DNA from: Halorussus halophilus
GTDB lineage: Archaea > Halobacteriota > Halobacteria > Halobacteriales > Haladaptataceae
DNA length: 64,000 nucleotides
NCBI RefSeq assembly: GCF_008831545.1
Contig: NZ_CP044524.1
Location: 248,001-312,000, forward strand
Direction of reading: 5' to 3'
This document shows positions 1 through 64,000 of the stretch, one piece after another. Made by a program: the position numbers and the translations under genes. The notes under the pieces are model-generated. The model was not told where the DNA came from. It searched no databases and worked only from the letters and a program-made list of their open reading frames with translations. Positions within the stretch are counted from its first letter, which is position 1. The number at the start of each line of letters is the position of its first letter.

Positions 1-1
1 A

Positions 2-556
2 GAGCAACTCGCGCCGGACGCTATCGTCCTCCCGACGAGCAGTGGCGGCCACGCTAGCGCCGCGTGGAAGGCACTGCGCGAACTCCGGGAGGCCGGTCTG
101 CTCGACGCCGAGTCTGTCCCGCGACTGTATCTCGTGCAGGCCGCGGCCTGCGACCCCATCGCCACCGCGTTCCGCGAGGGAGCAGACGAAGTGAGTCCTG
201 TGGAGGGTGGGGAGACAATCGCCTACTCCATCGCCAACGCCGACCCGCCGAGCGGCACCCGCGCGCTCGCGGCGGTCCGCGACACAGACGGTGCTGTCGT
301 CTCTGTGCCGGACGACGACATCCGACTCGCCAAGCGACGACTCGCCACCGAAGCGGGCTTCTGCGTCGAAGCCGCCTCTGCGACCGCGTTCGCCGGAATT
401 CGGCGACTCACCGACGCAGGAGAACTCGCCGCAGACGACTCGGTGGTCGCAGTGGTGACTGGCACTGGCTTCCGCGAACTCGACGCCGATAGCACAGCGA
501 CCGAACTGGTCGAACTGGCCGACCTGTCGGAGCGACTGGACGCGGTTACGGAGTGA
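2..556 (+). CDS. Threonine synthase-like PLP enzyme, C-terminal part
   Basis: The reading frame is open from the left edge, so the N-terminus and the PLP-binding lysine lie outside the window. About 184 residues remain. They contain a TSSGGHASAAW stretch, which is like the phosphate-binding serine/glycine loop of fold-type II PLP lyases, then a late GVVTGTGF-like segment (here VVAVVTGTGF) as in threonine synthases. The likely role is conversion of phosphohomoserine to threonine in the cytoplasm, but haloarchaea carry several ThrC-like paralogs and the exact substrate cannot be fixed from this fragment. The gene converges on the next one and their 3' ends overlap by 11 bp. Confidence 0.72.
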   Translation, partial: EQLAPDAIVLPTSSGGHASAAWKALRELREAGLLDAESVPRLYLVQAAACDPIATAFREGADEVSPVEGGETIAYSIANADPPSGTRALAAVRDTDGAVVSVPDDDIRLAKRRLATEAGFCVEAASATAFAGIRRLTDAGELAADDSVVAVVTGTGFRELDADSTATELVELADLSERLDAVTE

Positions 557-896
557 CTTCGGGGTCGGTTCGTGGTCGTCGGAGGTCCCGAACGCGCTCG
601 GTAAGCCACCCGACGGCCAGCGCGAACAGATAGTAGGTGAGGACGTTCCCCGTCTCCCAGAGGAGGTGACCGTCGCCGAGCAGATAGACGAGATTTTCGA
701 GACCCCACACACTGTCGTACAACAGCATCGTCACGAGGTACGACGGCAGGAACAGGAGTCGAAGCACGGGCGAGGCGTAGATGCTGATTACCACCGGAAT
801 CAGTGACGAGAGCGTGAGAAACGCGAAGACCCCGACCGTCACGCGCGAGCGCATCGCTCGCGGGAGACGCTGGACTGACTCTTGGAGGGACGACAT
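546..896 (-). CDS. Small membrane protein, unknown function
   Basis: The protein has 116 residues and about three hydrophobic helices (roughly residues 19-41, 44-63 and 85-102), a basic N-terminus and an arginine-rich tail. I do not recognise a family. It converges with the threonine-synthase-like gene and is separated from the CDGSH gene by about 50 bp. Its hydrophobic segments and acidic/basic loops look like genuine coding sequence, but no role can be inferred from the neighbours. Confidence 0.6.
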   Translation of the reverse strand: MSSLQESVQRLPRAMRSRVTVGVFAFLTLSSLIPVVISIYASPVLRLLFLPSYLVTMLLYDSVWGLENLVYLLGDGHLLWETGNVLTYYLFALAVGWLTERVRDLRRPRTDPEVTP

Positions 897-946
897 GTTT
901 AGGAGTTGGCCCTCTTTCGATAAAAACTCTCGTGCGATTCAGACGG

Positions 947-1192
947 CTACTCGTCGGCGTAGACGATCTCCTCGATTTCGCGGCGTCTGGCGTCGGTGTC
1001 GCTGTTGCCGTCCTCATACTTGTACAACTTCTCCGACTCCTCGTCCTCCGTCGCGCGATGGGACCCGTCGCAGAACGGACGCTCGTCCGAGAGTCCGCAG
1101 AGACAGATGGCGACGTCGCCGTACTCGTCGTCGATGTCGCTCTCGTCCAACCTGACTGGTCCCGTCTCGGTGTGCGTGACTTCGCGCGCCAT
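947..1192 (-). CDS. CDGSH iron-sulfur domain protein
   Basis: An 81-residue protein with the CDGSH signature: C-L-C-G-L-S-D, then P-F-C-D-G-S-H, giving the three cysteines and one histidine that bind a 2Fe-2S cluster (about residues 30-46). Proteins of this family are small redox or cluster-transfer proteins of the cytoplasm in prokaryotes. The rest is very acidic, as expected of a haloarchaeal protein. It lies 31 bp after the flavin oxidoreductase gene on the same strand, so the two may be cotranscribed; a redox partnership is inference. Confidence 0.85.
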   Translation of the reverse strand: MAREVTHTETGPVRLDESDIDDEYGDVAICLCGLSDERPFCDGSHRATEDEESEKLYKYEDGNSDTDARRREIEEIVYADE

Positions 1193-1223
1193 GTCGGTGC
1201 TTTGGGTGGGCGATGCCTAAATC

Positions 1224-2594
1224 CTACTCCGTCTCGGACTGCTCGTACGCGCCTTCTCGCTCTAACTGTCCCTTCTCCGCCAGTACCTCGGGCGTCCGAC
1301 AGACCCCGTGTGCGCCAGTCACCTGCGGCACCGTGCAGTTGTTGCAGTTCTCGCAGACAACTCCGACTTCCCCACTCTCCCCGTCCACACTCAAGAGGCG
1401 CGCCGGGAGTTTCGGCTCTGCGTAGAACGGTCGGCCCATGCCGACGGCGTCGCAGGCACTCGCGACTCCGTCGCTCTTTCCTTCGCCGCTCGTTCGAGGC
1501 GTCTCCGACGCCTCGCTCCCCAAGAGGAAATCAATCTGTTCGCGCTCCCTGATACCGCCCTCCAGCAGTACCGGAATCGAGACGCGTTCGCGCACCCGGC
1601 GCGCCAAGTCTGCGTTCCACCCCGGTTCGAAGTCGTACTCGAACGCCTCGACTCGATTCGCGAGCGCGACGAGCGCGGCCCGCCACTTGCTTCCGAAGGC
1701 CGCGGCGTAGCCTTCGCGGAACCGTTCGTCGCGCCACGCCTCGCCGGGGAACTCCCCGCGGACGATGCTCATGTCCCAGAATACGGAGGCTTGGACCGGA
1801 ACCACTGCGTCGTAGCCGATGCCTTGTAATCGCCTGCAGATGCGGACCGTGTCGTCAGTGCTCAGATGTCGCCGGACGAACGGCGGGGCCTCGGTTTCGG
1901 CGGGCACCTTCGTCATTAGCGGCACGTCGTCAGCACGCTCTCGAATCTCGTCGTGGACGACTTCCAGGAAGCGGACGCCGTCGGCGAACTCATCGTCCCG
2001 GCGATTGTAGAACGGCGAGAGGAACTGCTGGACGATGCCCATGTTCGCCCCCGCGATGTGGACGCCGTCGTAGCCAGCGTCCGCGCAGTAGGCCGCCGAG
2101 CGACCGAAGTCCGCCGCGAGTTCGTACACCTCGTCGGTGCCGAGAACCTGTGGGTCGTAGTTCAGGAATCTAATTTTGTCGAGTAGTTGGAGGGGCCACG
2201 GCGGTTCGGACACCGCCAACTGCGAGAGGTCCGGATGCGCCTCGCGATACTCCGCGTGCCACGTCTCCATGCTCCGCAGGCCGCCGTGTTCGAGTTGGAC
2301 GAAGATTCGGCTGTCGTGGTCGTGGATGGCGTTGGTCAGCTTCGACAACTCCGCGACGAAGTTGGGGTCCGCGACGCTGGTCATCCCCGGCGCGGCACAG
2401 CCACCCTCCTCCCGGACGATGGTCGCACCCTGACAGATGAGTCCTGCACCGGACTCGGCGGCGGGTTCGAGTTCCGAAATTAGCGTCTCGACGGCGTCGG
2501 GACCGTTGCCCGCGCATTCGAGTAACGGCGCGCGGTAGAGGCGATTGGGGAGTTCGACGCCGCCGATTTCGAGAGGATCTTCGAGCGCGGGCAC
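1224..2594 (-). CDS. NADH:flavin oxidoreductase (old yellow enzyme family)
   Basis: A 456-residue TIM-barrel flavoprotein. It starts with the family hallmark PLEIGGVELPNRLYRAPL and has a GQLEHGG-like segment (FVQLEHGG) near residue 100. Near residue 413 there is a C-x2-C-x2-C-x11-C cluster (CENCNNC, then C), which resembles the 4Fe-4S site of 2,4-dienoyl-CoA reductase and trimethylamine dehydrogenase. The C-terminal pyridine-nucleotide domain of those enzymes is absent, so an external electron donor is likely. The substrate is unknown. The CDGSH gene follows closely on the same strand. Confidence 0.85.
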   Translation of the reverse strand: MPALEDPLEIGGVELPNRLYRAPLLECAGNGPDAVETLISELEPAAESGAGLICQGATIVREEGGCAAPGMTSVADPNFVAELSKLTNAIHDHDSRIFVQLEHGGLRSMETWHAEYREAHPDLSQLAVSEPPWPLQLLDKIRFLNYDPQVLGTDEVYELAADFGRSAAYCADAGYDGVHIAGANMGIVQQFLSPFYNRRDDEFADGVRFLEVVHDEIRERADDVPLMTKVPAETEAPPFVRRHLSTDDTVRICRRLQGIGYDAVVPVQASVFWDMSIVRGEFPGEAWRDERFREGYAAAFGSKWRAALVALANRVEAFEYDFEPGWNADLARRVRERVSIPVLLEGGIREREQIDFLLGSEASETPRTSGEGKSDGVASACDAVGMGRPFYAEPKLPARLLSVDGESGEVGVVCENCNNCTVPQVTGAHGVCRTPEVLAEKGQLEREGAYEQSETE

Positions 2595-2668
2595 GTTGTG
2601 GTTGATATCGCGGGTTTCCGGGTAAAGCGTTGTGTCCGTCTCCCCGTACCGTCAAATAATTCATCAGT

Positions 2669-4306
2669 GTGCCGGTCAACGTCCTCTTCGTGAGCGACCC
2701 TACGCAATCGCAAGACACGGATTCGGAGACGTTCGACCGCGACGCGCTCGCAGAAGACGCGCGGACGTTGGTCGAGCGAATCGAGGCGATTCACCCGGAA
2801 CCGTACGTCGGGTACGAGAGTCGAGTCGAACTCCACGCGCGACTCGAACGTCTCGTCCGTGACTTGCCCGACACTGCGACCGCCGAGGAGTTCTACCGGC
2901 GGGCCGCGCCGCTGGTCGCCGGACTCGAAGACGCCCACTCCAAACTCTCACCACCCGAGTCCGATTCGACGGCGGAGACCGACGAGGACTCTCGATTACC
3001 GCTGTCGTTCCGTGTCGTCGGCGACCGGTTGTACGTGGAGTCGGTCTTCGACGACTCGCTCGAAGACCTCCTCGGTGCGCGACTCCTCGCCGTCGAAGGG
3101 ACGCCGGTCGAACAGTTGGCCGACCGTACTGCAGAACTCGTCGGCGTCGAGAACAGATACTACGCCCTCTCCCGTACCGGGAAACTGATTCGAGAGCCGA
3201 CTTCGTTGACTCGACTGCTCGACCGGTCGGAACCGCAAGGGGAACCGACCGTGCGGGTTCGATGCGATGGCGAGGAGCGGTCAGTGACACCGAGTCTGGT
3301 CGCCGCCGACGCAGAACCGATGGCGGAACTCGAACGGTCGTTCTCGCACCCTTCCGGAACTGGCCCACAGTATCGACTCTACGAGGGTGGCGACGCCGCC
3401 GTGTTCGTGCCGAGCGACTTGCAGGGGTACCGAGAGAGCTTCGAAGTTGCGCTGGACCGCAGTGTGGAGTGGATAGAAGAACTCGCACCCGAGGCCTACG
3501 AGCGTCACGTCGGCGGTGACGCTCCCGAGGACCTGTCCGAGACGGTCCAAGCGCTCCCTTCGATGGTCGAAGTACTGACCGAACTGGCCGACGAAACAGC
3601 CGAAGACGAAACGGAGACGCTGATACTCGACCTTCGAGACAATCCCGGCGGCGACTCGCAGTTCGTGTTCCACGTCGCGTACTTCCTCGATGGTTGGGAG
3701 GGTGTCGCTCGCGTCCTCGACCAGACGAAGTCGTTGAAGCGGCGGACCCAACCCCACCGCGAGCGCTACGGGGTGGACGACGAACGCGGGACCACCGACG
3801 ACAACCGCGCCGACTACGACTTCGGCGGCTTCTTGGACTGCGTCGGCGGCGACGCAGACGACCTAAGCGAGACTAAGCGACTCCTCACGCTCTCCGAGAC
3901 GTTTGCGGACGTGGTCGAAGACGGTCGCTACGAGAGTTCGCTGGACCCCGACCGCGTCGTCGTCGCGGTGTCTGCGGATACGATGAGTTCAGGGTTCGCG
4001 GGAGCGGCACAACTCACCAGTCTCGGAGCAGAAGTCGTCGGCGTTCCCTCCGGACAAGCACCGCTGTCGTACGGCGAAGCCGTCGAGGAGACGCTTCCCA
4101 ATACGGAACTCACCGCAAGCATCGCCGGTTCGATGTATCACTGGGTCGACGACCCTGACCCGAACGTCCTCCAATTGGATCGGGAGTTGACGCCCGAGTT
4201 GTTCGACCGCTATGACGAAGCGGCCGACGCTGGCCTTCGGTTGGCGTTCGACTACGCGGGTGTCACGGACGGACGCCCACCTGAGCCGACTGACTCCGAT
4301 TCGTAA
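2669..4306 (+). CDS. S41 family peptidase-like protein
   Basis: Up to 545 residues. A PDZ-like section lies near residues 125-160 (VFDDSLEDLLGARLLAVEG), followed by the S41 core LILDLRDNPGGD (about residue 313) and the catalytic-serine region SADTMSSGFAGAA (about residue 435). The family includes C-terminal processing and tricorn-type proteases. There is no signal peptide, so a cytoplasmic or peripheral role is likely. Two in-frame GTG codons are possible starts: 2669, and 2690, which would give a protein beginning MSDPTQSQ and may be the better choice. It is divergent from the flavin oxidoreductase across about 75-95 bp. Confidence 0.8.
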   Translation: MPVNVLFVSDPTQSQDTDSETFDRDALAEDARTLVERIEAIHPEPYVGYESRVELHARLERLVRDLPDTATAEEFYRRAAPLVAGLEDAHSKLSPPESDSTAETDEDSRLPLSFRVVGDRLYVESVFDDSLEDLLGARLLAVEGTPVEQLADRTAELVGVENRYYALSRTGKLIREPTSLTRLLDRSEPQGEPTVRVRCDGEERSVTPSLVAADAEPMAELERSFSHPSGTGPQYRLYEGGDAAVFVPSDLQGYRESFEVALDRSVEWIEELAPEAYERHVGGDAPEDLSETVQALPSMVEVLTELADETAEDETETLILDLRDNPGGDSQFVFHVAYFLDGWEGVARVLDQTKSLKRRTQPHRERYGVDDERGTTDDNRADYDFGGFLDCVGGDADDLSETKRLLTLSETFADVVEDGRYESSLDPDRVVVAVSADTMSSGFAGAAQLTSLGAEVVGVPSGQAPLSYGEAVEETLPNTELTASIAGSMYHWVDDPDPNVLQLDRELTPELFDRYDEAADAGLRLAFDYAGVTDGRPPEPTDSDS

Positions 4307-4382
4307 ACTCGGCCGAGCAGTCGGCGTACTCTCGGCCGAATCGGAACCCGCCAGTACTGGGATGATACAACGTGTGCGCTGG

Positions 4383-4396
4383 CGCAAACGTTTGCG
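4383..4396. promoter_or_regulatory. 14-bp perfect palindrome upstream of the antiporter pair
   Basis: CGCAAACGTTTGCG is a perfect palindrome. It is followed by similar half-sites (GTAAACGG, AAACGC) about 85-120 bp before the TATA box of the antiporter operon. It is a plausible operator for a dimeric regulator; no regulator gene is adjacent. Confidence 0.45.
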
Positions 4397-4480
4397 TTAC
4401 CGTAAACGGAAACGCAACCGATTCGACTCTAGCGACGACATTGACAGAGCGACGACATCGTCCTCGGCGCTTCCTTCGGC

Positions 4481-4490
4481 TATATTTATG
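4481..4490 (+). promoter_or_regulatory. TATA box of the antiporter operon
   Basis: TATATTTATG is centred about 28 bp before the ATG at 4515. That spacing predicts a leaderless transcript starting at or next to the start codon, which supports the chosen start. Confidence 0.6.
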
Positions 4491-4514
4491 GTGTAGTTTC
4501 CCGTCGGTTGTGGC

Positions 4515-4994
4515 ATGACAGTCTACGAGACTGACGTGCCGGGCGTCGGTCGGAAGTTCGAGTACGAACTCGACGGCGACGACAGACTCGTCGTACTCAT
4601 CCACCACGACGGCAAGCGCGAGGTGTTCCGACGCCCCTCGGCGGACGCCGACGGGACGAAACTGTTCGAACTCTCCGACAAACAGGCCCGCGAGTTCGGG
4701 ACGATTCTGGAGGGTGCGTACTTCCAACCTGTAGACTTAGACAGCGTGGACGTGCCGCTCGGGGAGTCAATCATCGAGTGGACCGACCTCCCCGAGACGT
4801 CCTCGCTCGTCGGGCAGACGCTCCGGGAGGCGGAAGTCCGCCAGCAGACGGGCGTCTCGGTCATCGCGATCCAGCGCGGCGAGAGGACCATCGCCAATCC
4901 CCAACCGGAGTTCGAACTCGAAGGTGGCGACATTCTGGTGACGCTCGGCACCCGCGACGAACAACAGGCTCTCAACGAGTTGATATCTGCGTAG
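4515..4994 (+). CDS. Cation:proton antiporter regulatory subunit (TrkA-C/RCK_C domain, KhtT-like)
   Basis: A 159-residue soluble protein. The N-terminal half is a haloarchaeal KhtT-like domain. The C-terminal half (about residues 72-157) is a TrkA-C/RCK_C domain with the typical SSLVGQTLREAEVRQQTG and GGDILVTLG segments. In Bacillus the KhtT subunit gates the KhtU K+/H+ antiporter in response to ligand or pH, and the same gene order is found here: the stop codon directly abuts the ATG of the antiporter. It acts on the cytoplasmic face of the membrane. The cation is not determined by the sequence. Confidence 0.85.
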   Translation: MTVYETDVPGVGRKFEYELDGDDRLVVLIHHDGKREVFRRPSADADGTKLFELSDKQAREFGTILEGAYFQPVDLDSVDVPLGESIIEWTDLPETSSLVGQTLREAEVRQQTGVSVIAIQRGERTIANPQPEFELEGGDILVTLGTRDEQQALNELISA

Positions 4995-6191
4995 ATGGCC
5001 GGAGAGGTTCTCCTCGAAGTCGGTATCGCGCTCACTGCGCTCGCTATCGGCGGAACGCTAGCCGTCCGGGCGAATCAGTCGGTCATCCCGATGTACATCT
5101 TGGTGGGCATCTTGGTCGGTCCGAACGTCCCGACCCATCTCGGACCAATTCCGCTCACGCTGGTCGAGAGCCACGAGTTCATCGACGTACTCGCGGAACT
5201 CGGTATCGTCCTCCTCCTCTTCTTCCTCGGGTTAGAGTTCAACATCGAACGACTCGTCGATGGGTGGAACCAGCTAGTCGGCATCGGGAGCGTGGACTTC
5301 GTGGTCAACTTCGGCGTCGGCGTCGTCCTCGGCTTCGTCTTCGGCTTCTCGCCGATAGAGACGTTGTTCTTTGCGGGCATCGTCTACATCTCCTCCAGCG
5401 CGGTCATCACTAAGTCGCTCATCGAGCGTGGCTGGATTGCCAACCCCGAGAGCGAGGCTATCCTCGGGACGTTGGTGTTCGAAGACATTCTCATCGCCGT
5501 CTACCTCGCGCTCCTCTCGGCGGTGGCGCTCGGCGGCGGCGGCCTCGAAACGGCGGCGGTGTCGGTCGGGGTCGCGTTCGCGTTCCTCGGGGGACTGACC
5601 CTGCTGGCGTTCTACGGAACCCAGTACGTCGAGCGACTCTTCGCCGTGGACTCGGACGAACTGTTCTTGCTCCGCGTCCTCGGCGTCACGACTCTCGTCG
5701 GGGGTGCGGCGCTCGCGCTCGGCGTGAGCGAAGCCGTCGCGGCTTTCTTCGTCGGAACCGCGTTCAGCACCACCGGTCACACGAACCGAATCGAACGCGT
5801 GGTCTCGCCCGCCCGCGACCTGTTCGCGGCTATCTTCTTCTTCTCTATCGGTCTCACGACAGACGTGACTGTAATCGCGGAAGTCGTGGTGCTACTTGCG
5901 GTGGCAGTCGTGTTGACCACGCTGACGAAACTTACCAGTGGGACGGTCGGTGGCCGCCTCTACGGTCTCAACCGCCGTCGCTCGCTCCGAGTCGGCGTCG
6001 GACTCGTCCCGCGCGGGGAGTTCTCGCTGGTCATCGCCGCTCTCGCCACCAGCGTCGGCACGGGAGCGCTCGGTTCGACGATTCCGGCGTTCGCCGTCGG
6101 TTACGTCCTCGTGATGAGCATCCTCGGAACCGTGCTGATGGGGTATACGGACTCGGTGACTGCCTACGCTGGTGGCTCTCCGACTGATTGA
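4995..6191 (+). CDS. Cation:proton antiporter, CPA2 family (KhtU/KefB-like)
   Basis: A 398-residue membrane protein with about 11-12 hydrophobic helices and CPA2 hallmarks: LGIVLLLFFLGLEFN near residue 73, a discontinuous helix region ITKSLIERG, LVFEDILIA around residue 160, and LVPRGEFSLVIA near residue 338. The aspartate in FEDI corresponds to the proton/cation carrier residue of the family. It begins immediately at the end of the regulatory subunit, so the two are translationally coupled. Expected role: K+ or Na+ efflux in exchange for protons, important for pH and ion balance in a salt-in halophile. Confidence 0.88.
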   Translation: MAGEVLLEVGIALTALAIGGTLAVRANQSVIPMYILVGILVGPNVPTHLGPIPLTLVESHEFIDVLAELGIVLLLFFLGLEFNIERLVDGWNQLVGIGSVDFVVNFGVGVVLGFVFGFSPIETLFFAGIVYISSSAVITKSLIERGWIANPESEAILGTLVFEDILIAVYLALLSAVALGGGGLETAAVSVGVAFAFLGGLTLLAFYGTQYVERLFAVDSDELFLLRVLGVTTLVGGAALALGVSEAVAAFFVGTAFSTTGHTNRIERVVSPARDLFAAIFFFSIGLTTDVTVIAEVVVLLAVAVVLTTLTKLTSGTVGGRLYGLNRRRSLRVGVGLVPRGEFSLVIAALATSVGTGALGSTIPAFAVGYVLVMSILGTVLMGYTDSVTAYAGGSPTD

Positions 6192-6322
6192 GCGGCGTCT
6201 GGGACACTGCTTCGCGGCCGTCTACGCGTTCGAATGTTGTTGCGGAAACGCACCCGATGTGGGAACGCAACCGCTCTGCTGTCGGGAGCGATTTGTTACT
6301 GATAGCAGGTGTGTCCTCCGCT

Positions 6323-6332
6323 AAACATATAT
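6323..6332 (+). promoter_or_regulatory. TATA box of the CPBP protease gene
   Basis: AAACATATAT lies about 29 bp before the ATG at 6357. This predicts a leaderless mRNA and argues against an upstream start at 6309. Confidence 0.55.
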
Positions 6333-6356
6333 CACAAGTCGATACGTCTTGGTAGC

Positions 6357-7085
6357 ATGGAACACAGCACCGGCGACGCTGAATCGTCCGGAATTTTCTC
6401 CCTCTCGACCCCGAATCCCGTTCGGGACGTGCTACTCGTTGGGACGCCAATCGTCGTGCTGGGTGCGTTGGGGACCTTGCTCGGCCTCAGTACCATCGAA
6501 GGCGGGGCACTCGTGAATCTCGGGTACGTCCTCGCGGTGTTCGTCGGGGCCATTCTCCTCAAGCGGCAGGGGAGTAGTTGGCTCGCGCTCGGACTGACAC
6601 GACCGGCGAGTTGGGTGCGAACGGTGCTTGCAGGCGTCGGGGCTGGAGTCGGCGCGGCTATCGTCTTCGTCGCAGTGCAGGCGCTCGTCCTATCGGCGCT
6701 CCTCTCGCTGGGGGTCCCAGTGACTGGTATCGACCAGAGCCGGTTCAACCCAATCGAAGGGAACCTCCACCTGTTCCTGCTGATGGTGCTGTTGGCGTGG
6801 ACGACGATCGCCGTCGCGGAAGAGTGGTTCTACCGCGCCTTCCTGATTACGCGACTGACCGACCACGCGAACGTCGGGCAGTGGCTAGCGATTCTGGTAG
6901 CGGGTGCTCTCTTCGGTGCAGTCCACTTCGCGGAGGGGCCGGTAGGTGTTCTGAGCAACGGGGCCTTCGGGGTCCTCTTCGGGTGGATATACCTCCGAAG
7001 CGGGCGAAACATGTGGATCACCGTCGTCGGCCACGGACTGCTCAACACGCTCCGGTTCAGTTTGCTGTACGCCGGTGCCGCCTGA
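6357..7085 (+). CDS. CPBP family intramembrane glutamic endopeptidase
   Basis: A 242-residue polytopic protein with the CPBP/Abi motifs: EEWFYR near residue 154 (the glutamate pair and arginine), FGAVHF near residue 187 (motif 2 histidine) and GHGLLNT near residue 230. Relatives of Rce1 cleave membrane-protein or prenylated substrates; the archaeal substrates are mostly unknown. The ATG at 6357 is preferred over an upstream in-frame start because an AT-rich box (6323-6332) lies about 29 bp before it. Confidence 0.85.
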   Translation: MEHSTGDAESSGIFSLSTPNPVRDVLLVGTPIVVLGALGTLLGLSTIEGGALVNLGYVLAVFVGAILLKRQGSSWLALGLTRPASWVRTVLAGVGAGVGAAIVFVAVQALVLSALLSLGVPVTGIDQSRFNPIEGNLHLFLLMVLLAWTTIAVAEEWFYRAFLITRLTDHANVGQWLAILVAGALFGAVHFAEGPVGVLSNGAFGVLFGWIYLRSGRNMWITVVGHGLLNTLRFSLLYAGAA

Positions 7086-7109
7086 GCGAACAGTTTTCGC
7101 TTCGGCCCG

Positions 7110-7667
7110 CTACTTCCACTTGATGGAGCAACCCCGCGACGGCAGGAACTCCAAGTCAACGTCCTCGCCTGCCAGCACAGCGTCGATGGCGTCGTCGATG
7201 TAAATCTCGCTGGCCTCCTCGTCGGGATTCAGCGCGTCGTCGAGTCGGCCGTGGTACGCCAGGGTAAATTTGTCGCCCTCGTTTCTGAGGAGGAACGGGT
7301 CCGGCGTACAGGTCGCGCCGTACGCCTCGGCGACTTCTTGGGTCTCGTCGCGGAGGTACGCGTCGTACTGAATTTTCCCTTCTTCGACCCACTCGACCAT
7401 CGCTTCGTAGGAGTCGTCAGGGTACTCCTCGGCGTCGTTGGGGTTGACGCCGACGATTGCGGCGTCGTCGTACTCCGCCGCGAGGTCGTTCAGCAGGTCG
7501 AACTTCGCTTGGGCGTAGGGACAGTGGTTGCAGGTGAACACGAGCAAGAGCGCGTCGTAGTCGGCGAACTCTTCGAGCGTGTACGTCTCGCCGTCGGTGC
7601 CCTGCAGTTCGAAGTTCGGTACTGGGTCGTCGCGCGCGAGTTTCTCCTCGGACTCTTCCATGACCAT
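7110..7667 (-). CDS. Thioredoxin family protein (AhpC/TlpA-like)
   Basis: A 185-residue thioredoxin-fold protein. The region VPNFELQGTDGETYTLEEF is the usual peroxiredoxin/TlpA opening, and the redox site FTCNHCPYA (C-N-H-C, about residue 46) follows the first strand. GATCTPDPFLL near residue 127 supplies the cis-proline loop and a third cysteine. Proteins of this subgroup are cytoplasmic thiol oxidoreductases of uncertain substrate. The frame stays open far upstream, but that part is antisense to the MFS gene and is not real; the start MVMEESEE at 7667 fits the family length. It converges with the CPBP gene. Confidence 0.85.
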   Translation of the reverse strand: MVMEESEEKLARDDPVPNFELQGTDGETYTLEEFADYDALLLVFTCNHCPYAQAKFDLLNDLAAEYDDAAIVGVNPNDAEEYPDDSYEAMVEWVEEGKIQYDAYLRDETQEVAEAYGATCTPDPFLLRNEGDKFTLAYHGRLDDALNPDEEASEIYIDDAIDAVLAGEDVDLEFLPSRGCSIKWK

Positions 7668-7799
7668 ATCAGACGGTTGGTCAGCACTGGAAAAATACTT
7701 TGTCCGCATTTTTGAGTCCCACGACAGGAACGGAATCGTCGCCTGCCAGTGTGGAGACGACCGAAAGAGAGTTGTCACGTCCGCGGGACGAATGAGAAC

Positions 7800-8987
7800 A
7801 TGGCGCTTCCAGACCGCTGGCGACAGCGCCACGCGGTCCTCGCTCTCTGCGTCCTCGCGTACTTCGGTGTTCGATTCGTCGAGTTCGCGCTGAGTCTCGT
7901 CTTCCCGGCCATCGAAGCGACCCTCGGCGTCTCGCCAGCACTCATCGGTCTCGCCGTCACTGCGAGTACCGCCACCTACGCCGTCGCACAACTGCCGAGC
8001 GGCGCGCTCGGTGACAAGTTCGGCGAGCGTATCGTGGTTCTCGCCGCGCTCGGCCTGACCGGCCTCGCAAGTCTCCTGCTCGCGTTTGCGCCGTCCGGAG
8101 CGTTCGTCGTTCTGGGAATGGGACTCGTCGGCCTCGTCAGCGGCGCGTACTACAGTCCCGCGACCGCACTGCTCACCGCGCGCTTCGAAGGGACTGCCCG
8201 CGCCATCGGCGTCCATCGACTGGGCGCGCAACTGGTGGGTCTCACCGGTCCAATCGTCGCCCTCGTGGCCACGCAGTTCGGTTGGCGTGCGGTACTGGCA
8301 GTCGCTGGAGCAGTCGCGTTCGCCGCACTCGTCGGGTTCGGTTTCGTCGTGGACGCTCGAACGCCAGTCGCTCCCGACGCCGCACTCGGCGACAGACTCC
8401 AACCGGGCGTGCTCGGTGAACTCCTCTCGCATCCGGGCGTCGCGTTCACCACGGCCGTCGCCGGGTTCGCGCAGTTCGCCGACACCGCCGCCTTCTCGTT
8501 TCTGCCGCTCGTCTTCGAGAACTATCACGGCTTTTCGACGCCGCTGGCTGGCGTGTTGTTCACCGTCTACTTCGCGGCCGTGACGGCGGGTCAGCCGATT
8601 TCGGGGTGGCTGTCGGACAGAGTCGGCCGCGACCCGGTGGCGGTCGGAACGTTACTCGTCGCAACGATAGGCTTTCTGACGCTGATGCTCGCTCGCAGTG
8701 GCGAACCGCTCGTGGTCGGGGTCGGAGTCGTCCTCGTCGGTCTCGGCATGGGTTGGGGTCCGCCAGTGCAGTCCCGACTCGTCGGCCGCCTCGACAGCGA
8801 GGAACGGGGCGTGGGGTTCGGTCTCGCTCGGACTGCCTACATCGGTTTCGCCGCGCTGAACGGTGTCGTCGTCGGCGCGATTGCGACGGTTGCCGGATGG
8901 GGCACCGGCCTCGTCGTCCTCGCGGTGGCTTCGGGAGTTCCGGCAGTCGCAGTAGTTTTCGTTCGCGCGTTCGACCTCGGTCTCTGA
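7800..8987 (+). CDS. MFS transporter
   Basis: A 395-residue transporter with about 12 hydrophobic helices. The region GALGDKFGERIVVLAALGL near residue 70 is the loop 2-3 motif A of the major facilitator superfamily, repeated in the second half as GWLSDRVGRDPVA. The substrate cannot be told from the sequence. The ATG at 7800 (MALPDRWRQ) is preferred to a start 51 bp upstream because it leaves a normal basic N-terminus directly before the first helix. Its promoter region is shared with the divergent thioredoxin-like gene. Confidence 0.85.
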   Translation: MALPDRWRQRHAVLALCVLAYFGVRFVEFALSLVFPAIEATLGVSPALIGLAVTASTATYAVAQLPSGALGDKFGERIVVLAALGLTGLASLLLAFAPSGAFVVLGMGLVGLVSGAYYSPATALLTARFEGTARAIGVHRLGAQLVGLTGPIVALVATQFGWRAVLAVAGAVAFAALVGFGFVVDARTPVAPDAALGDRLQPGVLGELLSHPGVAFTTAVAGFAQFADTAAFSFLPLVFENYHGFSTPLAGVLFTVYFAAVTAGQPISGWLSDRVGRDPVAVGTLLVATIGFLTLMLARSGEPLVVGVGVVLVGLGMGWGPPVQSRLVGRLDSEERGVGFGLARTAYIGFAALNGVVVGAIATVAGWGTGLVVLAVASGVPAVAVVFVRAFDLGL

Positions 8988-9144
8988 GTCGCGCTCGTGA
9001 CGTATCGACGCGATTCGCGGACACTCGAATCGCGGACGTATTCGTCGTTACGCCACCGATAGCACACGTTTCTGGGCTTCTACGCCAGAATACTTGTTCT
9101 TGGCTCATCATAACAATGCGGCCGGGAGTCGAACGGGTTTCGTC

Positions 9145-10644
9145 ATGGACAGACGGACGCAAGGCGCAGTAATTCTGTCTCTGTTGATAATTGTGTCCGT
9201 CGCGCCGGGCGTCGTCTCAACGTCGGGAACCTCGATACAAGCCGCCGACCCTACCGTGCTGGACTCCTGTACGGTCGTCACCGAACCGGGTTCTTACGTC
9301 CTCGACGCCGACATCGAAACCGCGACCGCCGGGGTCTGCATCGAGATTCGCGCCGACGACGTGGTGTTCGACGGACAGAACAATCTCCTCGATGGTCTCC
9401 GGCCCCCGACGCAAGCGGGCCTGACAATCGGGATTCGCGTCACGAACGCGACGAACGTCACCGTCCGGAACGTCCGTCTCGCCGAATGGGACGACGGAAT
9501 CGCCTTCGACAACTCCTCGAACGGTGTCGTCAGCGGTCTCGTCGCCGAAGAGACCGGCGCGGCTATCTCGGCGACGAACTCGACGAACGTCTCGGTCGGC
9601 GAGTCGTCACTGCGCGACGGAGGCGTCGCCATCTCGTTCGACCAGGTCCGTGGTGGCGAAATCGCCGACGTATTCGCCCGGAACAACTCGATTTCCGGCA
9701 TCACGCTCGACCAGTCTAGACGGGTCGCCATCAGAAACGTCACCGCAATCGCTAACACGAGTTTCGGCCCGATGTTCTTCCGACGACGACCGGCGGCGCT
9801 CGGTATCGGAATTTCAGACAGCCGAAACGTCACGGTCACGGGCGTGAACGTCACCGAGAACATCGGCGGCGTCTCGATGACCAACACGACCGACAGCGAG
9901 ATTACCGACTGCACGGCCTCGAGAAACGGATTCGGCATTCGCCTCGTCCGGTCGAGCGACGAGACGCTCGACGGTTGCACGCTCACCGAGAACGACCTCG
10001 GACTTGCTGTCGTCCAGTCGCGTAGGGTCAACGTCACGGAGTTCACCGTCGAGTCGAACGAACTCGGTATCGACCTCTTCGTCTCGGAAAACGTCTCGGT
10101 CGCCGAGAGTACGGTGACCGATTCCTCGCGCGTCGGTCTCGTCGTCGAACGCGCCGACTACAACGAGTTTCGGGACGTGACAGTCGAGGGAACGACCGCC
10201 GAAAGCGCACTCGACGGTATCTCGGCCGGTATCTTGCTCGACAACGCCACGCGCAACGAGTTTACGAACGCGGCGGTCAGCGACAACGAGAACTGGGCGG
10301 TGTTCGCCGTCCAGGGCGGGACGAACGTCTTCGAGCAGTCAGTATTCGGGACGATGCGGTTCTCGTTTCGGCTCCGAAACGTGGCCCTCGACGCCGCGGA
10401 TGCCGAATCGGCACCCGAAAACGACCCCGTCGAATCGGTCGTCCCGCTCGAAGTGGCCGCTACCCAACCGGACTCTGTCCTCAACGTGACCCTGCGAGAA
10501 CCGCTCGGGGCCGCCAACGAGACTGTGACCTCCGACGAAACGGAGACGCCGGACTCCGAGGGCGATACCGAGGCCGAAGAGACCACAACGACAGAATCGG
10601 GGCCAGATACTGAACGAGAGACGACCGACACGTCCAACGGATAG
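9145..10644 (+). CDS. Secreted right-handed parallel beta-helix (NosD-like) protein
   Basis: About 499 residues: a signal peptide (roughly 1-32), then the opening LDSCTVVTEPGSYVLDADI with a paired cysteine in ATAGVCIEIRADDVVFDG, followed by many 20-24-residue coils with N/V/T-rich turns (NVTVRNVRLAEWDDGI and similar) that form a parallel beta-helix of NosD/periplasmic copper-binding type. The last 60 residues are Thr/Glu-rich and probably disordered, a cell-surface stalk. The start is the ATG at 9145. The next gene downstream is a paralog with the same architecture. No substrate or partner can be inferred. Confidence 0.82.
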   Translation: MDRRTQGAVILSLLIIVSVAPGVVSTSGTSIQAADPTVLDSCTVVTEPGSYVLDADIETATAGVCIEIRADDVVFDGQNNLLDGLRPPTQAGLTIGIRVTNATNVTVRNVRLAEWDDGIAFDNSSNGVVSGLVAEETGAAISATNSTNVSVGESSLRDGGVAISFDQVRGGEIADVFARNNSISGITLDQSRRVAIRNVTAIANTSFGPMFFRRRPAALGIGISDSRNVTVTGVNVTENIGGVSMTNTTDSEITDCTASRNGFGIRLVRSSDETLDGCTLTENDLGLAVVQSRRVNVTEFTVESNELGIDLFVSENVSVAESTVTDSSRVGLVVERADYNEFRDVTVEGTTAESALDGISAGILLDNATRNEFTNAAVSDNENWAVFAVQGGTNVFEQSVFGTMRFSFRLRNVALDAADAESAPENDPVESVVPLEVAATQPDSVLNVTLREPLGAANETVTSDETETPDSEGDTEAEETTTTESGPDTERETTDTSNG

Positions 10645-10674
10645 TGTCGTGTAAGCTCCCGAACAACGAGCGTC

Positions 10675-10726
10675 CGAACGACCGGCGACCGAACGACCGG
10701 CGACCGAACGACCGGCGACCGAACGA
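10675..10726. repeat. 15-bp tandem repeat, about 3.5 copies
   Basis: The unit CGAACGACCGGCGAC occurs three times without change (10675-10689, 10690-10704, 10705-10719), followed by a partial copy. It lies between the two tandem beta-helix genes and upstream of the promoter of the second. It is likely slippage-generated spacer DNA, although clustered protein binding is possible. Confidence 0.85.
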
Positions 10727-10827
10727 AGAACGTCCGCTCTCGTCTGGCCCGGACCCCTCTTCGTGTGGGCAGACTCATCCTCTTTCTCGGAGTCAATAAC
10801 AAAGCGACTGCGTGGAGAGGATCCACT

Positions 10828-12237
10828 ATGACCACGCGGACAGACGCCACGCTCGCGGCCGTCCTCTCGCTACTGTTGGTCGGTTCGCTCGTCGGTCTCT
10901 CTTCTGTCAATTCGGTCGGAGCGACCACGCAGGCGACTCTAATCGATTCCTGTATCACAATCAATCGACCGGGTGTCTACGAGTTGCAAGGCGACGTGGC
11001 GAACGCCGACACCGATACGTGCATCGAGATTCAGTCAGACGACGTTGTCCTCGACGGCGGTGGCCACCTCGTAGACGGCGTCCGGACGACCATCCGAGCG
11101 GACCTCTCGGCAGGCGTCGAGGTCACTGGCGTGCGCAACGTGACGGTGCGAAACCTCCGTCTCAGCGATTGGGACGACGGTGTCGTCTACGAGAACGTCT
11201 CCGACGCGGCGGTAGAAGGAGTCACGGCTTCCGACACCGACTTCGGCGTCTTCGTCAGTGCCTCGCGCGAGGTCACGGTCACCGACTCGGAACTGACCGA
11301 CAGCGTCTCGGGCGTCGTCTTCGAAGGCGTCTCGTCGTCAGAAATAACCGACACGATTGCCCGCGGCAACGCGCTTGCTGGGTTCAGACTCGACGGTACG
11401 CGCGACGTGAACTTATCTGGCGTCACAGCCGCCGAAAATGGGGGTCTCGGCGCGGCGATGCTTCGCCCCGACGAAACCTCGGCGGGTATCCTACTCGAAA
11501 ACGCCACCGAGGTTCGCGTTACGGGGGCCACCGTCGTCGGCAACGTCGGCGGCATCTCGCTGGTCAACGCAACCGACAGCGTCGTCGCCGAGTCGTCGGC
11601 GACGAGCAACGAGTTCGGCGTCAGATTCGAGCGCGCCGAGGACAGCAGGGTCGTGGGCGGCACCTACTGGGCAAACGAAGTCGGTCTCGAAGTCGTCCGG
11701 TCGCCCGGCGTCAACGTCTCGGACGTGACGGCGGCCGATAACGTGGTCGGAGTCAGCCTCTCGACGGGTGGCACGGCTGTCGTGGATAGCTCCGTCCGCC
11801 GCAACGACGCCGCTGGCGTCTTGCTCGCGGACGCTCGGGGCAACCTCTTCCGAAACGTCACGGTCGGCGCGACGACCGGTACCCCACGGTTCGAAATCAC
11901 GGGGGGCGTCGTCCTCGTCAACGCCAGCGACAATCGATTCGTGGACGTTACGCTCCGGGCCAGCGAGAACTGGACCGTCTACGACACCGGTGGCGGCGCC
12001 AACTTTTTCTCGCAGGTACGTATCGACGGAGAGAGCGACGAGGAGGACACCGAGGCGTTTTCGTTCATCATCCGAAACGCGGCCTTCGACGTGACTTCGG
12101 AAGCGCGAGCAGACGATTCGGTCGGCGGGCTCTCGTTCCGTGCCATCGCTACCGGTCCGGATTCGCTCCTCTCGCTGTCGTTGGAACAAGCGGGTGTGAA
12201 CGAGTCGAACCAAACCGAAACTACTCGTGTCGCGTAA
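10828..12237 (+). CDS. Secreted right-handed parallel beta-helix (NosD-like) protein, paralog
   Basis: About 469 residues with a signal peptide (1-35), then the same module as its upstream neighbour: IDSCITINRPGVYELQGDV, a second cysteine in DTCIEIQSDDVVLDGGGH, and about a dozen beta-helix coils (NVTVRNLRLSDWDDGV, GVSLSTGGTAVVDSS). The C-terminal part after residue 400 departs from the repeat and may cap the helix. The two genes are a tandem duplication separated by 183 bp. The start at 10828 is preferred because it directly precedes the hydrophobic signal. It converges with the Rieske gene, 32 bp away. Confidence 0.82.
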   Translation: MTTRTDATLAAVLSLLLVGSLVGLSSVNSVGATTQATLIDSCITINRPGVYELQGDVANADTDTCIEIQSDDVVLDGGGHLVDGVRTTIRADLSAGVEVTGVRNVTVRNLRLSDWDDGVVYENVSDAAVEGVTASDTDFGVFVSASREVTVTDSELTDSVSGVVFEGVSSSEITDTIARGNALAGFRLDGTRDVNLSGVTAAENGGLGAAMLRPDETSAGILLENATEVRVTGATVVGNVGGISLVNATDSVVAESSATSNEFGVRFERAEDSRVVGGTYWANEVGLEVVRSPGVNVSDVTAADNVVGVSLSTGGTAVVDSSVRRNDAAGVLLADARGNLFRNVTVGATTGTPRFEITGGVVLVNASDNRFVDVTLRASENWTVYDTGGGANFFSQVRIDGESDEEDTEAFSFIIRNAAFDVTSEARADDSVGGLSFRAIATGPDSLLSLSLEQAGVNESNQTETTRVA

Positions 12238-12269
12238 ACCTACTCGACTGAATCTATCTTTCCGTTTCG

Positions 12270-13121
12270 CTATTCGGGTCGCGGGAACGCGTTGAACGAG
12301 AGTTCGACTGGTGAAAACGGGTCGTACACCGACTGGTGGCACTGGCAGTACACCGCATCGGTCGCATCGAACTTCGACGCGTTTTGCGAGGCGTTGAACC
12401 CCGGCGTACAACAGAAATGAGTACACTTGTCGAGCCACGCAACGAAGTCCGATTCGGTCGCCGCACGCAGGAACGACTCGTGGTCGCTGTTCTCTGGTAG
12501 GTCGGAAACCTTCGGCGAGCGCAATACTTGTACCGGCATCTCTTGGACGTCTTCGCCGTTCTCCGACTGCGAGCGCCACGTCGTCTGCGCTGGTTTTCCT
12601 GTGCCTGCCGTTCCGATACCGTTGGTCCACTCTTCGTAGTCCCCAAAGTCGTCAACGTGTAGCTTCTGTCCCTGCTCGTGGTCAGATTGCCACTCGTAGA
12701 GTCCAGGTTTAGACCGGAGGAAGTTGTCTTGGTCTGCTTCGGGGCGCAGTCCTTCTGCGGTCTGGACGCCGCAGTACTGGAACCATCGGCCCGTGTACGT
12801 GACTTCGCCGATTTGCTGACTCGTGATTCGTATCGTCTCGCCGTTATCCAGTTCTTTCTGCTTTACCTCCGGCCAAACGCCTTTCAGATAGCCGTCGTCG
12901 TCGATAGTAATCGGAATAATAGGCATCCCTCGTGGAGCGGGACCGTCCGTGTTCTCGATTCCGACGTAGTCTGTTGGCCCACCCGTACCGCCGCCAATCG
13001 TGGTCGTGGCGTTCAATACAGTCGCACCGGCCGTGCCGATGCCCGTGAGGGCGGCAGAGCCGACGATGCCCTTGACGAAGCGACGACGCCCGTCTTCTGG
13101 AGGGTACTTGTCTGCGTCCAT
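12270..13121 (-). CDS. Rieske 2Fe-2S protein, Tat-exported
   Basis: A 283-residue protein with a twin-arginine signal (GRRRFVKGIVGSAALTG, residues 10-27) and a C-terminal Rieske domain. The two cluster-binding boxes are CTHFCC near residue 230 and CQCHQS near residue 258, giving two Cys and two His ligands plus the disulfide pair seen in bc1/b6f-type Rieske proteins. It should face the outside of the membrane and pass electrons from quinol towards a copper protein. No cytochrome b or c1 gene is adjacent, so its partners lie elsewhere or are unusual. Upstream, an AT-rich box (about 13154-13163) can serve as TATA. Confidence 0.88.
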   Translation of the reverse strand: MDADKYPPEDGRRRFVKGIVGSAALTGIGTAGATVLNATTTIGGGTGGPTDYVGIENTDGPAPRGMPIIPITIDDDGYLKGVWPEVKQKELDNGETIRITSQQIGEVTYTGRWFQYCGVQTAEGLRPEADQDNFLRSKPGLYEWQSDHEQGQKLHVDDFGDYEEWTNGIGTAGTGKPAQTTWRSQSENGEDVQEMPVQVLRSPKVSDLPENSDHESFLRAATESDFVAWLDKCTHFCCTPGFNASQNASKFDATDAVYCQCHQSVYDPFSPVELSFNAFPRPE

Positions 13122-13298
13122 GAGTTACAGACGTGAGTTTGGCTAGTCGTGTTATATCAATGAGCAATCATTATAGGTGTCTGAGAATAGCCCCTAGATT
13201 TAGTATTGCTGACGTATTACACTCAGGATTCTGCGCTCGGTCTCTCACCGACGAGCAGTCGAATTAGTCGTCAGACCAATTCGACTCGTACCTCTCGT

Positions 13299-14300
13299 TT
13301 ATCGCTCCTCGACGACCACTGCTTCCGGCGGCCCACCCGGCAGTCCGTCCCGGTCGTGACTCTCCTCGAAGTCCACGACTGGACCCTTCGGCACGATTTG
13401 CTTCGGATTCAGGTCGGTGTGGCTCCGGTAGTAGTGTTCCTTGATGTGGCTCAGGTTCACCGTCTCGGCGACGCCGGGCGTCTGGTAGAGGTCTTTGAGG
13501 TAGGGCCACAGGTTCTCGTACTGCTGAATCTGGCGCAGATTGCACTTGAAGTGTGTGTGGTACACCGGGTCGAAGCGAACGAGCGTGGTGAACATCGCCA
13601 CGTCGGCCTCCGTCAGTACGTCGCCAGCCAAGTAGCGCTGGTCGGCCAGCAGGTCGTCGTAGTGGTCGAGTGCGTCGAACAGTTCGGCGACGGCTTCCTC
13701 GTAGGCGTCCTGAGTGCCCGCGAATCCGGCTCGATAGACGCCGTTGTTGATTGGCTCGTAAATGGCTTCCACGAGGTCGTCTACCTCGTCTCGGTAGCCC
13801 TCGGGGTAGAGCGAGACGTCCCTGCTCGCTACATCGCCGAATTCAGTGTCGAACATCCGCATAATCTCCTTCGACTCGTTGTTGACGATGGTCTCGCGCT
13901 CTGTGTCCCACAGCACCGGCACCGTCACGCGCCCAGTGAATTCGTCGTCGGCTGCAACGTATGTCTCCCGAAGGTAGTCGAAGCCGTTGACGTGGTCTTC
14001 GGTACAGCCCTCCTTCTCGGGTGTGAACTCCCACCCATCGTCCTCGCGGTAGGGGTCCACGACGGACACCGAGATGGCGTCTTCGAGACCCAACAGGCTC
14101 CGGACGAGGAGCGTCCGGTGGGCCCACGGACAGGCGTAAGAGACGTAGAGATGGTACCGGCCCGCTTCGGCCGGAAACTCGGCGTCTAGGTCGTCTTCCA
14201 CCCACTCCCGAAAGCTCGTCTCTTGGCGGTCGAACTCCCCGTCGTCGTCGGTCGATTCGTAGGCTCCCACTTGCCACTCCCCGTCAACGAGCATGTTCAT
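13299..14300 (-). CDS. Glutathionyl-hydroquinone reductase-like (Xi-class GST) protein
   Basis: A 333-residue two-domain protein: an N-terminal thioredoxin fold with the Xi-class site YVSYACPWAHRTLLVRSL (catalytic Cys about residue 56), and a helical GST C-terminal domain with DVLTEADVAMFTTLVRFDP. These enzymes reduce glutathionyl-quinone conjugates. Haloarchaea use gamma-glutamylcysteine instead of glutathione, so the thiol cofactor is probably different (inference). A box AGATAAAT at 14322-14329 lies about 27 bp before the ATG at 14300, consistent with a leaderless message. Confidence 0.85.
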   Translation of the reverse strand: MNMLVDGEWQVGAYESTDDDGEFDRQETSFREWVEDDLDAEFPAEAGRYHLYVSYACPWAHRTLLVRSLLGLEDAISVSVVDPYREDDGWEFTPEKEGCTEDHVNGFDYLRETYVAADDEFTGRVTVPVLWDTERETIVNNESKEIMRMFDTEFGDVASRDVSLYPEGYRDEVDDLVEAIYEPINNGVYRAGFAGTQDAYEEAVAELFDALDHYDDLLADQRYLAGDVLTEADVAMFTTLVRFDPVYHTHFKCNLRQIQQYENLWPYLKDLYQTPGVAETVNLSHIKEHYYRSHTDLNPKQIVPKGPVVDFEESHDRDGLPGGPPEAVVVEER

Positions 14301-14382
14301 GTCCGCCAGTAGGAACTACACAGATAAATCGCCGAGGCTCGCGGCAGGTCCCTCCCCTATCAGTCGGTGCGCTCTCGCCCAC

Positions 14383-16287
14383 CTACTTCGTCGAAAACTC
14401 GAATCGCGCGCCGCCAGTCTCGCTCTCCTCGATGGAGAGTTCCCAACCGTGGGCGGCCGCTATCTCGCGGACGATAGCCAGTCCGAGACCGGTCCCGTCG
14501 TCGGCAGTCGAGTAGCCGAAGTCGAGGACGCGTTCCCGCACGTCTTCCGGGATGCCGGGTCCGTCGTCGGCGACGGCGAACCCCGAGTCGAAACTGTCGA
14601 TAGTGACCATCACCGCGTCGCGCTCGACGACGTCGGCCGAGGCACCTCCTTCGACGTTCTCTGCGGATTGGGTCTGACTGCTCGTCGAAGCATGTTCGAC
14701 GCTGTTCCGAAACAGGTTCTCGAAGAGGTTGCAAAGTCGCGCTTCGTCGGCTTCGACTGAGCCGAGGTCCTGCACGTCCAGTGTCGCGTCGCTCGTCGCC
14801 ACGTTCTCCCACGCGCGCTCAGCGACCGGTTCGAGTGCAACTTCCTCGGTCTCGCCGACGCTCTGTCCCTCTCTCGCCAGTGTCAGCAGGTCGTCGATGA
14901 GTGCCGCCATCCGGTCGTGGGCGCTCTCGACTTTCTCGTAGCTCTCCTCGCGGTCGGTCTCGCGTGCGAGTTCGAGGTGGCCGCGCGCCACGTTCAGCGG
15001 GTTGCGCAGGTCGTGGCTGACGACGCTGGCGAACTCTTCTAGTCGCTCGTTCTGGCGTTCGAGGTCGCGCTCGCGCTCGCGGAGTTCACGCTCGCGCTCG
15101 GCGCGGTCGAAGGCCGCTCGGGCGTTCTCGGTCAGTATCTCGGCGAACTGGACGTTCGCGTCGTCGAACGGTTCGTCCTCTGACTTGCCGACGCTGAGGA
15201 CGCCGTGGTCGCCCATCGGAACGTACATCGCCCGTTGAAGGGGGTCGTAATTGTACGGGTCGTCCTCCTTGACGTCGTAGGTAACCGTCTCGCCCTCGCG
15301 GAACGCGCGCCCGTGCGGATGGTCTCCGACGGGGAGCGACGGCAGGGAATCGACGTGTTCGGCTATCTTGCCACCGAGAGCGACGTTGACAAGTGCGTCC
15401 TCTTCTTCGTCGTACAGTCGGACGCTCGTGCCCGGAAAGTCGAGTACCGTGTCGGAGACGCGGCAGACGACGTCGGCTATCTCGCGGTCAGTCTCGGCCT
15501 GCATCAACTCGCGGGTCACCTCGTGGAGCGCGCTCAACGTCTGCTCGCGTCGTCGTCGCTCGGTCACGTCTCGGAAGTACACCGACAGTCCGTCTTCGGA
15601 GGGGAAGACGCGTTCTTCGACCCACCGACCCGGTTGGAACACCGATTCGGTCTTGAAAGTGATGGGTTCCTGCGTTTCGAGCGCCCGCGAGTAGGCGTCG
15701 TAGAAGTCTTCCCCGACCGTTTTTGGGAACGCTTCGCGGAGGTTCTTCCCGACCAGTTCTTCGTGGGGCCGGTCGAAGAAGTCCTCCGCTTGCTCGTTGA
15801 CGTAGGTTATCTGCCAGTCGTCGTCCAGCGCGTAGAACGCGTCGGTGATGCGCCGGTACGTTCGGCGCATCTGCTCGTTCGCTTCCTCGGCTTCGACTTC
15901 GGCGCGATGCTGTGAGACGGCGTTCTCGACACGGTTGGCGAGTACCTCGTACTGCTCGGTGCCGGTTTCCTTCTGGAGGTAGTCGGTGACGCCCGCGGAG
16001 ATGGCTTCACTCGCTATCTCCTCGCTCCCTTTGCCGGTAAAGAGGATGAACGGTAGCCTCGGCTCTAGTTCGCGGACGGAGTCGAGGAACTCTAATCCGT
16101 TCGAATCGGGCATGTCGTAGTCGCTGACCACGCAGTCGAACGACTCGTCGGCGAGTCGAGACAGACCCGCTTCCGCGCTGTCTTCGGTGACGGTACTGAT
16201 GGACTCCTCGACGCGTTCTAAGTACGACGCGGCGAGGTCTGCGGCGACCGATTGGTCGTCCACCAACAGCACCCGAATCTGCTCCAT
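14383..16287 (-). CDS. Hybrid sensor histidine kinase (receiver-PAS-GAF-HisKA-HATPase)
   Basis: A 634-residue cytoplasmic signalling protein. Order: receiver domain (1-120) with DD near residue 10, phospho-acceptor Asp in CVVSDYDMPDSNGLEF (about 56) and Lys in YLQKETG; PAS (about 145-245); GAF (about 255-400); coiled linker; HisKA with phospho-acceptor FASVVSHDLRNPLNVARG (about 421); HATPase_c with N box NLFRNSVEH, DDGPGIP and GTGLGLAIV. No transmembrane helix is present. This receiver-first layout is common in haloarchaea. The signal is unknown; GAF and PAS suggest redox, gas or small-molecule sensing. No partner regulator is adjacent. Confidence 0.9.
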   Translation of the reverse strand: MEQIRVLLVDDQSVAADLAASYLERVEESISTVTEDSAEAGLSRLADESFDCVVSDYDMPDSNGLEFLDSVRELEPRLPFILFTGKGSEEIASEAISAGVTDYLQKETGTEQYEVLANRVENAVSQHRAEVEAEEANEQMRRTYRRITDAFYALDDDWQITYVNEQAEDFFDRPHEELVGKNLREAFPKTVGEDFYDAYSRALETQEPITFKTESVFQPGRWVEERVFPSEDGLSVYFRDVTERRRREQTLSALHEVTRELMQAETDREIADVVCRVSDTVLDFPGTSVRLYDEEEDALVNVALGGKIAEHVDSLPSLPVGDHPHGRAFREGETVTYDVKEDDPYNYDPLQRAMYVPMGDHGVLSVGKSEDEPFDDANVQFAEILTENARAAFDRAERERELRERERDLERQNERLEEFASVVSHDLRNPLNVARGHLELARETDREESYEKVESAHDRMAALIDDLLTLAREGQSVGETEEVALEPVAERAWENVATSDATLDVQDLGSVEADEARLCNLFENLFRNSVEHASTSSQTQSAENVEGGASADVVERDAVMVTIDSFDSGFAVADDGPGIPEDVRERVLDFGYSTADDGTGLGLAIVREIAAAHGWELSIEESETGGARFEFSTK

Positions 16288-16389
16288 CTACGGCTAACCA
16301 GGACGAAAGCGTACAATAAGATTCTGCAATTTATTATAGCTGAGAATTACGGACCGGCTGAAAATCTTCACTACTATCTCCTTTGCGTC

Positions 16390-16818
16390 TCACTCCGACG
16401 GCGTGAGCGGCCCGAACCCATCGACGGGGATGACCGAGTAATCGACGGTGAGCGTGTCCTGCGTGGCGCGAATCTTGCCGACGAACGTCGAGATGTCTTG
16501 GAGCGTGCCTTCGAGGATGAACAGTTCCATGCAGTAGTGGTCGCCGACGTGGTTGTGGACGTTCGACGCGACCAAGTTCTCGTACTCGTGACGTAGGTGC
16601 ATCATGCGCTCTTCGACGGCGGTGTTCTCGTAGTTGAACAGCACCGTCACGACCCCCATCAGTTCGCGGTCTTCGAGTTTCCGGTCCTCGAACTCGCCGA
16701 GCAAGTTCCGCGCGGCCTCCCGGAACACTTCGCTCCGGCCGGTGTAGCCGTGTTCGTCGGCGAAGCTATCGACGCGGTCCAGTAGTTCGTCCGGCATCGA
16801 GATACTGACGACTGTCAT
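16390..16818 (-). CDS. nikR: NikR-type nickel-responsive ribbon-helix-helix regulator
   Basis: A 142-residue protein with an N-terminal CopG/ribbon-helix-helix DNA-binding domain ([19 protein letters not shown]) and a C-terminal ACT-like metal domain. The metal ligands are visible as a histidine in HLRHEY and the H-x-H-x5-C motif in [10 protein letters not shown], matching the His-His-Cys square-planar site of NikR. It probably represses nickel uptake genes when nickel is plentiful. No nickel transporter or nickel enzyme is next to it. A TATA-like box near 16842-16849 suggests leaderless expression from 16818. Confidence 0.85.
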
Positions 16819-16992
16819 GTATTAATCGAAGTGCGACGAGATAATAGTCTTTGTTACTTTGCGGCTCGATCTCCCATTCAGTTACTAATTCGCCCGCGAC
16901 TCGCTTCCGACTACTCCCTCGACTCGCCGTTCGATTCCCGTGGCCCTCCGGCCGCCGCGGATTTATTGTCGTCCGGCCCCTCTACGTGAGCG

Positions 16993-18360
16993 ATGCGACG
17001 ACGCACGTTTCTGGGGGGTGTGGCGGGCGTCGCTGGTGCCTCGCTCGCGGCCGTCGGCTATCGAAGCACTGCCACACAGACCTCCTCGTACGAACCGCTG
17101 GGGTCGGTCGAGGTAGCGGGCGCGAAAGAGGCCGTCGTCGGTCCCGACGGGGAGACGGCCTTCCTCGCTGTGACCGACGGGTTCGCTACGGTGGACGTGA
17201 GCGACCCCACTACCCTCTCGGTCCTCGCCGAGCGGCGCGACCTCTCGACGGATGGCGGCGAACGCTTGCTCCGGGAAATCTGGGACGTGAAGGTCGATGG
17301 CGACCGACTCGCCGTCGCGGGACCGGCCAATCCGACGCGCGAGAGCGTCGCCCACGGGGTCCTGCTGTACGACGTGCGCGACCCAGCCAATCCCGAGAAA
17401 CTCGCGTTCCACGAGACGGAGTTCTCCATCCACAACTGCGACTTCGTGGACGGGTTCGTCTACCTCACTGGCAACAATCAGCGCGGCAACCCGCTGGTGA
17501 TCGTAGACGTGCGCGACGACGTACCGGCGGAAGTCGGCCGCTGGTCGATGCTCGACGTGAACGAGCGATGGAGCGAAGTCGATTGGTATCTCCGGTGGCT
17601 CCACGACGTGTACGTCCACGACGGGATGGCCTATCTCGCCCACTGGGATGCCGGAACGTGGCTCGTAGATGTGAGCGACCCGACGAACCCCCAGTACGTC
17701 TCGTACTTCGGTGCTCGTCCGCTCGACGAACTCGCCGCAGTTCCCTCCGAAGCGGTGAACGCGGGCGTCCTCGGACTGCCGGGCAACGATCACTACACGG
17801 CGGTCAACGACGACGGAACCCTGCTCGGCGTCGGGCGGGAGTCGTGGTCGGTCGATGGCGAAGGTGGACCAGGTGGCGTGGAACTCTGGGACGTGTCGGA
17901 CCCTGCGTCACCACAGCGACGTGCCTACGTCGAACCACCGGGGTCGTCAGGGCGGGGGTCGTCCGGCAAGGAGTCGAACGCACTCGATTTCGTCGGCGTC
18001 GCGGCCGCGGGCGGCGGCCTCGATGCTCTCGACGACGGACTCGCCCACAAAGGCGCGGGCGCGGCCTGCCACGACAAGTGCGGGCGGCAACGAGCGGAGG
18101 ACTGGACGACCGCCCACAACTTCGACTTCGCGGGCGACAGACTCTACACCTCGTGGTATCAGGGCGGCGTGAAGATTCACGATGTCTCCGACCCTGCGAG
18201 TCCCACCGAACTCGCCACGTGGCGCGACGCCGAGAACACCTCTTTCTGGACTGCCCAGCGAGCGAGCGACCGGTTCTTCGTCGCCAGTAGCATCGACTAC
18301 CACGCCGACACGCGGTCGGCACTCTACGCGTTTCCGAATCGAGCGGCGGAGAGTAGCTAG
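16993..18360 (+). CDS. Tat-exported LVIVD-repeat (beta-propeller-like) protein
   Basis: A 455-residue protein with a twin-arginine signal (MRRRTFLGGVAGVAGAS). It contains at least six LVIVD-type repeats, each with a V-D-V-S-D-P / Y-D-V-R-D-P-A-N-P core (for example TWLVDVSDPTNPQYVSY and IHDVSDPASPTELATW). Such proteins form secreted propellers; none has a firmly established activity. The segment CHDKCGRQRAEDW near residue 360 holds two cysteines between repeats. It is divergent from nikR. The small membrane gene on the other strand ends 16 bp after it. Confidence 0.82.
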   Translation: MRRRTFLGGVAGVAGASLAAVGYRSTATQTSSYEPLGSVEVAGAKEAVVGPDGETAFLAVTDGFATVDVSDPTTLSVLAERRDLSTDGGERLLREIWDVKVDGDRLAVAGPANPTRESVAHGVLLYDVRDPANPEKLAFHETEFSIHNCDFVDGFVYLTGNNQRGNPLVIVDVRDDVPAEVGRWSMLDVNERWSEVDWYLRWLHDVYVHDGMAYLAHWDAGTWLVDVSDPTNPQYVSYFGARPLDELAAVPSEAVNAGVLGLPGNDHYTAVNDDGTLLGVGRESWSVDGEGGPGGVELWDVSDPASPQRRAYVEPPGSSGRGSSGKESNALDFVGVAAAGGGLDALDDGLAHKGAGAACHDKCGRQRAEDWTTAHNFDFAGDRLYTSWYQGGVKIHDVSDPASPTELATWRDAENTSFWTAQRASDRFFVASSIDYHADTRSALYAFPNRAAESS

Positions 18361-18376
18361 CAGTCGAGAAGATTCG

Positions 18377-18622
18377 CTACAAGTCGAATAGCGTGTACAC
18401 GAAGTACAGCGCGTAGGCGGCCGCCGCCATCCCGAGGAACGATGGTAGTAGTTCGGCTCTTCCCGCCGCGATTTCGACTCCCTCGGCGATGGCGACGAGG
18501 GCGGACAAGGCGAGCGGGGCACCGACTCGTCCGACTTCTGCCCGCCCACGCGGCGGGACCCAATCGATGTGTCCCTTCCGCGCCAGTCGCTCGCGGCGAG
18601 TCGGGTCGGGGGTGTGCGCCAT
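18377..18622 (-). CDS. Small membrane protein, unknown
   Basis: An 81-residue protein with a basic N-terminal third (RRERLARKGHIDWVP) and two hydrophobic helices (about 33-52 and 58-78). An AT-rich box near 18637-18645 sits about 20-25 bp before the ATG. I do not recognise a family. It converges on the LVIVD gene. Confidence 0.6.
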   Translation of the reverse strand: MAHTPDPTRRERLARKGHIDWVPPRGRAEVGRVGAPLALSALVAIAEGVEIAAGRAELLPSFLGMAAAAYALYFVYTLFDL

Positions 18623-18669
18623 ACTGTTGGATAGCTAAAACGAGGGGAAAGGAGTTGTCCTGAACTGCG

Positions 18670-21600
18670 CTAGACGGTATATCTGCGCGCCAGCAGCGCC
18701 GCCGCGACGAGTGCGACGACTGCCGTCCCGATACCGAATCCGGGGACGCTCGGCGCGACCGGGCCGTCGTCCTGCGCACTCTGTACCGAGAGGCTGGCCT
18801 GCTTGCCGTCTACCTTCACGATGTACTCGCCGGGCGAATCGACGCGTTGGACGAACGTCACGGTCTTCGTCTCGCCACCGGGCACTTCGACCGTCTTGGT
18901 CGCGACTTGCTCGCCGAACATCGTCAGCGCGACTTCGTGCGTCCCTGCTTCTCCGCCGGTGTTCTCGACCGTCGCAGTGATTTCGACGTACTCGCCAGCG
19001 GAAATCGTCGAGGTGTTCATCGACACTGCGTTAGTCGAGATGTCCGCGGGGCCTGTGGCTTGCTGGCCTTCGACGGTGAGCGACCCGACGGGTGCGCCTT
19101 CGATAGCAACGTCGTAGGTGCCGGGTTCGCCAACGTCGGCGGCCACCGTCACGTCCCGCGACTCGCCCGCCGGGACGGTCAGCGACTTCGCCGCCACGCT
19201 CTTCCCGTCGAATGTGAGGTTCACCGCGAGCGTGCGGTCGGTCGGCCCGTCGTTCGTGAGCGTCGCCGTTGCTTCGACAGTTTCGCCTTCGGTCGCCGTC
19301 GTCGCGCCGAGGTCGGCGTCGCTCACTGTGAGTGTCTGGGTCGCGCCGACCGCGAACGTGCCGAGACTGTCGGTCGTCGCCTTCAGTCGATAGCTGTCGC
19401 CGAGGTCTCTTGCGATTGTCGTGTTCAGTCGCTCCCACGACCCGTCGTCGTAGTGGTGGAGCGAGATGTCTTCCGGAGCGTAGGTGTCGTCGAGCCGCGA
19501 TTTCTCGACGGTGAAGATGACTCGCGTGGAGTCCACGGGTTTGTCGAGGTACTCCCCGGATACGTCGAGATAGCTCATCGTCTCGTCCGGTCCAGACGGT
19601 GCCGCCACGCTCTCGGGGGCGTCGGCACTCGCGGCCGTCTCGAAGACCACGTGCGGGTCGTCGCCTCCGAGGTCGATCACGAGATTGGTGAACGCGACGC
19701 CAGTTTCGGTGGCCACGGCCGACTCCGGAAGCGACGCTCGAACTGCTTCGTCTCCTTGGCCGTTCCGAACGTCCACGAGCGCGCCGTCGTCGCTCACCGA
19801 TTCGACTTCCGTGACGACGGACGGCGGAGCGCCGCCTCCGCCACCGCCGCCACCGCCGCCTCCGCCGCCCCCACCGGGGACACCGACGAAGCCGCCTTTG
19901 TCGTCGTCGTTATCGCCATCACCGAGTCCTTGCTCTTCGGTGACCACGACCGAGACGCTGGCGTCGTCTTCATTGCCGTCCTCGGTCACGATGGTGACCG
20001 TAGCGTCGTACTCGTCGCCACTTCCGTAGCTGTGGCTTACGGTGGCGTCAGTCGTGGTCTCGTCGGTCTGCCCGTCGCCGTCGAAGTCCCAGCGGTACTC
20101 CGTGATACTCGACCCCTGCGCGGTCGAACCGCTGGCGTCGAACTGCACGGTGTCACCTGCGCTCACGTTCGTCGCGTTCGCGGAGATGCTAGCGACTGGG
20201 CCGGGGTTGACTCGCACGGTCAACTGACGGGCAGTCTCGTGGTTCGCGTCGTCGTACGCGTACACCGTGATGCGCTGTTGGCCGACGGCGCTCTCTCCGT
20301 AACTGTAGGTCACGGTGGCGTCACCGGTCGTCTGGTCTACTTGGCCATCGCCGTCGAAGTCCCAGCCGTACTGGCTGACGCCGACGTTGTCGGACGCCTC
20401 GACCGCGAGTTCGAACTCGTTACCAGCGGTGACCGACGCGCCGTCCGGACTCTCACCATCGACGGTGACGTTCCCGATCGTCGGTGCTTCGGCGGGAATC
20501 ACGGTAATCGGGACGGACGCGTTGTCGGTGTTCCCGTTGCCGTCCTCGACCTCCACGCCTACGGAGTAGCTTCCGTTCGCGGCGTACTGAAGCTGTTCGG
20601 TAATCGTATCGCTCGTACCGGGCTCCTCGTACTGTCCGTCGCCGTTCAGGTCCCAGCGATACGTGACGACGCCGCGGTCGTCGTCGCTCGCGCTGGCGTC
20701 CAACTCGACTTCGCGTCCCACTTCGAACTCGGTGGGCGACACGTCGAGGGACGCGCTCGGCGCGTTCTCGTCGGGTTCGACGATTTCTATCTGGCGCTCC
20801 ACCGTGTCGGTGTAGCCAGCCGCGTCGGTGACCTGCACCGAGACGGTGTAGGTTCCGGGTTCGGTGTAGGTGTGTCCGACCCGCGCGTCCGCGGTGCCGT
20901 TCGTCCCGTCACCGAAGTCCCACTCGTAGTCGTCGCTTAACCGCTGGCTGTTGTCCGTGCTGTTGCTCGCGTCGAAGACGAGTTGTTCGCCGACCACGTG
21001 GTAGTCAGGCGACCCCGAACTGTCCTCGACGCTGACCCGCGCGGTCGGTGGCGCGGGCGGTTGAACCGCGACTTCGGTGGTGCTCGTCGCGGTTACCCCG
21101 TTCGAGGACTCGACTAACACAGACGCGTCGTAGGTTCCCGTTCCGTTGTACTGGTAGGTGACGGTCGGGTCGGAGTTGTTCAGTTCGTACTGACCGTCGC
21201 CGTCGAAGTCCCAGTGGTACGTGTACGAACTGCTTCGGGCACCCGCGTCGAACGAGACGGTTTCGTTCCCTTCGGGCCGCGACGGGGACGCGCTCAAGTC
21301 AGCTTGCGCGCATCGAGAGCCACGGAGAATGGTTATCTCTCGGTCCATGTCGAGGTGGACGTCGTCGCCGTTCTTCCGGCGGACGACCCAGTCAGTCATG
21401 GTGTGTTCGTCCTCGTCGAATCGCCACGGGTAGTTACTCCAGAAGTACGACTCCTCGTTGAAGTGGGGTTCGATGGTGATGGCGTCGCCGTACCCGAGGT
21501 TCTCGATTCCTCGGTACGCACCGCCGTCGGTCCCACCGCTTCCCCACGTCCAGTGGGCAGTGAAGTCGGAGTTACCGCCGTAGTTTTCCAGCGGTGCGGC

Positions 21601-22368
21601 ACCGTAGTCGTTGTGCAGTGCGCCCAAGCGCGTGTTCTGGCTCGAATCGTACTGGAAGTTACCGTCGGCGTAGTAGATGGCGTCCATGTCCTCCGGATAC
21701 AGGTCGTCCATGTACGCCCACTCGCCGCTGGGGAGGTCGCGGAAGGTGAACGTCGCCGTGCCGCCGCCCGGTTGTGGGGTCATATACCCCTCTCGGGTGG
21801 CGTGTTGGTGCATCCCGTTGTACGGTCCGTGCGAACCGATAGGGGTGTCGTCGTAGAGTTTGTCGTGTCGGATGACGAAACTGTCGCCTTCGGGTCCGCT
21901 GTAGAGGAACAGCAGACTCTCCTGATTCGACGACCAGTTCCACAGGCCGTAGGTTCCGTACGACCACGGCTCTTTCCAGTACGGTTCGGAGAGCCACGGT
22001 GAATTCCGGGGTAGCTGGCCCCACGCTTGAGCGTTGTCGTGGATGCCGCCCGGTGGGTCCCGATAGCGGTAGTCCATCACGGCTTCTATCGTCGGCGACC
22101 CGTCCCAGCTCCGGTTCGGGATGTCGCCGAACTCCGCCGTCCTGTCCACGAGGTTCACGTGCGGCTCGACGGTCCCGGGACCGTCCTCGTTCGGGTCGCT
22201 CGGTTCGTACGGATTCACCACGTAACAGTCCGACCCCTGAATTATCGTGTACTGGCCCGGTCTCGTGGATTGGGCGCTCGCAGTTCCGACGATGCCAACT
22301 GGCAACGTCGAGGTGACGAGCAGTATCACCAATCCGAGTGCCGAAACAGTAGTTCTGTTTATATTCAT
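18670..22368 (-). CDS. PKD-domain surface protein with PGF-pre-PGF domain and PGF-CTERM tail
   Basis: A 1232-residue secreted protein. Order: signal peptide (1-33); an unrecognised Trp/Tyr-rich N-terminal domain (about 35-350) with one Cys near each end; five PKD domains (about 355-815), most with the repeated WDFDGDGQ turn; a run of 15 glycines (about 832-846); a PGF-pre-PGF domain (about 853-1003); two CARDB-like adhesion modules (about 1010-1200); and the C-terminal VPGFGIGTAVVALVAAALLA-RR tail, the PGF-CTERM signal processed by archaeosortase ArtA with lipid attachment. It should be anchored on the cell surface. The ATG at 22368 is preferred over the GTG immediately before it. The N-terminal domain may bind carbohydrate or peptide; this is not shown by the sequence. 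Confidence 0.85.
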   Translation of the reverse strand: MNINRTTVSALGLVILLVTSTLPVGIVGTASAQSTRPGQYTIIQGSDCYVVNPYEPSDPNEDGPGTVEPHVNLVDRTAEFGDIPNRSWDGSPTIEAVMDYRYRDPPGGIHDNAQAWGQLPRNSPWLSEPYWKEPWSYGTYGLWNWSSNQESLLFLYSGPEGDSFVIRHDKLYDDTPIGSHGPYNGMHQHATREGYMTPQPGGGTATFTFRDLPSGEWAYMDDLYPEDMDAIYYADGNFQYDSSQNTRLGALHNDYGAAPLENYGGNSDFTAHWTWGSGGTDGGAYRGIENLGYGDAITIEPHFNEESYFWSNYPWRFDEDEHTMTDWVVRRKNGDDVHLDMDREITILRGSRCAQADLSASPSRPEGNETVSFDAGARSSSYTYHWDFDGDGQYELNNSDPTVTYQYNGTGTYDASVLVESSNGVTATSTTEVAVQPPAPPTARVSVEDSSGSPDYHVVGEQLVFDASNSTDNSQRLSDDYEWDFGDGTNGTADARVGHTYTEPGTYTVSVQVTDAAGYTDTVERQIEIVEPDENAPSASLDVSPTEFEVGREVELDASASDDDRGVVTYRWDLNGDGQYEEPGTSDTITEQLQYAANGSYSVGVEVEDGNGNTDNASVPITVIPAEAPTIGNVTVDGESPDGASVTAGNEFELAVEASDNVGVSQYGWDFDGDGQVDQTTGDATVTYSYGESAVGQQRITVYAYDDANHETARQLTVRVNPGPVASISANATNVSAGDTVQFDASGSTAQGSSITEYRWDFDGDGQTDETTTDATVSHSYGSGDEYDATVTIVTEDGNEDDASVSVVVTEEQGLGDGDNDDDKGGFVGVPGGGGGGGGGGGGGGGAPPSVVTEVESVSDDGALVDVRNGQGDEAVRASLPESAVATETGVAFTNLVIDLGGDDPHVVFETAASADAPESVAAPSGPDETMSYLDVSGEYLDKPVDSTRVIFTVEKSRLDDTYAPEDISLHHYDDGSWERLNTTIARDLGDSYRLKATTDSLGTFAVGATQTLTVSDADLGATTATEGETVEATATLTNDGPTDRTLAVNLTFDGKSVAAKSLTVPAGESRDVTVAADVGEPGTYDVAIEGAPVGSLTVEGQQATGPADISTNAVSMNTSTISAGEYVEITATVENTGGEAGTHEVALTMFGEQVATKTVEVPGGETKTVTFVQRVDSPGEYIVKVDGKQASLSVQSAQDDGPVAPSVPGFGIGTAVVALVAAALLARRYTV

Positions 22369-22592
22369 CACACTCGTGGGGCATCTTATTCCCGTATTTC
22401 CCTTTGTTATGGACTCTCTGTGGCTCTCTCGGGCGCATGCTGTGGCTGTCGTAGGTGCTTGCTGTAACGCTGTCAGCCTCGCCGTAACCGTCTACAGGCT
22501 AAAATTGTGGCTCGAAGGCGGACCCTGCGTACTTAAACGGCCAGCATTGTCATACGTCACGTTCAGCAGTCTCAGTACTCTAGCAGCCTTCA

Positions 22593-23903
22593 ATGGGAGA
22601 CTTAGGGCTCAAGGAAGCTATCGCTATGGCCCTCGGCGGGATGATCGGCGGTGGTATCTACTCTGCGTTCGGCATCGTGGTCGCCATCGCAGGAAAGGCG
22701 GCGTGGGTCGCCTTTCTCGTCGCGGGCAGTATCGCAATGTGTGCTGGCTACAGCTACGTCAAACTCAACGAACTCATCGACGAGCGTGGCGGCGAACCGA
22801 CGTATCTCCGCGAAACTATCAGTAACTCGACTCTATCGGGGATGACGGGGTGGACGCTGCTGTTCGGCTACATCGGCTCGATGGCGCTGTACGCCTACGC
22901 GTTCTCGTCGTTCTTCTCCGAGATGCTCGGCCGACTCCACTACATGGGAGTGTCCGTGCCGAAACTCGTCTCAGTACTACTCATCGCGGGGTTCGTCGGT
23001 TTGAACCTCGTGGGGGCCTCGGAGACGGGGAAAGCCGAGGACGTACTTACTTTCTTCAAGGTCGCGGTCATCGGCATCTTCGGAGCGTGGGGCGTCTGGT
23101 ACGCGTTCACCGGTGAGATGCTGACGTTCGGGTTCAGCGTCGCGCTGAGTTTCAGCCCTATCATGGGCGCGGCGATGTCGTTCGTCGCGTTCCAGGGTTG
23201 GCAGTTGCTACTGTACGACCAAGACCAGTTCGAGAACTCGGTCGAGAACATCCGGAAGGCAATCTACGTCTCGATTCCGGCGGCGACGCTGCTGTACATT
23301 CTCGTCGCTTTTACGACGGTGAGCATCCTCGAACTGTCGGTCATCGCCGTCGCGCCAGAGGTGTCGCTGTTGTACGCCGCGCTCCCGTACATGGGGCGCG
23401 TCGGCGCGTTCGTCATCGGCTTGTCGGCACTGTTCTCGACGGCCAGCGCGGTCAACGCCACGCTGTTCAGTAGCGCGCAGTTCTCGCGGAATCTCATCGA
23501 CAACGGGTTGCTCCCCGACCGGTTCTCCTCGGACGGCGACCAAGAAGTTCCCTCGGAGATAGTCGTCGTCCTCGGCGTGCTGTCGGCGGCGTTCGCCGTC
23601 TTCGGCAGTCTCTCCTCGATTACGTCGTTCGCGTCGCTGGCGTTCATCGCCGTCTTCGGCGCGATGTGTTATCTGGCGTTCCGTGAACGGAGCGAAATCG
23701 ACGACTTCCGAACACCGATTCCGATAGTCGGGATGGTCGGGACGGCGGCGTTCTTCCCGCTGTTGTTGTACAACCTCTACCTCAGCAGTCCGAGTACGTT
23801 CTATCTCGTCCTGCTCATCGGCGTACTGGTCGTCGGTTCCGAACTCGCGTACTTCGAGCGCGAACCGATCGAAGAAGCGGTTCCCGGAATGGAGAACGAC
23901 TGA
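22593..23903 (+). CDS. APC superfamily amino-acid permease
   Basis: A 436-residue permease with about 12 hydrophobic helices. The first helix has the unwound APC motif GGMIGGGIYSAFG (residues 15-27), which binds the amino-acid backbone; AGYSYVKLNELIDERGGEPTY (about 50-70) is the conserved end of helix 2 and loop. It starts 221 bp from the divergent PKD-protein gene. Only 2 bp separate it from a solute-binding lipoprotein gene downstream, so the two are cotranscribed. The substrate is unknown. Confidence 0.85.
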   Translation: MGDLGLKEAIAMALGGMIGGGIYSAFGIVVAIAGKAAWVAFLVAGSIAMCAGYSYVKLNELIDERGGEPTYLRETISNSTLSGMTGWTLLFGYIGSMALYAYAFSSFFSEMLGRLHYMGVSVPKLVSVLLIAGFVGLNLVGASETGKAEDVLTFFKVAVIGIFGAWGVWYAFTGEMLTFGFSVALSFSPIMGAAMSFVAFQGWQLLLYDQDQFENSVENIRKAIYVSIPAATLLYILVAFTTVSILELSVIAVAPEVSLLYAALPYMGRVGAFVIGLSALFSTASAVNATLFSSAQFSRNLIDNGLLPDRFSSDGDQEVPSEIVVVLGVLSAAFAVFGSLSSITSFASLAFIAVFGAMCYLAFRERSEIDDFRTPIPIVGMVGTAAFFPLLLYNLYLSSPSTFYLVLLIGVLVVGSELAYFEREPIEEAVPGMEND

Positions 23904-23905
23904 AC

Positions 23906-25540
23906 ATGACTGAGAACAACGATAGCTCCGACACGTTGAGTCGTCGAAAGGCGCTACAGGGAATAGTTGGCGCGCTCGGCAGTGCTTCGCTCGCTGGATG
24001 CGCGAAAGTAACAGGCAAACCGTCGGTGAACACGCTCCGATACGCGCAGGTCAGGCCACCAGTGACACTCGACCCCGTGGTCCTCGACGAACCGTGGTCG
24101 TCGGCCCCGGCCTCGCAGGTGTTCCAAGGTCTCTACAGTTACGACCGCAACCTGAATCTGGTGCCGACGCTCGCGAACTCTCGACCGAAGCGGAGCGACG
24201 ACGGGACGACGTACACCGTCGAACTCCGAGACGACGCGCGGTTTCAGAACGGCGACCAGGTCAGGGCCAAGGACGTGAAATACACCTACGAGGTGCCTGT
24301 TAGACAGCGCGAAGAGGGCGACTGGGTACCGACGGTTTGGCAGGTGAACATGATTCGAGACGTACGAACGCCCGACGCCCACACCGTCGAGTTCGAACTG
24401 AAGTTTCCGTACCCGGCGTTCGACCACGTCCTCACCCGTGGTATCGTCCCGAAGTCCGCCCGCCAAGGGAACGCCGAGCAGTTCGGTACCGAGGATCCGG
24501 TCGGGTCTGGTCCTTACGAGGTCGAAATCTTCAAACCCGGAAAGTACGCCGTGCTGAATACCTGGGACGACTACTGGGGCGAGACCACGCCTCCCGTCGA
24601 GAAAGTGAAGTTCGTCGCCAACCACGCGGGACTCGCCCGTTCGATGAGCATGAAGACCGGCCAAAACGACGTGTTCGAGCGCGTCGAACCGAAACTCTGG
24701 GACGCTACGAAGGAGATGGGTGGCTCCCGCCTCGCCGCCACGAGAAGCTACAACTACGTGTTCGTGGGGTTCAACTGCGACGACCAGCCGATGTCTTCGC
24801 CGAAGGTCCGCGAAGCGGTCGATTACCTCGTCTCCATGGACGACTTCGTGAAGAACGTCGTGACGCCGCCGGGGTTCGACCAAGAAGGGCCGACTGGCGC
24901 ACGCCAGCACGGTCCCGTCCCGAACCACCTCGCCGAAGCGTGGAACTTCCCAGTCGAGCAGTGGAAAGGTATTCCGCACCAGAAGAACCACGACGAGGCC
25001 GAGCGGTTGCTGACCGAGGCGGGCGTCTCGAACTGGTCGCCGAAAATCGCCGTTCCGAAGGATATGCTCGCGGAGAAACTCGGCGAGAGTATCGTCCACG
25101 GACTGCGGAAAGTCGGCTTCGGCAAGGCCCGCGTCGTGAAACACTCGTGGACGAAGTTCCGCGAAATCGTGACGACCGGCGACGACGACCAGTACGCGAT
25201 GTTCGTCGGTTCGTGGGCGGGGTACGACGACCCGGACACGTTCCTCTACCCGCTCTTTCACGAAGACGTGGAAGGACTGACCAACGGCACGTACTACAGC
25301 GACGAAGCAGTGATGCAGAAAATCGAGGCTGCGCGCCGGACCACGAACCGCTCGGAGCGCAAGCAGGCCTACCAGACTGCCATCGCGAAACTCCTCGAAG
25401 ACCGGGTTCACCTCCCCGGATTCACCCTCTACAACACCTTCGGCGTGAAAGAACACGTCGCTGGATTCGAACCGCATCCGCTCTCTCGGTACAACCCGCA
25501 GTTGCTCTCTCCGAAGGGGGCGGTCTCGCTCCAACAATGA
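23906..25540 (+). CDS. Solute-binding lipoprotein, family 5 (oligopeptide/dipeptide type)
   Basis: A 544-residue extracellular binding protein. The N-terminus has a twin-arginine pair (SRRKALQGIVG) and a lipobox LAGC, indicating Tat export and lipid anchoring. The mature part matches family 5 binding proteins: LRYAQVRPPVTLDPVVLDE, a VELRDDARFQNGDQVRAKDV segment (the DARFHDG-type motif) and DPVGSGPYEV. Members normally feed OppBCDF/DppBCDF ABC importers, but no ABC permease or ATPase gene is present; the gene follows an APC permease by 2 bp. Confidence 0.85.
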   Translation: MTENNDSSDTLSRRKALQGIVGALGSASLAGCAKVTGKPSVNTLRYAQVRPPVTLDPVVLDEPWSSAPASQVFQGLYSYDRNLNLVPTLANSRPKRSDDGTTYTVELRDDARFQNGDQVRAKDVKYTYEVPVRQREEGDWVPTVWQVNMIRDVRTPDAHTVEFELKFPYPAFDHVLTRGIVPKSARQGNAEQFGTEDPVGSGPYEVEIFKPGKYAVLNTWDDYWGETTPPVEKVKFVANHAGLARSMSMKTGQNDVFERVEPKLWDATKEMGGSRLAATRSYNYVFVGFNCDDQPMSSPKVREAVDYLVSMDDFVKNVVTPPGFDQEGPTGARQHGPVPNHLAEAWNFPVEQWKGIPHQKNHDEAERLLTEAGVSNWSPKIAVPKDMLAEKLGESIVHGLRKVGFGKARVVKHSWTKFREIVTTGDDDQYAMFVGSWAGYDDPDTFLYPLFHEDVEGLTNGTYYSDEAVMQKIEAARRTTNRSERKQAYQTAIAKLLEDRVHLPGFTLYNTFGVKEHVAGFEPHPLSRYNPQLLSPKGAVSLQQ

Positions 25541-25575
25541 TTACGAGACTGATATATACTTATCGGCCGATGATT

Positions 25576-25607
25576 TATAAGACGGTGCTATCAGGGGCCG
25601 TCTTATA
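25576..25607. terminator. 10-bp inverted repeat after the permease/binding-protein operon
   Basis: TATAAGACGG at 25576-25585 pairs perfectly with CCGTCTTATA at 25598-25607 around a 12-nt loop. It lies 35 bp after the binding-protein stop and before the KaiC-like gene. It may be a transcript-end hairpin or an operator; its right arm overlaps a TATA-like CTTATATAG, so it could also tune the downstream promoter. Confidence 0.45.
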
Positions 25608-25676
25608 TAGGCTTGTAATATTACTGCCCCAAGGTTAGGTGCGCTAGTTGAGAAAGAACCTGTACTGACTTCCATA

Positions 25677-27176
25677 ATGTCGGACGTAGCGCTTGAACGA
25701 ATTTCGTCAGGAGTCCCAGGACTCGACGACGTTCTGGGTGGTGGACTCATTCCCGGTCGGAGCTATCTCGCACGCGGCGACCCCGGTACCGGCAAGACGC
25801 TGTTCGGTTGCTCTTTTCTCTCTCGTGGTGTCAAAGTGGGCGAGGACGCCTTGTTCGTCCACTTGGAGGAGCCGGAGGCCGACGTCAAGAAGAATGCCGG
25901 TGCCGTCGGTATCGACTTAGACGGCGTCGAATTCTTGGACCTCTCGCCGAACTCAGGCGTCTTCTCTTCGACCCAATCGTACGACATCTTCGACACCGAC
26001 GAGAACGAACAGACGACGTTCACCGAACGGATAACCGACCGGGTCGGGACGCTATCGCCCGACCGCGTGTTCATCGACCCGCTAACGAAGCTACGCTATC
26101 TCACGTCAGACGAGTACCAGTTCCGGAAACAAGTACTCGCGCTCACCCGATTTTTCACCGAACACGACGCGACGGTGCTGCTCACGTCTCAGAACACGAG
26201 TCACTCTTCGGACGACGACCTCCAGTATCTCACCGACGGCACGGTGCAACTTCGCAACGGCGAGATGGGTCGGTCGCTCTCGGTGCCGAAGTTTCGCGGT
26301 TCGTCGGTGAAGTCGGGCGAACACGCGGTGCGAATCGGCGACGGACGGCCGCGAGCGAACGGCGAGAACGACGGTGTCTCGGTGTTTCCCGCCCTCGACC
26401 CGGCCGAAACCGACCGCTACACGGTCGGTGAACAACTCTCCGCGGGCGTCCCGCGACTGGACGAACTGCTCGGCGGCGGCCTCGAACGCGGCACCGTGAC
26501 GATTCTGAGCGGTCCGACCGGCGTCGGCAAGACCACCGTTGGCACGCAGTTCATGAAGGAAGCGGCGGGCCGCGGCGAGCGGTCGGTCGTCTACCTCTTC
26601 GAAGAGACGACTCCGACGCTGTTCGAGCGCAGCGAGGCCATCGGGATTCCGCTCGAAGAGATGGTCGAGAACGGGGCACTCGAAACACGCGAGTTCGAAC
26701 CGCTCGACAACTCTGCGGTCGAGTTCGCCAACCACGTCCAGCGCGAAGTCGAACGCCGCGACACGTCGCTCGTGATGATAGACGGTATCGACGGCTACAA
26801 ACTCTCGCTCCGGGAAGCAGACCAACGACGCCTCGTTCGGAAACTGCATTCGCTCTGTCGCTATCTCAAGAGCGTCGGCGTGACAGTCGTACTCGTTGAC
26901 GAGAGCGCAACTGTCATGGGCGAGTTCAGTGCGACCGACTCGGGTATCAGCTACCTCGCGGACAACATCGTCTTCATGCGCCACCTCGAACTGAACGGGG
27001 AGATGCGGAAGGCCATCGGCGTCCTGAAAAAACGGACGAGCGACTTCGAGCGCACGCTCCGGGAGTTCGAAATCACTGAACACGGCATCACGGTCGGCGA
27101 AACACTCGACGAGTTGGAGGGAATTTTGACAGGAGAACCACAATGGACGACACCATCGGAGGACAACGATGAGTGA
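25677..27176 (+). CDS. KaiC-like RecA-fold ATPase, two KaiC domains
   Basis: A 499-residue protein with duplicated KaiC domains. Domain 1: Walker A GDPGTGKT near residue 33 and Walker B RVFIDPLTKL near 129. Domain 2: Walker A GPTGVGKT near residue 278 and Walker B SLVMIDGIDGY near 365. Each domain begins with the KaiC opening RISSGVPGLDDVLGGG / QLSAGVPRLDELLGGG. Haloarchaeal KaiC-like proteins are signalling ATPases rather than proven clocks. The last 8 bp overlap the start of a receiver-domain gene, so the two are made together and probably interact. Confidence 0.87.
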   Translation: MSDVALERISSGVPGLDDVLGGGLIPGRSYLARGDPGTGKTLFGCSFLSRGVKVGEDALFVHLEEPEADVKKNAGAVGIDLDGVEFLDLSPNSGVFSSTQSYDIFDTDENEQTTFTERITDRVGTLSPDRVFIDPLTKLRYLTSDEYQFRKQVLALTRFFTEHDATVLLTSQNTSHSSDDDLQYLTDGTVQLRNGEMGRSLSVPKFRGSSVKSGEHAVRIGDGRPRANGENDGVSVFPALDPAETDRYTVGEQLSAGVPRLDELLGGGLERGTVTILSGPTGVGKTTVGTQFMKEAAGRGERSVVYLFEETTPTLFERSEAIGIPLEEMVENGALETREFEPLDNSAVEFANHVQREVERRDTSLVMIDGIDGYKLSLREADQRRLVRKLHSLCRYLKSVGVTVVLVDESATVMGEFSATDSGISYLADNIVFMRHLELNGEMRKAIGVLKKRTSDFERTLREFEITEHGITVGETLDELEGILTGEPQWTTPSEDNDE

Positions 27177-27594
27177 GACGAACAGCGACGAGACACAGAC
27201 GGGCAAGGCGGCACTCATCTTGGCGCTGGGGCGCCAGAAGCGGAACCTCGAACTGCTGGCACAGATGCTGCGCAACAACGGCTACGAGGTCGAAATCGCC
27301 ACGTCGATGGAGGAGTTCGACGGTCTCATCGAGGCGCGCGACGACATCGCAGTCGCCATCCTCGACGTGGACGGGTTCACCGAAGACATCTGGAAGCGTT
27401 GCGAGCAACTACACGACCGAGGCGTGTCGATGCTCATCCTCGCGGCGTCGATTCCGCCGAAGATGCGCGAAGAGGCACACAGTCGCGGCGTCCACACCTT
27501 GCTCGAAAAGCCCGTAGACAAAGCCGACTTGCAGGCGACGATACGCGGCCTTCTGAGGTACATCCAGCGCGAGAAAGAGCAGGAAGACCAGTAG
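27169..27594 (+). CDS. Receiver-domain (CheY-like) protein coupled to KaiC
   Basis: A 141-residue protein with a CheY fold: phospho-acceptor candidate Asp in VAILDVDGFTED (about residue 64), and a Lys-Pro pair LLEKPVDKADL at the expected switch position. The acidic pair that binds Mg2+ in ordinary receivers is not evident after the first strand (ALILALGRQKRN), so phosphorylation may be weak or absent. It ends in a charged tail (REKEQEDQ). It overlaps the KaiC-like gene by 8 bp. Likely role: partner or output of the KaiC-like ATPase. Confidence 0.75.
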   Translation: MSETNSDETQTGKAALILALGRQKRNLELLAQMLRNNGYEVEIATSMEEFDGLIEARDDIAVAILDVDGFTEDIWKRCEQLHDRGVSMLILAASIPPKMREEAHSRGVHTLLEKPVDKADLQATIRGLLRYIQREKEQEDQ

Positions 27595-27600
27595 TTGGTC

Positions 27601-28746
27601 TCACGCTGGACGGTCGCTTCCTCGTCGATAAATCCAGTTTCTGCCGTTTTCCCGGACGACGTTCTCTCGGGCGACAGTGCCGTCTGCGGCGAGTAGCGTG
27701 ACTCCGCGACGATTTTCAACGATTCGGTTCCGCACGAGTCGCGTCCCATCACTCTCGATGAGCAAGACACCGTCGCGGTTGTCGGTCGCCACGTTCTCCA
27801 GCAGGAGGTTGCCGTCGCTGTCCCGGAGTCGGAAGCCGACCGCGTTACCGGTCGCGTCGTTGTCTCGGAGCGTGTTGTTCGCCGACTCAGCGGCCAGCCA
27901 GACGCCGTAGAATCGATTCGAGAGCCTCGTTCCACTGACGGTATTGTTCCGCGCGGACGAGAGCCAGACGCCTGCGATTCGGTTCGCGCTTGCCTCGCCG
28001 CCCTCGATGCTGTTTTCGCTCGCTCCCGCGAGGGCGACCCCGAACTCGTTCCGGCGGGCGGCCACGTTCGTTACGACGTTTTCGGAGGCCGCGCCGACGA
28101 GTTGCACGCCTGCCAGCGCGTTTTCGAGGGCCGTGACCCCTGCGAGCCGATTGCGGTCGCTGTCGTCGAGCAACGAGACGCCGTGAACCGCGTTGTCGGT
28201 CGCTCGAACGCCCGAAATCCGGTTCCCGCTCGCGTTCAGCAGTAGGACACCGATTCGACTCTCGGTCGCCGTCACGTTCGAGAGGACGCCGCCATCAGCG
28301 TTCGTCAGTCGCACGGCGTCGTCCCACTGCGCGACCGAGAAGTTTCGGACGGTGACGTTCGAGACGCCGCGCGACCACGTGCCGACCGAGACTCCGGCGG
28401 TGCCGAACGCACCTGTTCCGTCGATGTTGTGACCTCGGCCGTCGAGAACGACGTCGCTCGCGCGGATTCGGATACACTGGCCAGCCGTAGCGTTCTCGAT
28501 GTCGGCGACGAGTTCGTAGCGGCCGGAGTCGGAAATCGTCGTACAGGAGTCGATTCGCGCCGAAAACTCGGATTGCGTCGGCGATTTGGAGTGCGCCGGC
28601 GACCCGGAGTGCGTCGGCGCGACTTCCGCGCCGACACCGACGCTAGCAGGCGCGCTCGCACCTGCGAGCATGCTGGCAGTGACGACTGTGAGGACGACAA
28701 GAACTGTGAGGACCAGAATCGGAAGAACGCGAAGGACGACGCGCAT
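27601..28746 (-). CDS. Secreted parallel beta-helix (NosD-like) protein
   Basis: A 381-residue secreted protein. A long hydrophobic signal (about 5-32) is followed by a Ser/Pro-rich spacer (PTHSGSPAHSKSPTQ), then the same opening module as the paralogs at 9-12 kb (IDSCTTISDSGRYELVADI, with Cys in GQCIRIRASDVVLDGRGH) and about 12 beta-helix coils. It ends WIYRRGSDRPA without an anchor. It converges on the receiver gene (6 bp) and follows the helicase gene by 60 bp on the same strand. Confidence 0.8.
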   Translation of the reverse strand: MRVVLRVLPILVLTVLVVLTVVTASMLAGASAPASVGVGAEVAPTHSGSPAHSKSPTQSEFSARIDSCTTISDSGRYELVADIENATAGQCIRIRASDVVLDGRGHNIDGTGAFGTAGVSVGTWSRGVSNVTVRNFSVAQWDDAVRLTNADGGVLSNVTATESRIGVLLLNASGNRISGVRATDNAVHGVSLLDDSDRNRLAGVTALENALAGVQLVGAASENVVTNVAARRNEFGVALAGASENSIEGGEASANRIAGVWLSSARNNTVSGTRLSNRFYGVWLAAESANNTLRDNDATGNAVGFRLRDSDGNLLLENVATDNRDGVLLIESDGTRLVRNRIVENRRGVTLLAADGTVARENVVRENGRNWIYRRGSDRPA

Positions 28747-28806
28747 GGCGGTCGTACACCCGCCGAAACTTTCGTTTTTCGGTGCTTGAAACGTGCGAAA
28801 TCGGGA

Positions 28807-30681
28807 TTACTCGTCGTCGCTGTCGTCGGATTTCTCCTCGGGAGCTACGTCGCGTTCTGCGACCGCTTCCGCGTCGCGCTCGGTCACGCGGACTCCCTTC
28901 GAGGAGAGGTGACGCATGCGCTGGCGGGCGAACTCCTCTTCGGTCGTGCCACGAGTCGCCAGCACGTACATTCGGGAGTTGCCGGTCGGACGCATCGTCC
29001 GGCCCGCGCGCTGGGCACCCTGTCGGCGAGAGCCGCCGAGTCCGGAGGCGACGATGGCCAGTTCGGCGTCCGGCAGGTCGATGCCCTCGTCGCCGACGCG
29101 CGAGACGACTACCGTGTCCAACTGGCCGTCGCGGAACTGCTGGAGGTGGAGTTCTCTTCGTGGATGGGGCATCTCGCCGCTGATGAAGGGAACGTCGAGT
29201 GCTTCAGCTAATTCCTCTCCCTGGTCGAGGTACTCCACGAAAATCAGGGCCTTCGACGTGGGATGCTCGGCGAGCAGGTGTCGAATCTCCTCGACTTTGG
29301 CCGGATTGGACGCCGCGACCTGTCGCTTCTCGTGGCCGACCGTACTCCCGTACTCCTCGCGGTAGGCTTCCTCGTCCCACGGCACGTACCGAATCTGGAC
29401 TTCCGGTTCTTGGACGTATCCGGCGTCGAACAACGCGTCCCAGTCGGTGCCGATGGGCGGCCCGATGAGGTTGAAAATCTCTTCTTCTTTGTCGTCCTCA
29501 CGGACGGGCGTGGCGCTGAGACCCAAGCGGTGCTTGCTCTGGAGGTCTGCAGAGCGTCGGAACACCCGAGACGGAATGTGCTGACATTCGTCGTAGACGA
29601 TGAGTCCCCACTCGCGCTCGTCGAAGAGTTTCCGGTGGCGGTCCATCCCAGCAGTCTGATACGTCGCAATCGTCACTGGGCGAATCTGTTTCTTGCCGCC
29701 GTGGTACTCGCCGACCTGTGCCTCCGTGAGCGAGGTGTTGCCCAGAATTTCCTCGCGCCATTGGGAAGCCAGTTCCCGACCGGGAACCAGAATCAGCGTC
29801 TCGCCGCCGACGGCTTCCAGCACGCCCATCGCGGCGACCGTTTTCCCGCTTCCTGGCGGTCCCACCAACACGCCAGAGTTCGAATTGACGAACTGCTCGA
29901 CCCAGTCGCGCTGGTACTGGCGCAGTTCGAGGTGGAGTTCGACGTCCAACTCTTCGCCGGTCTCCAAGTCGCGTTCGTCCTGCACCGGGTAGCCTGCCTC
30001 GTAGAGAATTCGCTTGACCGTCGCGACTGACTCCTCGGCGACCCAACTCTCTGTGTCGGAGATGGGTGCGCGCAGGTGACTCTCGTCTATCTTCTGTCGG
30101 GCGACGTTGCCCATCAGGTCGTCGCTGGCGGCTTCGAGGACGACGTAGCCGTCTTCGTGGGTCTTGAGGACGAACCGCCGCGCGCGCTTCCACTGCCCTT
30201 CTAGCCACTCTTCGAGGTGTGGCGAGCGTTCCGGAAGCACGTCTCGAACTGTCCCGACCAAATCCTCGAACGACTCGTGTGGGGCGTTCCACACGTCTTC
30301 TTGTCGAATCTCGTACAGATAGCCGCCCGTCTTCGTCGTGTCCACGAGGTGGGCGAACTGCGAGAGTTGTGCGCGGGTGAACTGTGTCGGTTGGTCCACG
30401 ACGAGTTCGCGCCGACTCGGGAACACCACGACGCGTTCGCGGTCGGCGAGTGCGCCCCAGTCGGTCGGATACCAAACGACGGGGTCGTTCGACACGTCGA
30501 GTCGCTCGACGCTCCCCTCGTCTGCGAGGTCCGCGAGGGACTGCGCGGTGTCGGCTTGTGAACGACCCACTCGCCGCGCGACTTCTTCGGCCGTGACGAC
30601 GGGTCGTCCCGTCTCTTCGACCGCGTCGTGGAACGCTTCTACGTCGAACGGTTCCGTCGTCTCGTCGTCGCTATCGGTCAC
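28807..30681 (-). CDS. DEAD/DEAH-box helicase, XPB/Rad25-like
   Basis: A 624-residue SF2 helicase. The N-terminal 70 residues look like a winged helix (VTAEEVARRVGRSQADTAQ). Helicase motifs: I, VGPPGSGKTVAAMG (about 274); II, IVYDECQHIP (about 360); III, GLSATPVREDD (about 388); then the second RecA domain with LIFVEYLDQGEE, VSRVGDEGIDLPDAE and QRAGRTMRP. The DECQH form of motif II and the domain order match archaeal XPB homologues, involved in DNA opening during repair or transcription. The acidic tail (EEKSDDSDDE) is halophilic. Confidence 0.87.
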   Translation of the reverse strand: MTDSDDETTEPFDVEAFHDAVEETGRPVVTAEEVARRVGRSQADTAQSLADLADEGSVERLDVSNDPVVWYPTDWGALADRERVVVFPSRRELVVDQPTQFTRAQLSQFAHLVDTTKTGGYLYEIRQEDVWNAPHESFEDLVGTVRDVLPERSPHLEEWLEGQWKRARRFVLKTHEDGYVVLEAASDDLMGNVARQKIDESHLRAPISDTESWVAEESVATVKRILYEAGYPVQDERDLETGEELDVELHLELRQYQRDWVEQFVNSNSGVLVGPPGSGKTVAAMGVLEAVGGETLILVPGRELASQWREEILGNTSLTEAQVGEYHGGKKQIRPVTIATYQTAGMDRHRKLFDEREWGLIVYDECQHIPSRVFRRSADLQSKHRLGLSATPVREDDKEEEIFNLIGPPIGTDWDALFDAGYVQEPEVQIRYVPWDEEAYREEYGSTVGHEKRQVAASNPAKVEEIRHLLAEHPTSKALIFVEYLDQGEELAEALDVPFISGEMPHPRRELHLQQFRDGQLDTVVVSRVGDEGIDLPDAELAIVASGLGGSRRQGAQRAGRTMRPTGNSRMYVLATRGTTEEEFARQRMRHLSSKGVRVTERDAEAVAERDVAPEEKSDDSDDE

Positions 30682-30762
30682 TGAGGCTCAATTAGAGCGC
30701 GACCGTCAAACGGCTTGTGTTCCGGAAATCGCCCGAGTTGATATTCTGACAGGCGGCCACAA

Positions 30763-30770
30763 GTTTTATC
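30763..30770 (+). promoter_or_regulatory. TATA-like box before the small zinc-finger gene
   Basis: GTTTTATC lies about 60 bp before the ATG at 30827, predicting a leader of about 35 nt. It faces away from the divergent helicase gene. Confidence 0.4.
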
Positions 30771-30826
30771 TCTTACTCCTGACAAGCAGGGCAAGCTTTG
30801 AGTACCCCCAGTTTGAGGGGTTTCGT

Positions 30827-30976
30827 ATGGACACGGGAATTGCGGCTATCGAGCGCTGTGCCTACTGTCGAGACTACGTTCCGATTACGTTCGTCGAAGT
30901 TGGGTCGAAAGATACGTCGAGTCAGATTACTGCGACCGTTGCGGTCTGCGAGGAGTGCCACGGCGACGGTCGCTGA
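30827..30976 (+). CDS. Small CxxC/CxxC zinc-finger protein
   Basis: A 49-residue protein with two CxxC knuckles, CAYC near residue 11 and CEEC near residue 44, separated by about 29 residues. This arrangement is typical of the numerous small zinc-finger proteins of haloarchaea, whose functions range from metabolism to biofilm control and are usually unknown. The frame extends upstream, but the first well-placed ATG is 30827, behind a TATA-like box. It is divergent from the helicase gene. Confidence 0.68.
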   Translation: MDTGIAAIERCAYCRDYVPITFVEVGSKDTSSQITATVAVCEECHGDGR

Positions 30977-31223
30977 CGGCACCTCTGTTTGCGGACGCCG
31001 AAAACTGCAGTATCGCTCCCCCAGTTCGTGCGGGTCGAACCTCGGCAGTTGGCACATCTATTTTGTCCTCAAATTCGGGACGAATTATGTGCGCTCGACG
31101 CTTCGCTAGGAGATTGCCGATTCTGTCGGGCGTTCACCCCCGAAGTTACGCGCCGCCTACTCGGTTCTATTGTTCGCTTTGTTCGTTCGCGTTCGACTGT
31201 AGTCGGTCGAATCGCCCCGTGGG

Positions 31224-31229
31224 TATAAC
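31224..31229 (+). promoter_or_regulatory. TATA box that decides the start of the next gene
   Basis: TATAAC lies only 15 bp before the GTG at 31242 but 27 bp before the in-frame GTG at 31254, so the latter is the better leaderless start. Confidence 0.5.
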
Positions 31230-31253
31230 TATCCGCTCGGTGTGAGGCTACGT

Positions 31254-31847
31254 GTGATCCGTCGAAGCCTTCCGGTCGCGTCCGTCGCCGCCCTCGTCGT
31301 CGCCGTCGCGGTTGCCGTCGCCGTTGCGGGCGTCGGCACGGCGGACTTCGGGGCGAGCGCGACAGACGCGACAGCAGCGACCGAAATCGACTCGTGTACC
31401 ACTATCGAGCAGTCCGGCACCTACGTCCTGACCAGCGACATCGAAGACGGCGGCAACACCGCGATTTCGGAGTCTTGCATCGAAATCCGCGCCGACGGCG
31501 TCACGCTGGACGGCGACAACCACACCCTCGACGGCCGTGGGGTCAGTCACACGAAAGGCATCACCGTCAGCGCCAACGACGTGACGATTCGGAACCTCGG
31601 CGTCAACGACTGGCACTACGGCATCTGGGTGCGCGACGGGTCGGCGACCATCGACGGTGTTCGCACGTTCTCGAACGCCTACGGCGTCCGACTCCAGAAC
31701 GCGAAGGGGAGTACCGTCACCAACGCGACGGTCGAAGACAACCTCATCGGCATCTACGCGGATTCGGGGACTGGTCTCAGCGTCGAGGAAAACAACCTCT
31801 CTGGGAATCAAATCGACGTGAAGTACGCCGACAGCGAACAGTCCTAA
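31254..31847 (+). CDS. Short secreted beta-helix (NosD-like) protein
   Basis: About 197 residues. A basic, Val/Ala-rich signal peptide (MIRRSLPVASVAALVVAVAV) precedes the same opening as the three longer paralogs: IDSCTTIEQSGTYVLTSDI, then SCIEIRADGVTLDGDNH, followed by only four or five beta-helix coils. It is therefore a minimal member of the family, or a truncated one. The GTG at 31254 is preferred from the TATA position; a GTG at 31242 would add four residues. Confidence 0.75.
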   Translation: MIRRSLPVASVAALVVAVAVAVAVAGVGTADFGASATDATAATEIDSCTTIEQSGTYVLTSDIEDGGNTAISESCIEIRADGVTLDGDNHTLDGRGVSHTKGITVSANDVTIRNLGVNDWHYGIWVRDGSATIDGVRTFSNAYGVRLQNAKGSTVTNATVEDNLIGIYADSGTGLSVEENNLSGNQIDVKYADSEQS

Positions 31848-31941
31848 CGTCAGATTGGCTCATCGCCACTTGATTTTCGTGCGCGAGACAGGTCAGTTCC
31901 TGCCGAAATAGAGCTAAGCGTTTCGCTGGCGTGGGTCACTC

Positions 31942-32448
31942 ATGGCAGACGAGACGTGGAGCGCAGAGCTAAAACATCCGCGAGCGGTGGCCGCGCTCCG
32001 AGTCGGCCTGTATCTGCTCGCGGCCATACTCGCCGTCGGTTTCGCGGGTGTCGCACTCGCGTCGCTCCTGCTCGTGTTCGTGTTCGGGAGTGTGGCACTC
32101 GCCGTGACCGGCGACGTGAACGTCGTCGCCGTCGCGGGGTTGGCCGCCCTCGTGCTTGTCGTCTCTGTCGGGTTGTTCGTGGGCCTGCTCTCCGGCGTTC
32201 GTCGCGTCGAGTGGGCCATTCGGGAGGCCGACCGAAAGCCGGACCCCCGCGACGTTCTGACTGACCAGTACGTCGCTGGCGACATCGACGAACTCGAACT
32301 CGAACGCGCCTTAGAGGACTTACTTTTCGAAGTGGCCGACGAGCGGACTGGGACGGCGACGACCAGTGAGACGGCGACGGAAAGCGGCGTGACAGTCGCG
32401 TCGAGCGACGAACGACCAGACGGCAAACGGGAACGGTTGCGAGAGTAA
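31942..32448 (+). CDS. SHOCT-domain membrane protein
   Basis: A 168-residue protein with two hydrophobic helices (about 17-50 and 55-80), then a SHOCT motif (DVLTDQYVAGDIDELELER, about 111-130), a short helical module found at the ends of many membrane and nucleic-acid-associated proteins. The C-terminal 35 residues are low-complexity, Thr/Ser/Glu-rich. The function is unknown. It converges with the DUF1269 gene. Confidence 0.75.
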   Translation: MADETWSAELKHPRAVAALRVGLYLLAAILAVGFAGVALASLLLVFVFGSVALAVTGDVNVVAVAGLAALVLVVSVGLFVGLLSGVRRVEWAIREADRKPDPRDVLTDQYVAGDIDELELERALEDLLFEVADERTGTATTSETATESGVTVASSDERPDGKRERLRE

Positions 32449-32467
32449 CGCGGAAAAAGAGTCGGTC

Positions 32468-32965
32468 TTAGGCTTCGATTTCTTCTGCCGCGAACGCGTC
32501 GCGGAGGTTCTGTTCGTCTTCGTCGCTCAGGTTCGTCCGGAGGACCTCCGGGTTGTACTGTTTGAGTTCCTCGATGACGCGGTCCGCGACGACGTCTTCG
32601 ACCAGCAGAAACAGGCCGGAGTGGCCGGGTTCGATAGTCTCGCCGACTTCCTTGATGAACTTGTCGTCGATGCCGTAGTCTGAGAGTTTGCCGGAAATCG
32701 CGCCCGTGATGGTCCCGATTGCCAACCCGAGCCACGGCATCCAGAAGAGGATACCGATGAGCATCCCCCAGAACGCGCCGCCGAGCGCGCCTGCGCCGAC
32801 GAGGCTCTGGGCCTGCTTTACGTCCACTTTACCGTCGTCCTTCCGGACGACGACGGCGGCGTCTTTCAACGTCACCAGTTGCTGTTTCTGTAACTCTATC
32901 AGTTTGTCTCGGGCTTGGAGCGCCCCGTTCTCGTTGTCGAACGCGAGTACGACTAGTTCGGTCAC
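32468..32965 (-). CDS. DUF1269-family membrane protein
   Basis: A 165-residue protein beginning MTELVVLAFDNENGALQARDKL, the standard start of DUF1269. It has a Gly-rich hydrophobic hairpin (about 58-92, GALGGAFWGMLIGILFWMPW) and a GHSGLFLLVEDVVADRV segment. Family members are small membrane-associated proteins, often stress-linked, with no proven activity. Confidence 0.82.
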   Translation of the reverse strand: MTELVVLAFDNENGALQARDKLIELQKQQLVTLKDAAVVVRKDDGKVDVKQAQSLVGAGALGGAFWGMLIGILFWMPWLGLAIGTITGAISGKLSDYGIDDKFIKEVGETIEPGHSGLFLLVEDVVADRVIEELKQYNPEVLRTNLSDEDEQNLRDAFAAEEIEA

Positions 32966-33197
32966 TGAATTTCTCCCCCAAACGCGCTTCGACCGAGGCG
33001 GTATTATATGCGGTCGAACGTTGAAGCCGAAAGTGAATCTTGCACCGGGGATATTCTCAGTTACGTGGCTGAACTGTGGCGTGACGACTCGGTCACGTAC
33101 GCTGTCGTCGTCTCGTCGCTGACCGCTCGCAGTGACGGTTCGGCCGCGTCGAAAAAAGAAATCGGTCCGTGCTTTCGAGTGGCTGTCTGCTTCCCGG

Positions 33198-33788
33198 CTA
33201 CATCTGCTGGCCCTGCTTTTCGGTCGGCATCTCCCGGTCGCTGGTCGTTCGGCTTCCGCGGCCGACCATAACCATCGACACGCCGGTGACGAGGAGGTTC
33301 ACGCCGAAGAGGACGCCAATCGCCCACAGTGCGCTAGACGGGAACCCGACCCAGATGAGACCGGCGAGCAGGAGCGAGATAGCCCCACTGACGAGAAGCC
33401 ACGTCCACCCGGGTTGCCCGCGACTCTGGAACCCCCAGACGAGCTCTACTGCGCCGTCCACGAGGAAGAACGCGATGGCGAGTATCGTCAGCGTCGTCAG
33501 GCCGACTGTCGGGTTGGCGATGAAGGTGATGCCCGCGAAGCCGTAGAGGACTGCGAGGACCACTTGCCAGAGTACGTTCCCGAGCGTCCCCGCCGAGAAA
33601 GCGTTCGCGACGTGAACGAGCGCGCCGATGACGAGAACTGCACCGAGCAGTATCGACAGCGAGATGCCCGTCACGAACGGGAAGACGATTGCTAGCAGTC
33701 CGAGTACCGCGATGACGACTCCGGCCGCCGTGGCGGCGCGGGCACTCTCGGTACGTTGCGTGTCTATTCCGACGGTAGTTGAACTCAT
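33198..33788 (-). CDS. HdeD family membrane protein (DUF308)
   Basis: A 196-residue protein with six hydrophobic helices in three pairs. The repeated pattern (AAGVVIAVLGLLAIVFP, AVLYGFAGITFIANPTVGL, LVSGAISLLLAGLIWVGFP) is that of the HdeD/DUF308 family, associated with acid resistance in enterobacteria; its role in archaea is not known. The tail is polar (TEKQGQQM). Confidence 0.85.
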   Translation of the reverse strand: MSSTTVGIDTQRTESARAATAAGVVIAVLGLLAIVFPFVTGISLSILLGAVLVIGALVHVANAFSAGTLGNVLWQVVLAVLYGFAGITFIANPTVGLTTLTILAIAFFLVDGAVELVWGFQSRGQPGWTWLLVSGAISLLLAGLIWVGFPSSALWAIGVLFGVNLLVTGVSMVMVGRGSRTTSDREMPTEKQGQQM

Positions 33789-34062
33789 GATTCTCCCCTC
33801 TCTCCTTCGCCGTCAGCGGGCAAAAACAGCGACTATCGTTCTGAAACGTTCTCTCAGGCGCTCTCGCGGCCACCGAGAGATACCCGTTGGAAAGCGTCCG
33901 GAACTGGCCAGTTCGAGGAGTGGACCGTGACAGAGCCGAACTGCGCAACAGAGCGATGCCAGCGAACGTCGTCCTGCCCGAGTTCGTGGCGGTCACGGGC
34001 GTCCGAGTGTCCCTACTGTCAGCCTGCGGTCAAGCGTTCTCGTTGCGTGCCAACTCCCGCAT

Positions 34063-35163
34063 TCAGTCTCGTTTCTGTCTGGCCGTCGGCGTCGTGCTGA
34101 CGCCGACCAGTTCCGGGAGGACGACACGGACGAACAGGACGCCGAGGACGAGCAGCAGCGGTCCCAAGAAGATGCCGTACCACCCGTACAGCGGCGGCCC
34201 GAGCAGATACGCGAACATGACCAACCCCATCGAGAACATCCGACCCGAGAGGTACGGCCGGATGTAGGTCCGGACGACGTTGTCGAAGACGGCGACCATC
34301 AGGACGAAGAACAGAATCGGATACCAGAGCAACAGCGGGTCGATTTGAACCGCCTCGACGCTCAAAACCAGGACGATGAACACGTAGACGACGGACCGAC
34401 CGACGAGCGGCACGAGCGTCATGACGCCCGTGGCGACCCCCAGCAGAATCGTCGCGGGAATCGTCAACCCTGTGGGGGCGAAGAAGTTGAACACGTTGTA
34501 GATAATCGACGCGAGAATCATGATGACGAAGATAGTGAGCGTGTAGCCGAAGTAGACCGACGAGAGTCCGGTATCGACCACCGAAAGGTACACTGCCGCG
34601 AGGGTTTCTTCACCGATTACGTTCGCCCGGAACCACACTGCGAGCGTGCGGTCGCTGACGAGCAAGAAGAACGCCAACAGGACCGCGACGAACAAATTGT
34701 ACAGCGTGGCCGTCACTGCAACCACCGACCCGCCCAGCGCGACGACGAGCGACTGTGCCGAGGGGTCTTCGAGCAACGTCGCGAGTGTTCGAGTCACGTC
34801 CGCCGGTTCGCTCGGGAGCGTCTCGCTCTGTACCGGGAGGAACTCGCCGAGAACCATACCGACGCGCTCGTCGGCGAGGAGTTCCGCGACCTGACCGAGT
34901 GCCACGAGGAGGAACACGACGAGGACGAACAGCACCGGAAGCGCGATGAACAGAAGCGACAACCCCGCTCCGAGCGTTCCGGAACCGACCACACCTTCGA
35001 CCCGCCGACTCACTGGCCGTGCGAGATAGTACGTGAACAGACCGAAGACGAACCAACCGAGATACGCGGCCACCACGTCTGCGAAGACGACCAGTAAACC
35101 GAGGCCGACGAGCCACCACGCGACGCGCTTTCGATTCACACTCGGTTGCGACTTGCCGCTCAT
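34063..35163 (-). CDS. AI-2E family transporter (UPF0118)
   Basis: A 366-residue membrane protein with seven or eight helices: two at the N-terminus, a soluble stretch (about 85-150), then the C-terminal bundle with the family segments VPLVGRSVVYVFIVLVLS (about 254-272) and a C-terminal GPPLYGWYGIFLGPLLLV. Members export autoinducer-2, or act as Na+/H+ antiporters in halophiles; the substrate here is unknown. The 274 bp between this gene and the HdeD gene hold no recognisable gene. Confidence 0.82.
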   Translation of the reverse strand: MSGKSQPSVNRKRVAWWLVGLGLLVVFADVVAAYLGWFVFGLFTYYLARPVSRRVEGVVGSGTLGAGLSLLFIALPVLFVLVVFLLVALGQVAELLADERVGMVLGEFLPVQSETLPSEPADVTRTLATLLEDPSAQSLVVALGGSVVAVTATLYNLFVAVLLAFFLLVSDRTLAVWFRANVIGEETLAAVYLSVVDTGLSSVYFGYTLTIFVIMILASIIYNVFNFFAPTGLTIPATILLGVATGVMTLVPLVGRSVVYVFIVLVLSVEAVQIDPLLLWYPILFFVLMVAVFDNVVRTYIRPYLSGRMFSMGLVMFAYLLGPPLYGWYGIFLGPLLLVLGVLFVRVVLPELVGVSTTPTARQKRD

Positions 35164-35395
35164 CCCCCGAGAGAGTCGCTAGTCGGCCCCATCAATCGAC
35201 CCGGCCGTTTACCCCGGTTCGAACCCCTGCGGATTCATCGCCGAGACTTTCGACTGCTCCTAGTCTCGTTACTCCCCAGTAACGTCCGGTACTCCGTTCG
35301 CCGCGACGTTGTCAGGCGACGAGGGGAGAAACTGTTAACTTTCGTCGTGGTGTTCTACTGTCACCACGAGATGCGCCGATGTCCCACAACGCACC

Positions 35396-35402
35396 GGAGG
35401 AG
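35396..35402 (+). promoter_or_regulatory. Shine-Dalgarno site fixing the phosphoesterase start
   Basis: GGAGGAG precedes the ATG at 35406 by 3 nt (GGAGG core 5 nt away). This supports 35406 over the upstream in-frame ATG at 35379. Confidence 0.55.
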
Positions 35403-35405
35403 TAC

Positions 35406-36725
35406 ATGACCGACGTGTACTACTTCGTCAGCGACCTCCACATCGGCGGGGACGAACAGCTTCAGCACGTCGCTTTCGAAGACGAGTTGCTGGAGTTTCT
35501 CGGCGAGTTGGCGGCGACCGACGAAGACGCCGAACTCATAGTCAACGGCGACGCCTTCGGTTTGTGGGAGTTCACGGAACTCGACGGGATGGCGAAGTTC
35601 GACGCATTGGTCGAACGCTACCCCGACTTGTTCGACCAACTTCGAGAGACTGGCGAGCAGATTCAGATTACGTTCATCCCCGGCAACCACGACTACGAAC
35701 TCGCGGCGTATCCGGAGTACGTCGAACGACTCGCAGAGTACAACGTCACGCTGGAGCAGGAAATCTCTATCACGCGCGAGGTCGGCGAGCGCGTCGTCTA
35801 CGTCGAACACGGAATGCAACGCGATCCGAACAACAGCATCCCCGACTTCGGGAACCCCTACGCGAACCCGCCGGGCTACTTCGTCAACCGCCACATCACG
35901 AGTCGGGCCGGAAAGTTATCGGGACGCGGGCGAGCGAACTGGCTCCGGGACATTCAGGCCGTGACGCCGATGACGCTGATTCCCAGCTGGATGCTTTCGA
36001 ACTACTTCTACCGGGAGATGAGTCCACTGCTTCGGTACGCCTCCGTTCCGTTCCTCCTCCTGTTCCAAGTCGCGCTGCTATACGTCGGCTTGTTCCTGCT
36101 GTACGTCACTGGAATCTGGGAAGCGCCGCTGGACCTCTTCGAACAGGCGCTCCTTAGCTTCGGTCTCGTCGGCGAGATTATCGACGCACTCCTCGTAATC
36201 AACATGGTCGTCATCTTCTTGCTCGCCATCGTCGCCGTGCCGCTCTACTTCTTCGGACGCGACGTGCGAAAGACGCTCCGTCGGTTCGGTCTCCTCACGA
36301 CGGACGCGCCCGAAGCACCGACCGAGAAATACGTCGAAGGTGCCCGCGAAGTTTTCGAAGCGGACCCAGAGGTCGCGGTGTTCGTCTACGGCCACACCCA
36401 CCGCGCGTCGCTGACGGAAGTAGACGACCGCGTGGTGATAAACACCGGCACGTGGCTCAAGCGCCTCCAGCGGCAGGACCCGTTCGTCGGTATTCTCCCG
36501 TCAGTGTTCTACTCGTCGTACAAACTCAACTACTTCCGGATTACTGCTGGGGACCGCCCCGAGGAAGTAGTCGTAGAGTACCGCGTCATCGAGAAATCCG
36601 ACCCGAAGGAACTGACGCTCCTAGAGCGACTCGTCACCCGAAAACCTCCGCGACCGGAGGCGATACCAGAGCGGACTGTCGTCGGCACCGAGGCCGAACC
36701 AGCGGAACAGTTCGTGGACGATTGA
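35406..36725 (+). CDS. Metallophosphoesterase with an internal membrane hairpin
   Basis: About 439 residues. Calcineurin-type motifs occur in order: SDLHIGG (near 8), NGDAFG (near 48), GNHDYE (near 92), a YVEHG histidine (near 134) and GHTHRAS (near 328). Between the fourth and last motif there are two strong hydrophobic segments (about 208-235 and 252-286), so the catalytic fold is split by a membrane hairpin and the active site must be assembled at the membrane face. The substrate is unknown; a lipid or phospholipid headgroup would fit (inference). It is divergent from the AI-2E gene. Confidence 0.8.
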   Translation: MTDVYYFVSDLHIGGDEQLQHVAFEDELLEFLGELAATDEDAELIVNGDAFGLWEFTELDGMAKFDALVERYPDLFDQLRETGEQIQITFIPGNHDYELAAYPEYVERLAEYNVTLEQEISITREVGERVVYVEHGMQRDPNNSIPDFGNPYANPPGYFVNRHITSRAGKLSGRGRANWLRDIQAVTPMTLIPSWMLSNYFYREMSPLLRYASVPFLLLFQVALLYVGLFLLYVTGIWEAPLDLFEQALLSFGLVGEIIDALLVINMVVIFLLAIVAVPLYFFGRDVRKTLRRFGLLTTDAPEAPTEKYVEGAREVFEADPEVAVFVYGHTHRASLTEVDDRVVINTGTWLKRLQRQDPFVGILPSVFYSSYKLNYFRITAGDRPEEVVVEYRVIEKSDPKELTLLERLVTRKPPRPEAIPERTVVGTEAEPAEQFVDD

Positions 36726-36757
36726 GGGTCCCGGACCAACGTTCTCGCTTCAAGTCG

Positions 36758-37306
36758 TCATATCGCGTCGATGGCCGCAGTCACGGCGAGGACGAAGCCG
36801 TGGTCCTCGCCAGCCATCACTTCGACGCCGTAGGTGTCCCGAACTCGGAACCAACGCTTCGAGACGTTGGCGACGGGTGCGCCGCTCCGCGTGATAGTGT
36901 ACTCGTGGTCTACGATGTTCCCCCGAACGTGCAACGGCGGTTGTCCGGGGACCTCGACATCGAAGCGGTCTCGAAGTGGCGTCACGAGCGCCTTCTGTAC
37001 GGTGGCGACCGTCTTGCCGTCGCGCTCGATTATCATCGTGTCCTTGAGTCTGACGACGCGCTCCTGCACCTTGTACAGTGGATTCCCGGCGGAATCTAGA
37101 ATTTGGATGGTGTTTCGGAGTCTGAGTGCCTTCCCATCGACCTTGAACGCTGGTGCGCCGTTGGCGGTCTCGATGACGAAGTCGTCTCCGAAGGTGACGA
37201 GTTTCTCGTGCATCTTGTACCGCGTCGGAGTCGCTGGTCCGGGGCCACTCGGCGTCGTCCCCTGTCGTCGGGCTTGTCGCCGTTGTCGCCCTCTCGCTGG
37301 ACTCAT
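36758..37306 (-). CDS. LURP-one-related (LOR) family protein
   Basis: A 182-residue protein with a basic N-terminal tail (RGRQRRQARRQ) and a LOR/tubby-like beta-barrel: RYKMHEKLVTFGDDFVIET, ILDSAGNPLYKVQERV and a C-terminal hydrophobic helix (DHGFVLAVTAAIDAI). The family occurs in plants and prokaryotes, with no defined biochemical activity. It converges with the phosphoesterase gene. Confidence 0.8.
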   Translation of the reverse strand: MSPARGRQRRQARRQGTTPSGPGPATPTRYKMHEKLVTFGDDFVIETANGAPAFKVDGKALRLRNTIQILDSAGNPLYKVQERVVRLKDTMIIERDGKTVATVQKALVTPLRDRFDVEVPGQPPLHVRGNIVDHEYTITRSGAPVANVSKRWFRVRDTYGVEVMAGEDHGFVLAVTAAIDAI

Positions 37307-37485
37307 GCTATCGTCTCCGTCGATTCAGTAGCGTCGTTCGTGAGTTCCGTGCGATTCTTCGTCGGATGTGGTTCGTGTCGTCTCATCTGTCGTTCACACC
37401 GTGTAATCTGCCATTCATATTGTTTCGTCTGTCGTTCGTCTCGTGTCGTATTGACTCGGTCTCGCTTTTCGTGTCGATTTGTCGG

Positions 37486-38367
37486 TCAGTCTTCGTACGC
37501 TACTTCCTCGGTCACTCGCGTGGATTCCGTTCGTTCGGTGCGTTTCCCCATCTCTCCCGCGACGACTATCAGCAGACCCATCAGCGTCGCTCCGACGACG
37601 AGCACGACCACCACGTCCGGGTCGTCGAAGTTCGCCGCGCCGACCACGAGCGCCGCCGAGACGTTCCGCTGTGCGGTTCCCAGTCCCAGTACCGACCGCG
37701 TCCCTGAACCCGGACCGCCGAGGAGGAATCCCACGGCGAACGAGACCGCGATGAGCAACACCAGCGCGAGGAGTACCCCTGTCCCGACGACGCCGACCAT
37801 GGTGTCGAAGTTCAGCACCAGCATGAGGACGACCAGAAACACCAGCGCCGTGCTGGAAATCTGACTCACTGTCGGTTGCCACGAAGCGGCCGCCTCGGCG
37901 TAGCGCGCCTTCACGAACAGGCCGACCGCGAGCGGGACGAGCATGAGCGTGACTAACGACCCCGCGATGTCGAGTGGGTTCACCTGCACGCCCGGGAGCA
38001 ACAGCGGTAGCACCACCGGGACGTAGGCTACCGTGACCACCATCAGCAGGACCATCAGACCGACTCCGAATGCTACCTCCCCCTTGGCCATCTCCACGAG
38101 TTTCGGCAGGAATGGCGCGCCAGCGGCGGTCGCGAGGACGACCAGACCGATGGATTGGGCCTCCGAGAGTGACACGACCAATAGAATCGCGTACGCCGCG
38201 AGCGGTACCAACACGAAGTTCGCCAGCAGTGCCTTTCCGACGAGACGGAGGTCTCTGAGCGGGTCGAGTATCTGGCCGACCGTCAGGTTCAGCCCCATCG
38301 CCAGCATGCTGGTCACGACGAAGACCAGCACCGACAGCGTGGCGAGCGATTCTAAGATTACTGCCAT
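37486..38367 (-). CDS. Bile acid:sodium symporter family (SBF) transporter
   Basis: A 293-residue membrane protein with about nine helices. It contains GLNLTVGQILDPLRD after helix 1 and LATAAGAPFLPKLVEMAKG (about 80-98), as in the SBF/BASS superfamily, and a late GLGTAQRNVSAALVVG motif (about 228-243). Relatives carry bile acids, pantoate or pyruvate with Na+. It follows the sulfatase gene by 30 bp with a GAGGG site before its ATG, so it is probably in the sulfatase operon and may import the desulfated product. Confidence 0.82.
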   Translation of the reverse strand: MAVILESLATLSVLVFVVTSMLAMGLNLTVGQILDPLRDLRLVGKALLANFVLVPLAAYAILLVVSLSEAQSIGLVVLATAAGAPFLPKLVEMAKGEVAFGVGLMVLLMVVTVAYVPVVLPLLLPGVQVNPLDIAGSLVTLMLVPLAVGLFVKARYAEAAASWQPTVSQISSTALVFLVVLMLVLNFDTMVGVVGTGVLLALVLLIAVSFAVGFLLGGPGSGTRSVLGLGTAQRNVSAALVVGAANFDDPDVVVVLVVGATLMGLLIVVAGEMGKRTERTESTRVTEEVAYED

Positions 38368-38397
38368 TTCGTGCCCCCTCGACTCTCGTTATTCGGC

Positions 38398-40716
38398 TTA
38401 CTCCCGCGCCATGATGCGGTCCATCGCGGTTTCGGGGTGGACGAACGGTTCACCGCTCACGTCGACCGTGACCCGCGTCAAGTCACCGGTAAACGCGAAC
38501 GGGGCGCGGTCGCGGTACTCCTCGCTGACGGCGTTTACGGCGTCGTAGCCACAACTCAGCCCACCAGTGAGACCTACGGTAATCGGCGTCGTCACGGGAA
38601 CGTCGCCCTCTCCGACCTGCTCGTCGTCGTAGTAGAGTCGGACCGTGGCGGACGCGCCTTTCCCGTTCGCGACGTCGGGTTCGCCCGTCGTCTCGAACTC
38701 CATGCGAAGTTCGGTAGCGTTGTCCGGAATTTCCTCGTCGGCCGAGACCTGATACTCCTCGACGCCGACGTAGTTGTGAACGTAGTGCAACTCGTCGTCC
38801 TCGACGAACATCGTGTACCCACCGTGCCGACTGCCGTGGGCGAGCAGGACGCCTTCGAAACTGTCGTCCGACGGTTCGAGTTCCGCCGCGATGCTGTGGT
38901 CGCGGTTGAACACGCGAACGGCCGCGTTTTCCGGAACGTGCTGTCCGCCCGGATGGTAGACGTACTTTTCGCGGGGTCTCCCCGGTTCAGGGCGTGGCTC
39001 GGCCAACCGCTCGACGCTTCGGCCGTCGAGTGGCAACACGTCGTACTTCCCGGCTTCGGTCCACCAGAGTTGGGCGAGTTCGAGTACTTTCTCCGGATGG
39101 TCGTCGGCCACGTCGTGGGCCTCCGAGAAGTCCGATTCGAGGTCGTACAGTTCCCAGCCCGAGTCCTCTAAAGTGGTCGCCGAGAGGTCTTCGGCGGTGA
39201 TTCGCTGGCCGAGCGGCCACGGCCGGACTGCCCGCCAGCCGTCGTGGTACACCGCTCTCGTGCCGAGCATCTCGAAGTACTGGGTCGTGTGCCGTTCCGG
39301 GGCGTCCGACTCCTCGAACGTGTACGCGAAACTCTCGCCCTCGATTGGAGACTGCGAGTAGCCCTTGATTTCGTGGGGTGCCTCGATGCCTACCGACTCC
39401 AGAACCGTCGGCAAGACGTCGATGGCGTGGACGAACTGGTCGCGGACTTCTCCCGACGCCTCGATGCCGTTCGGCCACGAAACTACCATCGGGTCGCTCG
39501 CCCCGCCTCGGTAGGTCTCGCGCTTCCACCGCTGGAACGGCGTGTTTCCGGCCCACGTCCAGCCCCACGGGTAGTGGTTGAAGTACTTCGGGCCACCCAA
39601 CTCGTCCATCGCCTCCAAGTTGTCTTCGAGGTCCTCGGGGACGTTGTTGAAGAAGCGATTCTCGTTCACCGAACCTCTGGGACCACCCTCCGCACTCGCG
39701 CCGTTGTCGGAGACGAGGACGACGAGCGTGTCGTCCAGTTCGCCGAGTTCGTCGAGGTAGTCCAACACCTTGCCGATTTGGTGGTCGGTGTGTTCGAGGA
39801 AGCCCGCGAACACCTCCATCATTCGGGCGCACAGCGTTTGCTCGTCCGCCGAGAGGTCGTCCCAGTTATCCACGTCCGGGTTCTGCGGCGAGAGGTCGGT
39901 GTCTTCGGGTACGACGCCTAGCTCTTTCTGGCGTTCGAGAATCTGCTCGCGGGCCTCGTCCCAGCCCATGTCGAACTCGCCCTCGTACTTGTCGGCCCAC
40001 TCCCGTGGCACCTGATGGGGCGCGTGACACGCGCCCGGACAGAAGTACGTGAAAAACGGCTTGTCGGGGTCCACCTGCTTCGCGTCGCCGATGAACTGGA
40101 TGGCGCGCTCGGCGATGTCTTCGGTGAGGTGGTAGCCCTCGTCCGGTGTCGCTGGTGGCTCGACTTGATGATTGTCGTAGACGAGTGTCGGCGTGTACTG
40201 GTCGGTGTCGCCCCCGAGGAAGCCGTAGAAGCGTTCGAAACCCCGTCCGAGCGGCCACTGGTCGTACGGCCCTGCCGCGCTCCCGGACTCCGCTGGCGTG
40301 AGGTGCCACTTACCGAGTGCGAGCGTGCTGTAGCCCTGTTCGACCAACATCTCCGAGAGGAACCCGTTCTCGTGTGGAATGTGACCGTTGTAGCCGGGGA
40401 ACCCCGTCGAGATTTCCGCGATTCCGCCCATCGCGTTCGAGTGGTGGTTTCGCCCGGTCAGCAGGCACGTTCGAGTCGGCGAGCAGAGCGCGGTCGTGTG
40501 GAAGTTGTTGTACTGAAGCCCGTTCTCCGCAAGACGGTCGATGTTGGGCGTGTCGATGAGGCCGCCGTAACACCCTAACTGTCCGAAGCCCACGTCGTCT
40601 AAGACGACCATGAGGACGTTCGGCGCGTCGTCGGGCGCTCGGGTCTGTTCGGGCCACCAGGGTTCGGATTCGTCGTACGTGCGGCCGATGCGGCCGTGAA
40701 ATTCTTGGTTTGGCAT
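38398..40716 (-). CDS. Arylsulfatase-type sulfatase
   Basis: A 772-residue alkaline-phosphatase-superfamily enzyme. Metal-binding DDVGFGQLGCYGG lies near residues 35-47. The formylglycine motif is CSPTRTCLLTGR near residue 76, of the C-x-P-x-R type, in which the cysteine must be oxidised to formylglycine. LVSDNGASAEGG (about 335) provides the second metal-binding Asp-Asn. There is no signal peptide, so it acts in the cytoplasm or leaves by an unrecognised route. The C-terminal 170 residues form a beta-rich extra domain. A formylglycine-generating enzyme is encoded 424 bp upstream on the same strand and an SBF transporter 30 bp downstream. Confidence 0.9.
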   Translation of the reverse strand: MPNQEFHGRIGRTYDESEPWWPEQTRAPDDAPNVLMVVLDDVGFGQLGCYGGLIDTPNIDRLAENGLQYNNFHTTALCSPTRTCLLTGRNHHSNAMGGIAEISTGFPGYNGHIPHENGFLSEMLVEQGYSTLALGKWHLTPAESGSAAGPYDQWPLGRGFERFYGFLGGDTDQYTPTLVYDNHQVEPPATPDEGYHLTEDIAERAIQFIGDAKQVDPDKPFFTYFCPGACHAPHQVPREWADKYEGEFDMGWDEAREQILERQKELGVVPEDTDLSPQNPDVDNWDDLSADEQTLCARMMEVFAGFLEHTDHQIGKVLDYLDELGELDDTLVVLVSDNGASAEGGPRGSVNENRFFNNVPEDLEDNLEAMDELGGPKYFNHYPWGWTWAGNTPFQRWKRETYRGGASDPMVVSWPNGIEASGEVRDQFVHAIDVLPTVLESVGIEAPHEIKGYSQSPIEGESFAYTFEESDAPERHTTQYFEMLGTRAVYHDGWRAVRPWPLGQRITAEDLSATTLEDSGWELYDLESDFSEAHDVADDHPEKVLELAQLWWTEAGKYDVLPLDGRSVERLAEPRPEPGRPREKYVYHPGGQHVPENAAVRVFNRDHSIAAELEPSDDSFEGVLLAHGSRHGGYTMFVEDDELHYVHNYVGVEEYQVSADEEIPDNATELRMEFETTGEPDVANGKGASATVRLYYDDEQVGEGDVPVTTPITVGLTGGLSCGYDAVNAVSEEYRDRAPFAFTGDLTRVTVDVSGEPFVHPETAMDRIMARE

Positions 40717-41139
40717 GTGTCGATTTGAGCAGATTCTACGTGTCTATGCACGCTCGGTGCGTCGTCTGGAATACCCGAGATGTCCCCGTTTCGATAGCTG
40801 TCGCTACCGACGCTCGGTTCTACTCCCCGGAACCCCCAGACCGTGAGGTGTTCGACCTCACTTCGTCGCAGTTACTGTCACCACGGCAATGGTAAAATAC
40901 GTACTCATAGCTTCGAAACGTGACACGAACGACCGGTTTGACTCACGTGTCCGTGACACGTCGGCCGCGATTGCGCTGCGGTTCAAGATTGGATTTCCAC
41001 TCCTACTCGACTGTGCGGACTGCTCTCCAATAGAGCATACTCGGCGCGGTCACCGACAGAATTCGAAACGTGCGCTGCTTTCGATAGGGAGCCACAGAGA
41101 GGAAAGCCGAAGTCGGGGATAGTCGAAGCCGTGCCGTCA
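40717..41139. other. 423-bp non-coding stretch upstream of the sulfatase
   Basis: No convincing gene. It is less GC-rich than the flanks and holds two clean inverted repeats: GTGAGGT/ACCTCAC at 40843-40849/40855-40861 (5-nt loop) and ACGTGTC/GACACGT at 40945-40951/40955-40961 (3-nt loop). They may be operators for the sulfatase promoter or a transcript end for the formylglycine-generating enzyme gene. Confidence 0.5.
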
Positions 41140-42156
41140 TCAGTCCGCTCGCACGACACACCTGAACCCGACGTGCGTCGTCGAGGTATCGACCGGTTCG
41201 GGATATCGCGCGGCAGGTCGATACCGGACACAGTAGTTCGGCGCACAGAGGTGCGACCCGCCCTTCAGCACGCGCCGCGGAACACGTGAGGGGTCGCGCG
41301 GGTCGATGCTCGTCTCCTTCGTTCCACCCCGCGGATTCGTCGGCGTACAGCACGACTTCGGGGCCTTCTCTGCGTGGCGCGCCGTGAACCAATCACTGGT
41401 CCACTCCCAGACGTTTCCGATAGTGTCGTAGAGTCCGTACCCATTCGCCGGAAACGCTCCGACAGGAGACGTGCGAACGTAGCCGTCTTCTTCGGTGTTC
41501 TCGTAGGGGAACGTCCCTTGCCACGTGTTCGCCATCGGTTCCCCGTCCGGCACGAACTCGTCGCCCCACGCGTACTCCGCGCCGTCGAGTCCGCCACGAG
41601 ACGCTCGCTCGTGTTCGGCCTCGGTCGGCAGTTCCTTCCCCGCCCAGTCGGCGTACGCTACTGCGTCTTCGTACGCGACGTGGACGACAGGGTATTCAGC
41701 GTGGCTCTCGACGTAGTCGTTGCCGACGTTACTGTCCGGGCCGAGCGGTTGCCGCCAGTTTGCTCCCGACACGTACTCCCACCAGTTGCTCGGGTTTCGG
41801 AGGTCAACGGGGCCGTCTGGCTGACGAAACACTGCCGACCCCGGGACCAAGTCGTCCGGGTCTGCGCCCGGATAGTCGTCTGGATTCGGCTCGCGCTCGG
41901 CGAGCGTCGTGTAGTCCGTCTCCTCGACGAACTCGCGGAATTCAGCGGTCGTCACCGGCGTGCGGTCCATCCAGAACCCATCGACGTGAACCTCGTGCGC
42001 TGGCGCTTCTTCTGGGTAGTGGTTCTCCGACCCCATGGTGAACGTGCCACCGGGTATCCAGACCATCCCCGGATGCGGTCGGCCGCTCGGCGTGGCATCC
42101 TCGAGTCGGTCGGTCGCTCCCTCTCGCTCCATTTCGCTGTCGGTATTCGGTTCCAT
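41140..42156 (-). CDS. Formylglycine-generating enzyme (FGE/SUMF1 family)
   Basis: A 338-residue protein with the FGE-sulfatase fold: MVWIPGGTFTMGSE (about 30-43), VDGFWMDRTPVTTAEFREFV, KELPTEAEHERASRGG (about 170-190), and the catalytic C-terminal motif LKGGSHLCAPNYCVRYRPAA (about 295-315). The two cysteines spaced by four residues in that motif match the copper-binding active-site pair of genuine aerobic FGE, which many look-alike family members lack. It should convert the motif cysteine of the neighbouring sulfatase to formylglycine. It starts 7 bp after the stop of a Tat-exported unknown protein, in one transcript. Confidence 0.9.
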   Translation of the reverse strand: MEPNTDSEMEREGATDRLEDATPSGRPHPGMVWIPGGTFTMGSENHYPEEAPAHEVHVDGFWMDRTPVTTAEFREFVEETDYTTLAEREPNPDDYPGADPDDLVPGSAVFRQPDGPVDLRNPSNWWEYVSGANWRQPLGPDSNVGNDYVESHAEYPVVHVAYEDAVAYADWAGKELPTEAEHERASRGGLDGAEYAWGDEFVPDGEPMANTWQGTFPYENTEEDGYVRTSPVGAFPANGYGLYDTIGNVWEWTSDWFTARHAEKAPKSCCTPTNPRGGTKETSIDPRDPSRVPRRVLKGGSHLCAPNYCVRYRPAARYPEPVDTSTTHVGFRCVVRAD

Positions 42157-42162
42157 CCGTCC

Positions 42163-42726
42163 TCACTGTTGGCCGACCTGCAACCGACGTGCCGTCGTCT
42201 CCACCATGACGAGCGCCGGACTGAACGCACTGAAACTTCTGTCGAACTGGTAGACGCCGCCCACTTCGAGCGTCTCACGCGAGAAGAGGAAGGTCGGCGT
42301 CCGAACTCCGAGTCCGAACAGCCCGATGATGTACCCGTTGTAGTCGTCGGGTTGAGTTATCTCCGGTGCTTGCCCACCTCTCACGGGTGTCAGCAGACGA
42401 ATCGTGTTCGCGTTCTGTAGTGGCCCGATGACGTTGAACGGGAGGTTACGCTGGTAGCCGACCGTATACACCAGGACTGTCTTGCGCTCCTGAGCAGTTC
42501 GTTCGCCAACTTGTAGAGAATGCCCCTCACCATTCGCGTCGTCCGACGGCGTTCCATTTGTTTGCGCCGTTGCGCTTCCCGTCCCAGAAAGACCACCGCC
42601 GACCACACCGGCGGTTAGGACACTCGTCTTGAGAAACGAGCGACGAGAGCGACTCCGAAATGCTTCGCGTTCTCCGTTCGCTGACGTGGCGTCTGGACCG
42701 TCTTCTCCACTGTTTTCCCCCCACAT
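42163..42726 (-). CDS. Tat-exported protein of unknown function, FGE operon
   Basis: A 187-residue protein with a twin-arginine signal (SRRSFLKTSVLTAGVVGGG, about 28-46) and a mature part without cysteines or obvious motifs, rich in short beta-like segments (TVLVYTVGYQRNLPFNVIG, TPTFLFSRETLEVGGVYQF). I recognise no family. It is followed after 7 bp by the formylglycine-generating enzyme gene. A TATA box at 42751-42760 lies 29 bp before the ATG, so it heads the operon. Confidence 0.7.
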   Translation of the reverse strand: MWGENSGEDGPDATSANGEREAFRSRSRRSFLKTSVLTAGVVGGGLSGTGSATAQTNGTPSDDANGEGHSLQVGERTAQERKTVLVYTVGYQRNLPFNVIGPLQNANTIRLLTPVRGGQAPEITQPDDYNGYIIGLFGLGVRTPTFLFSRETLEVGGVYQFDRSFSAFSPALVMVETTARRLQVGQQ

Positions 42727-42750
42727 GGCGAGGAGCGACGACGCTCACGC

Positions 42751-42760
42751 GAATAAATTC
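42751..42760 (-). promoter_or_regulatory. TATA box of the FGE operon
   Basis: On the minus strand this reads GAATTTATTC, centred 29 bp before the ATG at 42726. It predicts a leaderless transcript. Confidence 0.5.
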
Positions 42761-42914
42761 GTGGGGCCGTTTACAGTCGTCGCTCGCGGTTTACCATTCG
42801 TCACTGACCATTACCGTGCATCCGGACTCATTTCCCATCTTCGAGACTTCTCGTCTGACTCCCTTCTCCCACTTTTCTCCCCTCCGACGGTGACTCTCCA
42901 CGCGACCGTCCTGT

Positions 42915-43643
42915 TCAGATTGCGAGCAGTATGCCAGTGTAGAGTGCCGCACCAGCGAGAAACGAGGCGAATCGCTCCCACTCCACGTCGGGGAGTTCTT
43001 CCTTGATGACGTTGAAGACGATGCTTCCGGAGAGAAACGCGAACAGCAACGCCAGTACCGCCTCGTTCACTGCCGTCGCGTAGCCGACGATTGCACCGAA
43101 GAGAACACTGCCCGCGAGTATCCACCGGCCGAGTCGGTGGTAGACCGCTCCGTGGTTGCGTCGAAAGCCAGCGTCGGTGACGACGAAGTGCAGTCCCATC
43201 GCCACGGTGTAAAAGAGCAGGGAGAGGAGACCCGACTCTTCTTGATGAAACAGGAGGTAGCCGATGAGCGCGTTGTAGACCGCGAACGACGAGACGTGCG
43301 TCCAGAAGACGAAGTCCGACTTCTCGGCAGGCTCCGTTCGGGTGCTCGTCACGAACGTGTGAATCCCGTAGAAGACGAGGAAGCCGACCAGGACGACGAC
43401 GTACACGTCGGTGTCCTGCTCGAAGAACGTCCAGCCACCGTTTTGACTTTCGACGACTCGAAGCACCGCCTCGTTCACTTCCGGGAGGATGAGGACGAAG
43501 ACGTACGCGACGGTGGTTCCGCCCGCGAACGAGAGCGCCTCTCTTCGGCGGGGGCCACCGTCTGCCGTGATTCGACCGACGGCGACGTGAACGACCGCTA
43601 AGACGAGCGCGAACGCGAACCCGATAGTCGCTGGCGTCGTCAT
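42915..43643 (-). CDS. Polytopic membrane protein, ZIP-like layout
   Basis: A 242-residue protein with about eight hydrophobic helices. Acidic and histidine residues sit in or next to helices (VLILPEVNEAV near 52, GLHFVVTDAG near 147, FNVIKEELPD near 210). This recalls, without proving, the metal sites of ZIP-type transporters. The start at 43643 is preferred over a longer frame because a GTTAACTTG box lies about 27 bp before it. Divergent from the acetyltransferase gene. Confidence 0.65.
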   Translation of the reverse strand: MTTPATIGFAFALVLAVVHVAVGRITADGGPRRREALSFAGGTTVAYVFVLILPEVNEAVLRVVESQNGGWTFFEQDTDVYVVVLVGFLVFYGIHTFVTSTRTEPAEKSDFVFWTHVSSFAVYNALIGYLLFHQEESGLLSLLFYTVAMGLHFVVTDAGFRRNHGAVYHRLGRWILAGSVLFGAIVGYATAVNEAVLALLFAFLSGSIVFNVIKEELPDVEWERFASFLAGAALYTGILLAI

Positions 43644-43732
43644 GCAACCTGTAGTCGGCAGGCCGCAAGTTAACCGTTGATGCCGACCAGTCTCTTGATA
43701 GTCCCGCCTCACGAACGACGAATCGAGCGCAA

Positions 43733-44218
43733 TTGACGCAGGTCCGTGTCGCAACGCCCGACGACGCGCCCGCTATTCTCGACCTCCACGTGGACTCTAT
43801 CCGCGAGTTCGGCCCGGAAGCGTACGACGACAAGCAGGTCGCGGCGTGGGCAAACAAGGAGGATGGAATCGAGAACTACCCGCTCGAAGCCGACGACCAC
43901 CACCTTGTCGTCGCCGAAGCAGACGACACCGTCGTCGGATACGGGCACCTCGTTCCAGCGAACGAGGAAGTTCGGGCGGTGTACGTCCGTCCCTCGGTAG
44001 CAGGACGGGGAGTCGGCTCGACGCTGCTCGCACACCTAGAGGGGTACGCGCTCGGGCAGGGAATCGACACCCTCGAACTGTGGGCCTCTCTCAACGCGGT
44101 CTGGTTCTACGAACGAACGGGCTATAGAACGACGGAGAACGCGACGATAGCGATGCGCTACGAGGAGGAACAGGTCGAACTCGCGGTGGTGAAGATGGAG
44201 AAGACACTCGGAACGTGA
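43733..44218 (+). CDS. GNAT family N-acetyltransferase
   Basis: A 161-residue GNAT fold protein starting with TTG. MTQVRVATPDDAPAILDLH is the usual first strand and helix; VRAVYVRPSVAGRGVGSTLL (about 83-102) is the acetyl-CoA pyrophosphate-binding motif A; LWASLNAVWFYERTGY is motif B. Substrate unknown. Confidence 0.82.
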   Translation: MTQVRVATPDDAPAILDLHVDSIREFGPEAYDDKQVAAWANKEDGIENYPLEADDHHLVVAEADDTVVGYGHLVPANEEVRAVYVRPSVAGRGVGSTLLAHLEGYALGQGIDTLELWASLNAVWFYERTGYRTTENATIAMRYEEEQVELAVVKMEKTLGT

Positions 44219-44255
44219 CGTGTGTCGCACTTCGCGTACCGACTCGTAGCAAGAA

Positions 44256-44262
44256 TTTTATC
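44256..44262 (+). promoter_or_regulatory. TATA box upstream of the tRNA-binding-domain gene
   Basis: TTTTATC is centred 26 bp before the GTG at 44285 but only 11 bp before the ATG at 44270. A leaderless start at the GTG therefore fits best. Confidence 0.45.
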
Positions 44263-44284
44263 GCCCTCCATGCTATCCTCTCCC

Positions 44285-44605
44285 GTGACCGACCTCTTCG
44301 ACACCACGTTCCGCATCGGCGAAGTGCTGGCCGCCGAAGCGTTCCCAGAGACGAACAAACCCGAGATGGCGAAACTCCGCATCGATTTGGGCGACGAAGA
44401 AGTCCAGTCTGCCGCTCAGACCGGCTACAACTACGACCCCGAAGACCTCGTGGGTCGGCAGGTCCTCTGCGCGACGAACCTCGGGACGGTCTCTATCGCT
44501 GGCTACGAATCGGAAGTGCTGACCGTCGGCGTCCCCGACGAAGACGACCATCCCGTGCTGGTGGGACCTGACGAAGACGTGCCGCCCGGTGGCGAACTCT
44601 ATTAA
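44285..44605 (+). CDS. tRNA-binding domain protein (CsaA/EMAPII-like)
   Basis: A 106-residue OB-fold protein: FRIGEVLAAEAFPETNKPEM, LRIDLGDEEVQSAAQTGYNY and VLCATNLGTVSIAGYESEVL are the consecutive strands of the CsaA/MetG C-terminal tRNA-binding domain. CsaA is proposed to be a chaperone with tRNA-binding ability. The GTG start is chosen from the TATA spacing; an ATG at 44270 would add five residues. The 3' end overlaps that of the convergent glycoside hydrolase gene by 4 bp. Confidence 0.82.
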   Translation: MTDLFDTTFRIGEVLAAEAFPETNKPEMAKLRIDLGDEEVQSAAQTGYNYDPEDLVGRQVLCATNLGTVSIAGYESEVLTVGVPDEDDHPVLVGPDEDVPPGGELY

Positions 44606-45825
44606 TTGCCGAACGCGTGCTCTTTGACCTTCGACGCCCAGTCGGGCCACTGCTGGCGCTCTTCCATCTCGACGGTGGCTGATTTGCCCGACATCGCCTT
44701 GATGGCTTTGGCGTCCTCTTTGTGCCAGACCGCGCCGTCCTCGTGGAACAGGCCGTTGATGATGCCGCGCTTGCGCATGTACCGGACGTAGGCCGGTTTC
44801 ACCATCAGTGACCAGAAGAAGTTGCCGACGCCGTGTTCGTGGATGACAGGCGCGAGTGAGCGGTACTTCGGTTGCCACTGGTCCACGGTCTTCGAACTGC
44901 CCCACCCGAAGTTGGCGACGCGCTGCCACTCGGTGAGCCAGACAGGCATGTCGAGGTCCTTCCCGAGTTGGTTGGCGTCCGGCAAGAGGTCGTGGTAGAT
45001 TTGCTGGTCGCTCGGGTAGTTGTAGTGGAACTGCAGTACGTCGCTCCCCCAATCGACGTAGTCGGCGTTGTTCGCGAGGCTGGTCGAACCCACAGTGAGG
45101 GGAACCGACCCGCGTTCCTCTGCCATCGTCTGGAACATTCCCTCGGTGAAGTGCTTCATGTTCTGGAGCCAACCGGGTTCGTTCATCGCCTCGATGGCCA
45201 TCACGCGGTCGTCGTCCCGGTAGCGGTCCATGAACCACCGAACGTACTCGCGCGGTTCGTCCCACTTGTCCTCGTTCTGGATGACGCCGCTCGCTGGCGA
45301 CTGCACTGGCGGCGCTGTCAACGGGTCCGTCGCGTGGAGGTTGTCTTCGGTCGGTTCCTTGCCCACGCTCTCGAACAGGCCGAACAGGACGCGAATTCCG
45401 CGGTCCTCCGCGGCCGTCAGGAAGTGATCGATGCGCTGTTCCAGCGCGTCCTGGTCTTCCATCCACTGCTCGTAACTCACCCACGTCCGGATAGCGTTGA
45501 GTTCGACTTGATTCGCGTATCCCAAGTCGCGCTCGATGATGGACTCGTCGTAGTCGTGCCACATCTGGAACGTGTTCCACGCCCGCGCGGGCACGTAGAG
45601 CGCGCCACGAACGTCCACCGGGTCGAGGTTCTTCTGTGCCATCTCCTCGGCGGTCGTCCCGCTCCCGCCGTTGGGTGACTGCGGACCGTTGGTTCGTCCA
45701 GATTGATTTCCCTGCACCTCCTGTCTGTTTCGTTGGCCGATCGGGGCTGTACAGCCACCGACACTCGCCAGTCCTATCGTAGTTCCCGTTGCGAGAAACT
45801 TTCGGCGCGTCCACCGGCGGGTCAT
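44602..45825 (-). CDS. Glycoside hydrolase, clan GH-A-like (cellulase/mannanase type), exported
   Basis: A 407-residue lipoprotein with a Tat signal (TRRKFLATGTTIGLASVGGC, lipobox VGGC). After a Gln/Ser/Gly-rich linker comes a TIM barrel with clan GH-A features: ALYVPARAWNTFQMW, the acid/base in AIEAMNEPGW (Glu about residue 214), HYNYPSD, and the nucleophile in PVWLTEWQRV (Glu about 297). Likely substrates are beta-linked polysaccharides such as mannan or cellulose; which one is not evident. A CTTTTACGC box about 25 bp upstream supports the ATG at 45825. Confidence 0.8.
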   Translation of the reverse strand: MTRRWTRRKFLATGTTIGLASVGGCTAPIGQRNRQEVQGNQSGRTNGPQSPNGGSGTTAEEMAQKNLDPVDVRGALYVPARAWNTFQMWHDYDESIIERDLGYANQVELNAIRTWVSYEQWMEDQDALEQRIDHFLTAAEDRGIRVLFGLFESVGKEPTEDNLHATDPLTAPPVQSPASGVIQNEDKWDEPREYVRWFMDRYRDDDRVMAIEAMNEPGWLQNMKHFTEGMFQTMAEERGSVPLTVGSTSLANNADYVDWGSDVLQFHYNYPSDQQIYHDLLPDANQLGKDLDMPVWLTEWQRVANFGWGSSKTVDQWQPKYRSLAPVIHEHGVGNFFWSLMVKPAYVRYMRKRGIINGLFHEDGAVWHKEDAKAIKAMSGKSATVEMEERQQWPDWASKVKEHAFGN

Positions 45826-45985
45826 TGTACAGTGCCACGAGACACGGCGGCGTAAAAGTGTAGCTACGTTTGCAGACATGTTGGAATCGTAATTGCCGGT
45901 TTCGACCCCAGTAGGCTGCGTTGCTGGTCTCGAAGGTCAACGGTCGAGGTGCGTACGAATGGGTCAGAGAAAGCGGATCGGGTGA

Positions 45986-46237
45986 CTATCGTCGGCCTCG
46001 CAGTACGATTTCGGCTCCACAGTCGGGACAGGATCCTCTCTCGGCGTCGAACGCCGTCTGGCAGAACGCACAAAGATGTTCGTCGTCGGCGTCGTCGATA
46101 CTCTCGAACGCCGACGTGCCGGAATTCGACCGTTTCGTGTCGCCTTCCTGTTCGTGGTCGGGTCCCTGCTCGTATCCGGAGCGTCGGTTCTGTCCAGTCC
46201 CCTGCAGTCCGTCGGTGATGTCTTTCAGTACGTCCAT
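45986..46237 (-). CDS. Zinc-ribbon protein
   Basis: An 83-residue acidic protein. The C-terminal third has a zinc ribbon: CAFC near residue 56 and CPDCG near residue 69, ending in a basic patch (VLRGRR). The first half is low-complexity and polar. The second in-frame ATG (46237, MDVLKDITDG) is preferred to one five codons earlier. Function unknown. Confidence 0.65.
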   Translation of the reverse strand: MDVLKDITDGLQGTGQNRRSGYEQGPDHEQEGDTKRSNSGTSAFESIDDADDEHLCAFCQTAFDAERGSCPDCGAEIVLRGRR

Positions 46238-46321
46238 GTTACGATAACGCACTGGGTCGGCCCTTCCATTGTTATGCCGGGCCTGCGAACGACGTACGGG
46301 CGGCCTGCGTGGGGTGTATGG

Positions 46322-46366
46322 ACAGCCTACAGCGGTCGTAGGCTGTGTCTGTTGGGCGGTTCGCCC
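46322..46366. terminator. Two adjacent hairpins downstream of a small membrane gene
   Basis: ACAGCCTAC (46322-46330) pairs with GTAGGCTGT (46338-46346) around 7 nt; GGGCG/CGCCC (46354-46358/46362-46366) forms a second stem. They lie 38-82 bp after the stop of the minus-strand gene at 46404-46700, where a transcript end is expected. Confidence 0.4.
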
Positions 46367-46403
46367 GGAAATCGGAGATTCGTTAAGCCGTCGCCGAGTG
46401 GCG

Positions 46404-46700
46404 TCACCACGTGCTGGCGACGCGCACGGCCTGGAGTGCGGCCAGCGGGAGTGCGTGGAGGGATACCGTCGTGACTGCGAACGCCACGACGAGCGTCAGC
46501 GGGTGGGCGGGCAACAGCGAGAGGAGGGCCGCGATGCTGGCCGCGACGAGGAGGGTGCCGAAGAGTACCGCAACCGCGGTGAAAGCCGCGACGACGGCGC
46601 TCGCGAGGGTGCGATTCAGCACCCGTACTGTTCGTCTGTGTGCGGTTCGTCGGGTCGGTGCCATCTCTCGGAGAGACGGCGTGGAGAGTCGATTTCGCAT
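46404..46700 (-). CDS. Small membrane protein, unknown
   Basis: A 98-residue protein with a strongly basic N-terminus (about 30 residues, RTAHRRTVRVLNR) and two hydrophobic helices (about 33-58 and 64-88). I recognise no family. It lies in a run of small minus-strand genes and hairpins; the 285 bp upstream hold the hairpin chain. Confidence 0.5.
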   Translation of the reverse strand: MRNRLSTPSLREMAPTRRTAHRRTVRVLNRTLASAVVAAFTAVAVLFGTLLVAASIAALLSLLPAHPLTLVVAFAVTTVSLHALPLAALQAVRVASTW

Positions 46701-46783
46701 GGGTTCGTGGTGTCGGGGATTCGGCGTTCGTCAGTCGGCGGTTTCACCGGACGACTCGCTCTGCTCGTCGTCCGCGTCGTCGA

Positions 46784-47014
46784 GACCCTCGCTTCGCTCG
46801 GGTCCCGAGTGGCGTGCGAGGTTCATTCTGCTATACCTCGCGGTTTCGCCGCTCGGCTTTCCGAGGCGTTCACTACGTTCACGCCTCGATCACTCCCTGA
46901 ACTTCGCTGCTCACGGGTCCTATCGGCCCTTCGGGCCTCGGTGTTCCGGAGGAACACCGTACTCCCCGCTCGCGTTCTGCGAGGTTCATTCCGCTAGCAC
47001 TCCATGAACCTCGC
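46784..47014. repeat. Chain of at least six short hairpins
   Basis: Perfect inverted repeats follow one another: GACCC/GGGTC (46784-46804), GCGAGGT/ACCTCGC (46816-46841), CTCGG/CCGAG (46852-46865), CGAGGCGT/ACGCCTCG (46862-46888), GGCCC/GGGCC (46925-46937), CGGTGTTCC/GGAACACCG (46939-46959) and GCGAGGTTCAT/ATGAACCTCGC (46979-47014). The sequence GCGAGGTTCATT occurs in direct orientation at both ends (46816 and 46979). The last hairpin includes the stop codon of the gene at 46986-47294. Confidence 0.6.
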
Positions 47015-47294
47015 ACGCTTCGACCGATTGGACGCCGAACTGGTCGACGACGGCCGAACGAACGGCGTCGTCTTCGTCGTCCGCCTCGTCGGCGTGGACG
47101 TAGAGGCGAACCGAGACGGTGACGCGCAGGTCGTTGAGCGTCGGCGTCACGCCGGTGATTTCGACGATTTCGGTTCTATCGACCGCGGCGCTGCGGCAGA
47201 GAACGGTCGTGATGCCGTCCTGGAGACTGCCGTCGCCGCCGCGGGGCACGTGTAGTTCGAGGTCTGCTGTCGCGTCGATGGTAGGTTGCGTCAT
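46986..47294 (-). CDS. Small acidic protein, unknown
   Basis: A 102-residue soluble protein, predicted as alternating beta-strands (TADLELHVPRGGDG, TPTLNDLRVTVSVRLYVH) with an acidic loop (ADEADDEDD) and a short C-terminal helix. I recognise no family. The ATG at 47294 is preferred over a longer frame. Its leader carries a three-stem fold (47312-47363), and its final codons lie in a hairpin. Confidence 0.55.
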   Translation of the reverse strand: MTQPTIDATADLELHVPRGGDGSLQDGITTVLCRSAAVDRTEIVEITGVTPTLNDLRVTVSVRLYVHADEADDEDDAVRSAVVDQFGVQSVEACEVHGVLAE

Positions 47295-47311
47295 GGCTTT
47301 CGTTCGGGGTA

Positions 47312-47363
47312 GCTCCCGTCGGGCGACGAACCCTGACCCGCGACACGCGGGACTACCGGGAGC
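47312..47363 (-). promoter_or_regulatory. Three-stem RNA-like fold in a gene leader
   Basis: A 7-bp outer stem (GCTCCCG 47312-47318 with CGGGAGC 47357-47363) encloses two hairpins: GGG/CCC (47321-47333, 7-nt loop) and CCCGC/GCGGG (47337-47351, 5-nt loop). It ends 17 nt before the start codon of the gene at 46986-47294. At 52 nt it is too short to be a tRNA. Confidence 0.4.
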
Positions 47364-47527
47364 GGAGATGTGTCTGATCGCTCGATTCCGAACCACGGGA
47401 CGACAACGCGGCTACCGGGTTACGCGCGACGGTAGGAGAGTGAGCTGACTCACCCCGACCGACGCACGCTGTCCGCTTCTCGACGTGAATGTCGGAGAAG
47501 CGAACCATCCCGGCGTCCGGCGACGCC

Positions 47528-47671
47528 TTACGCGGTCGGGGTGGTCCAAATGGGGCAATACATATTGCCCACGTCGCCCACCTGTCCGGCCCGCTTGGCG
47601 AGTGCCGGAGTGCCAGAGCTGCCGCTATCGCCGAAGGCGAGCGCGGTCAGTCTGTATTTGAGGTGGGTCAT
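47528..47671 (-). CDS. Possible 47-residue protein
   Basis: An ATG-started minus-strand frame encoding a small protein that starts MTHLKYRLTALAFGDSG and ends NMYCPIWTTPTA. A minus-strand TATA-like box (TTTAATATAT, about 47737-47746) and a leader hairpin (GGCGCGGC/GCCGCGCC, 47685-47705) lie upstream, and a hairpin (47512-47527) touches the stop codon. A competing plus-strand frame over the same DNA is about equally plausible on sequence alone. Confidence 0.3.
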   Translation of the reverse strand: MTHLKYRLTALAFGDSGSSGTPALAKRAGQVGDVGNMYCPIWTTPTA

Positions 47672-47840
47672 AGGTGGTATCTCGGGCGCGGCGTACTGCC
47701 GCGCCGTTGACGTATCTACGGCTTTGACGGCCCATATATTAAAGTTGTTTGAGCCATGCTACCGATTTACATAGTAGGGGTCGCCATCCGCGCCAATCTT
47801 TATGTTTGTTACTCTCTAACACTATTCGAAGTGGTTACAG

Positions 47841-48281
47841 ATGGCAGCACTGCCGTACCTCGTCAGCACGGTCGTGATGGGCGTCGTCCTGTTAGGCGTC
47901 TGGCTCGTGGTCGCGCGAGTTCGAAACTGGGAACAGTACGCACTCCCGGCGACCGTCTCGCCCGACGGAACTGAGTCGAGAGCCGTCCGCACGGCCAAGA
48001 TGCCGACGACGTGGATAGTCGGATTCCTGCTCGTCACGTTCGTCGCCGGAGGCGGCGCGATATTGCTGGTAAGCGACGTCGGGTCTTCGCTCGCCGCGAG
48101 TCCGGTGGTCCTCTTCTCGGCCGTCTTCGCACTGCTCATCACCGGCTATCTACTCTGGGGCGTCTACCACTCTGTCCGGGTCCGGGGCCTCGGAAGCGCG
48201 CAGGCCGCGCTCGCGGGCGTCTGGACGCTCGGAATGCTGTTCCTCGGCGCGGTCGTCCTCACGCTCGTGACGGGGGGTTGA
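47841..48281 (+). CDS. Membrane protein in a respiratory operon, unknown
   Basis: A 146-residue protein with four hydrophobic helices (about 4-26, 57-78, 87-110, 124-144) and a short exposed loop after the first (RNWEQYALPATVSPDG). The arrangement is reminiscent of small accessory membrane proteins found near haloarchaeal terminal oxidases, but I do not recognise a named family. The next gene starts 1 bp after its stop. A TTTATGT box near 47799 can serve as promoter. Confidence 0.65.
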   Translation: MAALPYLVSTVVMGVVLLGVWLVVARVRNWEQYALPATVSPDGTESRAVRTAKMPTTWIVGFLLVTFVAGGGAILLVSDVGSSLAASPVVLFSAVFALLITGYLLWGVYHSVRVRGLGSAQAALAGVWTLGMLFLGAVVLTLVTGG

Positions 48282-48282
48282 G

Positions 48283-48573
48283 ATGGCGACGAAAGCCGTT
48301 CCAGAGACGGAGCTAATCGTTCCAGACGACGACTCGCCAGCGCGCTGTCCGTACTGTCACCGACCGTTTCGCACCGAGCGGTTTCTCGCGCTTCACCTCG
48401 GCGACGACCACGCCGATTCGTGGACCGACGCCGAACAGGAGGCCTACGAGGACGCTCGGGAGGCGGAAGCCGACGCGCTGTTCATCTACCACCTGAAGAT
48501 TGTCGCCGCACTCGTGGGTCTCTACGCGTTTTTCTTCATGGCCTACCTCGCCGTCTCGATGGCACAGGTGTGA
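48283..48573 (+). CDS. Membrane-anchored C2H2 zinc-finger protein
   Basis: A 96-residue protein. Near the N-terminus is a classical C2H2 finger, C-P-Y-C-x12-H-x4-H (CPYCHRPFRTERFLALH, about 22-38, second His at about 43). An acidic helix follows, then one hydrophobic helix at the C-terminus (about 71-93). It should therefore expose the finger on one face of the membrane. It starts 1 bp after the previous gene and ends 4 bp before the next. A role in oxidase assembly or metal handling is a guess from context. Confidence 0.75.
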   Translation: MATKAVPETELIVPDDDSPARCPYCHRPFRTERFLALHLGDDHADSWTDAEQEAYEDAREAEADALFIYHLKIVAALVGLYAFFFMAYLAVSMAQV

Positions 48574-48577
48574 GAAA

Positions 48578-49708
48578 ATGAGACTTGGAGAACCGACTAC
48601 CAAATCGCTTCTCGTGGTCGTCCTCGGCGTCTCGACGTTCGCCGCGACTGCGAGTGCCCACGACGGCACCGCTCACGGCGACGTTTCGCACGCGACACTT
48701 CTCGCGCTCGTCGTCCTCGGTCTCGGTGTCGCCGTCGGGAGTTCGCACCTGTACGCGCGAACGGCGAGGCAGACTGCCCGCTCTCTCACGCTCGCTTCGA
48801 CACTCGGTGGTCTCGCCTTCGCAACCGTCGGAGCGATTGGACTTGTAGAGTCACAGGTCGAACCACTGACCTCGACGCCGCTCTCGCGCCAGTGGTACCC
48901 GGTGTTGACGCTCGCGCTTGGCACTGCTCTGATAGTCGGAACCCTCCTGCTCGCGTTCCGGCGCTGGACCAATCGCCCGACGTACGTCGCGCTCGGGGTC
49001 TGCTCTGGTCTCTGGGTCGCCTACCCGGCACTGTTCGCTCGGGGAGCGCTCTGGAATCCGCTGGGCTACTTGCTCGCCCTCCTCGTCCCGACGCTGGTCG
49101 CAACTGTCCTCTGGCGGGACGTTCGGCCTGCACTCGCCGGTACAGGTCCTCGCGAGCGACTTGTCGGTGTCGCCGTCGCGCTCGGCTTCGTCCCCTTCTT
49201 CCTCGTCTCCTCGGGCCTGCTCTCGTTCGCTCCGGAGACGTCGGGGCTTCCGGACGAATCGGTCGTGGTTTTCACCGCCTTCGCGAACCCGCTGGTGATG
49301 TGGCCCGCCGTCGAGGTGTTCGTTCCTGCGGTGCCGGTGTTCGCCGCGATTTCGCTCGGGACCGCGCTGGTTGCTGGGTTGCTGGCTTCGCTCGTCGGTG
49401 TGAACGCCGTGCTTGGCGTGGCCTCGTCCACTGCCCAGTCGGACACCCAGCAGTCGAACTCGTGGGGTATCACCGGTGCGCTGGCGACCAGCGGCGCGAC
49501 GGCCTGCTGTTGCTGTGCGCCAGCGGCCTACGGAATCGCCAGCGCGGCCCTCGGCGCGTCTACGGTGCCGCTCTATTGGGCGTTCGTGGACCCTGCTTCC
49601 CCTGTGGGGTCGGTGTTCCTGATGGGTGCTGTGGGACTACTGACTGCGAATGCAGTGCGGTTAGCCGGAGTCGTCGAACAGAATAGCTGTGAGTTCGCCG
49701 AGGGCTAG
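48578..49708 (+). CDS. Polytopic membrane protein with a four-cysteine motif
   Basis: A 376-residue protein with a signal-like first helix (residues 9-26) followed by HDGTAHGDVSH, a His/Asp-rich stretch, and about ten further helices. Near residue 310 it has TACCCCAPAAYG, four consecutive cysteines at a helix start, and another Cys near the C-terminus. Such residues suggest copper or heme handling (inference). It is the third gene of a tight operon upstream of the terminal oxidase region. The ATG at 48578 is preferred to longer frames because it lies 4 bp after the previous stop. Its stop directly abuts the stop of the convergent Tat-protein gene. Confidence 0.68.
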   Translation: MRLGEPTTKSLLVVVLGVSTFAATASAHDGTAHGDVSHATLLALVVLGLGVAVGSSHLYARTARQTARSLTLASTLGGLAFATVGAIGLVESQVEPLTSTPLSRQWYPVLTLALGTALIVGTLLLAFRRWTNRPTYVALGVCSGLWVAYPALFARGALWNPLGYLLALLVPTLVATVLWRDVRPALAGTGPRERLVGVAVALGFVPFFLVSSGLLSFAPETSGLPDESVVVFTAFANPLVMWPAVEVFVPAVPVFAAISLGTALVAGLLASLVGVNAVLGVASSTAQSDTQQSNSWGITGALATSGATACCCCAPAAYGIASAALGASTVPLYWAFVDPASPVGSVFLMGAVGLLTANAVRLAGVVEQNSCEFAEG

Positions 49709-50215
49709 TTATTCGGCACTCCGAATAGGGAACCCGACAGCTACGAAGGGTGCGCTCCCGAGTAGCACGAACCGGTACTGGCCGGACTGGAGTTCACCGT
49801 GGACTTCGCTCGCCTGATTTTCGAGGCTCGATTCGGAGAACGTGACGCGCTCCGTGATGGACTCGCCTGCTGGGAGTTCTGTCGCGCACATTTGGTAGTA
49901 GCGGCTTCCGGTCCACGTTACGTGCCGCCACTCGCCGTCTGCGTATCGCTGTAGCGCCCACGGGTTGTGACAGCCGAGGCTGACCTTCGAATCGCCCGTG
50001 TTGGTGACCTCGAAGGCGATGGTGTCTCCGAGGTGGACCGACTCCGCTTCGAATCGGAGTTCCAAGTCGTCGTGGTCGTAGACGATTTCTCCTTCGTCTT
50101 GGTAGGCCGCGCGTGGTTCGTCTCCCGAGGAGGGTGGCTCGAAACCAACGACTGCCCCTGCGACACCGCCGAGGAGAGCGACCGAACCGCCTGCGAGGAG
50201 GGTTCTGCGTTTCAT
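49709..50215 (-). CDS. Tat-exported beta-sandwich-like protein
   Basis: A 168-residue protein with a twin-arginine signal (MKRRTLLAGGSVALLGGVAG) and a mature domain of predicted beta-strands (IVYDHDDLELRFEAESVHLG, DTIAFEVTNTGDSKVSLG) that looks immunoglobulin-like. Two cysteines (SLGCHNPW and YQMCATEL) could form a disulfide or bind metal. Function unknown. Confidence 0.65.
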   Translation of the reverse strand: MKRRTLLAGGSVALLGGVAGAVVGFEPPSSGDEPRAAYQDEGEIVYDHDDLELRFEAESVHLGDTIAFEVTNTGDSKVSLGCHNPWALQRYADGEWRHVTWTGSRYYQMCATELPAGESITERVTFSESSLENQASEVHGELQSGQYRFVLLGSAPFVAVGFPIRSAE

Positions 50216-50273
50216 AGTTCAGGGAGGGGACACGCGGGAGTTGGTGAGTCTCTGATAAATGCTTTCTCACTCC

Positions 50274-50798
50274 TCAACTAACTTCGAACCTCCCGTCCGG
50301 CACGCCTAGATTCGAGTGAAACTCCTCGGGAAGTGTCTGCCACCATCGTCCCTCCACGATTTCTTCCTCCTGCACGTCGAGATCTCCCCTCTCGTGTTCT
50401 GCCCAGTAGAACGCTTGCAACAGGTGGACCTCCTTCGTCTCGTCGGCTTCGTCGTGGCCGACGAAGTGGACGACCCCCCGAAGGTCGGTCAGTCGGCACT
50501 CGATGCCGGTCTCCTCGGTGATCTCTCTGCGAGTGGCTTGCTCGATGGCCTCGCCGGACTCGACGGTTCCGCCCGGTTCTACCCAAAAACCCGGCCAGTC
50601 GTGGTCCCGAACGAGCAGTACCTCACCGTCTCGTTCGACCAAGACGCGGGCGTTGAACGGACTCCGAGCGCGCACCTTCTCGGTCCTTGTTTCGAACTCT
50701 TCGGTCGGAATCGACCCCTCGCGAGTGGTCACTTCGAACTCGTCGTAGCGGTCTCGAAACTCAGCAAGTTTCGAGGCGACATGGTCCTCGCCGGTCAT
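50274..50798 (-). CDS. NUDIX hydrolase
   Basis: A 174-residue protein with a complete Nudix box: GGTVESGEAIEQATRREITE followed by ETGIE (about 95-119), matching G-x5-E-x7-R-E-U-x-E-E-x-G-U. An N-terminal 60-residue helical extension precedes the Nudix fold. It hydrolyses nucleoside diphosphates linked to another moiety; the substrate is not predictable. An AT-rich promoter box lies at 50815-50826, so it is expressed separately from the oxidase genes. Confidence 0.85.
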   Translation of the reverse strand: MTGEDHVASKLAEFRDRYDEFEVTTREGSIPTEEFETRTEKVRARSPFNARVLVERDGEVLLVRDHDWPGFWVEPGGTVESGEAIEQATRREITEETGIECRLTDLRGVVHFVGHDEADETKEVHLLQAFYWAEHERGDLDVQEEEIVEGRWWQTLPEEFHSNLGVPDGRFEVS

Positions 50799-50814
50799 TA
50801 TCCCTTCTTGTCGA

Positions 50815-50826
50815 TAATATAATAAG
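50815..50826 (-). promoter_or_regulatory. AT-rich promoter box of the NUDIX gene
   Basis: TAATATAATAAG lies about 22-25 bp before the ATG at 50798 and separates this gene from the cox operon, which runs in the same direction. Confidence 0.5.
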
Positions 50827-50844
50827 AAAGGTTCGCTCCGTTCG

Positions 50845-51105
50845 CTACAGTATCGAGTACGCCGCCGCCAGCGTCAGCGCCAACGCCGCCAACAGTCCGA
50901 CGCCCATCACGAACGAGATCGAGCGCGGTTCCCAGACGAGGTGCTGGTAGTAGCCCGCCACCAACAACGCTTTCACCGCCGACAGCACCATGATGACGGC
51001 GAAGGCGAGCCAGTAGGCCATCCCCGCCTGTTCGACGAAGAACTGGGCGGTTGCGAACACGAACAGCACGACGTAAATCGCAGTGTACAGTTTCAATTTT
51101 GACAT
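50845..51105 (-). CDS. Cytochrome c oxidase subunit IV family protein
   Basis: An 86-residue protein with three hydrophobic helices (about 5-25, 30-49, 63-84) and the characteristic VKALLVAGYYQHLVWEPR segment between helices 2 and 3, as in prokaryotic subunit IV (CoxD/CyoD-type). It is the last gene of the coxB-coxAC operon, 12 bp after the fused subunit, with a GGAGG ribosome site in that gap. It stabilises the oxidase complex in the membrane. Confidence 0.85.
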   Translation of the reverse strand: MSKLKLYTAIYVVLFVFATAQFFVEQAGMAYWLAFAVIMVLSAVKALLVAGYYQHLVWEPRSISFVMGVGLLAALALTLAAAYSIL

Positions 51106-51117
51106 ACTTTGTACCTC

Positions 51118-53745
51118 CTACAGGATGTAGAACAGCGGGAAGAGGAACAGCCAGACGATGTCCACGAAGTGCCAGTAGAGGCCGAAGTACTCCACCGGTC
51201 TGTCGTCGTCCAGATACGCGCCGTTCCACGCGCGCCAGATGAGATACAGCGTGACGAGTAGCCCCGCCGTCACGTGCAGGCCGTGCAAGCCGGTTGTCAG
51301 GTAGAACGTCGAGGACGCGACGTTCGTGGTGAAGTCCCAGCCCTGCGGGAACGCCTCGCTGTTGACGTGGAAGAGGTGCAGCCACTCCAAGCCCTTGTTG
51401 ACGAGGAACGCGACGCCGAGGACGAACGTCGTGACCAGCGAGGCTATCAATCCCCACCTGCTGTTGCGCTCGCAGGCCACCAGCGCGAGGACGACGCTGA
51501 AACTGCTCGTCAGGAGGATGTAGGTGTTGATGAGTCCCGGCAGTGGGACGTGTGCCGCCGGAATCAGGTGGTGCCAGTTGGTCCAGCCCTCCGCGACTCG
51601 GATGAAGGCGTACGAACCGATGAACGCACCGAACAACACCACGTCGGAGGCGAGGAATATCCACATGCCGAGCTTCGTGTTCTCGACGCCGGAGAACGGC
51701 CAACTCTCGCCGAACGGTCCCGTCGGGCCGTAGAACTCCTCGTGGGCCATCGCCACGAGTCCGCCACCGCCGACGACGCCGCCGACGAGCGCGGAACCGA
51801 GGTAGAACCCGCCTTCCAGTCCGGGGACGAAGCCACCCTCTTGTATCCCGGAGAGACCGAGGAACACGAAGAACGACCCGACACCGATTACGAACGGCCA
51901 GATGCTGGCGTGGCTGACGTGGTCGTCGTCGTGGTCATGGCTGGCTGTGACGGTTCCGCCGTCTGCCATCTCTTCGCCTCCATCCGCCACGCCTTCCCCG
52001 CCGTCGGCCACGCTCTCTCTACCTTCCGCAAGTTCGCTCGCTCCGCTCGCTCTCGTCTTGAACTCCAACATTCCCTTGCTGAACGTCGGCCTGCCGGGGA
52101 AGTTCTCCAGCGGCGGTGGCGACGGGACGGCCCACTCCGTCGTGGTCGAGAACTTCCACGGGTTGTCGCCGACTTCCTCGCCAGCGACGAGGCTCTTCGA
52201 GAGGTTGTAGAACATGATGAGGAACGAGAGGCCCAGAATGAAGCCGCCGATGGTCGAGAGTTGGTGGAACGGAATGAACGCCTCGGCGTAGCTGAAGTCG
52301 CGGCGCGGCGTCTCCCACGCGAGGAACATCGGGAAGTACAGCAGGTTGAATCCGACGAAGTACGCGGCGAAGTGGAGTTTCCCGAGATACTCGTCGTACA
52401 TCTTACCCGTAATCTTCGGATACCAATAGTAGAGGCCCCCAACCAAAGCCGTCACGCCGCCGACCATCACGTAGTGGAAGTGCGCGACCACCCAGTAGGT
52501 GCCACGGAACTCGTAGTCGAGGACGACAGCGCCCAAGAAGACGCCCGTGATGCCGCCGAGAATGAACAGAATCAGCGCGCCGAACGAGAACAGGAACGGC
52601 GTCGTGAACCGCACGCGGCCCTTTATCGTGGTGTAGATGAGCGAGAACACCATCAGGTCGAAGGGCAACGAGATGCCGATGGTCGTCGCCATGAACAGCG
52701 TCTTGATTTGGAGGTTGATGGCGGTCAGGAACATGTGGTGCATCCAGACGAAGAAGCTCTGAAGCGCCACGAGGACCATCGCCGCGATGAACCACTTTCG
52801 ACCGACGAGTCGCTGACCGGTGAAGGTCTGGAACGTCTCGGCCATCACGCCGAGTGCGGGGAAGAAGACGATGTACACCTCGGGGTGGCCGAAGAACCAG
52901 AATAGGTGCGCCCACAGTAGCGACCCCGCGTGACCCGTCGCCGCGAAGTACTGGGTGCCGAGCAGGCGGTCGGAGGTCAGGATCAGCAGTGCGGCGAGCA
53001 GTGCGGCGAAGGCAAAGAGCATCATCCAGACCGTCAAGAGGATGGTCCACGTGAACAGCGGCATCCGTCGGAGGGTAAGCCCCTCCGCGCGCATTCGGTG
53101 AATCGTCGTGAGGAAGTTCACCGAACCGATGGTGACCGACGCGGTGAACAGCATCAGTGCCAACACCGCCGTACTCGCGCCGATGTTCGGCGTGTAGACC
53201 GGCAGGTTCAGCGGCGCGTACATCGTCCAGCCGCCTTCGAAGGTGCCGCCTTGGAAGAACGAGACGCCGAGCAGGATTCCGGAGAAGAGGTACAGCCAGT
53301 ACGACAGCGCGTTCAGTCGCGGGAACGCCAGGTCTTTCGCTCCGATTTGCAGTGGCACGACGTAGTTGGCGAACCCGAACGCGAACGGCGAGAGGAACCA
53401 GAACACCATGATGAGACCGTGTGCGGAGACGGCCTGATTGTACGACAGCGCGGGCAGGAACGTCGCGCCCGGCGTCCACAGTTGCACTCGGAGCAGGAGC
53501 GCCAGCACGCCTCCAAACACGAGGAAGAACAGCGCCGTCACCGTGTACAGAATCCCGACGTCCTTGTGGTTGGTCGTGACCAACCAGCGTCTGATGTCGG
53601 TCGTCGCGGGCAGTCCGTGGTCGTCTTCGGAGCCGTGACCACTGTCGTGTCCGTGCCCGGTCGCTGGCACGCTGCCGTCGGTCGTGCCGCCGTCTGTCAT
53701 CCCTCGACCATTCGAGCCGTCGGTCGCACTGCTATCGTCGCTCAC
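51118..53745 (-). CDS. coxAC: Fused terminal oxidase subunits I and III (aa3 type)
   Basis: An 875-residue fusion. After an acidic, His-rich N-terminus (about 45 residues), subunit I spans about 50-580: low-spin heme ligand in SYNQAVSAHGLIMVFWF, CuB ligands HPEVYI (about 285, with the cross-linked Tyr) and HH in VWMHHMFLT (about 334), and heme ligands HFHYVMVGG (about 421). A variable linker (about 585-645) leads to subunit III with seven helices. It reduces oxygen to water and pumps protons. It starts with GTG overlapping the coxB stop (GTGA), with a GGAGG site at 53753-53757. Confidence 0.92.
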   Translation of the reverse strand: MSDDSSATDGSNGRGMTDGGTTDGSVPATGHGHDSGHGSEDDHGLPATTDIRRWLVTTNHKDVGILYTVTALFFLVFGGVLALLLRVQLWTPGATFLPALSYNQAVSAHGLIMVFWFLSPFAFGFANYVVPLQIGAKDLAFPRLNALSYWLYLFSGILLGVSFFQGGTFEGGWTMYAPLNLPVYTPNIGASTAVLALMLFTASVTIGSVNFLTTIHRMRAEGLTLRRMPLFTWTILLTVWMMLFAFAALLAALLILTSDRLLGTQYFAATGHAGSLLWAHLFWFFGHPEVYIVFFPALGVMAETFQTFTGQRLVGRKWFIAAMVLVALQSFFVWMHHMFLTAINLQIKTLFMATTIGISLPFDLMVFSLIYTTIKGRVRFTTPFLFSFGALILFILGGITGVFLGAVVLDYEFRGTYWVVAHFHYVMVGGVTALVGGLYYWYPKITGKMYDEYLGKLHFAAYFVGFNLLYFPMFLAWETPRRDFSYAEAFIPFHQLSTIGGFILGLSFLIMFYNLSKSLVAGEEVGDNPWKFSTTTEWAVPSPPPLENFPGRPTFSKGMLEFKTRASGASELAEGRESVADGGEGVADGGEEMADGGTVTASHDHDDDHVSHASIWPFVIGVGSFFVFLGLSGIQEGGFVPGLEGGFYLGSALVGGVVGGGGLVAMAHEEFYGPTGPFGESWPFSGVENTKLGMWIFLASDVVLFGAFIGSYAFIRVAEGWTNWHHLIPAAHVPLPGLINTYILLTSSFSVVLALVACERNSRWGLIASLVTTFVLGVAFLVNKGLEWLHLFHVNSEAFPQGWDFTTNVASSTFYLTTGLHGLHVTAGLLVTLYLIWRAWNGAYLDDDRPVEYFGLYWHFVDIVWLFLFPLFYIL

Positions 53746-54521
53746 GCGACCACCTCCGAAACCGGGAGCGAACTAGAATTGTTCGTGGTCGGACTGGCCG
53801 TCGTCGTGGTCGAGTTGGATGTGTTCGCGTACCACTCCTCGTACGCCTCGGGTTCCATCACGATTACGTCTGCGGTCATGAACGAGTGGCCCGACCCACA
53901 GAGTTCGAAACAGCGCGCTTCGTAGGTCCCCGTCTCGTCGGCCCGGAACCACGTCTCGGTCTCTAGTCCGGGAATTGCGTCGGTTTTCACCCGTAACTCG
54001 GGGACCCCGAACGTGTGGAATACGTCGTCGGAAGTCACGGTGAGATTTATCGTCGTCCCCCGCGGCACGCGTAACTCGCCGTTCGTCGTGTTCCCGTTCG
54101 GGTAGACGAACTCCCAGCCGAAACGGTAGCCGACGACGTCTATCTCGATGGTGTCTTCGCCTTGCGCGACAGGGTCCTCTTCGACGTAGAGGAGGGTGCC
54201 GTACGTCCACGCGATGAGCGACACGACGATGATGGTGCTGAGTCCGAACGAGAAGAACAGCTTTCGACCGCCGCCACCGCCGGAGGGAAGTTCGCCGAGT
54301 CGCGGATGGTCGCCGTCGTCGCTTCGACCCTCCCTGTCTCGGTACTTGTAGGCGTTGTACAGCATGTAGCCGACGACGACGACGCCGACGAGCGTACCCA
54401 ATAGCAGGAACACGGAGAATATCTGTCGGAATACTTCCACACGAGTCCCCTTTGGTACGACTCCGTCCTGAGTCTGTGCGAGGGTCACAGTGAGGAGTCG
54501 CGCACCCACCGGCGAGAGCAT
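53742..54521 (-). CDS. coxB: Cytochrome c oxidase subunit II
   Basis: A 259-residue protein: two N-terminal helices (about 32-57 and 87-109) and a cupredoxin domain with the CuA site, an upstream His in DDVFHTFGVP (about 170) and CFELCGSGHSFM (about 202-213). This gives the two Cys, two His, Met and backbone ligands for the binuclear copper that accepts electrons, probably from halocyanin. The C-terminus is Thr/Ser/Asn-rich. The ATG at 54521 is chosen because a minus-strand TATA box (54546-54552) lies 28 bp before it. Confidence 0.92.
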   Translation of the reverse strand: MLSPVGARLLTVTLAQTQDGVVPKGTRVEVFRQIFSVFLLLGTLVGVVVVGYMLYNAYKYRDREGRSDDGDHPRLGELPSGGGGGRKLFFSFGLSTIIVVSLIAWTYGTLLYVEEDPVAQGEDTIEIDVVGYRFGWEFVYPNGNTTNGELRVPRGTTINLTVTSDDVFHTFGVPELRVKTDAIPGLETETWFRADETGTYEARCFELCGSGHSFMTADVIVMEPEAYEEWYANTSNSTTTTASPTTNNSSSLPVSEVVA

Positions 54522-54545
54522 GGTAATTGTCAACAACGTTCATGT

Positions 54546-54552
54546 ACTTATC
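54546..54552 (-). promoter_or_regulatory. TATA box of the coxB operon
   Basis: GATAAGT on the minus strand lies about 28 bp before the ATG at 54521. This points to a leaderless oxidase transcript and argues against the TTG at 54536. Confidence 0.5.
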
Positions 54553-54582
54553 GGTTCCGCAAGGTACGGGTGGTGGGGCAAC

Positions 54583-54591
54583 GTTTTTATC
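54583..54591 (+). promoter_or_regulatory. TATA box of the gene divergent from coxB
   Basis: GTTTTTATC is centred about 26 bp before the ATG at 54614, predicting a leaderless start there. Confidence 0.5.
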
Positions 54592-54613
54592 TTGGTTAGT
54601 GTTACCATTCAAC

Positions 54614-55138
54614 ATGCAGGGGGAAGAATCTGAGTTAAGCGTCGAGCGAGAGGACTCGACCATGGCCGAACCCGAGTTCGACCACGTGATGGGTATCGTC
54701 GTAGACGGCGTAATCGGTGCCATCGGTGGAGCAGTCGGAACGGCGGCGCTAACCGTCGGACTACTCATCGCGACGAGTCTGAACGCCTTCGACCTGAACG
54801 CGTTCGCCACGTTGGCGGAATTAACCGGCCTGAGCGCACTGTATCCGTCGAATCCGGCCGCGGTCGGTTACGTCCTGTTCCTCCTGACGGGGATGGTGAT
54901 GTGGCCGCTCCTGTTCGCGTCTATCGGGTCGTACCTGCCGGGCAGGAAGTACGCGACGAAGGGGATTCCGTTCGGCGTCGTCCTTTGGACCGGTTTCGCC
55001 CCTGCGTTCTACGACGGGTACGTCGGACTGGCGCTGGTGCTGTACGTCGTGCTGACGTTCTTCAGCCACGTCTTCTACGGCTTCACCCTCGGGGCGGTCT
55101 TCGACTATCTGGGCGACAGACCTGAGTCGCTGGTCTGA
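54614..55138 (+). CDS. Membrane protein next to the oxidase operon (DUF6789-like)
   Basis: A 174-residue protein with an acidic N-terminus and four hydrophobic helices (about 32-56, 80-103, 118-139, 141-162), joined by FASIGSYLPGRKYATKGIPF. Similar four-helix proteins are often found beside haloarchaeal oxidase and denitrification genes; they have no known activity. It is divergent from coxB, with the two promoters in 92 bp. A second possible start is the ATG at 54662. Confidence 0.7.
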   Translation: MQGEESELSVEREDSTMAEPEFDHVMGIVVDGVIGAIGGAVGTAALTVGLLIATSLNAFDLNAFATLAELTGLSALYPSNPAAVGYVLFLLTGMVMWPLLFASIGSYLPGRKYATKGIPFGVVLWTGFAPAFYDGYVGLALVLYVVLTFFSHVFYGFTLGAVFDYLGDRPESLV

Positions 55139-55181
55139 CCGAAGCTACTGTCGTTCTCGTCTTCTTCTATCGACGGCGAGT

Positions 55182-55598
55182 TCAACAGCAGTAGATGAAC
55201 GGGTACATGAGCGCGACCCGGTCTCCCTCCGTCAGTTGCGAGTCCAACCCGTCGATGTGCTCGTTGAACGTCCCGTTGATAGTGACTCTGGCGTACGCTC
55301 GGGTCTGTTCGCCTTCGGGGTTCTTCCGCCACGTACCGGGAAGGTCGCTCGGTTGCTTCGTCCACCCACGCGTCGTCGCGTCCGCGCTGGTCTCTGCGAT
55401 GAGCATGTCGCTCACGTCGTGGACTTCGAAGAAGGCGTCGAGGAACTCTCGAAGCGTCGAACCCTCGAAGGTGAACGAGAGTCGTGGCGCGCCGACGGCG
55501 CGCCGAACGTGTCCCGTACAGCGCACCTCCACTGTGGTCGTCTCGTCGCTCGACAGTTCGGTTCGTTCGCCGCTGTCACCCTTCGCCTGCGATTCCAT
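55182..55598 (-). CDS. MoaD/ThiS-like beta-grasp protein ending in Cys-Cys
   Basis: A 138-residue protein with a ubiquitin-like fold of the MoaD/ThiS type: VEVRCTGHVRRAVGAPRLSF, STLREFLDAFFEVH, ARVTINGTFNEHIDGLDSQL and GDRVALMYPFIYCC. In MoaD and ThiS the C-terminus is Gly-Gly, activated by adenylation to carry sulfur; here the last two residues are Cys-Cys. Sulfur transfer in the usual way is therefore unlikely. It is divergent from an HTH regulator gene, with a perfect 16-bp palindrome in the shared control region, and sits in the denitrification locus. Its start is near 55598; its own role is unknown. Confidence 0.75.
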   Translation of the reverse strand: MESQAKGDSGERTELSSDETTTVEVRCTGHVRRAVGAPRLSFTFEGSTLREFLDAFFEVHDVSDMLIAETSADATTRGWTKQPSDLPGTWRKNPEGEQTRAYARVTINGTFNEHIDGLDSQLTEGDRVALMYPFIYCC

Positions 55599-55634
55599 AG
55601 ACTGCTAGACGGTTCGGACACGGGAGAGCCTCTC

Positions 55635-55650
55635 CCCGAACATGTTCGGG
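55635..55650. promoter_or_regulatory. Palindrome of NarO-box type, divergent MoaD-like/HTH promoter
   Basis: CCCGAACATGTTCGGG is a perfect 16-bp palindrome, centred 15 bp before a TATA-like CTTAAGTA (55655-55662) of the HTH gene. The CGAAC-AT-GTTCG core resembles the motif I recall for the Haloferax volcanii anaerobic regulator NarO upstream of denitrification genes. Confidence 0.65.
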
Positions 55651-55654
55651 AGTA

Positions 55655-55662
55655 CTTAAGTA
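55655..55662 (+). promoter_or_regulatory. TATA box of the HTH regulator gene
   Basis: CTTAAGTA, just downstream of the palindrome, predicts a start of transcription near 55683 and a leader of a few nucleotides before the ATG at 55691. Confidence 0.45.
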
Positions 55663-55690
55663 TCCGCGAGTCCCCTACGTGTTCGTAAGG

Positions 55691-56314
55691 ATGACGACTG
55701 CGAAATTACACGTCACGCTTCCAGAAGAGGTATGGATAGGCCACGTTTCGGCCAGCCATCCGGAGGCGGAGTTTCGGGTCCTGGCCGCGTTCCCCGCCGA
55801 GGAGACGGGCGTCGGACTGCTAGAGATTTCGTCGTCGGACCTCCGCGCCGTTTTGGAGACGATGGACGACCAGACGGGCGTCGCGGGGTTCGAACTCCAC
55901 GAAGCGGCCGAAGAGATGGCTCTCGTCGAATTCGAAACGACCGAACCACTGCTGCTGACGTCGATTCAGGAGGCCGGACTCCCTCTCCAACTGCCGTTCA
56001 CTATCGAAGATTCGGTAGCGACGGTCGAAATCACCGCCTCGCGCGAGCGTCTGGACGCGTTCACGACGCAGTTACAACTGTTCGAGATGCCCTTCGACGT
56101 CGAGTACGTCCGCGAGATGACCAGTTCCGAAAGTCTGCTCACCGACCGCCAACGGGAGTTGCTGGACGCCGCAATCGAGAAGGGGTACTACGACACGCCG
56201 CGAGACTGTTCGCTTACGGACCTCGCAGAAGCGACCGGCGTGGCGAAATCGACGGCGAGCGAGACGCTTCACCGCGTCGAGGAGAAAATCATCAAGGAGT
56301 ACTGCGAGCGGTAG
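55691..56314 (+). CDS. HTH-10 family (bacterio-opsin activator-like) transcription regulator
   Basis: A 207-residue protein. The N-terminal 145 residues are a beta-rich haloarchaeal sensor region (EEVWIGHVSASHPEAEFRVL, TSIQEAGLPLQLPFTIED). The C-terminal 55 are the HTH-10 domain: LLTDRQRELLDAAIEKGYYD, RDCSLTDLAEATGVAKSTAS and ETLHRVEEKIIKEYCER. Relatives include Bat, DmsR and NarO. Only two cysteines are present, both in the C-terminal part, so an N-terminal Cys-bound Fe-S oxygen sensor is unlikely. The ATG at 55691 is preferred over a GTG at 55679. It may regulate the MoaD-like gene and itself. Confidence 0.83.
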   Translation: MTTAKLHVTLPEEVWIGHVSASHPEAEFRVLAAFPAEETGVGLLEISSSDLRAVLETMDDQTGVAGFELHEAAEEMALVEFETTEPLLLTSIQEAGLPLQLPFTIEDSVATVEITASRERLDAFTTQLQLFEMPFDVEYVREMTSSESLLTDRQRELLDAAIEKGYYDTPRDCSLTDLAEATGVAKSTASETLHRVEEKIIKEYCER

Positions 56315-57587
56315 CCGTCCGTCGTTCCGCGCTGGCCAACCGGCCAGCAGTCGTCTTCGCCTCTCGAATCCGACCGGGAATCCCCGCACGGGACGTGTAG
56401 TTCGTACACAGGTGTACTCCCTCCGGCATCGAAATCCGGTCCAGCGCGGTCCAGGTTCGGTCGTAGGCAGGCATTCCGCGCGCCAACCGATGCACCGACA
56501 GTGCCCGCGCGGAACGACCTGTTATCTCCTCGAATTCTGTTCTTGCCACGGACGCGAGTCGCTCGTCGCTCCACTCGACCAACTTTGGATTTCGGGCCCC
56601 GCCGAGATAGCACGTGTAGACGCCGTCTCGGTCTAGCAGACTCGCGTTCCAGGTCACGCCGAGTGTCCGGAAATCCTCCTCGTACTGGACTTGGTAGCCT
56701 GCCCCTGACAGGTCAGCCTCGGAGTACAGGTGGACGATGGCCTGCGGATTGTAGTTCAACCGTCGAAGCGAGTCCGCGGAATCGGGGGAGACGTCGCCGA
56801 AGAGGCCAGCGGTCACGTCCGCCGGTGTGGTGACGACGAGTTCGTCTACGACCGTCTCGCCGGTCGGCGTTTCGAGCACGAACGCAGACCCGCCCCTGCG
56901 TACCGCTCGAATCGGCGTTCCGAGTTCGACGCTCTCGCCGTGAGCGTTCGCCAATGATTCTGGCAGTCGTTGGAGTCCGTCGTCGAACGAAACTATCGGG
57001 GGTGCTTCCCGACCTGCCAGAAGTTTGCGAGCGACGGACGTCAGCACGCTCCCCTCGATTCCGGCCGAGTCGAGTGCTTTCGACAGTGAGTACTTCATGA
57101 GCATCTCGTCGGGATGCGACCCGTAGATGCCGCCGTAGAGCGGTCCGAAGTAGTACCGTGCGACTTCGTCGCCGAACTTGCGAGACAAGAACGCCTCGAC
57201 CGTCTCGCCATCGACCGCGGGACCGGTCGCGGGTTCGAGTAGCACGCGGAGTTTCCCGCCCCACGAGAGTAGGTCGGTCGTCACTGACTCGCGCGGCGTC
57301 TGTGGCACTCGTCGGAGTGTCCCGTGATGATAGACGTACAGTGGGACGTCGGCGGCCTCGCGGAGTTCCGACTCCAGGCCGAGCGATTCGACCAGCGACG
57401 AGATACTCGGCGTGAGTCGGGTCCGCTGTGGGCCGAAGTCGAGGACTCGTCCAGCGACCGTCTCGCTGCGGACGACGCCACCCGGGTCGTCGTCAGCCTC
57501 GAAGACGACGCTCTCGATGCCTGCCTCTCGGAGATAGTGGTGGGTTGCTAGCCCGGTGATGCCACCGCCAATAATACCGACTCGCAC
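56292..57587 (-). CDS. Protoporphyrinogen/coproporphyrinogen oxidase-type flavoprotein
   Basis: A 431-residue FAD enzyme of the HemY/CgoX amine-oxidase-fold family. The dinucleotide-binding start is VGIIGGGITGLATHHYLREA; VFEADDDPGGVVRSE binds FAD; VLDFGPQRTRLTPSISSLVE and YYFGPLYGGIYGSHPDEML are typical; the FAD-binding end is HLCTNYTSRAGIPGRI. It oxidises porphyrinogens during heme synthesis. The GTG at 57587 is chosen: a GGAGG ribosome site precedes it by 8 nt and the upstream stop is 1 nt away. It is last in the halocyanin/radical SAM operon. Its 3' end overlaps the convergent HTH gene by 23 bp. Confidence 0.85.
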   Translation of the reverse strand: MRVGIIGGGITGLATHHYLREAGIESVVFEADDDPGGVVRSETVAGRVLDFGPQRTRLTPSISSLVESLGLESELREAADVPLYVYHHGTLRRVPQTPRESVTTDLLSWGGKLRVLLEPATGPAVDGETVEAFLSRKFGDEVARYYFGPLYGGIYGSHPDEMLMKYSLSKALDSAGIEGSVLTSVARKLLAGREAPPIVSFDDGLQRLPESLANAHGESVELGTPIRAVRRGGSAFVLETPTGETVVDELVVTTPADVTAGLFGDVSPDSADSLRRLNYNPQAIVHLYSEADLSGAGYQVQYEEDFRTLGVTWNASLLDRDGVYTCYLGGARNPKLVEWSDERLASVARTEFEEITGRSARALSVHRLARGMPAYDRTWTALDRISMPEGVHLCTNYTSRAGIPGRIREAKTTAGRLASAERRTATARSTP

Positions 57588-57588
57588 G

Positions 57589-57954
57589 TTATCGCCCTCC
57601 GAACAGTTCGAGGACGGTGGCTTCATCGACCTCGTCGGCGACGAGTCTCGCTACCCAGCCATCGACTAACCCGTCGGAGATTCGAGTCGAAAGGCGGACG
57701 AGGGCAGCTCTTTGCTCGGGGTTCAGGTCGCCGTTTGCCGCCAATCGGTCGAGGGCAGTGTCGAGTTCTCGCCGACGGACGTACTCGCCGTACTCACGGA
57801 GTCGGACTGCGACCGTCTGCGGGTCGGTAGTTCGGTCTGGGTCCGAGTCGGCGGTCCCGACTGTTTCTGATTCGACCCTGAAGCCGTTCGGGAGTACGGA
57901 ATTGGTTCGTTTCTCCGAGACGACCCGCCCGGTCGAATCCGTCTCGTCAGTCAT
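57589..57954 (-). CDS. Small protein resembling the glutamyl-tRNA reductase dimerisation domain
   Basis: A 121-residue soluble protein. The N-terminal half is polar and probably disordered. The C-terminal half, about residues 50-118 (VRLREYGEYVRRRELDTALD, NGDLNPEQRAALVRLSTRIS, DGLVDGWVARLVADEVDE), resembles the helical dimerisation domain of HemA-type glutamyl-tRNA reductase, without its catalytic or NADPH domains. It overlaps the radical SAM stop by 4 bp (ATGA) and is 1 bp from the flavoprotein start. Its place in a tetrapyrrole operon supports a link to heme synthesis, perhaps as a regulator of the full-length reductase (inference). Confidence 0.7.
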   Translation of the reverse strand: MTDETDSTGRVVSEKRTNSVLPNGFRVESETVGTADSDPDRTTDPQTVAVRLREYGEYVRRRELDTALDRLAANGDLNPEQRAALVRLSTRISDGLVDGWVARLVADEVDEATVLELFGGR

Positions 57955-59081
57955 GGCCGTCCCGTAGCGCTCGCTTCCCACGGGAGTGGTCCGTCGTACG
58001 CTTCGGGGACGAACGAACAGAGTGGGTCGCTCCCGAAGGGGTCGCCGGTCGTCGCGAACGCACGCGACCGACTGCCACCGCAAACGGTTCGGTAGGCACA
58101 GGCTCCACATTTCCCACGAAGCGCGTCCTTGTTACGGAGCGATTTGAACAGGTCGGCGTTCCGGTAGACGTCTACGACGCTGCTGTCGCGAACGTTTCCA
58201 GCGGACTGGGGCAGGAACCCAGAGGGATACACCTCCCCGACGTGACTCACGAAGGCGAAGCCGTCGCCTGCGGTGATTCCCATCTGTCGTTTCGGAGACT
58301 TGTCTGTCTGCTCGATTGCGACCCGCCGGTAATGGGGCGCTTCGGTCGTCTTGAGGCCGAACGGCCACTCGTCGTCGTTCTCCACGAGCCACTCCATCAC
58401 GTCCTCCGCTTCCTCGGGCGTAATCGGCTCTAAGGCCGCTCCGCGTCCGACCGGTACGAGAAAGAAGACGCTCCAGAGGACCGCGCCGAGGTCGGCCACG
58501 AGTTCCGCGATTGCCGGCAGGTCACCGACAGTCTGGCGACAGACGGTGGTGTTCACCTGGAGGGGGAGCCCGGACTTCTGGGCGGCACGTGCTGCGGTCA
58601 TCGTGTCCTCGAAGCTCCCCGTTTCCCCACGGAACGCGTCGTGGTGTTTGGGAATCGAGCCGTCGATGCTGAGTGCCATCCGCCGCAGTCCGGCGTCTGC
58701 GAGTTCGGACACCGCGTTCGGTGTGAGCGACGTGGTCCCGCTCGGGGTCATGGTGACGTTCAAACCGATGTCTGTGCCGTACTCGACGAGTTCGAGCGCG
58801 TCGTCGCGCTTCAACGGGTCGCCACCCGAGAAGACGACCAGTTGTCCCTCGCCGAACTCCCGGGTCTGGTCGAGGAGGCGCTTTGCCTCTTCGGTCGTGA
58901 GCTCTCGGGGGTGCCGGTCGGGTTGGGCGTCGGCCCGGCAGTGTTCGCAGGCGAGGTCACAGGCCTGCGTGAGTTCCCATATCAACACGAAGGGGCGCTC
59001 GGCCGTATCGACGCGACGCGGCGGCTTGGGTGACCGACGCCCCGGGTTCGGTCCGGCCGGTCCGGTCGCTGGTTCGGACAT
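57951..59081 (-). CDS. Radical SAM/SPASM protein of heme-maturation type
   Basis: A 376-residue radical SAM enzyme. The 4Fe-4S/SAM motif CDLACEHC (C-x3-C-x2-C) is near residue 41; FSGGDPLKRDD is the GGE-like SAM-binding motif; the SPASM-type C-terminus has CGACAYRTVCGGSRSRAF plus a late Cys in DPLCSF. Relatives (AhbC, AhbD, NirJ) modify porphyrin side chains in the siroheme-to-heme and d1-heme pathways. Because the nitrite reductase here is the copper type, a role in ordinary heme synthesis or repair is more likely than d1 heme. Second gene of the operon, 9 bp after halocyanin. Confidence 0.82.
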   Translation of the reverse strand: MSEPATGPAGPNPGRRSPKPPRRVDTAERPFVLIWELTQACDLACEHCRADAQPDRHPRELTTEEAKRLLDQTREFGEGQLVVFSGGDPLKRDDALELVEYGTDIGLNVTMTPSGTTSLTPNAVSELADAGLRRMALSIDGSIPKHHDAFRGETGSFEDTMTAARAAQKSGLPLQVNTTVCRQTVGDLPAIAELVADLGAVLWSVFFLVPVGRGAALEPITPEEAEDVMEWLVENDDEWPFGLKTTEAPHYRRVAIEQTDKSPKRQMGITAGDGFAFVSHVGEVYPSGFLPQSAGNVRDSSVVDVYRNADLFKSLRNKDALRGKCGACAYRTVCGGSRSRAFATTGDPFGSDPLCSFVPEAYDGPLPWEASATGRP

Positions 59082-59090
59082 GAGAGCGTG

Positions 59091-59639
59091 TTACTCCACG
59101 ACGATTGCGCCTTTCATGCCCATCGTCTTGTGCGGCTCACAGTAGTACTTGTACGTGCCCGAACTCTCGAACGTGTGCGAGAAGGTGTATCCCGCCTCGG
59201 ATTTCATCTCGCTCTCGAACTCGCCGCTGTCGGTAACGACGTTGTGCGCACCGCCTTCTCCGGTCCACTTCCAGACGACTTTCGTCCCTGAGGCGACTTC
59301 GAGTGCCGCAGGTCCGAATCCGAACGCGCCGTTGTTCCCTTCGGCACCGACTTCGACGGTCACTTCGGAACTTCCCGTTTTGTCGGCGACGCCATCGTAG
59401 TTCGACACGTCGTCGAACCACCCGTCGAAGCTGACCGAGTTGCTGCCAGAATCACTACCTCCGCTCTCTTTGGTGGTGTCACTATCTTCGTTCTCATTGC
59501 TGGTGTCACTTGCACTCGTGTCGCTGCCGTCTGAACCACCCGTATCACCGGTACTCGTACAGCCAGCGAGTGCAGCACTGGCCGCGCCGACCGTTATCGT
59601 CTTCAGTACCGTTCGTCGGTCGAGTGTATCTCGAGTCAT
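59091..59639 (-). CDS. Halocyanin (blue copper lipoprotein)
   Basis: A 182-residue membrane-anchored cupredoxin. Tat signal LDRRTVLKTITVGAASAALA and lipobox LAGC, then a Ser/Asp/Gly-rich tether (about 27-70), then the copper domain with ligands His in GGAHNVVTD, and Cys, His and Met in YYCEPHKTMGMKG. It carries electrons outside the membrane to oxidase CuA or to NirK. A minus-strand TATA box (59663-59671) lies 28 bp before the ATG at 59639, which is preferred to the ATG four codons upstream. It heads the heme operon. Confidence 0.9.
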   Translation of the reverse strand: MTRDTLDRRTVLKTITVGAASAALAGCTSTGDTGGSDGSDTSASDTSNENEDSDTTKESGGSDSGSNSVSFDGWFDDVSNYDGVADKTGSSEVTVEVGAEGNNGAFGFGPAALEVASGTKVVWKWTGEGGAHNVVTDSGEFESEMKSEAGYTFSHTFESSGTYKYYCEPHKTMGMKGAIVVE

Positions 59640-59662
59640 CTTCGGTTTCACCTATTTGCCTC

Positions 59663-59671
59663 GGATAAATG
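59663..59671 (-). promoter_or_regulatory. TATA box of the halocyanin/heme operon
   Basis: CATTTATCC on the minus strand is centred 28 bp before the ATG at 59639, giving a leaderless transcript. The NarO-type palindrome at 59708-59721 is 37-58 bp further upstream. Confidence 0.5.
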
Positions 59672-59707
59672 GGGGTAGCTCTGATTCTCACCCAGTGAAA
59701 ACGTGGA

Positions 59708-59721
59708 CCGAACGTGTTCGG
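59708..59721. promoter_or_regulatory. NarO-type palindrome between halocyanin and NO reductase genes
   Basis: CCGAAC-GT-GTTCGG is an inverted repeat with the same half-sites as the palindrome at 55635-55650 but a GT spacer. It lies between the divergent halocyanin operon and the nitric oxide reductase gene, so it can act on both. Confidence 0.62.
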
Positions 59722-59786
59722 GGCCTTCTCAACTTCCAAGAACGACGTCTCCGATACAAGTCACGATACCTGTAATCTCGGCGTGT

Positions 59787-62081
59787 ATGAAAGTCAAACG
59801 TAGCACACTCGCGAAGATACTCGCGGTCGTCTTCGTGTTGAATCTGGCCGTAATGGGTGTGGGTGCGTGGTTCTCCTACCAGGCGGCACCGCCCATCCCC
59901 CAGGAGGTAGAAGGGCCGAACGGCGAGACCATCGTCACCGGAGAACAGGTTCGAGAGGGCAAGACGGTCTTCCAGTCGAACGGCTTGATGAACCACGGAT
60001 CGATACTTGGCAACGGCGCGTACTACGGCGAGGACTTTACCGCCGATACACTGGACTTGAATGTGCAGTTCATGCGTCAGTATTACGCCCGCGAACAGTA
60101 CGGGACCGACTCCTATGGCACGCTCACGTCCCGCGAGCAGGCGACAGTAGACGTCGCGGTGAAGTCGGACCTCGCAGACGGCAACCCGGGCAACCGAATC
60201 CAGTACTCCGCCGCAGAAGTGTACGCACACGAGCAGGTGAGGCAGGTGTACGTCGAACGCTACCACGAAGGGAGCCACGAACGTGGTGTCCCGGTCGGCA
60301 TGATAGAGACCGAGGCGGAGGCCGAGCGATTCGCCGACTTCGCCCTCTGGACGGCGTGGTTCTCGCACACCGACCGCCCCGGTGGCAGTCACAGTTACAC
60401 CAACGATTGGCCGTACAACCCCGCCGCTGGTAACGAAGCGACTGGCGCGGCGATGACGTGGAGCGTGGTCGCGATGGTGCTGCTCGTCGCGGGTGCAGGC
60501 GTCGGCGTCTGGCTCTACAAGTCCATCGAACTCACCGAACCCGAGACGGAGGGCGTCACGATTCCCCGGCCCGACGAGGTGGACCTCTTCCCCGGACAGG
60601 CCGCCGCGCTCCGGTTCGTCCTCGTCGGCGCAGGGCTCTTCCTCGGACAGGTGTTGCTCGGTGGACTCCTCGCTCACTACTATATCGAGCGCGCGGAGTT
60701 CTTCGGACTGGGTGAGATGCTCGGTATCAACGTCCTGCAACTACTGCCCTTCTCCATCGCCAAGACGTGGCACATCGACCTTGGCATCCTCTGGATAGCC
60801 ACGCTCTGGCTCGGCGCGGGGCTGTTCCTTCCCCCGCTACTGACCGGGCGCGAACCGAACAAGCAGGGCACGTACGTCAACGGACTGCTCGCCACGCTCG
60901 TCGTGGTCGTCGTCGGCGGCCTCGCAGGCATCTGGCTCGGTTCGAAGGGCTACTTCGACGGCAATCTCTGGTGGATATTCGGCAACGAGGGGCTCGAATA
61001 CCTCGAAATCGGGCGACTCTGGCAGGTCGGCATCCTCGTGGGCTTCCTCGCGTGGGCGGGGCTGACCGCACGCGGCCTGAAACCACTACTCGACCGCGAA
61101 CCGCGCTATGGACTCGCGCACATGATCCTGTACGCGGGCGGCTCCATCGCGCTACTGTTCTGTGCAGGCTTCCTCTACACCCCGCAGACGAACATCGTCG
61201 TCACGGAGTTCTGGCGCTGGTGGGTCGTCCACATGTGGGTCGAAGGAGCCTTCGAGTTCTTCATCGTCGCCCTGGTCGGGGTCACGCTGGTCAGCATGAA
61301 CCTCCTGTCCAAGCGTTCGGCCGAGAAGGCGGTGATGGTCCAAGCCCTGCTCGTGATGGGTACGGGCGTCATCGGCGTCTCTCACCACTACTGGTGGGTC
61401 GGCCAGCCAGACATGTGGGTGCCCATCGGGAGCGTCTTCTCGACGCTCGAACTCATTCCGTTGGTGTTCATCCTCTACGAGGCCATCGGTCAGTACCGAG
61501 CGATGGCGGACAGTGGGGAGTCGTTCCCGTACACCCTCCCGTTCATGTTCATCGTCGCCAGCGGCGTCTGGAACTTCGTCGGGGCGGGCGTCCTCGGGTT
61601 CTTCATCAACCTGCCGTTCATCAACTACTTCGAACACGGCACCTACCTCACGGTGGCCCACGCCCACGCCGCAATGTTCGGAGCGTTCGGCTTCCTCGCG
61701 CTCGGCATGGTGACGTACATGCTCCGCATCGCGGTGCCCGAGGGCAAGTGGTCCGAGACAAACCTCCGGCGGGCGTTCTGGGCGTGGAACGTCGGCCTCG
61801 CGCTGATGGTCGGCCTTAGCTTGCTCCCGGTCGGCTTCCTCCAGTTGGAGGTGGCGTTCACCCAGCACTACGATGCCGCCCGAAGTCTGGCGTTCTACGA
61901 GGGCGACCTCGTCCAACTGCTGTTCTGGGCGCGGATGCCGGGCGACGTGCTGGTCATCCTCGGCACGGTGATATTCGGATACGACGTGGTGAAGAAGGTG
62001 CTGAACCGCGGTGAGACGACGCCGACGGAGGGGCCAGCGGACTCGCCGCTCGCAATCGAGTCGCCGCTCGACGACGACTGA
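59787..62081 (+). CDS. norB: Quinol-dependent nitric oxide reductase (qNor)
   Basis: A 764-residue heme-copper superfamily protein. The N-terminal extension (about 40-230) is the cytochrome c-like fold without heme-binding Cys, as in quinol-type NorZ/qNor: KTVFQSNGLMNHGSILGNGA and YTNDWPYNP. The catalytic part has about 12 helices with the metal-site residues HMWVEGAFEFF (His and Glu, about 481), SHHYWWVG (about 532) and AHAHAAMFGAFG (about 624). It reduces two NO to N2O with quinol electrons. The ATG at 59787 is preferred; an upstream in-frame start would run into the control region. Confidence 0.93.
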   Translation: MKVKRSTLAKILAVVFVLNLAVMGVGAWFSYQAAPPIPQEVEGPNGETIVTGEQVREGKTVFQSNGLMNHGSILGNGAYYGEDFTADTLDLNVQFMRQYYAREQYGTDSYGTLTSREQATVDVAVKSDLADGNPGNRIQYSAAEVYAHEQVRQVYVERYHEGSHERGVPVGMIETEAEAERFADFALWTAWFSHTDRPGGSHSYTNDWPYNPAAGNEATGAAMTWSVVAMVLLVAGAGVGVWLYKSIELTEPETEGVTIPRPDEVDLFPGQAAALRFVLVGAGLFLGQVLLGGLLAHYYIERAEFFGLGEMLGINVLQLLPFSIAKTWHIDLGILWIATLWLGAGLFLPPLLTGREPNKQGTYVNGLLATLVVVVVGGLAGIWLGSKGYFDGNLWWIFGNEGLEYLEIGRLWQVGILVGFLAWAGLTARGLKPLLDREPRYGLAHMILYAGGSIALLFCAGFLYTPQTNIVVTEFWRWWVVHMWVEGAFEFFIVALVGVTLVSMNLLSKRSAEKAVMVQALLVMGTGVIGVSHHYWWVGQPDMWVPIGSVFSTLELIPLVFILYEAIGQYRAMADSGESFPYTLPFMFIVASGVWNFVGAGVLGFFINLPFINYFEHGTYLTVAHAHAAMFGAFGFLALGMVTYMLRIAVPEGKWSETNLRRAFWAWNVGLALMVGLSLLPVGFLQLEVAFTQHYDAARSLAFYEGDLVQLLFWARMPGDVLVILGTVIFGYDVVKKVLNRGETTPTEGPADSPLAIESPLDDD

Positions 62082-62175
62082 ACTGTCGATACCCCTCGAC
62101 TGCTCTATTTTCGAACTCCGCTCGGAGAGCGTTCGCGCCGAACCGTGCGCCGATTCTCACGACCTGAAAACACCG

Positions 62176-62187
62176 AGAACATGTTCG
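62176..62187. promoter_or_regulatory. NarO-type site upstream of nirK
   Basis: AGAAC-AT-GTTCG matches the palindromes at 55635 and 59708 in all but one position of the left half-site. It lies about 90 bp before the nirK start and 35 bp before a TATA-like ATTAAAG (62222-62228). A second short inverted repeat, GAGAA/TTCTC (62206-62220), sits between them. Confidence 0.55.
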
Positions 62188-62267
62188 CTAGCCTTCTCTA
62201 CGGCCGAGAATCTGGTTCTCGATTAAAGTGCTACGGATTCGGATATGCTAGTGTAAGGTGACCAACG

Positions 62268-63335
62268 ATGCCAACCACTCGACGCACGGTCCTGCAGGGA
62301 ATCGGTGTCGGCGGTGCAGCGTCACTCGCTGGCTGCTCGGCCGACTCTGCACCACAAACGAACAGACGACGAACGGAGAAAGCCACGAGCAAACAGCAAC
62401 AGAAGACAGTCGAGCGCGTCGCTGCAGACCCGACCGACATTCCCGACCCCATCAGTCGGACCGAGCCAAAGGAGGTCGAGGTAACGCTTCGCCCCGAGGA
62501 GGTCACGGGCGAAATCGAAGACGGTGTGACGTTCACGTACATGACGTACAACGGGCAGGTACCTGGCCCGTTCATCAGGGTCCGGAAAGGTGACACGGTG
62601 AACCTCACCTTCGAGAACCCCGAAGAGAACGCCATGCCCCACAACGTGGACTTCCACGCCGTCGCAGGACCGGGCGGCGGGGCAGAGGCCACCATGACCG
62701 CTCCGGGCGAAACGGCCCACCTGAAGTTCAAGGCGACCTACCCCGGCGCGTACATCTACCACTGTGCGGTCCCGAACATGGACATGCACATCTCGGCGGG
62801 GATGTTCGGTATCATCCTGGTCGAACCAGAGGAGGGACTGCCCGAAGTGGACCACGAGTTCTACTTCGGCCAGCACGAAATATACACCGACAAGCGCGCG
62901 GGCGAGGAAGGCCACCACGAGTTCAGCATGGGTTCGATGCCCCGCGAGGACCCGACGTACGTCCTGCTGAACGGCGAGAAGTACGGCATCACACCCGACA
63001 ATCGTGGCTCACCGACGGTGCAGACGGGCGACACCGCGAGGGTGTACTTCGTCACGGGTGGCCCGAACCTCACCAGTAGCTTCCACCCTATCGGCAACGT
63101 CTGGGAGAAACTCTGGCCCGAGGGGTCGCTGACGACGGAACCGCAGACCCACATCCAGACGAAGCAGGTCGCACCAGGGAGCACCACTGTCGCGACGATG
63201 AACTTCCCCGTCCCGGGCGCGAGTAAACTCGTTGACCACTCGCTCAGCCGCGTCATGCGGAAAGGTTGTCTAGCGGTCATCGAGGCCGAAGGAGCGGAGC
63301 GTCCCGACATCTTCGACCCGGACCCCGACACGTAA
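62268..63335 (+). CDS. nirK: Copper-containing nitrite reductase
   Basis: A 355-residue two-cupredoxin enzyme with Tat-like signal (TTRRTVLQGIGVGGAASLAG) and lipobox LAGC. Domain 1: MPHNVDFHAV supplies a type 1 His, the catalytic Asp and a type 2 His (about 122-130); YIYHCAVPNMDMHISAGM supplies type 2 His and type 1 Cys, His and Met (about 161-178). Domain 2: SSFHPIG (catalytic-pocket His, about 272) and LVDHSLSR (type 2 His, about 323). It reduces nitrite to NO outside the membrane, feeding the neighbouring nitric oxide reductase; halocyanin is the likely donor. Confidence 0.95.
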   Translation: MPTTRRTVLQGIGVGGAASLAGCSADSAPQTNRRRTEKATSKQQQKTVERVAADPTDIPDPISRTEPKEVEVTLRPEEVTGEIEDGVTFTYMTYNGQVPGPFIRVRKGDTVNLTFENPEENAMPHNVDFHAVAGPGGGAEATMTAPGETAHLKFKATYPGAYIYHCAVPNMDMHISAGMFGIILVEPEEGLPEVDHEFYFGQHEIYTDKRAGEEGHHEFSMGSMPREDPTYVLLNGEKYGITPDNRGSPTVQTGDTARVYFVTGGPNLTSSFHPIGNVWEKLWPEGSLTTEPQTHIQTKQVAPGSTTVATMNFPVPGASKLVDHSLSRVMRKGCLAVIEAEGAERPDIFDPDPDT

Positions 63336-63354
63336 CCCAGTGGATGGAACGACG

Positions 63355-63440
63355 ACCACCTCACTTTCGATTTCGAGACGTCCGGACCTCTCTTGGCCAC
63401 CTCGATTCAGGAGGCTGGACTCTCTCCAACTACCCCTTCG
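63355..63440 (+). pseudogene. Fragment of an HTH-10-type regulator gene
   Basis: In one frame this DNA encodes FDFETSGPLLATSIQEAGL, nearly the same as FETTEPLLLTSIQEAGL in the sensor region of the regulator at 55691-56314. At DNA level TCGATTCAGGAGG is identical in both, and the match continues through TCTCCAACT after a 2-bp deletion that breaks the frame. No start, HTH domain or further similarity is seen, so it is a decayed remnant of a paralogous regulator gene. Confidence 0.6.
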
Positions 63441-63514
63441 GATGTTGGTCAGTGGACCCTAGCAGACGCCAACTTTCGAACGGTGGATAGCTGGCCCACA
63501 GTCGCACCGAACTC

Positions 63515-64000
63515 TCACTTCTCGCCGTAGCGTTCTCGGAAGAGTCCCCAGAGCAGGTACGCGTAGAGGCCCGCTCCGACGAGCGCAAGCAGTCGCCCGA
63601 CCAGTACCACGCTGTCGAGGCCCGCGAGTAACCCTCCGGCCTCGACGCCAACACCGACTGCGAGACACCCAATCGAGATACCTGCCGTCCGGTCTCCTGC
63701 TGCCGGAAACGTCCCGACTCCCGGCGGGTAGAACTGGTAGGCGACCCCGACGATGGTGAGTCCGAGGAACCCGAGCACGTTCAATCGAAAATGGGCGAAC
63801 GCCCCGTTCACAATCGGACCACCGAACGCGAAATGAAGGCCGAGTGCGACGCCAGCGACACCTGCGAGGGACCCGACTACGGGGCCGTAGAATCCGACTC
63901 GACGACGATCCGACCGACGAAAGAGGACGAGGTAAGCCACCGCAAACCCGACGATGGCGGTACTCTCTGCGACGGCACCAATCCGGAACCAGACCGTCCC
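63515..64000 (-). CDS. Polytopic membrane protein next to nirK, partial
   Basis: The frame is open to the right edge, so the N-terminus is missing; about 161 residues remain with five hydrophobic helices. The segment GAFAHFRLNVLGFLGLTIVG followed by VAYQFYPPG resembles the heme-binding helix region of NorB/CcoN-like heme-copper subunits and related short haloarchaeal membrane proteins, with one conserved His, but the fragment is too short to assign. The C-terminus is WGLFRERYGEK. It converges with nirK across 179 bp that contain the regulator fragment. Confidence 0.6.
   Translation of the reverse strand, partial: GTVWFRIGAVAESTAIVGFAVAYLVLFRRSDRRRVGFYGPVVGSLAGVAGVALGLHFAFGGPIVNGAFAHFRLNVLGFLGLTIVGVAYQFYPPGVGTFPAAGDRTAGISIGCLAVGVGVEAGGLLAGLDSVVLVGRLLALVGAGLYAYLLWGLFRERYGEK

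Follow-up and report, generated by a model that had tools for sequence, protein, structure and literature searches.

A cysteine-tailed MoaD/SAMP-fold protein of Halobacteria with an anaerobic-type promoter element

A gene of Halorussus halophilus, located within the window (the whole stretch of 64,000 nucleotides that was analysed), encodes a small protein with the predicted fold of the MoaD/SAMP sulfur carriers and a C-terminus that bears cysteine. The favoured explanation, to which we assign a probability of roughly 0.45, is that this protein is a Halobacteria-specific descendant of MoaD/SAMP that has abandoned the C-terminal glycine chemistry, and that the thiol of Cys137 would act as an E1-independent carrier of sulfur (as a persulfide) or of a thiolate ligand. 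The features of the window to which the analysis refers are the following:

55182-55598 (-): Cys-tailed protein of predicted MoaD/SAMP fold (arCOG00539-type), 138 aa, tail Y132-P-F-I-Y-C137-C138
55182-55205 (-): codons of the tail YPFIYCC and stop; Cys137 at the terminal-Gly position of MoaD, Cys138 extra and variable
55299-55388 (-): codons of the family-specific conserved insert, residues ~71-100, with W79, P87-G88 and N93-P-x-G96
55637-55648 (no strand): palindrome CGAACATGTTCG (CGAA-N4-TTCG), common to the divergent promoters
55691-56314 (+): divergent HTH_10 regulator of the bacterioopsin-activator type; the same kind adjoins homologues
57951-59081 (-): radical SAM/SPASM protein TIGR04053 (AhbD-related), recurrent neighbour of the family
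59091-59651 (-): halocyanin, regulon context
59703-62081 (+): norB-type quinol NO reductase, regulon context, with a palindrome at 59709-59720
62268-63335 (+): nirK copper nitrite reductase, regulon context, with a one-mismatch palindrome at 62176

Fold and distribution of the Cys-tailed protein

The open reading frame starts with ATG and ends in ...GDRVALMYPFIYCC followed by a TGA stop, the C-terminus being ...EGDRVALMYPFIYCC (residues YPFIYCC). The Pfam ThiS score of the protein is 20.7 bits, below the cut-off of 22.5, and the curated cut-offs of SAMP1 and moaD_arch are not reached either (20.6 vs 60 bits and 21.5 vs 49.5 bits, respectively). The assignment to the MoaD/ThiS-like beta-grasp proteins proposed in the initial annotation is borne out by the family as a whole, since 29/31 members match the ThiS superfamily (PF02597, best 1.2e-07) and the profile-profile comparison with haloarchaeal SAMP1/MoaD gives a probability of 96%. 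With the AlphaFold model (mean pLDDT 78, about 95 in the core), the top PDB neighbours retrieved by Foldseek are SAMP1 (2l52), HVO_2177 (2m19), MoaD (1vjk) and 6jbz, with E from 1e-5 to 2e-4 and TM by target of 0.64-0.76. On these profiles and on this model, the protein is predicted to have a beta-grasp fold whose nearest relatives are SAMP1 and MoaD.

The comparison with SAMP1 and archaeal MoaD (TIGR01687, NF041918; PDB 2l52, 3po0, 2m19) reveals a common fold, C-terminal strand and tail length, and a shared NG-x-x-x-H-L-D-G-L-x-T-x-L-x-D-G-D block. Unlike these proteins, the Cys-tailed one is devoid of Gly-Gly, has Cys at the position of the terminal Gly plus one residue, scores far under the family cut-offs, and harbors an insert of ~30 residues (~71-100) which is missing from canonical MoaD and in which the confidence of the model is low. 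The superfamily match to ThiS is likewise accompanied by the absence of GG, and no thiamine genes were seen near the Cys-tailed gene. Ordinary GG-ended MoaD proteins are encoded separately in the same genome.

Homologues of the Cys-tailed protein, mostly sharing 50-76% identity, were found in 245/391 haloarchaeal species searched; plasmid copies are present on nine haloarchaeal megaplasmids, and a search of phages retrieved zero homologues. In the profile search of a phylum sample, the family was confined to Halobacteria: the matches in other archaea were weak and covered no more than the final strand of canonical MoaD proteins, and the non-Halobacteria matches inspected were of the canonical MoaD/SAMP type, carrying GG at the C-terminus or close to it.

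The initial annotation held that no such component had been described. A CC-ended family had, however, already been noted in 2010 by Makarova & Koonin (PMC2948915) as arCOG00539, a Halobacteria-specific beta-grasp protein with a double-cysteine C-terminus, in a single sentence giving no function, regulon or gene context. We take the Cys-tailed family to be arCOG00539, matched by description and not by accession: both are beta-grasp proteins restricted to Halobacteria with a conserved CC C-terminal motif, the CC end occurring in 89/119 homologues and a C-x end in 26 more. Beyond the 2010 description, the homologues show that the second Cys is dispensable and that the promoter element extends across the lineage. 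The literature search found no paper beyond the 2010 survey naming arCOG00539, no C-terminal-Cys Ubl persulfide carrier, and no published tie of the family to an anaerobic regulon.

The C-terminal tail

The statistics of the tail were obtained from 119 distinct homologues, whose last two residues are CC (89 sequences), CL (13), CV (8), CF (4) or CY (1), the remaining few being mostly tandem paralogues without Cys or degenerate ends. Tandem paralogues lacking the terminal cysteine are found at loci L116, L120 and L139, with ends FLFAP(RS) and LVEPLTV. A GG end occurs in 0/119, so that the loss of Gly-Gly first read in the single sequence extends to the family; close homologues end in C-[C/L/V/F/Y], and GG ends were seen only on distant canonical MoaD/SAMP proteins. 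The idea that an ordinary GG-ended MoaD was hit by a local mutation or a sequencing error has a negligible probability and was discarded, given the number of species carrying the family, the absence of GG ends and the separate GG-ended MoaD of the same genome.

The family has a conserved aromatic tail, [YFN]-P-F-x-[FY]-C-x, in which Cys137 is conserved at 97% and the last position is Cys in 76%. The spacing from D126 to Cys137 is of 11 residues in 114/114 sequences and equals that from Asp/Thr to the terminal Gly in SAMP1; moreover, a gapless alignment from the conserved G-D places Tyr136-Cys137 in the register of Gly-Gly, with Cys138 one residue past. The description of the end as "Cys-Cys in place of Gly-Gly" is therefore off by one, even though the CC end is real and Gly-Gly is gone; in the same way, the expected conservation of the C-terminal CC applies to Cys137 and not to the pair.

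The initial annotation also regarded the two terminal cysteines as a vicinal dithiol. As a functional unit, this is unsupported and was rejected because about one homologue in four has L, V, F or Y in place of the last Cys, with about 11-13 changes of the last residue state on trees built without the tail, only the penultimate Cys137 being nearly invariant. Judging from the homologous sequences, the protein can fulfil its role without a vicinal dithiol. An intramolecular Cys27-Cys138 pair was rejected as well, both cysteines being dispensable among homologues; the association between C27 and C138 has a p of 8e-5 without tree correction, with C27 having changed once only and few supported independent pairs. 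No CxxC and no second invariant Cys or His emerged near the tail from the conservation of the family.

A hydrophobic tail with a CC/CX end might also suggest a lipid anchor (prenylation-like) or a non-glycine conjugation end, making the protein a modifier, and the 2010 survey put CC families beside GG-type Ubl proteins (PMC2948915). This reading is very unlikely in view of the last residue, which varies freely among C, L, V, F and Y. Furthermore, archaea are not known to possess a Cys-prenyl transferase, and conjugation through E1 chemistry needs glycine.

Promoter element and gene context

The intergenic space between the Cys-tailed gene and the HTH_10 regulator, which is indeed divergent from it as the initial annotation stated, is 92 bp long and contains CGAACATGTTCG. 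A second palindrome, CGAACGTGTTCG, lies at 59709-59720 at norB, and a one-mismatch form, AGAACATGTTCG, at 62176 upstream of nirK, in agreement with the early observation of a palindrome common to neighbouring promoters. In the entire 4.45-Mb genome, CGAACATGTTCG was found 3 times. Two further palindromes beyond the window are located on the main chromosome, one at C1:1958292 (L181), flanked by a large membrane protein and by an HTH_10 regulator similar to that of the window, and the other at C1:1959352 (L182), with a cupin gene on one side and a DUF3054 gene on the other.

Among homologues, the exact palindrome is present upstream of the Cys-tailed gene in 108/123 distinct regions, and 9 more carry it with one mismatch, the background being about 0.06 per 300 bases with the family sites counted in. 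As controls at the same loci, nirK has the palindrome in 8/9 cases, SAMP1 in 0/38, AOR in 0/21, c3 in 0/34 and USP in 0/10; the count for c4 (23/34) is due to the divergent promoter that c4 shares with the Cys-tailed gene. The control named c3 is a small GG-ended protein (ending AGG) adjoining SAMP1/AOR, without a Pfam match (L013:4751-5020 and relatives), and is probably arCOG06308 (TBP-like fold, GG end) of Makarova & Koonin.

In Haloferax mediterranei, the same sequence is a promoter element of nor and nos, whose mutation lowers anaerobic promoter activity (PMC10062603), and in Haloferax volcanii CGAA-N4-TTCG is common to the promoters of denitrification genes (nirK) and ahbD (PMC5746218). 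In genomes without nirK and norB, the exact palindrome is still present at 20/24 testable Cys-tailed loci, and this persistence argues for a gene of the anaerobic regulon rather than one specific to denitrification. As judged from the DNA element, the Cys-tailed gene is a stable member of an anaerobic (NarO-type) regulon broader than denitrification; the denitrification regulon of the initial annotation was thus right as to the type of regulon and too narrow as to its extent.

In terms of gene content, nirK occurs in 160/245 genomes with the Cys-tailed gene vs 55/146 without it (odds ratio 3.1), and norB in 163/245 vs 43/146 (odds ratio 4.8), both uncorrected for phylogeny. The co-occurrence suggested for checking is significant and modest. 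An obligatory dependence on nirK/norB was rejected, since 49/245 genomes carrying the gene are without both and 29 genomes with both are without the gene. In a subset of 80 genomes, no co-occurrence was observed either with the radical SAM protein TIGR04053, rejected as an obligate partner, or with the NarG-type enzyme, for which the model used detects haloarchaeal members poorly.

The neighbours of the gene vary between lineages and many copies are solitary. In Halobaculum, the gene is followed by norB and has nirK close by; in other lineages, the neighbours include nirK, a ~404-residue membrane protein (2-bp gap), a COX1-like membrane protein, DUF420, DUF2249, the CGCGG small protein, HTH_10 regulators and TIGR04053 radical SAM proteins, while in Haloarcula, Halorussus and others the gene stands beside the SAMP1/AOR locus. 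Operon-like links were observed with norB, nirK, the ~404-aa membrane protein and DUF420, and links also with the loci of the AhbD-like radical SAM protein and of SAMP1/AOR. Neither an obligate partner nor a constant dedicated sulfurtransferase was identified among the neighbours of the different lineages.

Some of these neighbours deserve a mention of their own. The ~404-aa multi-pass membrane protein, which matches nothing in Pfam, comes 2 bp after the Cys-tailed gene in Halorussus relatives (L007:5262-6476), and a fragment similar to it adjoins nirK at the edge of the window, at 63515-64000 (-). The run at 56292-59081 (-), between the regulator and halocyanin/norB, comprises a protoporphyrinogen-oxidase-like amine oxidase, a small protein with a GlutR dimerisation domain and the AhbD-like radical SAM protein, and may be a gene cluster for anaerobic heme synthesis. 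The CGCGG small protein (TIGR03995, annotated as a radical-SAM-modified RiPP) recurs with TIGR04053, nirK/norB, DUF2249 and HTH_10 genes at loci L068, L071, L073, L075, L076, L079, L084, L090, L092 and L116 and on plasmids L160 and L161. HVO_2144, in the nirK/norB cluster of H. volcanii, is the AhbD heme synthase according to its deletion phenotype (PMC5746218); if it corresponds to the TIGR04053 protein, CGCGG, rather than being a RiPP, may serve the heme pathway as an accessory.

The gene context is relevant to two other explanations. According to the first, the thiolate of the terminal Cys might bind copper, heme iron, an Fe-S cluster or NO, and the protein would serve the NorB/NirK group of metalloenzymes as a chaperone or sensor and not carry sulfur. 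The recurrence of norB, nirK, the COX1-like membrane protein, DUF420 and the AhbD-like radical SAM protein, the metal-dependent regulator and heavy-metal ATPase lying near the gene on a Haloprofundus plasmid, and the near-invariant Cys on a flexible hydrophobic tail are all consistent with it. Nevertheless, the lack of a CxxC or of a second invariant Cys or His by the tail, with Cys27 and Cys138 dispensable, and the many nirK+norB genomes without the gene, and the reverse, make it a doubtful alternative, albeit one of some weight. According to the second, the protein might be a dead MoaD/SAMP decoy docking on MoaE, UbaA or another SAMP partner in anoxia, and tuning Mo/W-cofactor synthesis or sampylation. 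The fold shared with SAMP1/MoaD, the MoaD-like length and position of the tail and the adjoining SAMP1 and AOR could fit a decoy; such a protein, however, would need neither a near-invariant Cys nor a specific conserved insert, and SAMP1 and AOR are without the palindrome, so that we consider it distinctly improbable.

A possible role of the Cys137 thiol

The adenylation and thiocarboxylate chemistry of E1 enzymes requires a C-terminal glycine. Hence, a protein devoid of this glycine should have neither E1 adenylation nor thiocarboxylate formation available, and, since the Cys137 thiol would be located where the sulfur of the thiocarboxylate would be, a role as persulfide carrier or thiolate ligand is the simplest reading. 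In the scheme that we favour, the protein would descend from the MoaD/SAMP sulfur-carrier fold and have given up the glycine C-terminus, with the lone thiol at the end of the tail standing in for the activated carboxylate. Sulfur would be carried as a Cys137 persulfide, or a thiolate ligand offered, without any E1 enzyme, and delivered into the active site or the cofactor site of a partner that is produced when oxygen is low, with the conserved insert and the hydrophobic tail possibly forming the docking surface. Candidate partners are heme/heme-copper-type membrane proteins, the AhbD-like radical SAM enzyme and the neighbouring Mo/W-cofactor enzymes. The more specific proposal of an E1-independent, Ubl-fold persulfide carrier for anaerobic metabolism, in which an encoded thiol replaces the thiocarboxylate at the same point, is advanced with considerable reserve and is on the whole unlikely.

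Sulfur carriers of the QbsE/PdtH type have residues, often Cys, after a GG that is kept and to which they are trimmed. They resemble the Cys-tailed protein in the sulfur-carrier fold and in the residues, often Cys, past the glycine position; unlike them, the Cys-tailed protein has no GG to expose. In TusA and in rhodanese-type persulfide carriers, a single Cys carries the sulfur, and this is the chemistry proposed for the Cys-tailed protein, although the folds are different.

More than half of the sampled haloarchaeal species keep the Cys-tailed gene behind a promoter element of the denitrification type, with a consistency equal to that of nirK. This pattern of sequence conservation points to a candidate unstudied thiol protein of anaerobic life and provides a new, concrete knockout target for research on haloarchaeal denitrification and anoxia. 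If it is true that the Cys137 thiol does the work of the glycine thiocarboxylate, the family would show a ubiquitin-like sulfur carrier escaping E1 activation.
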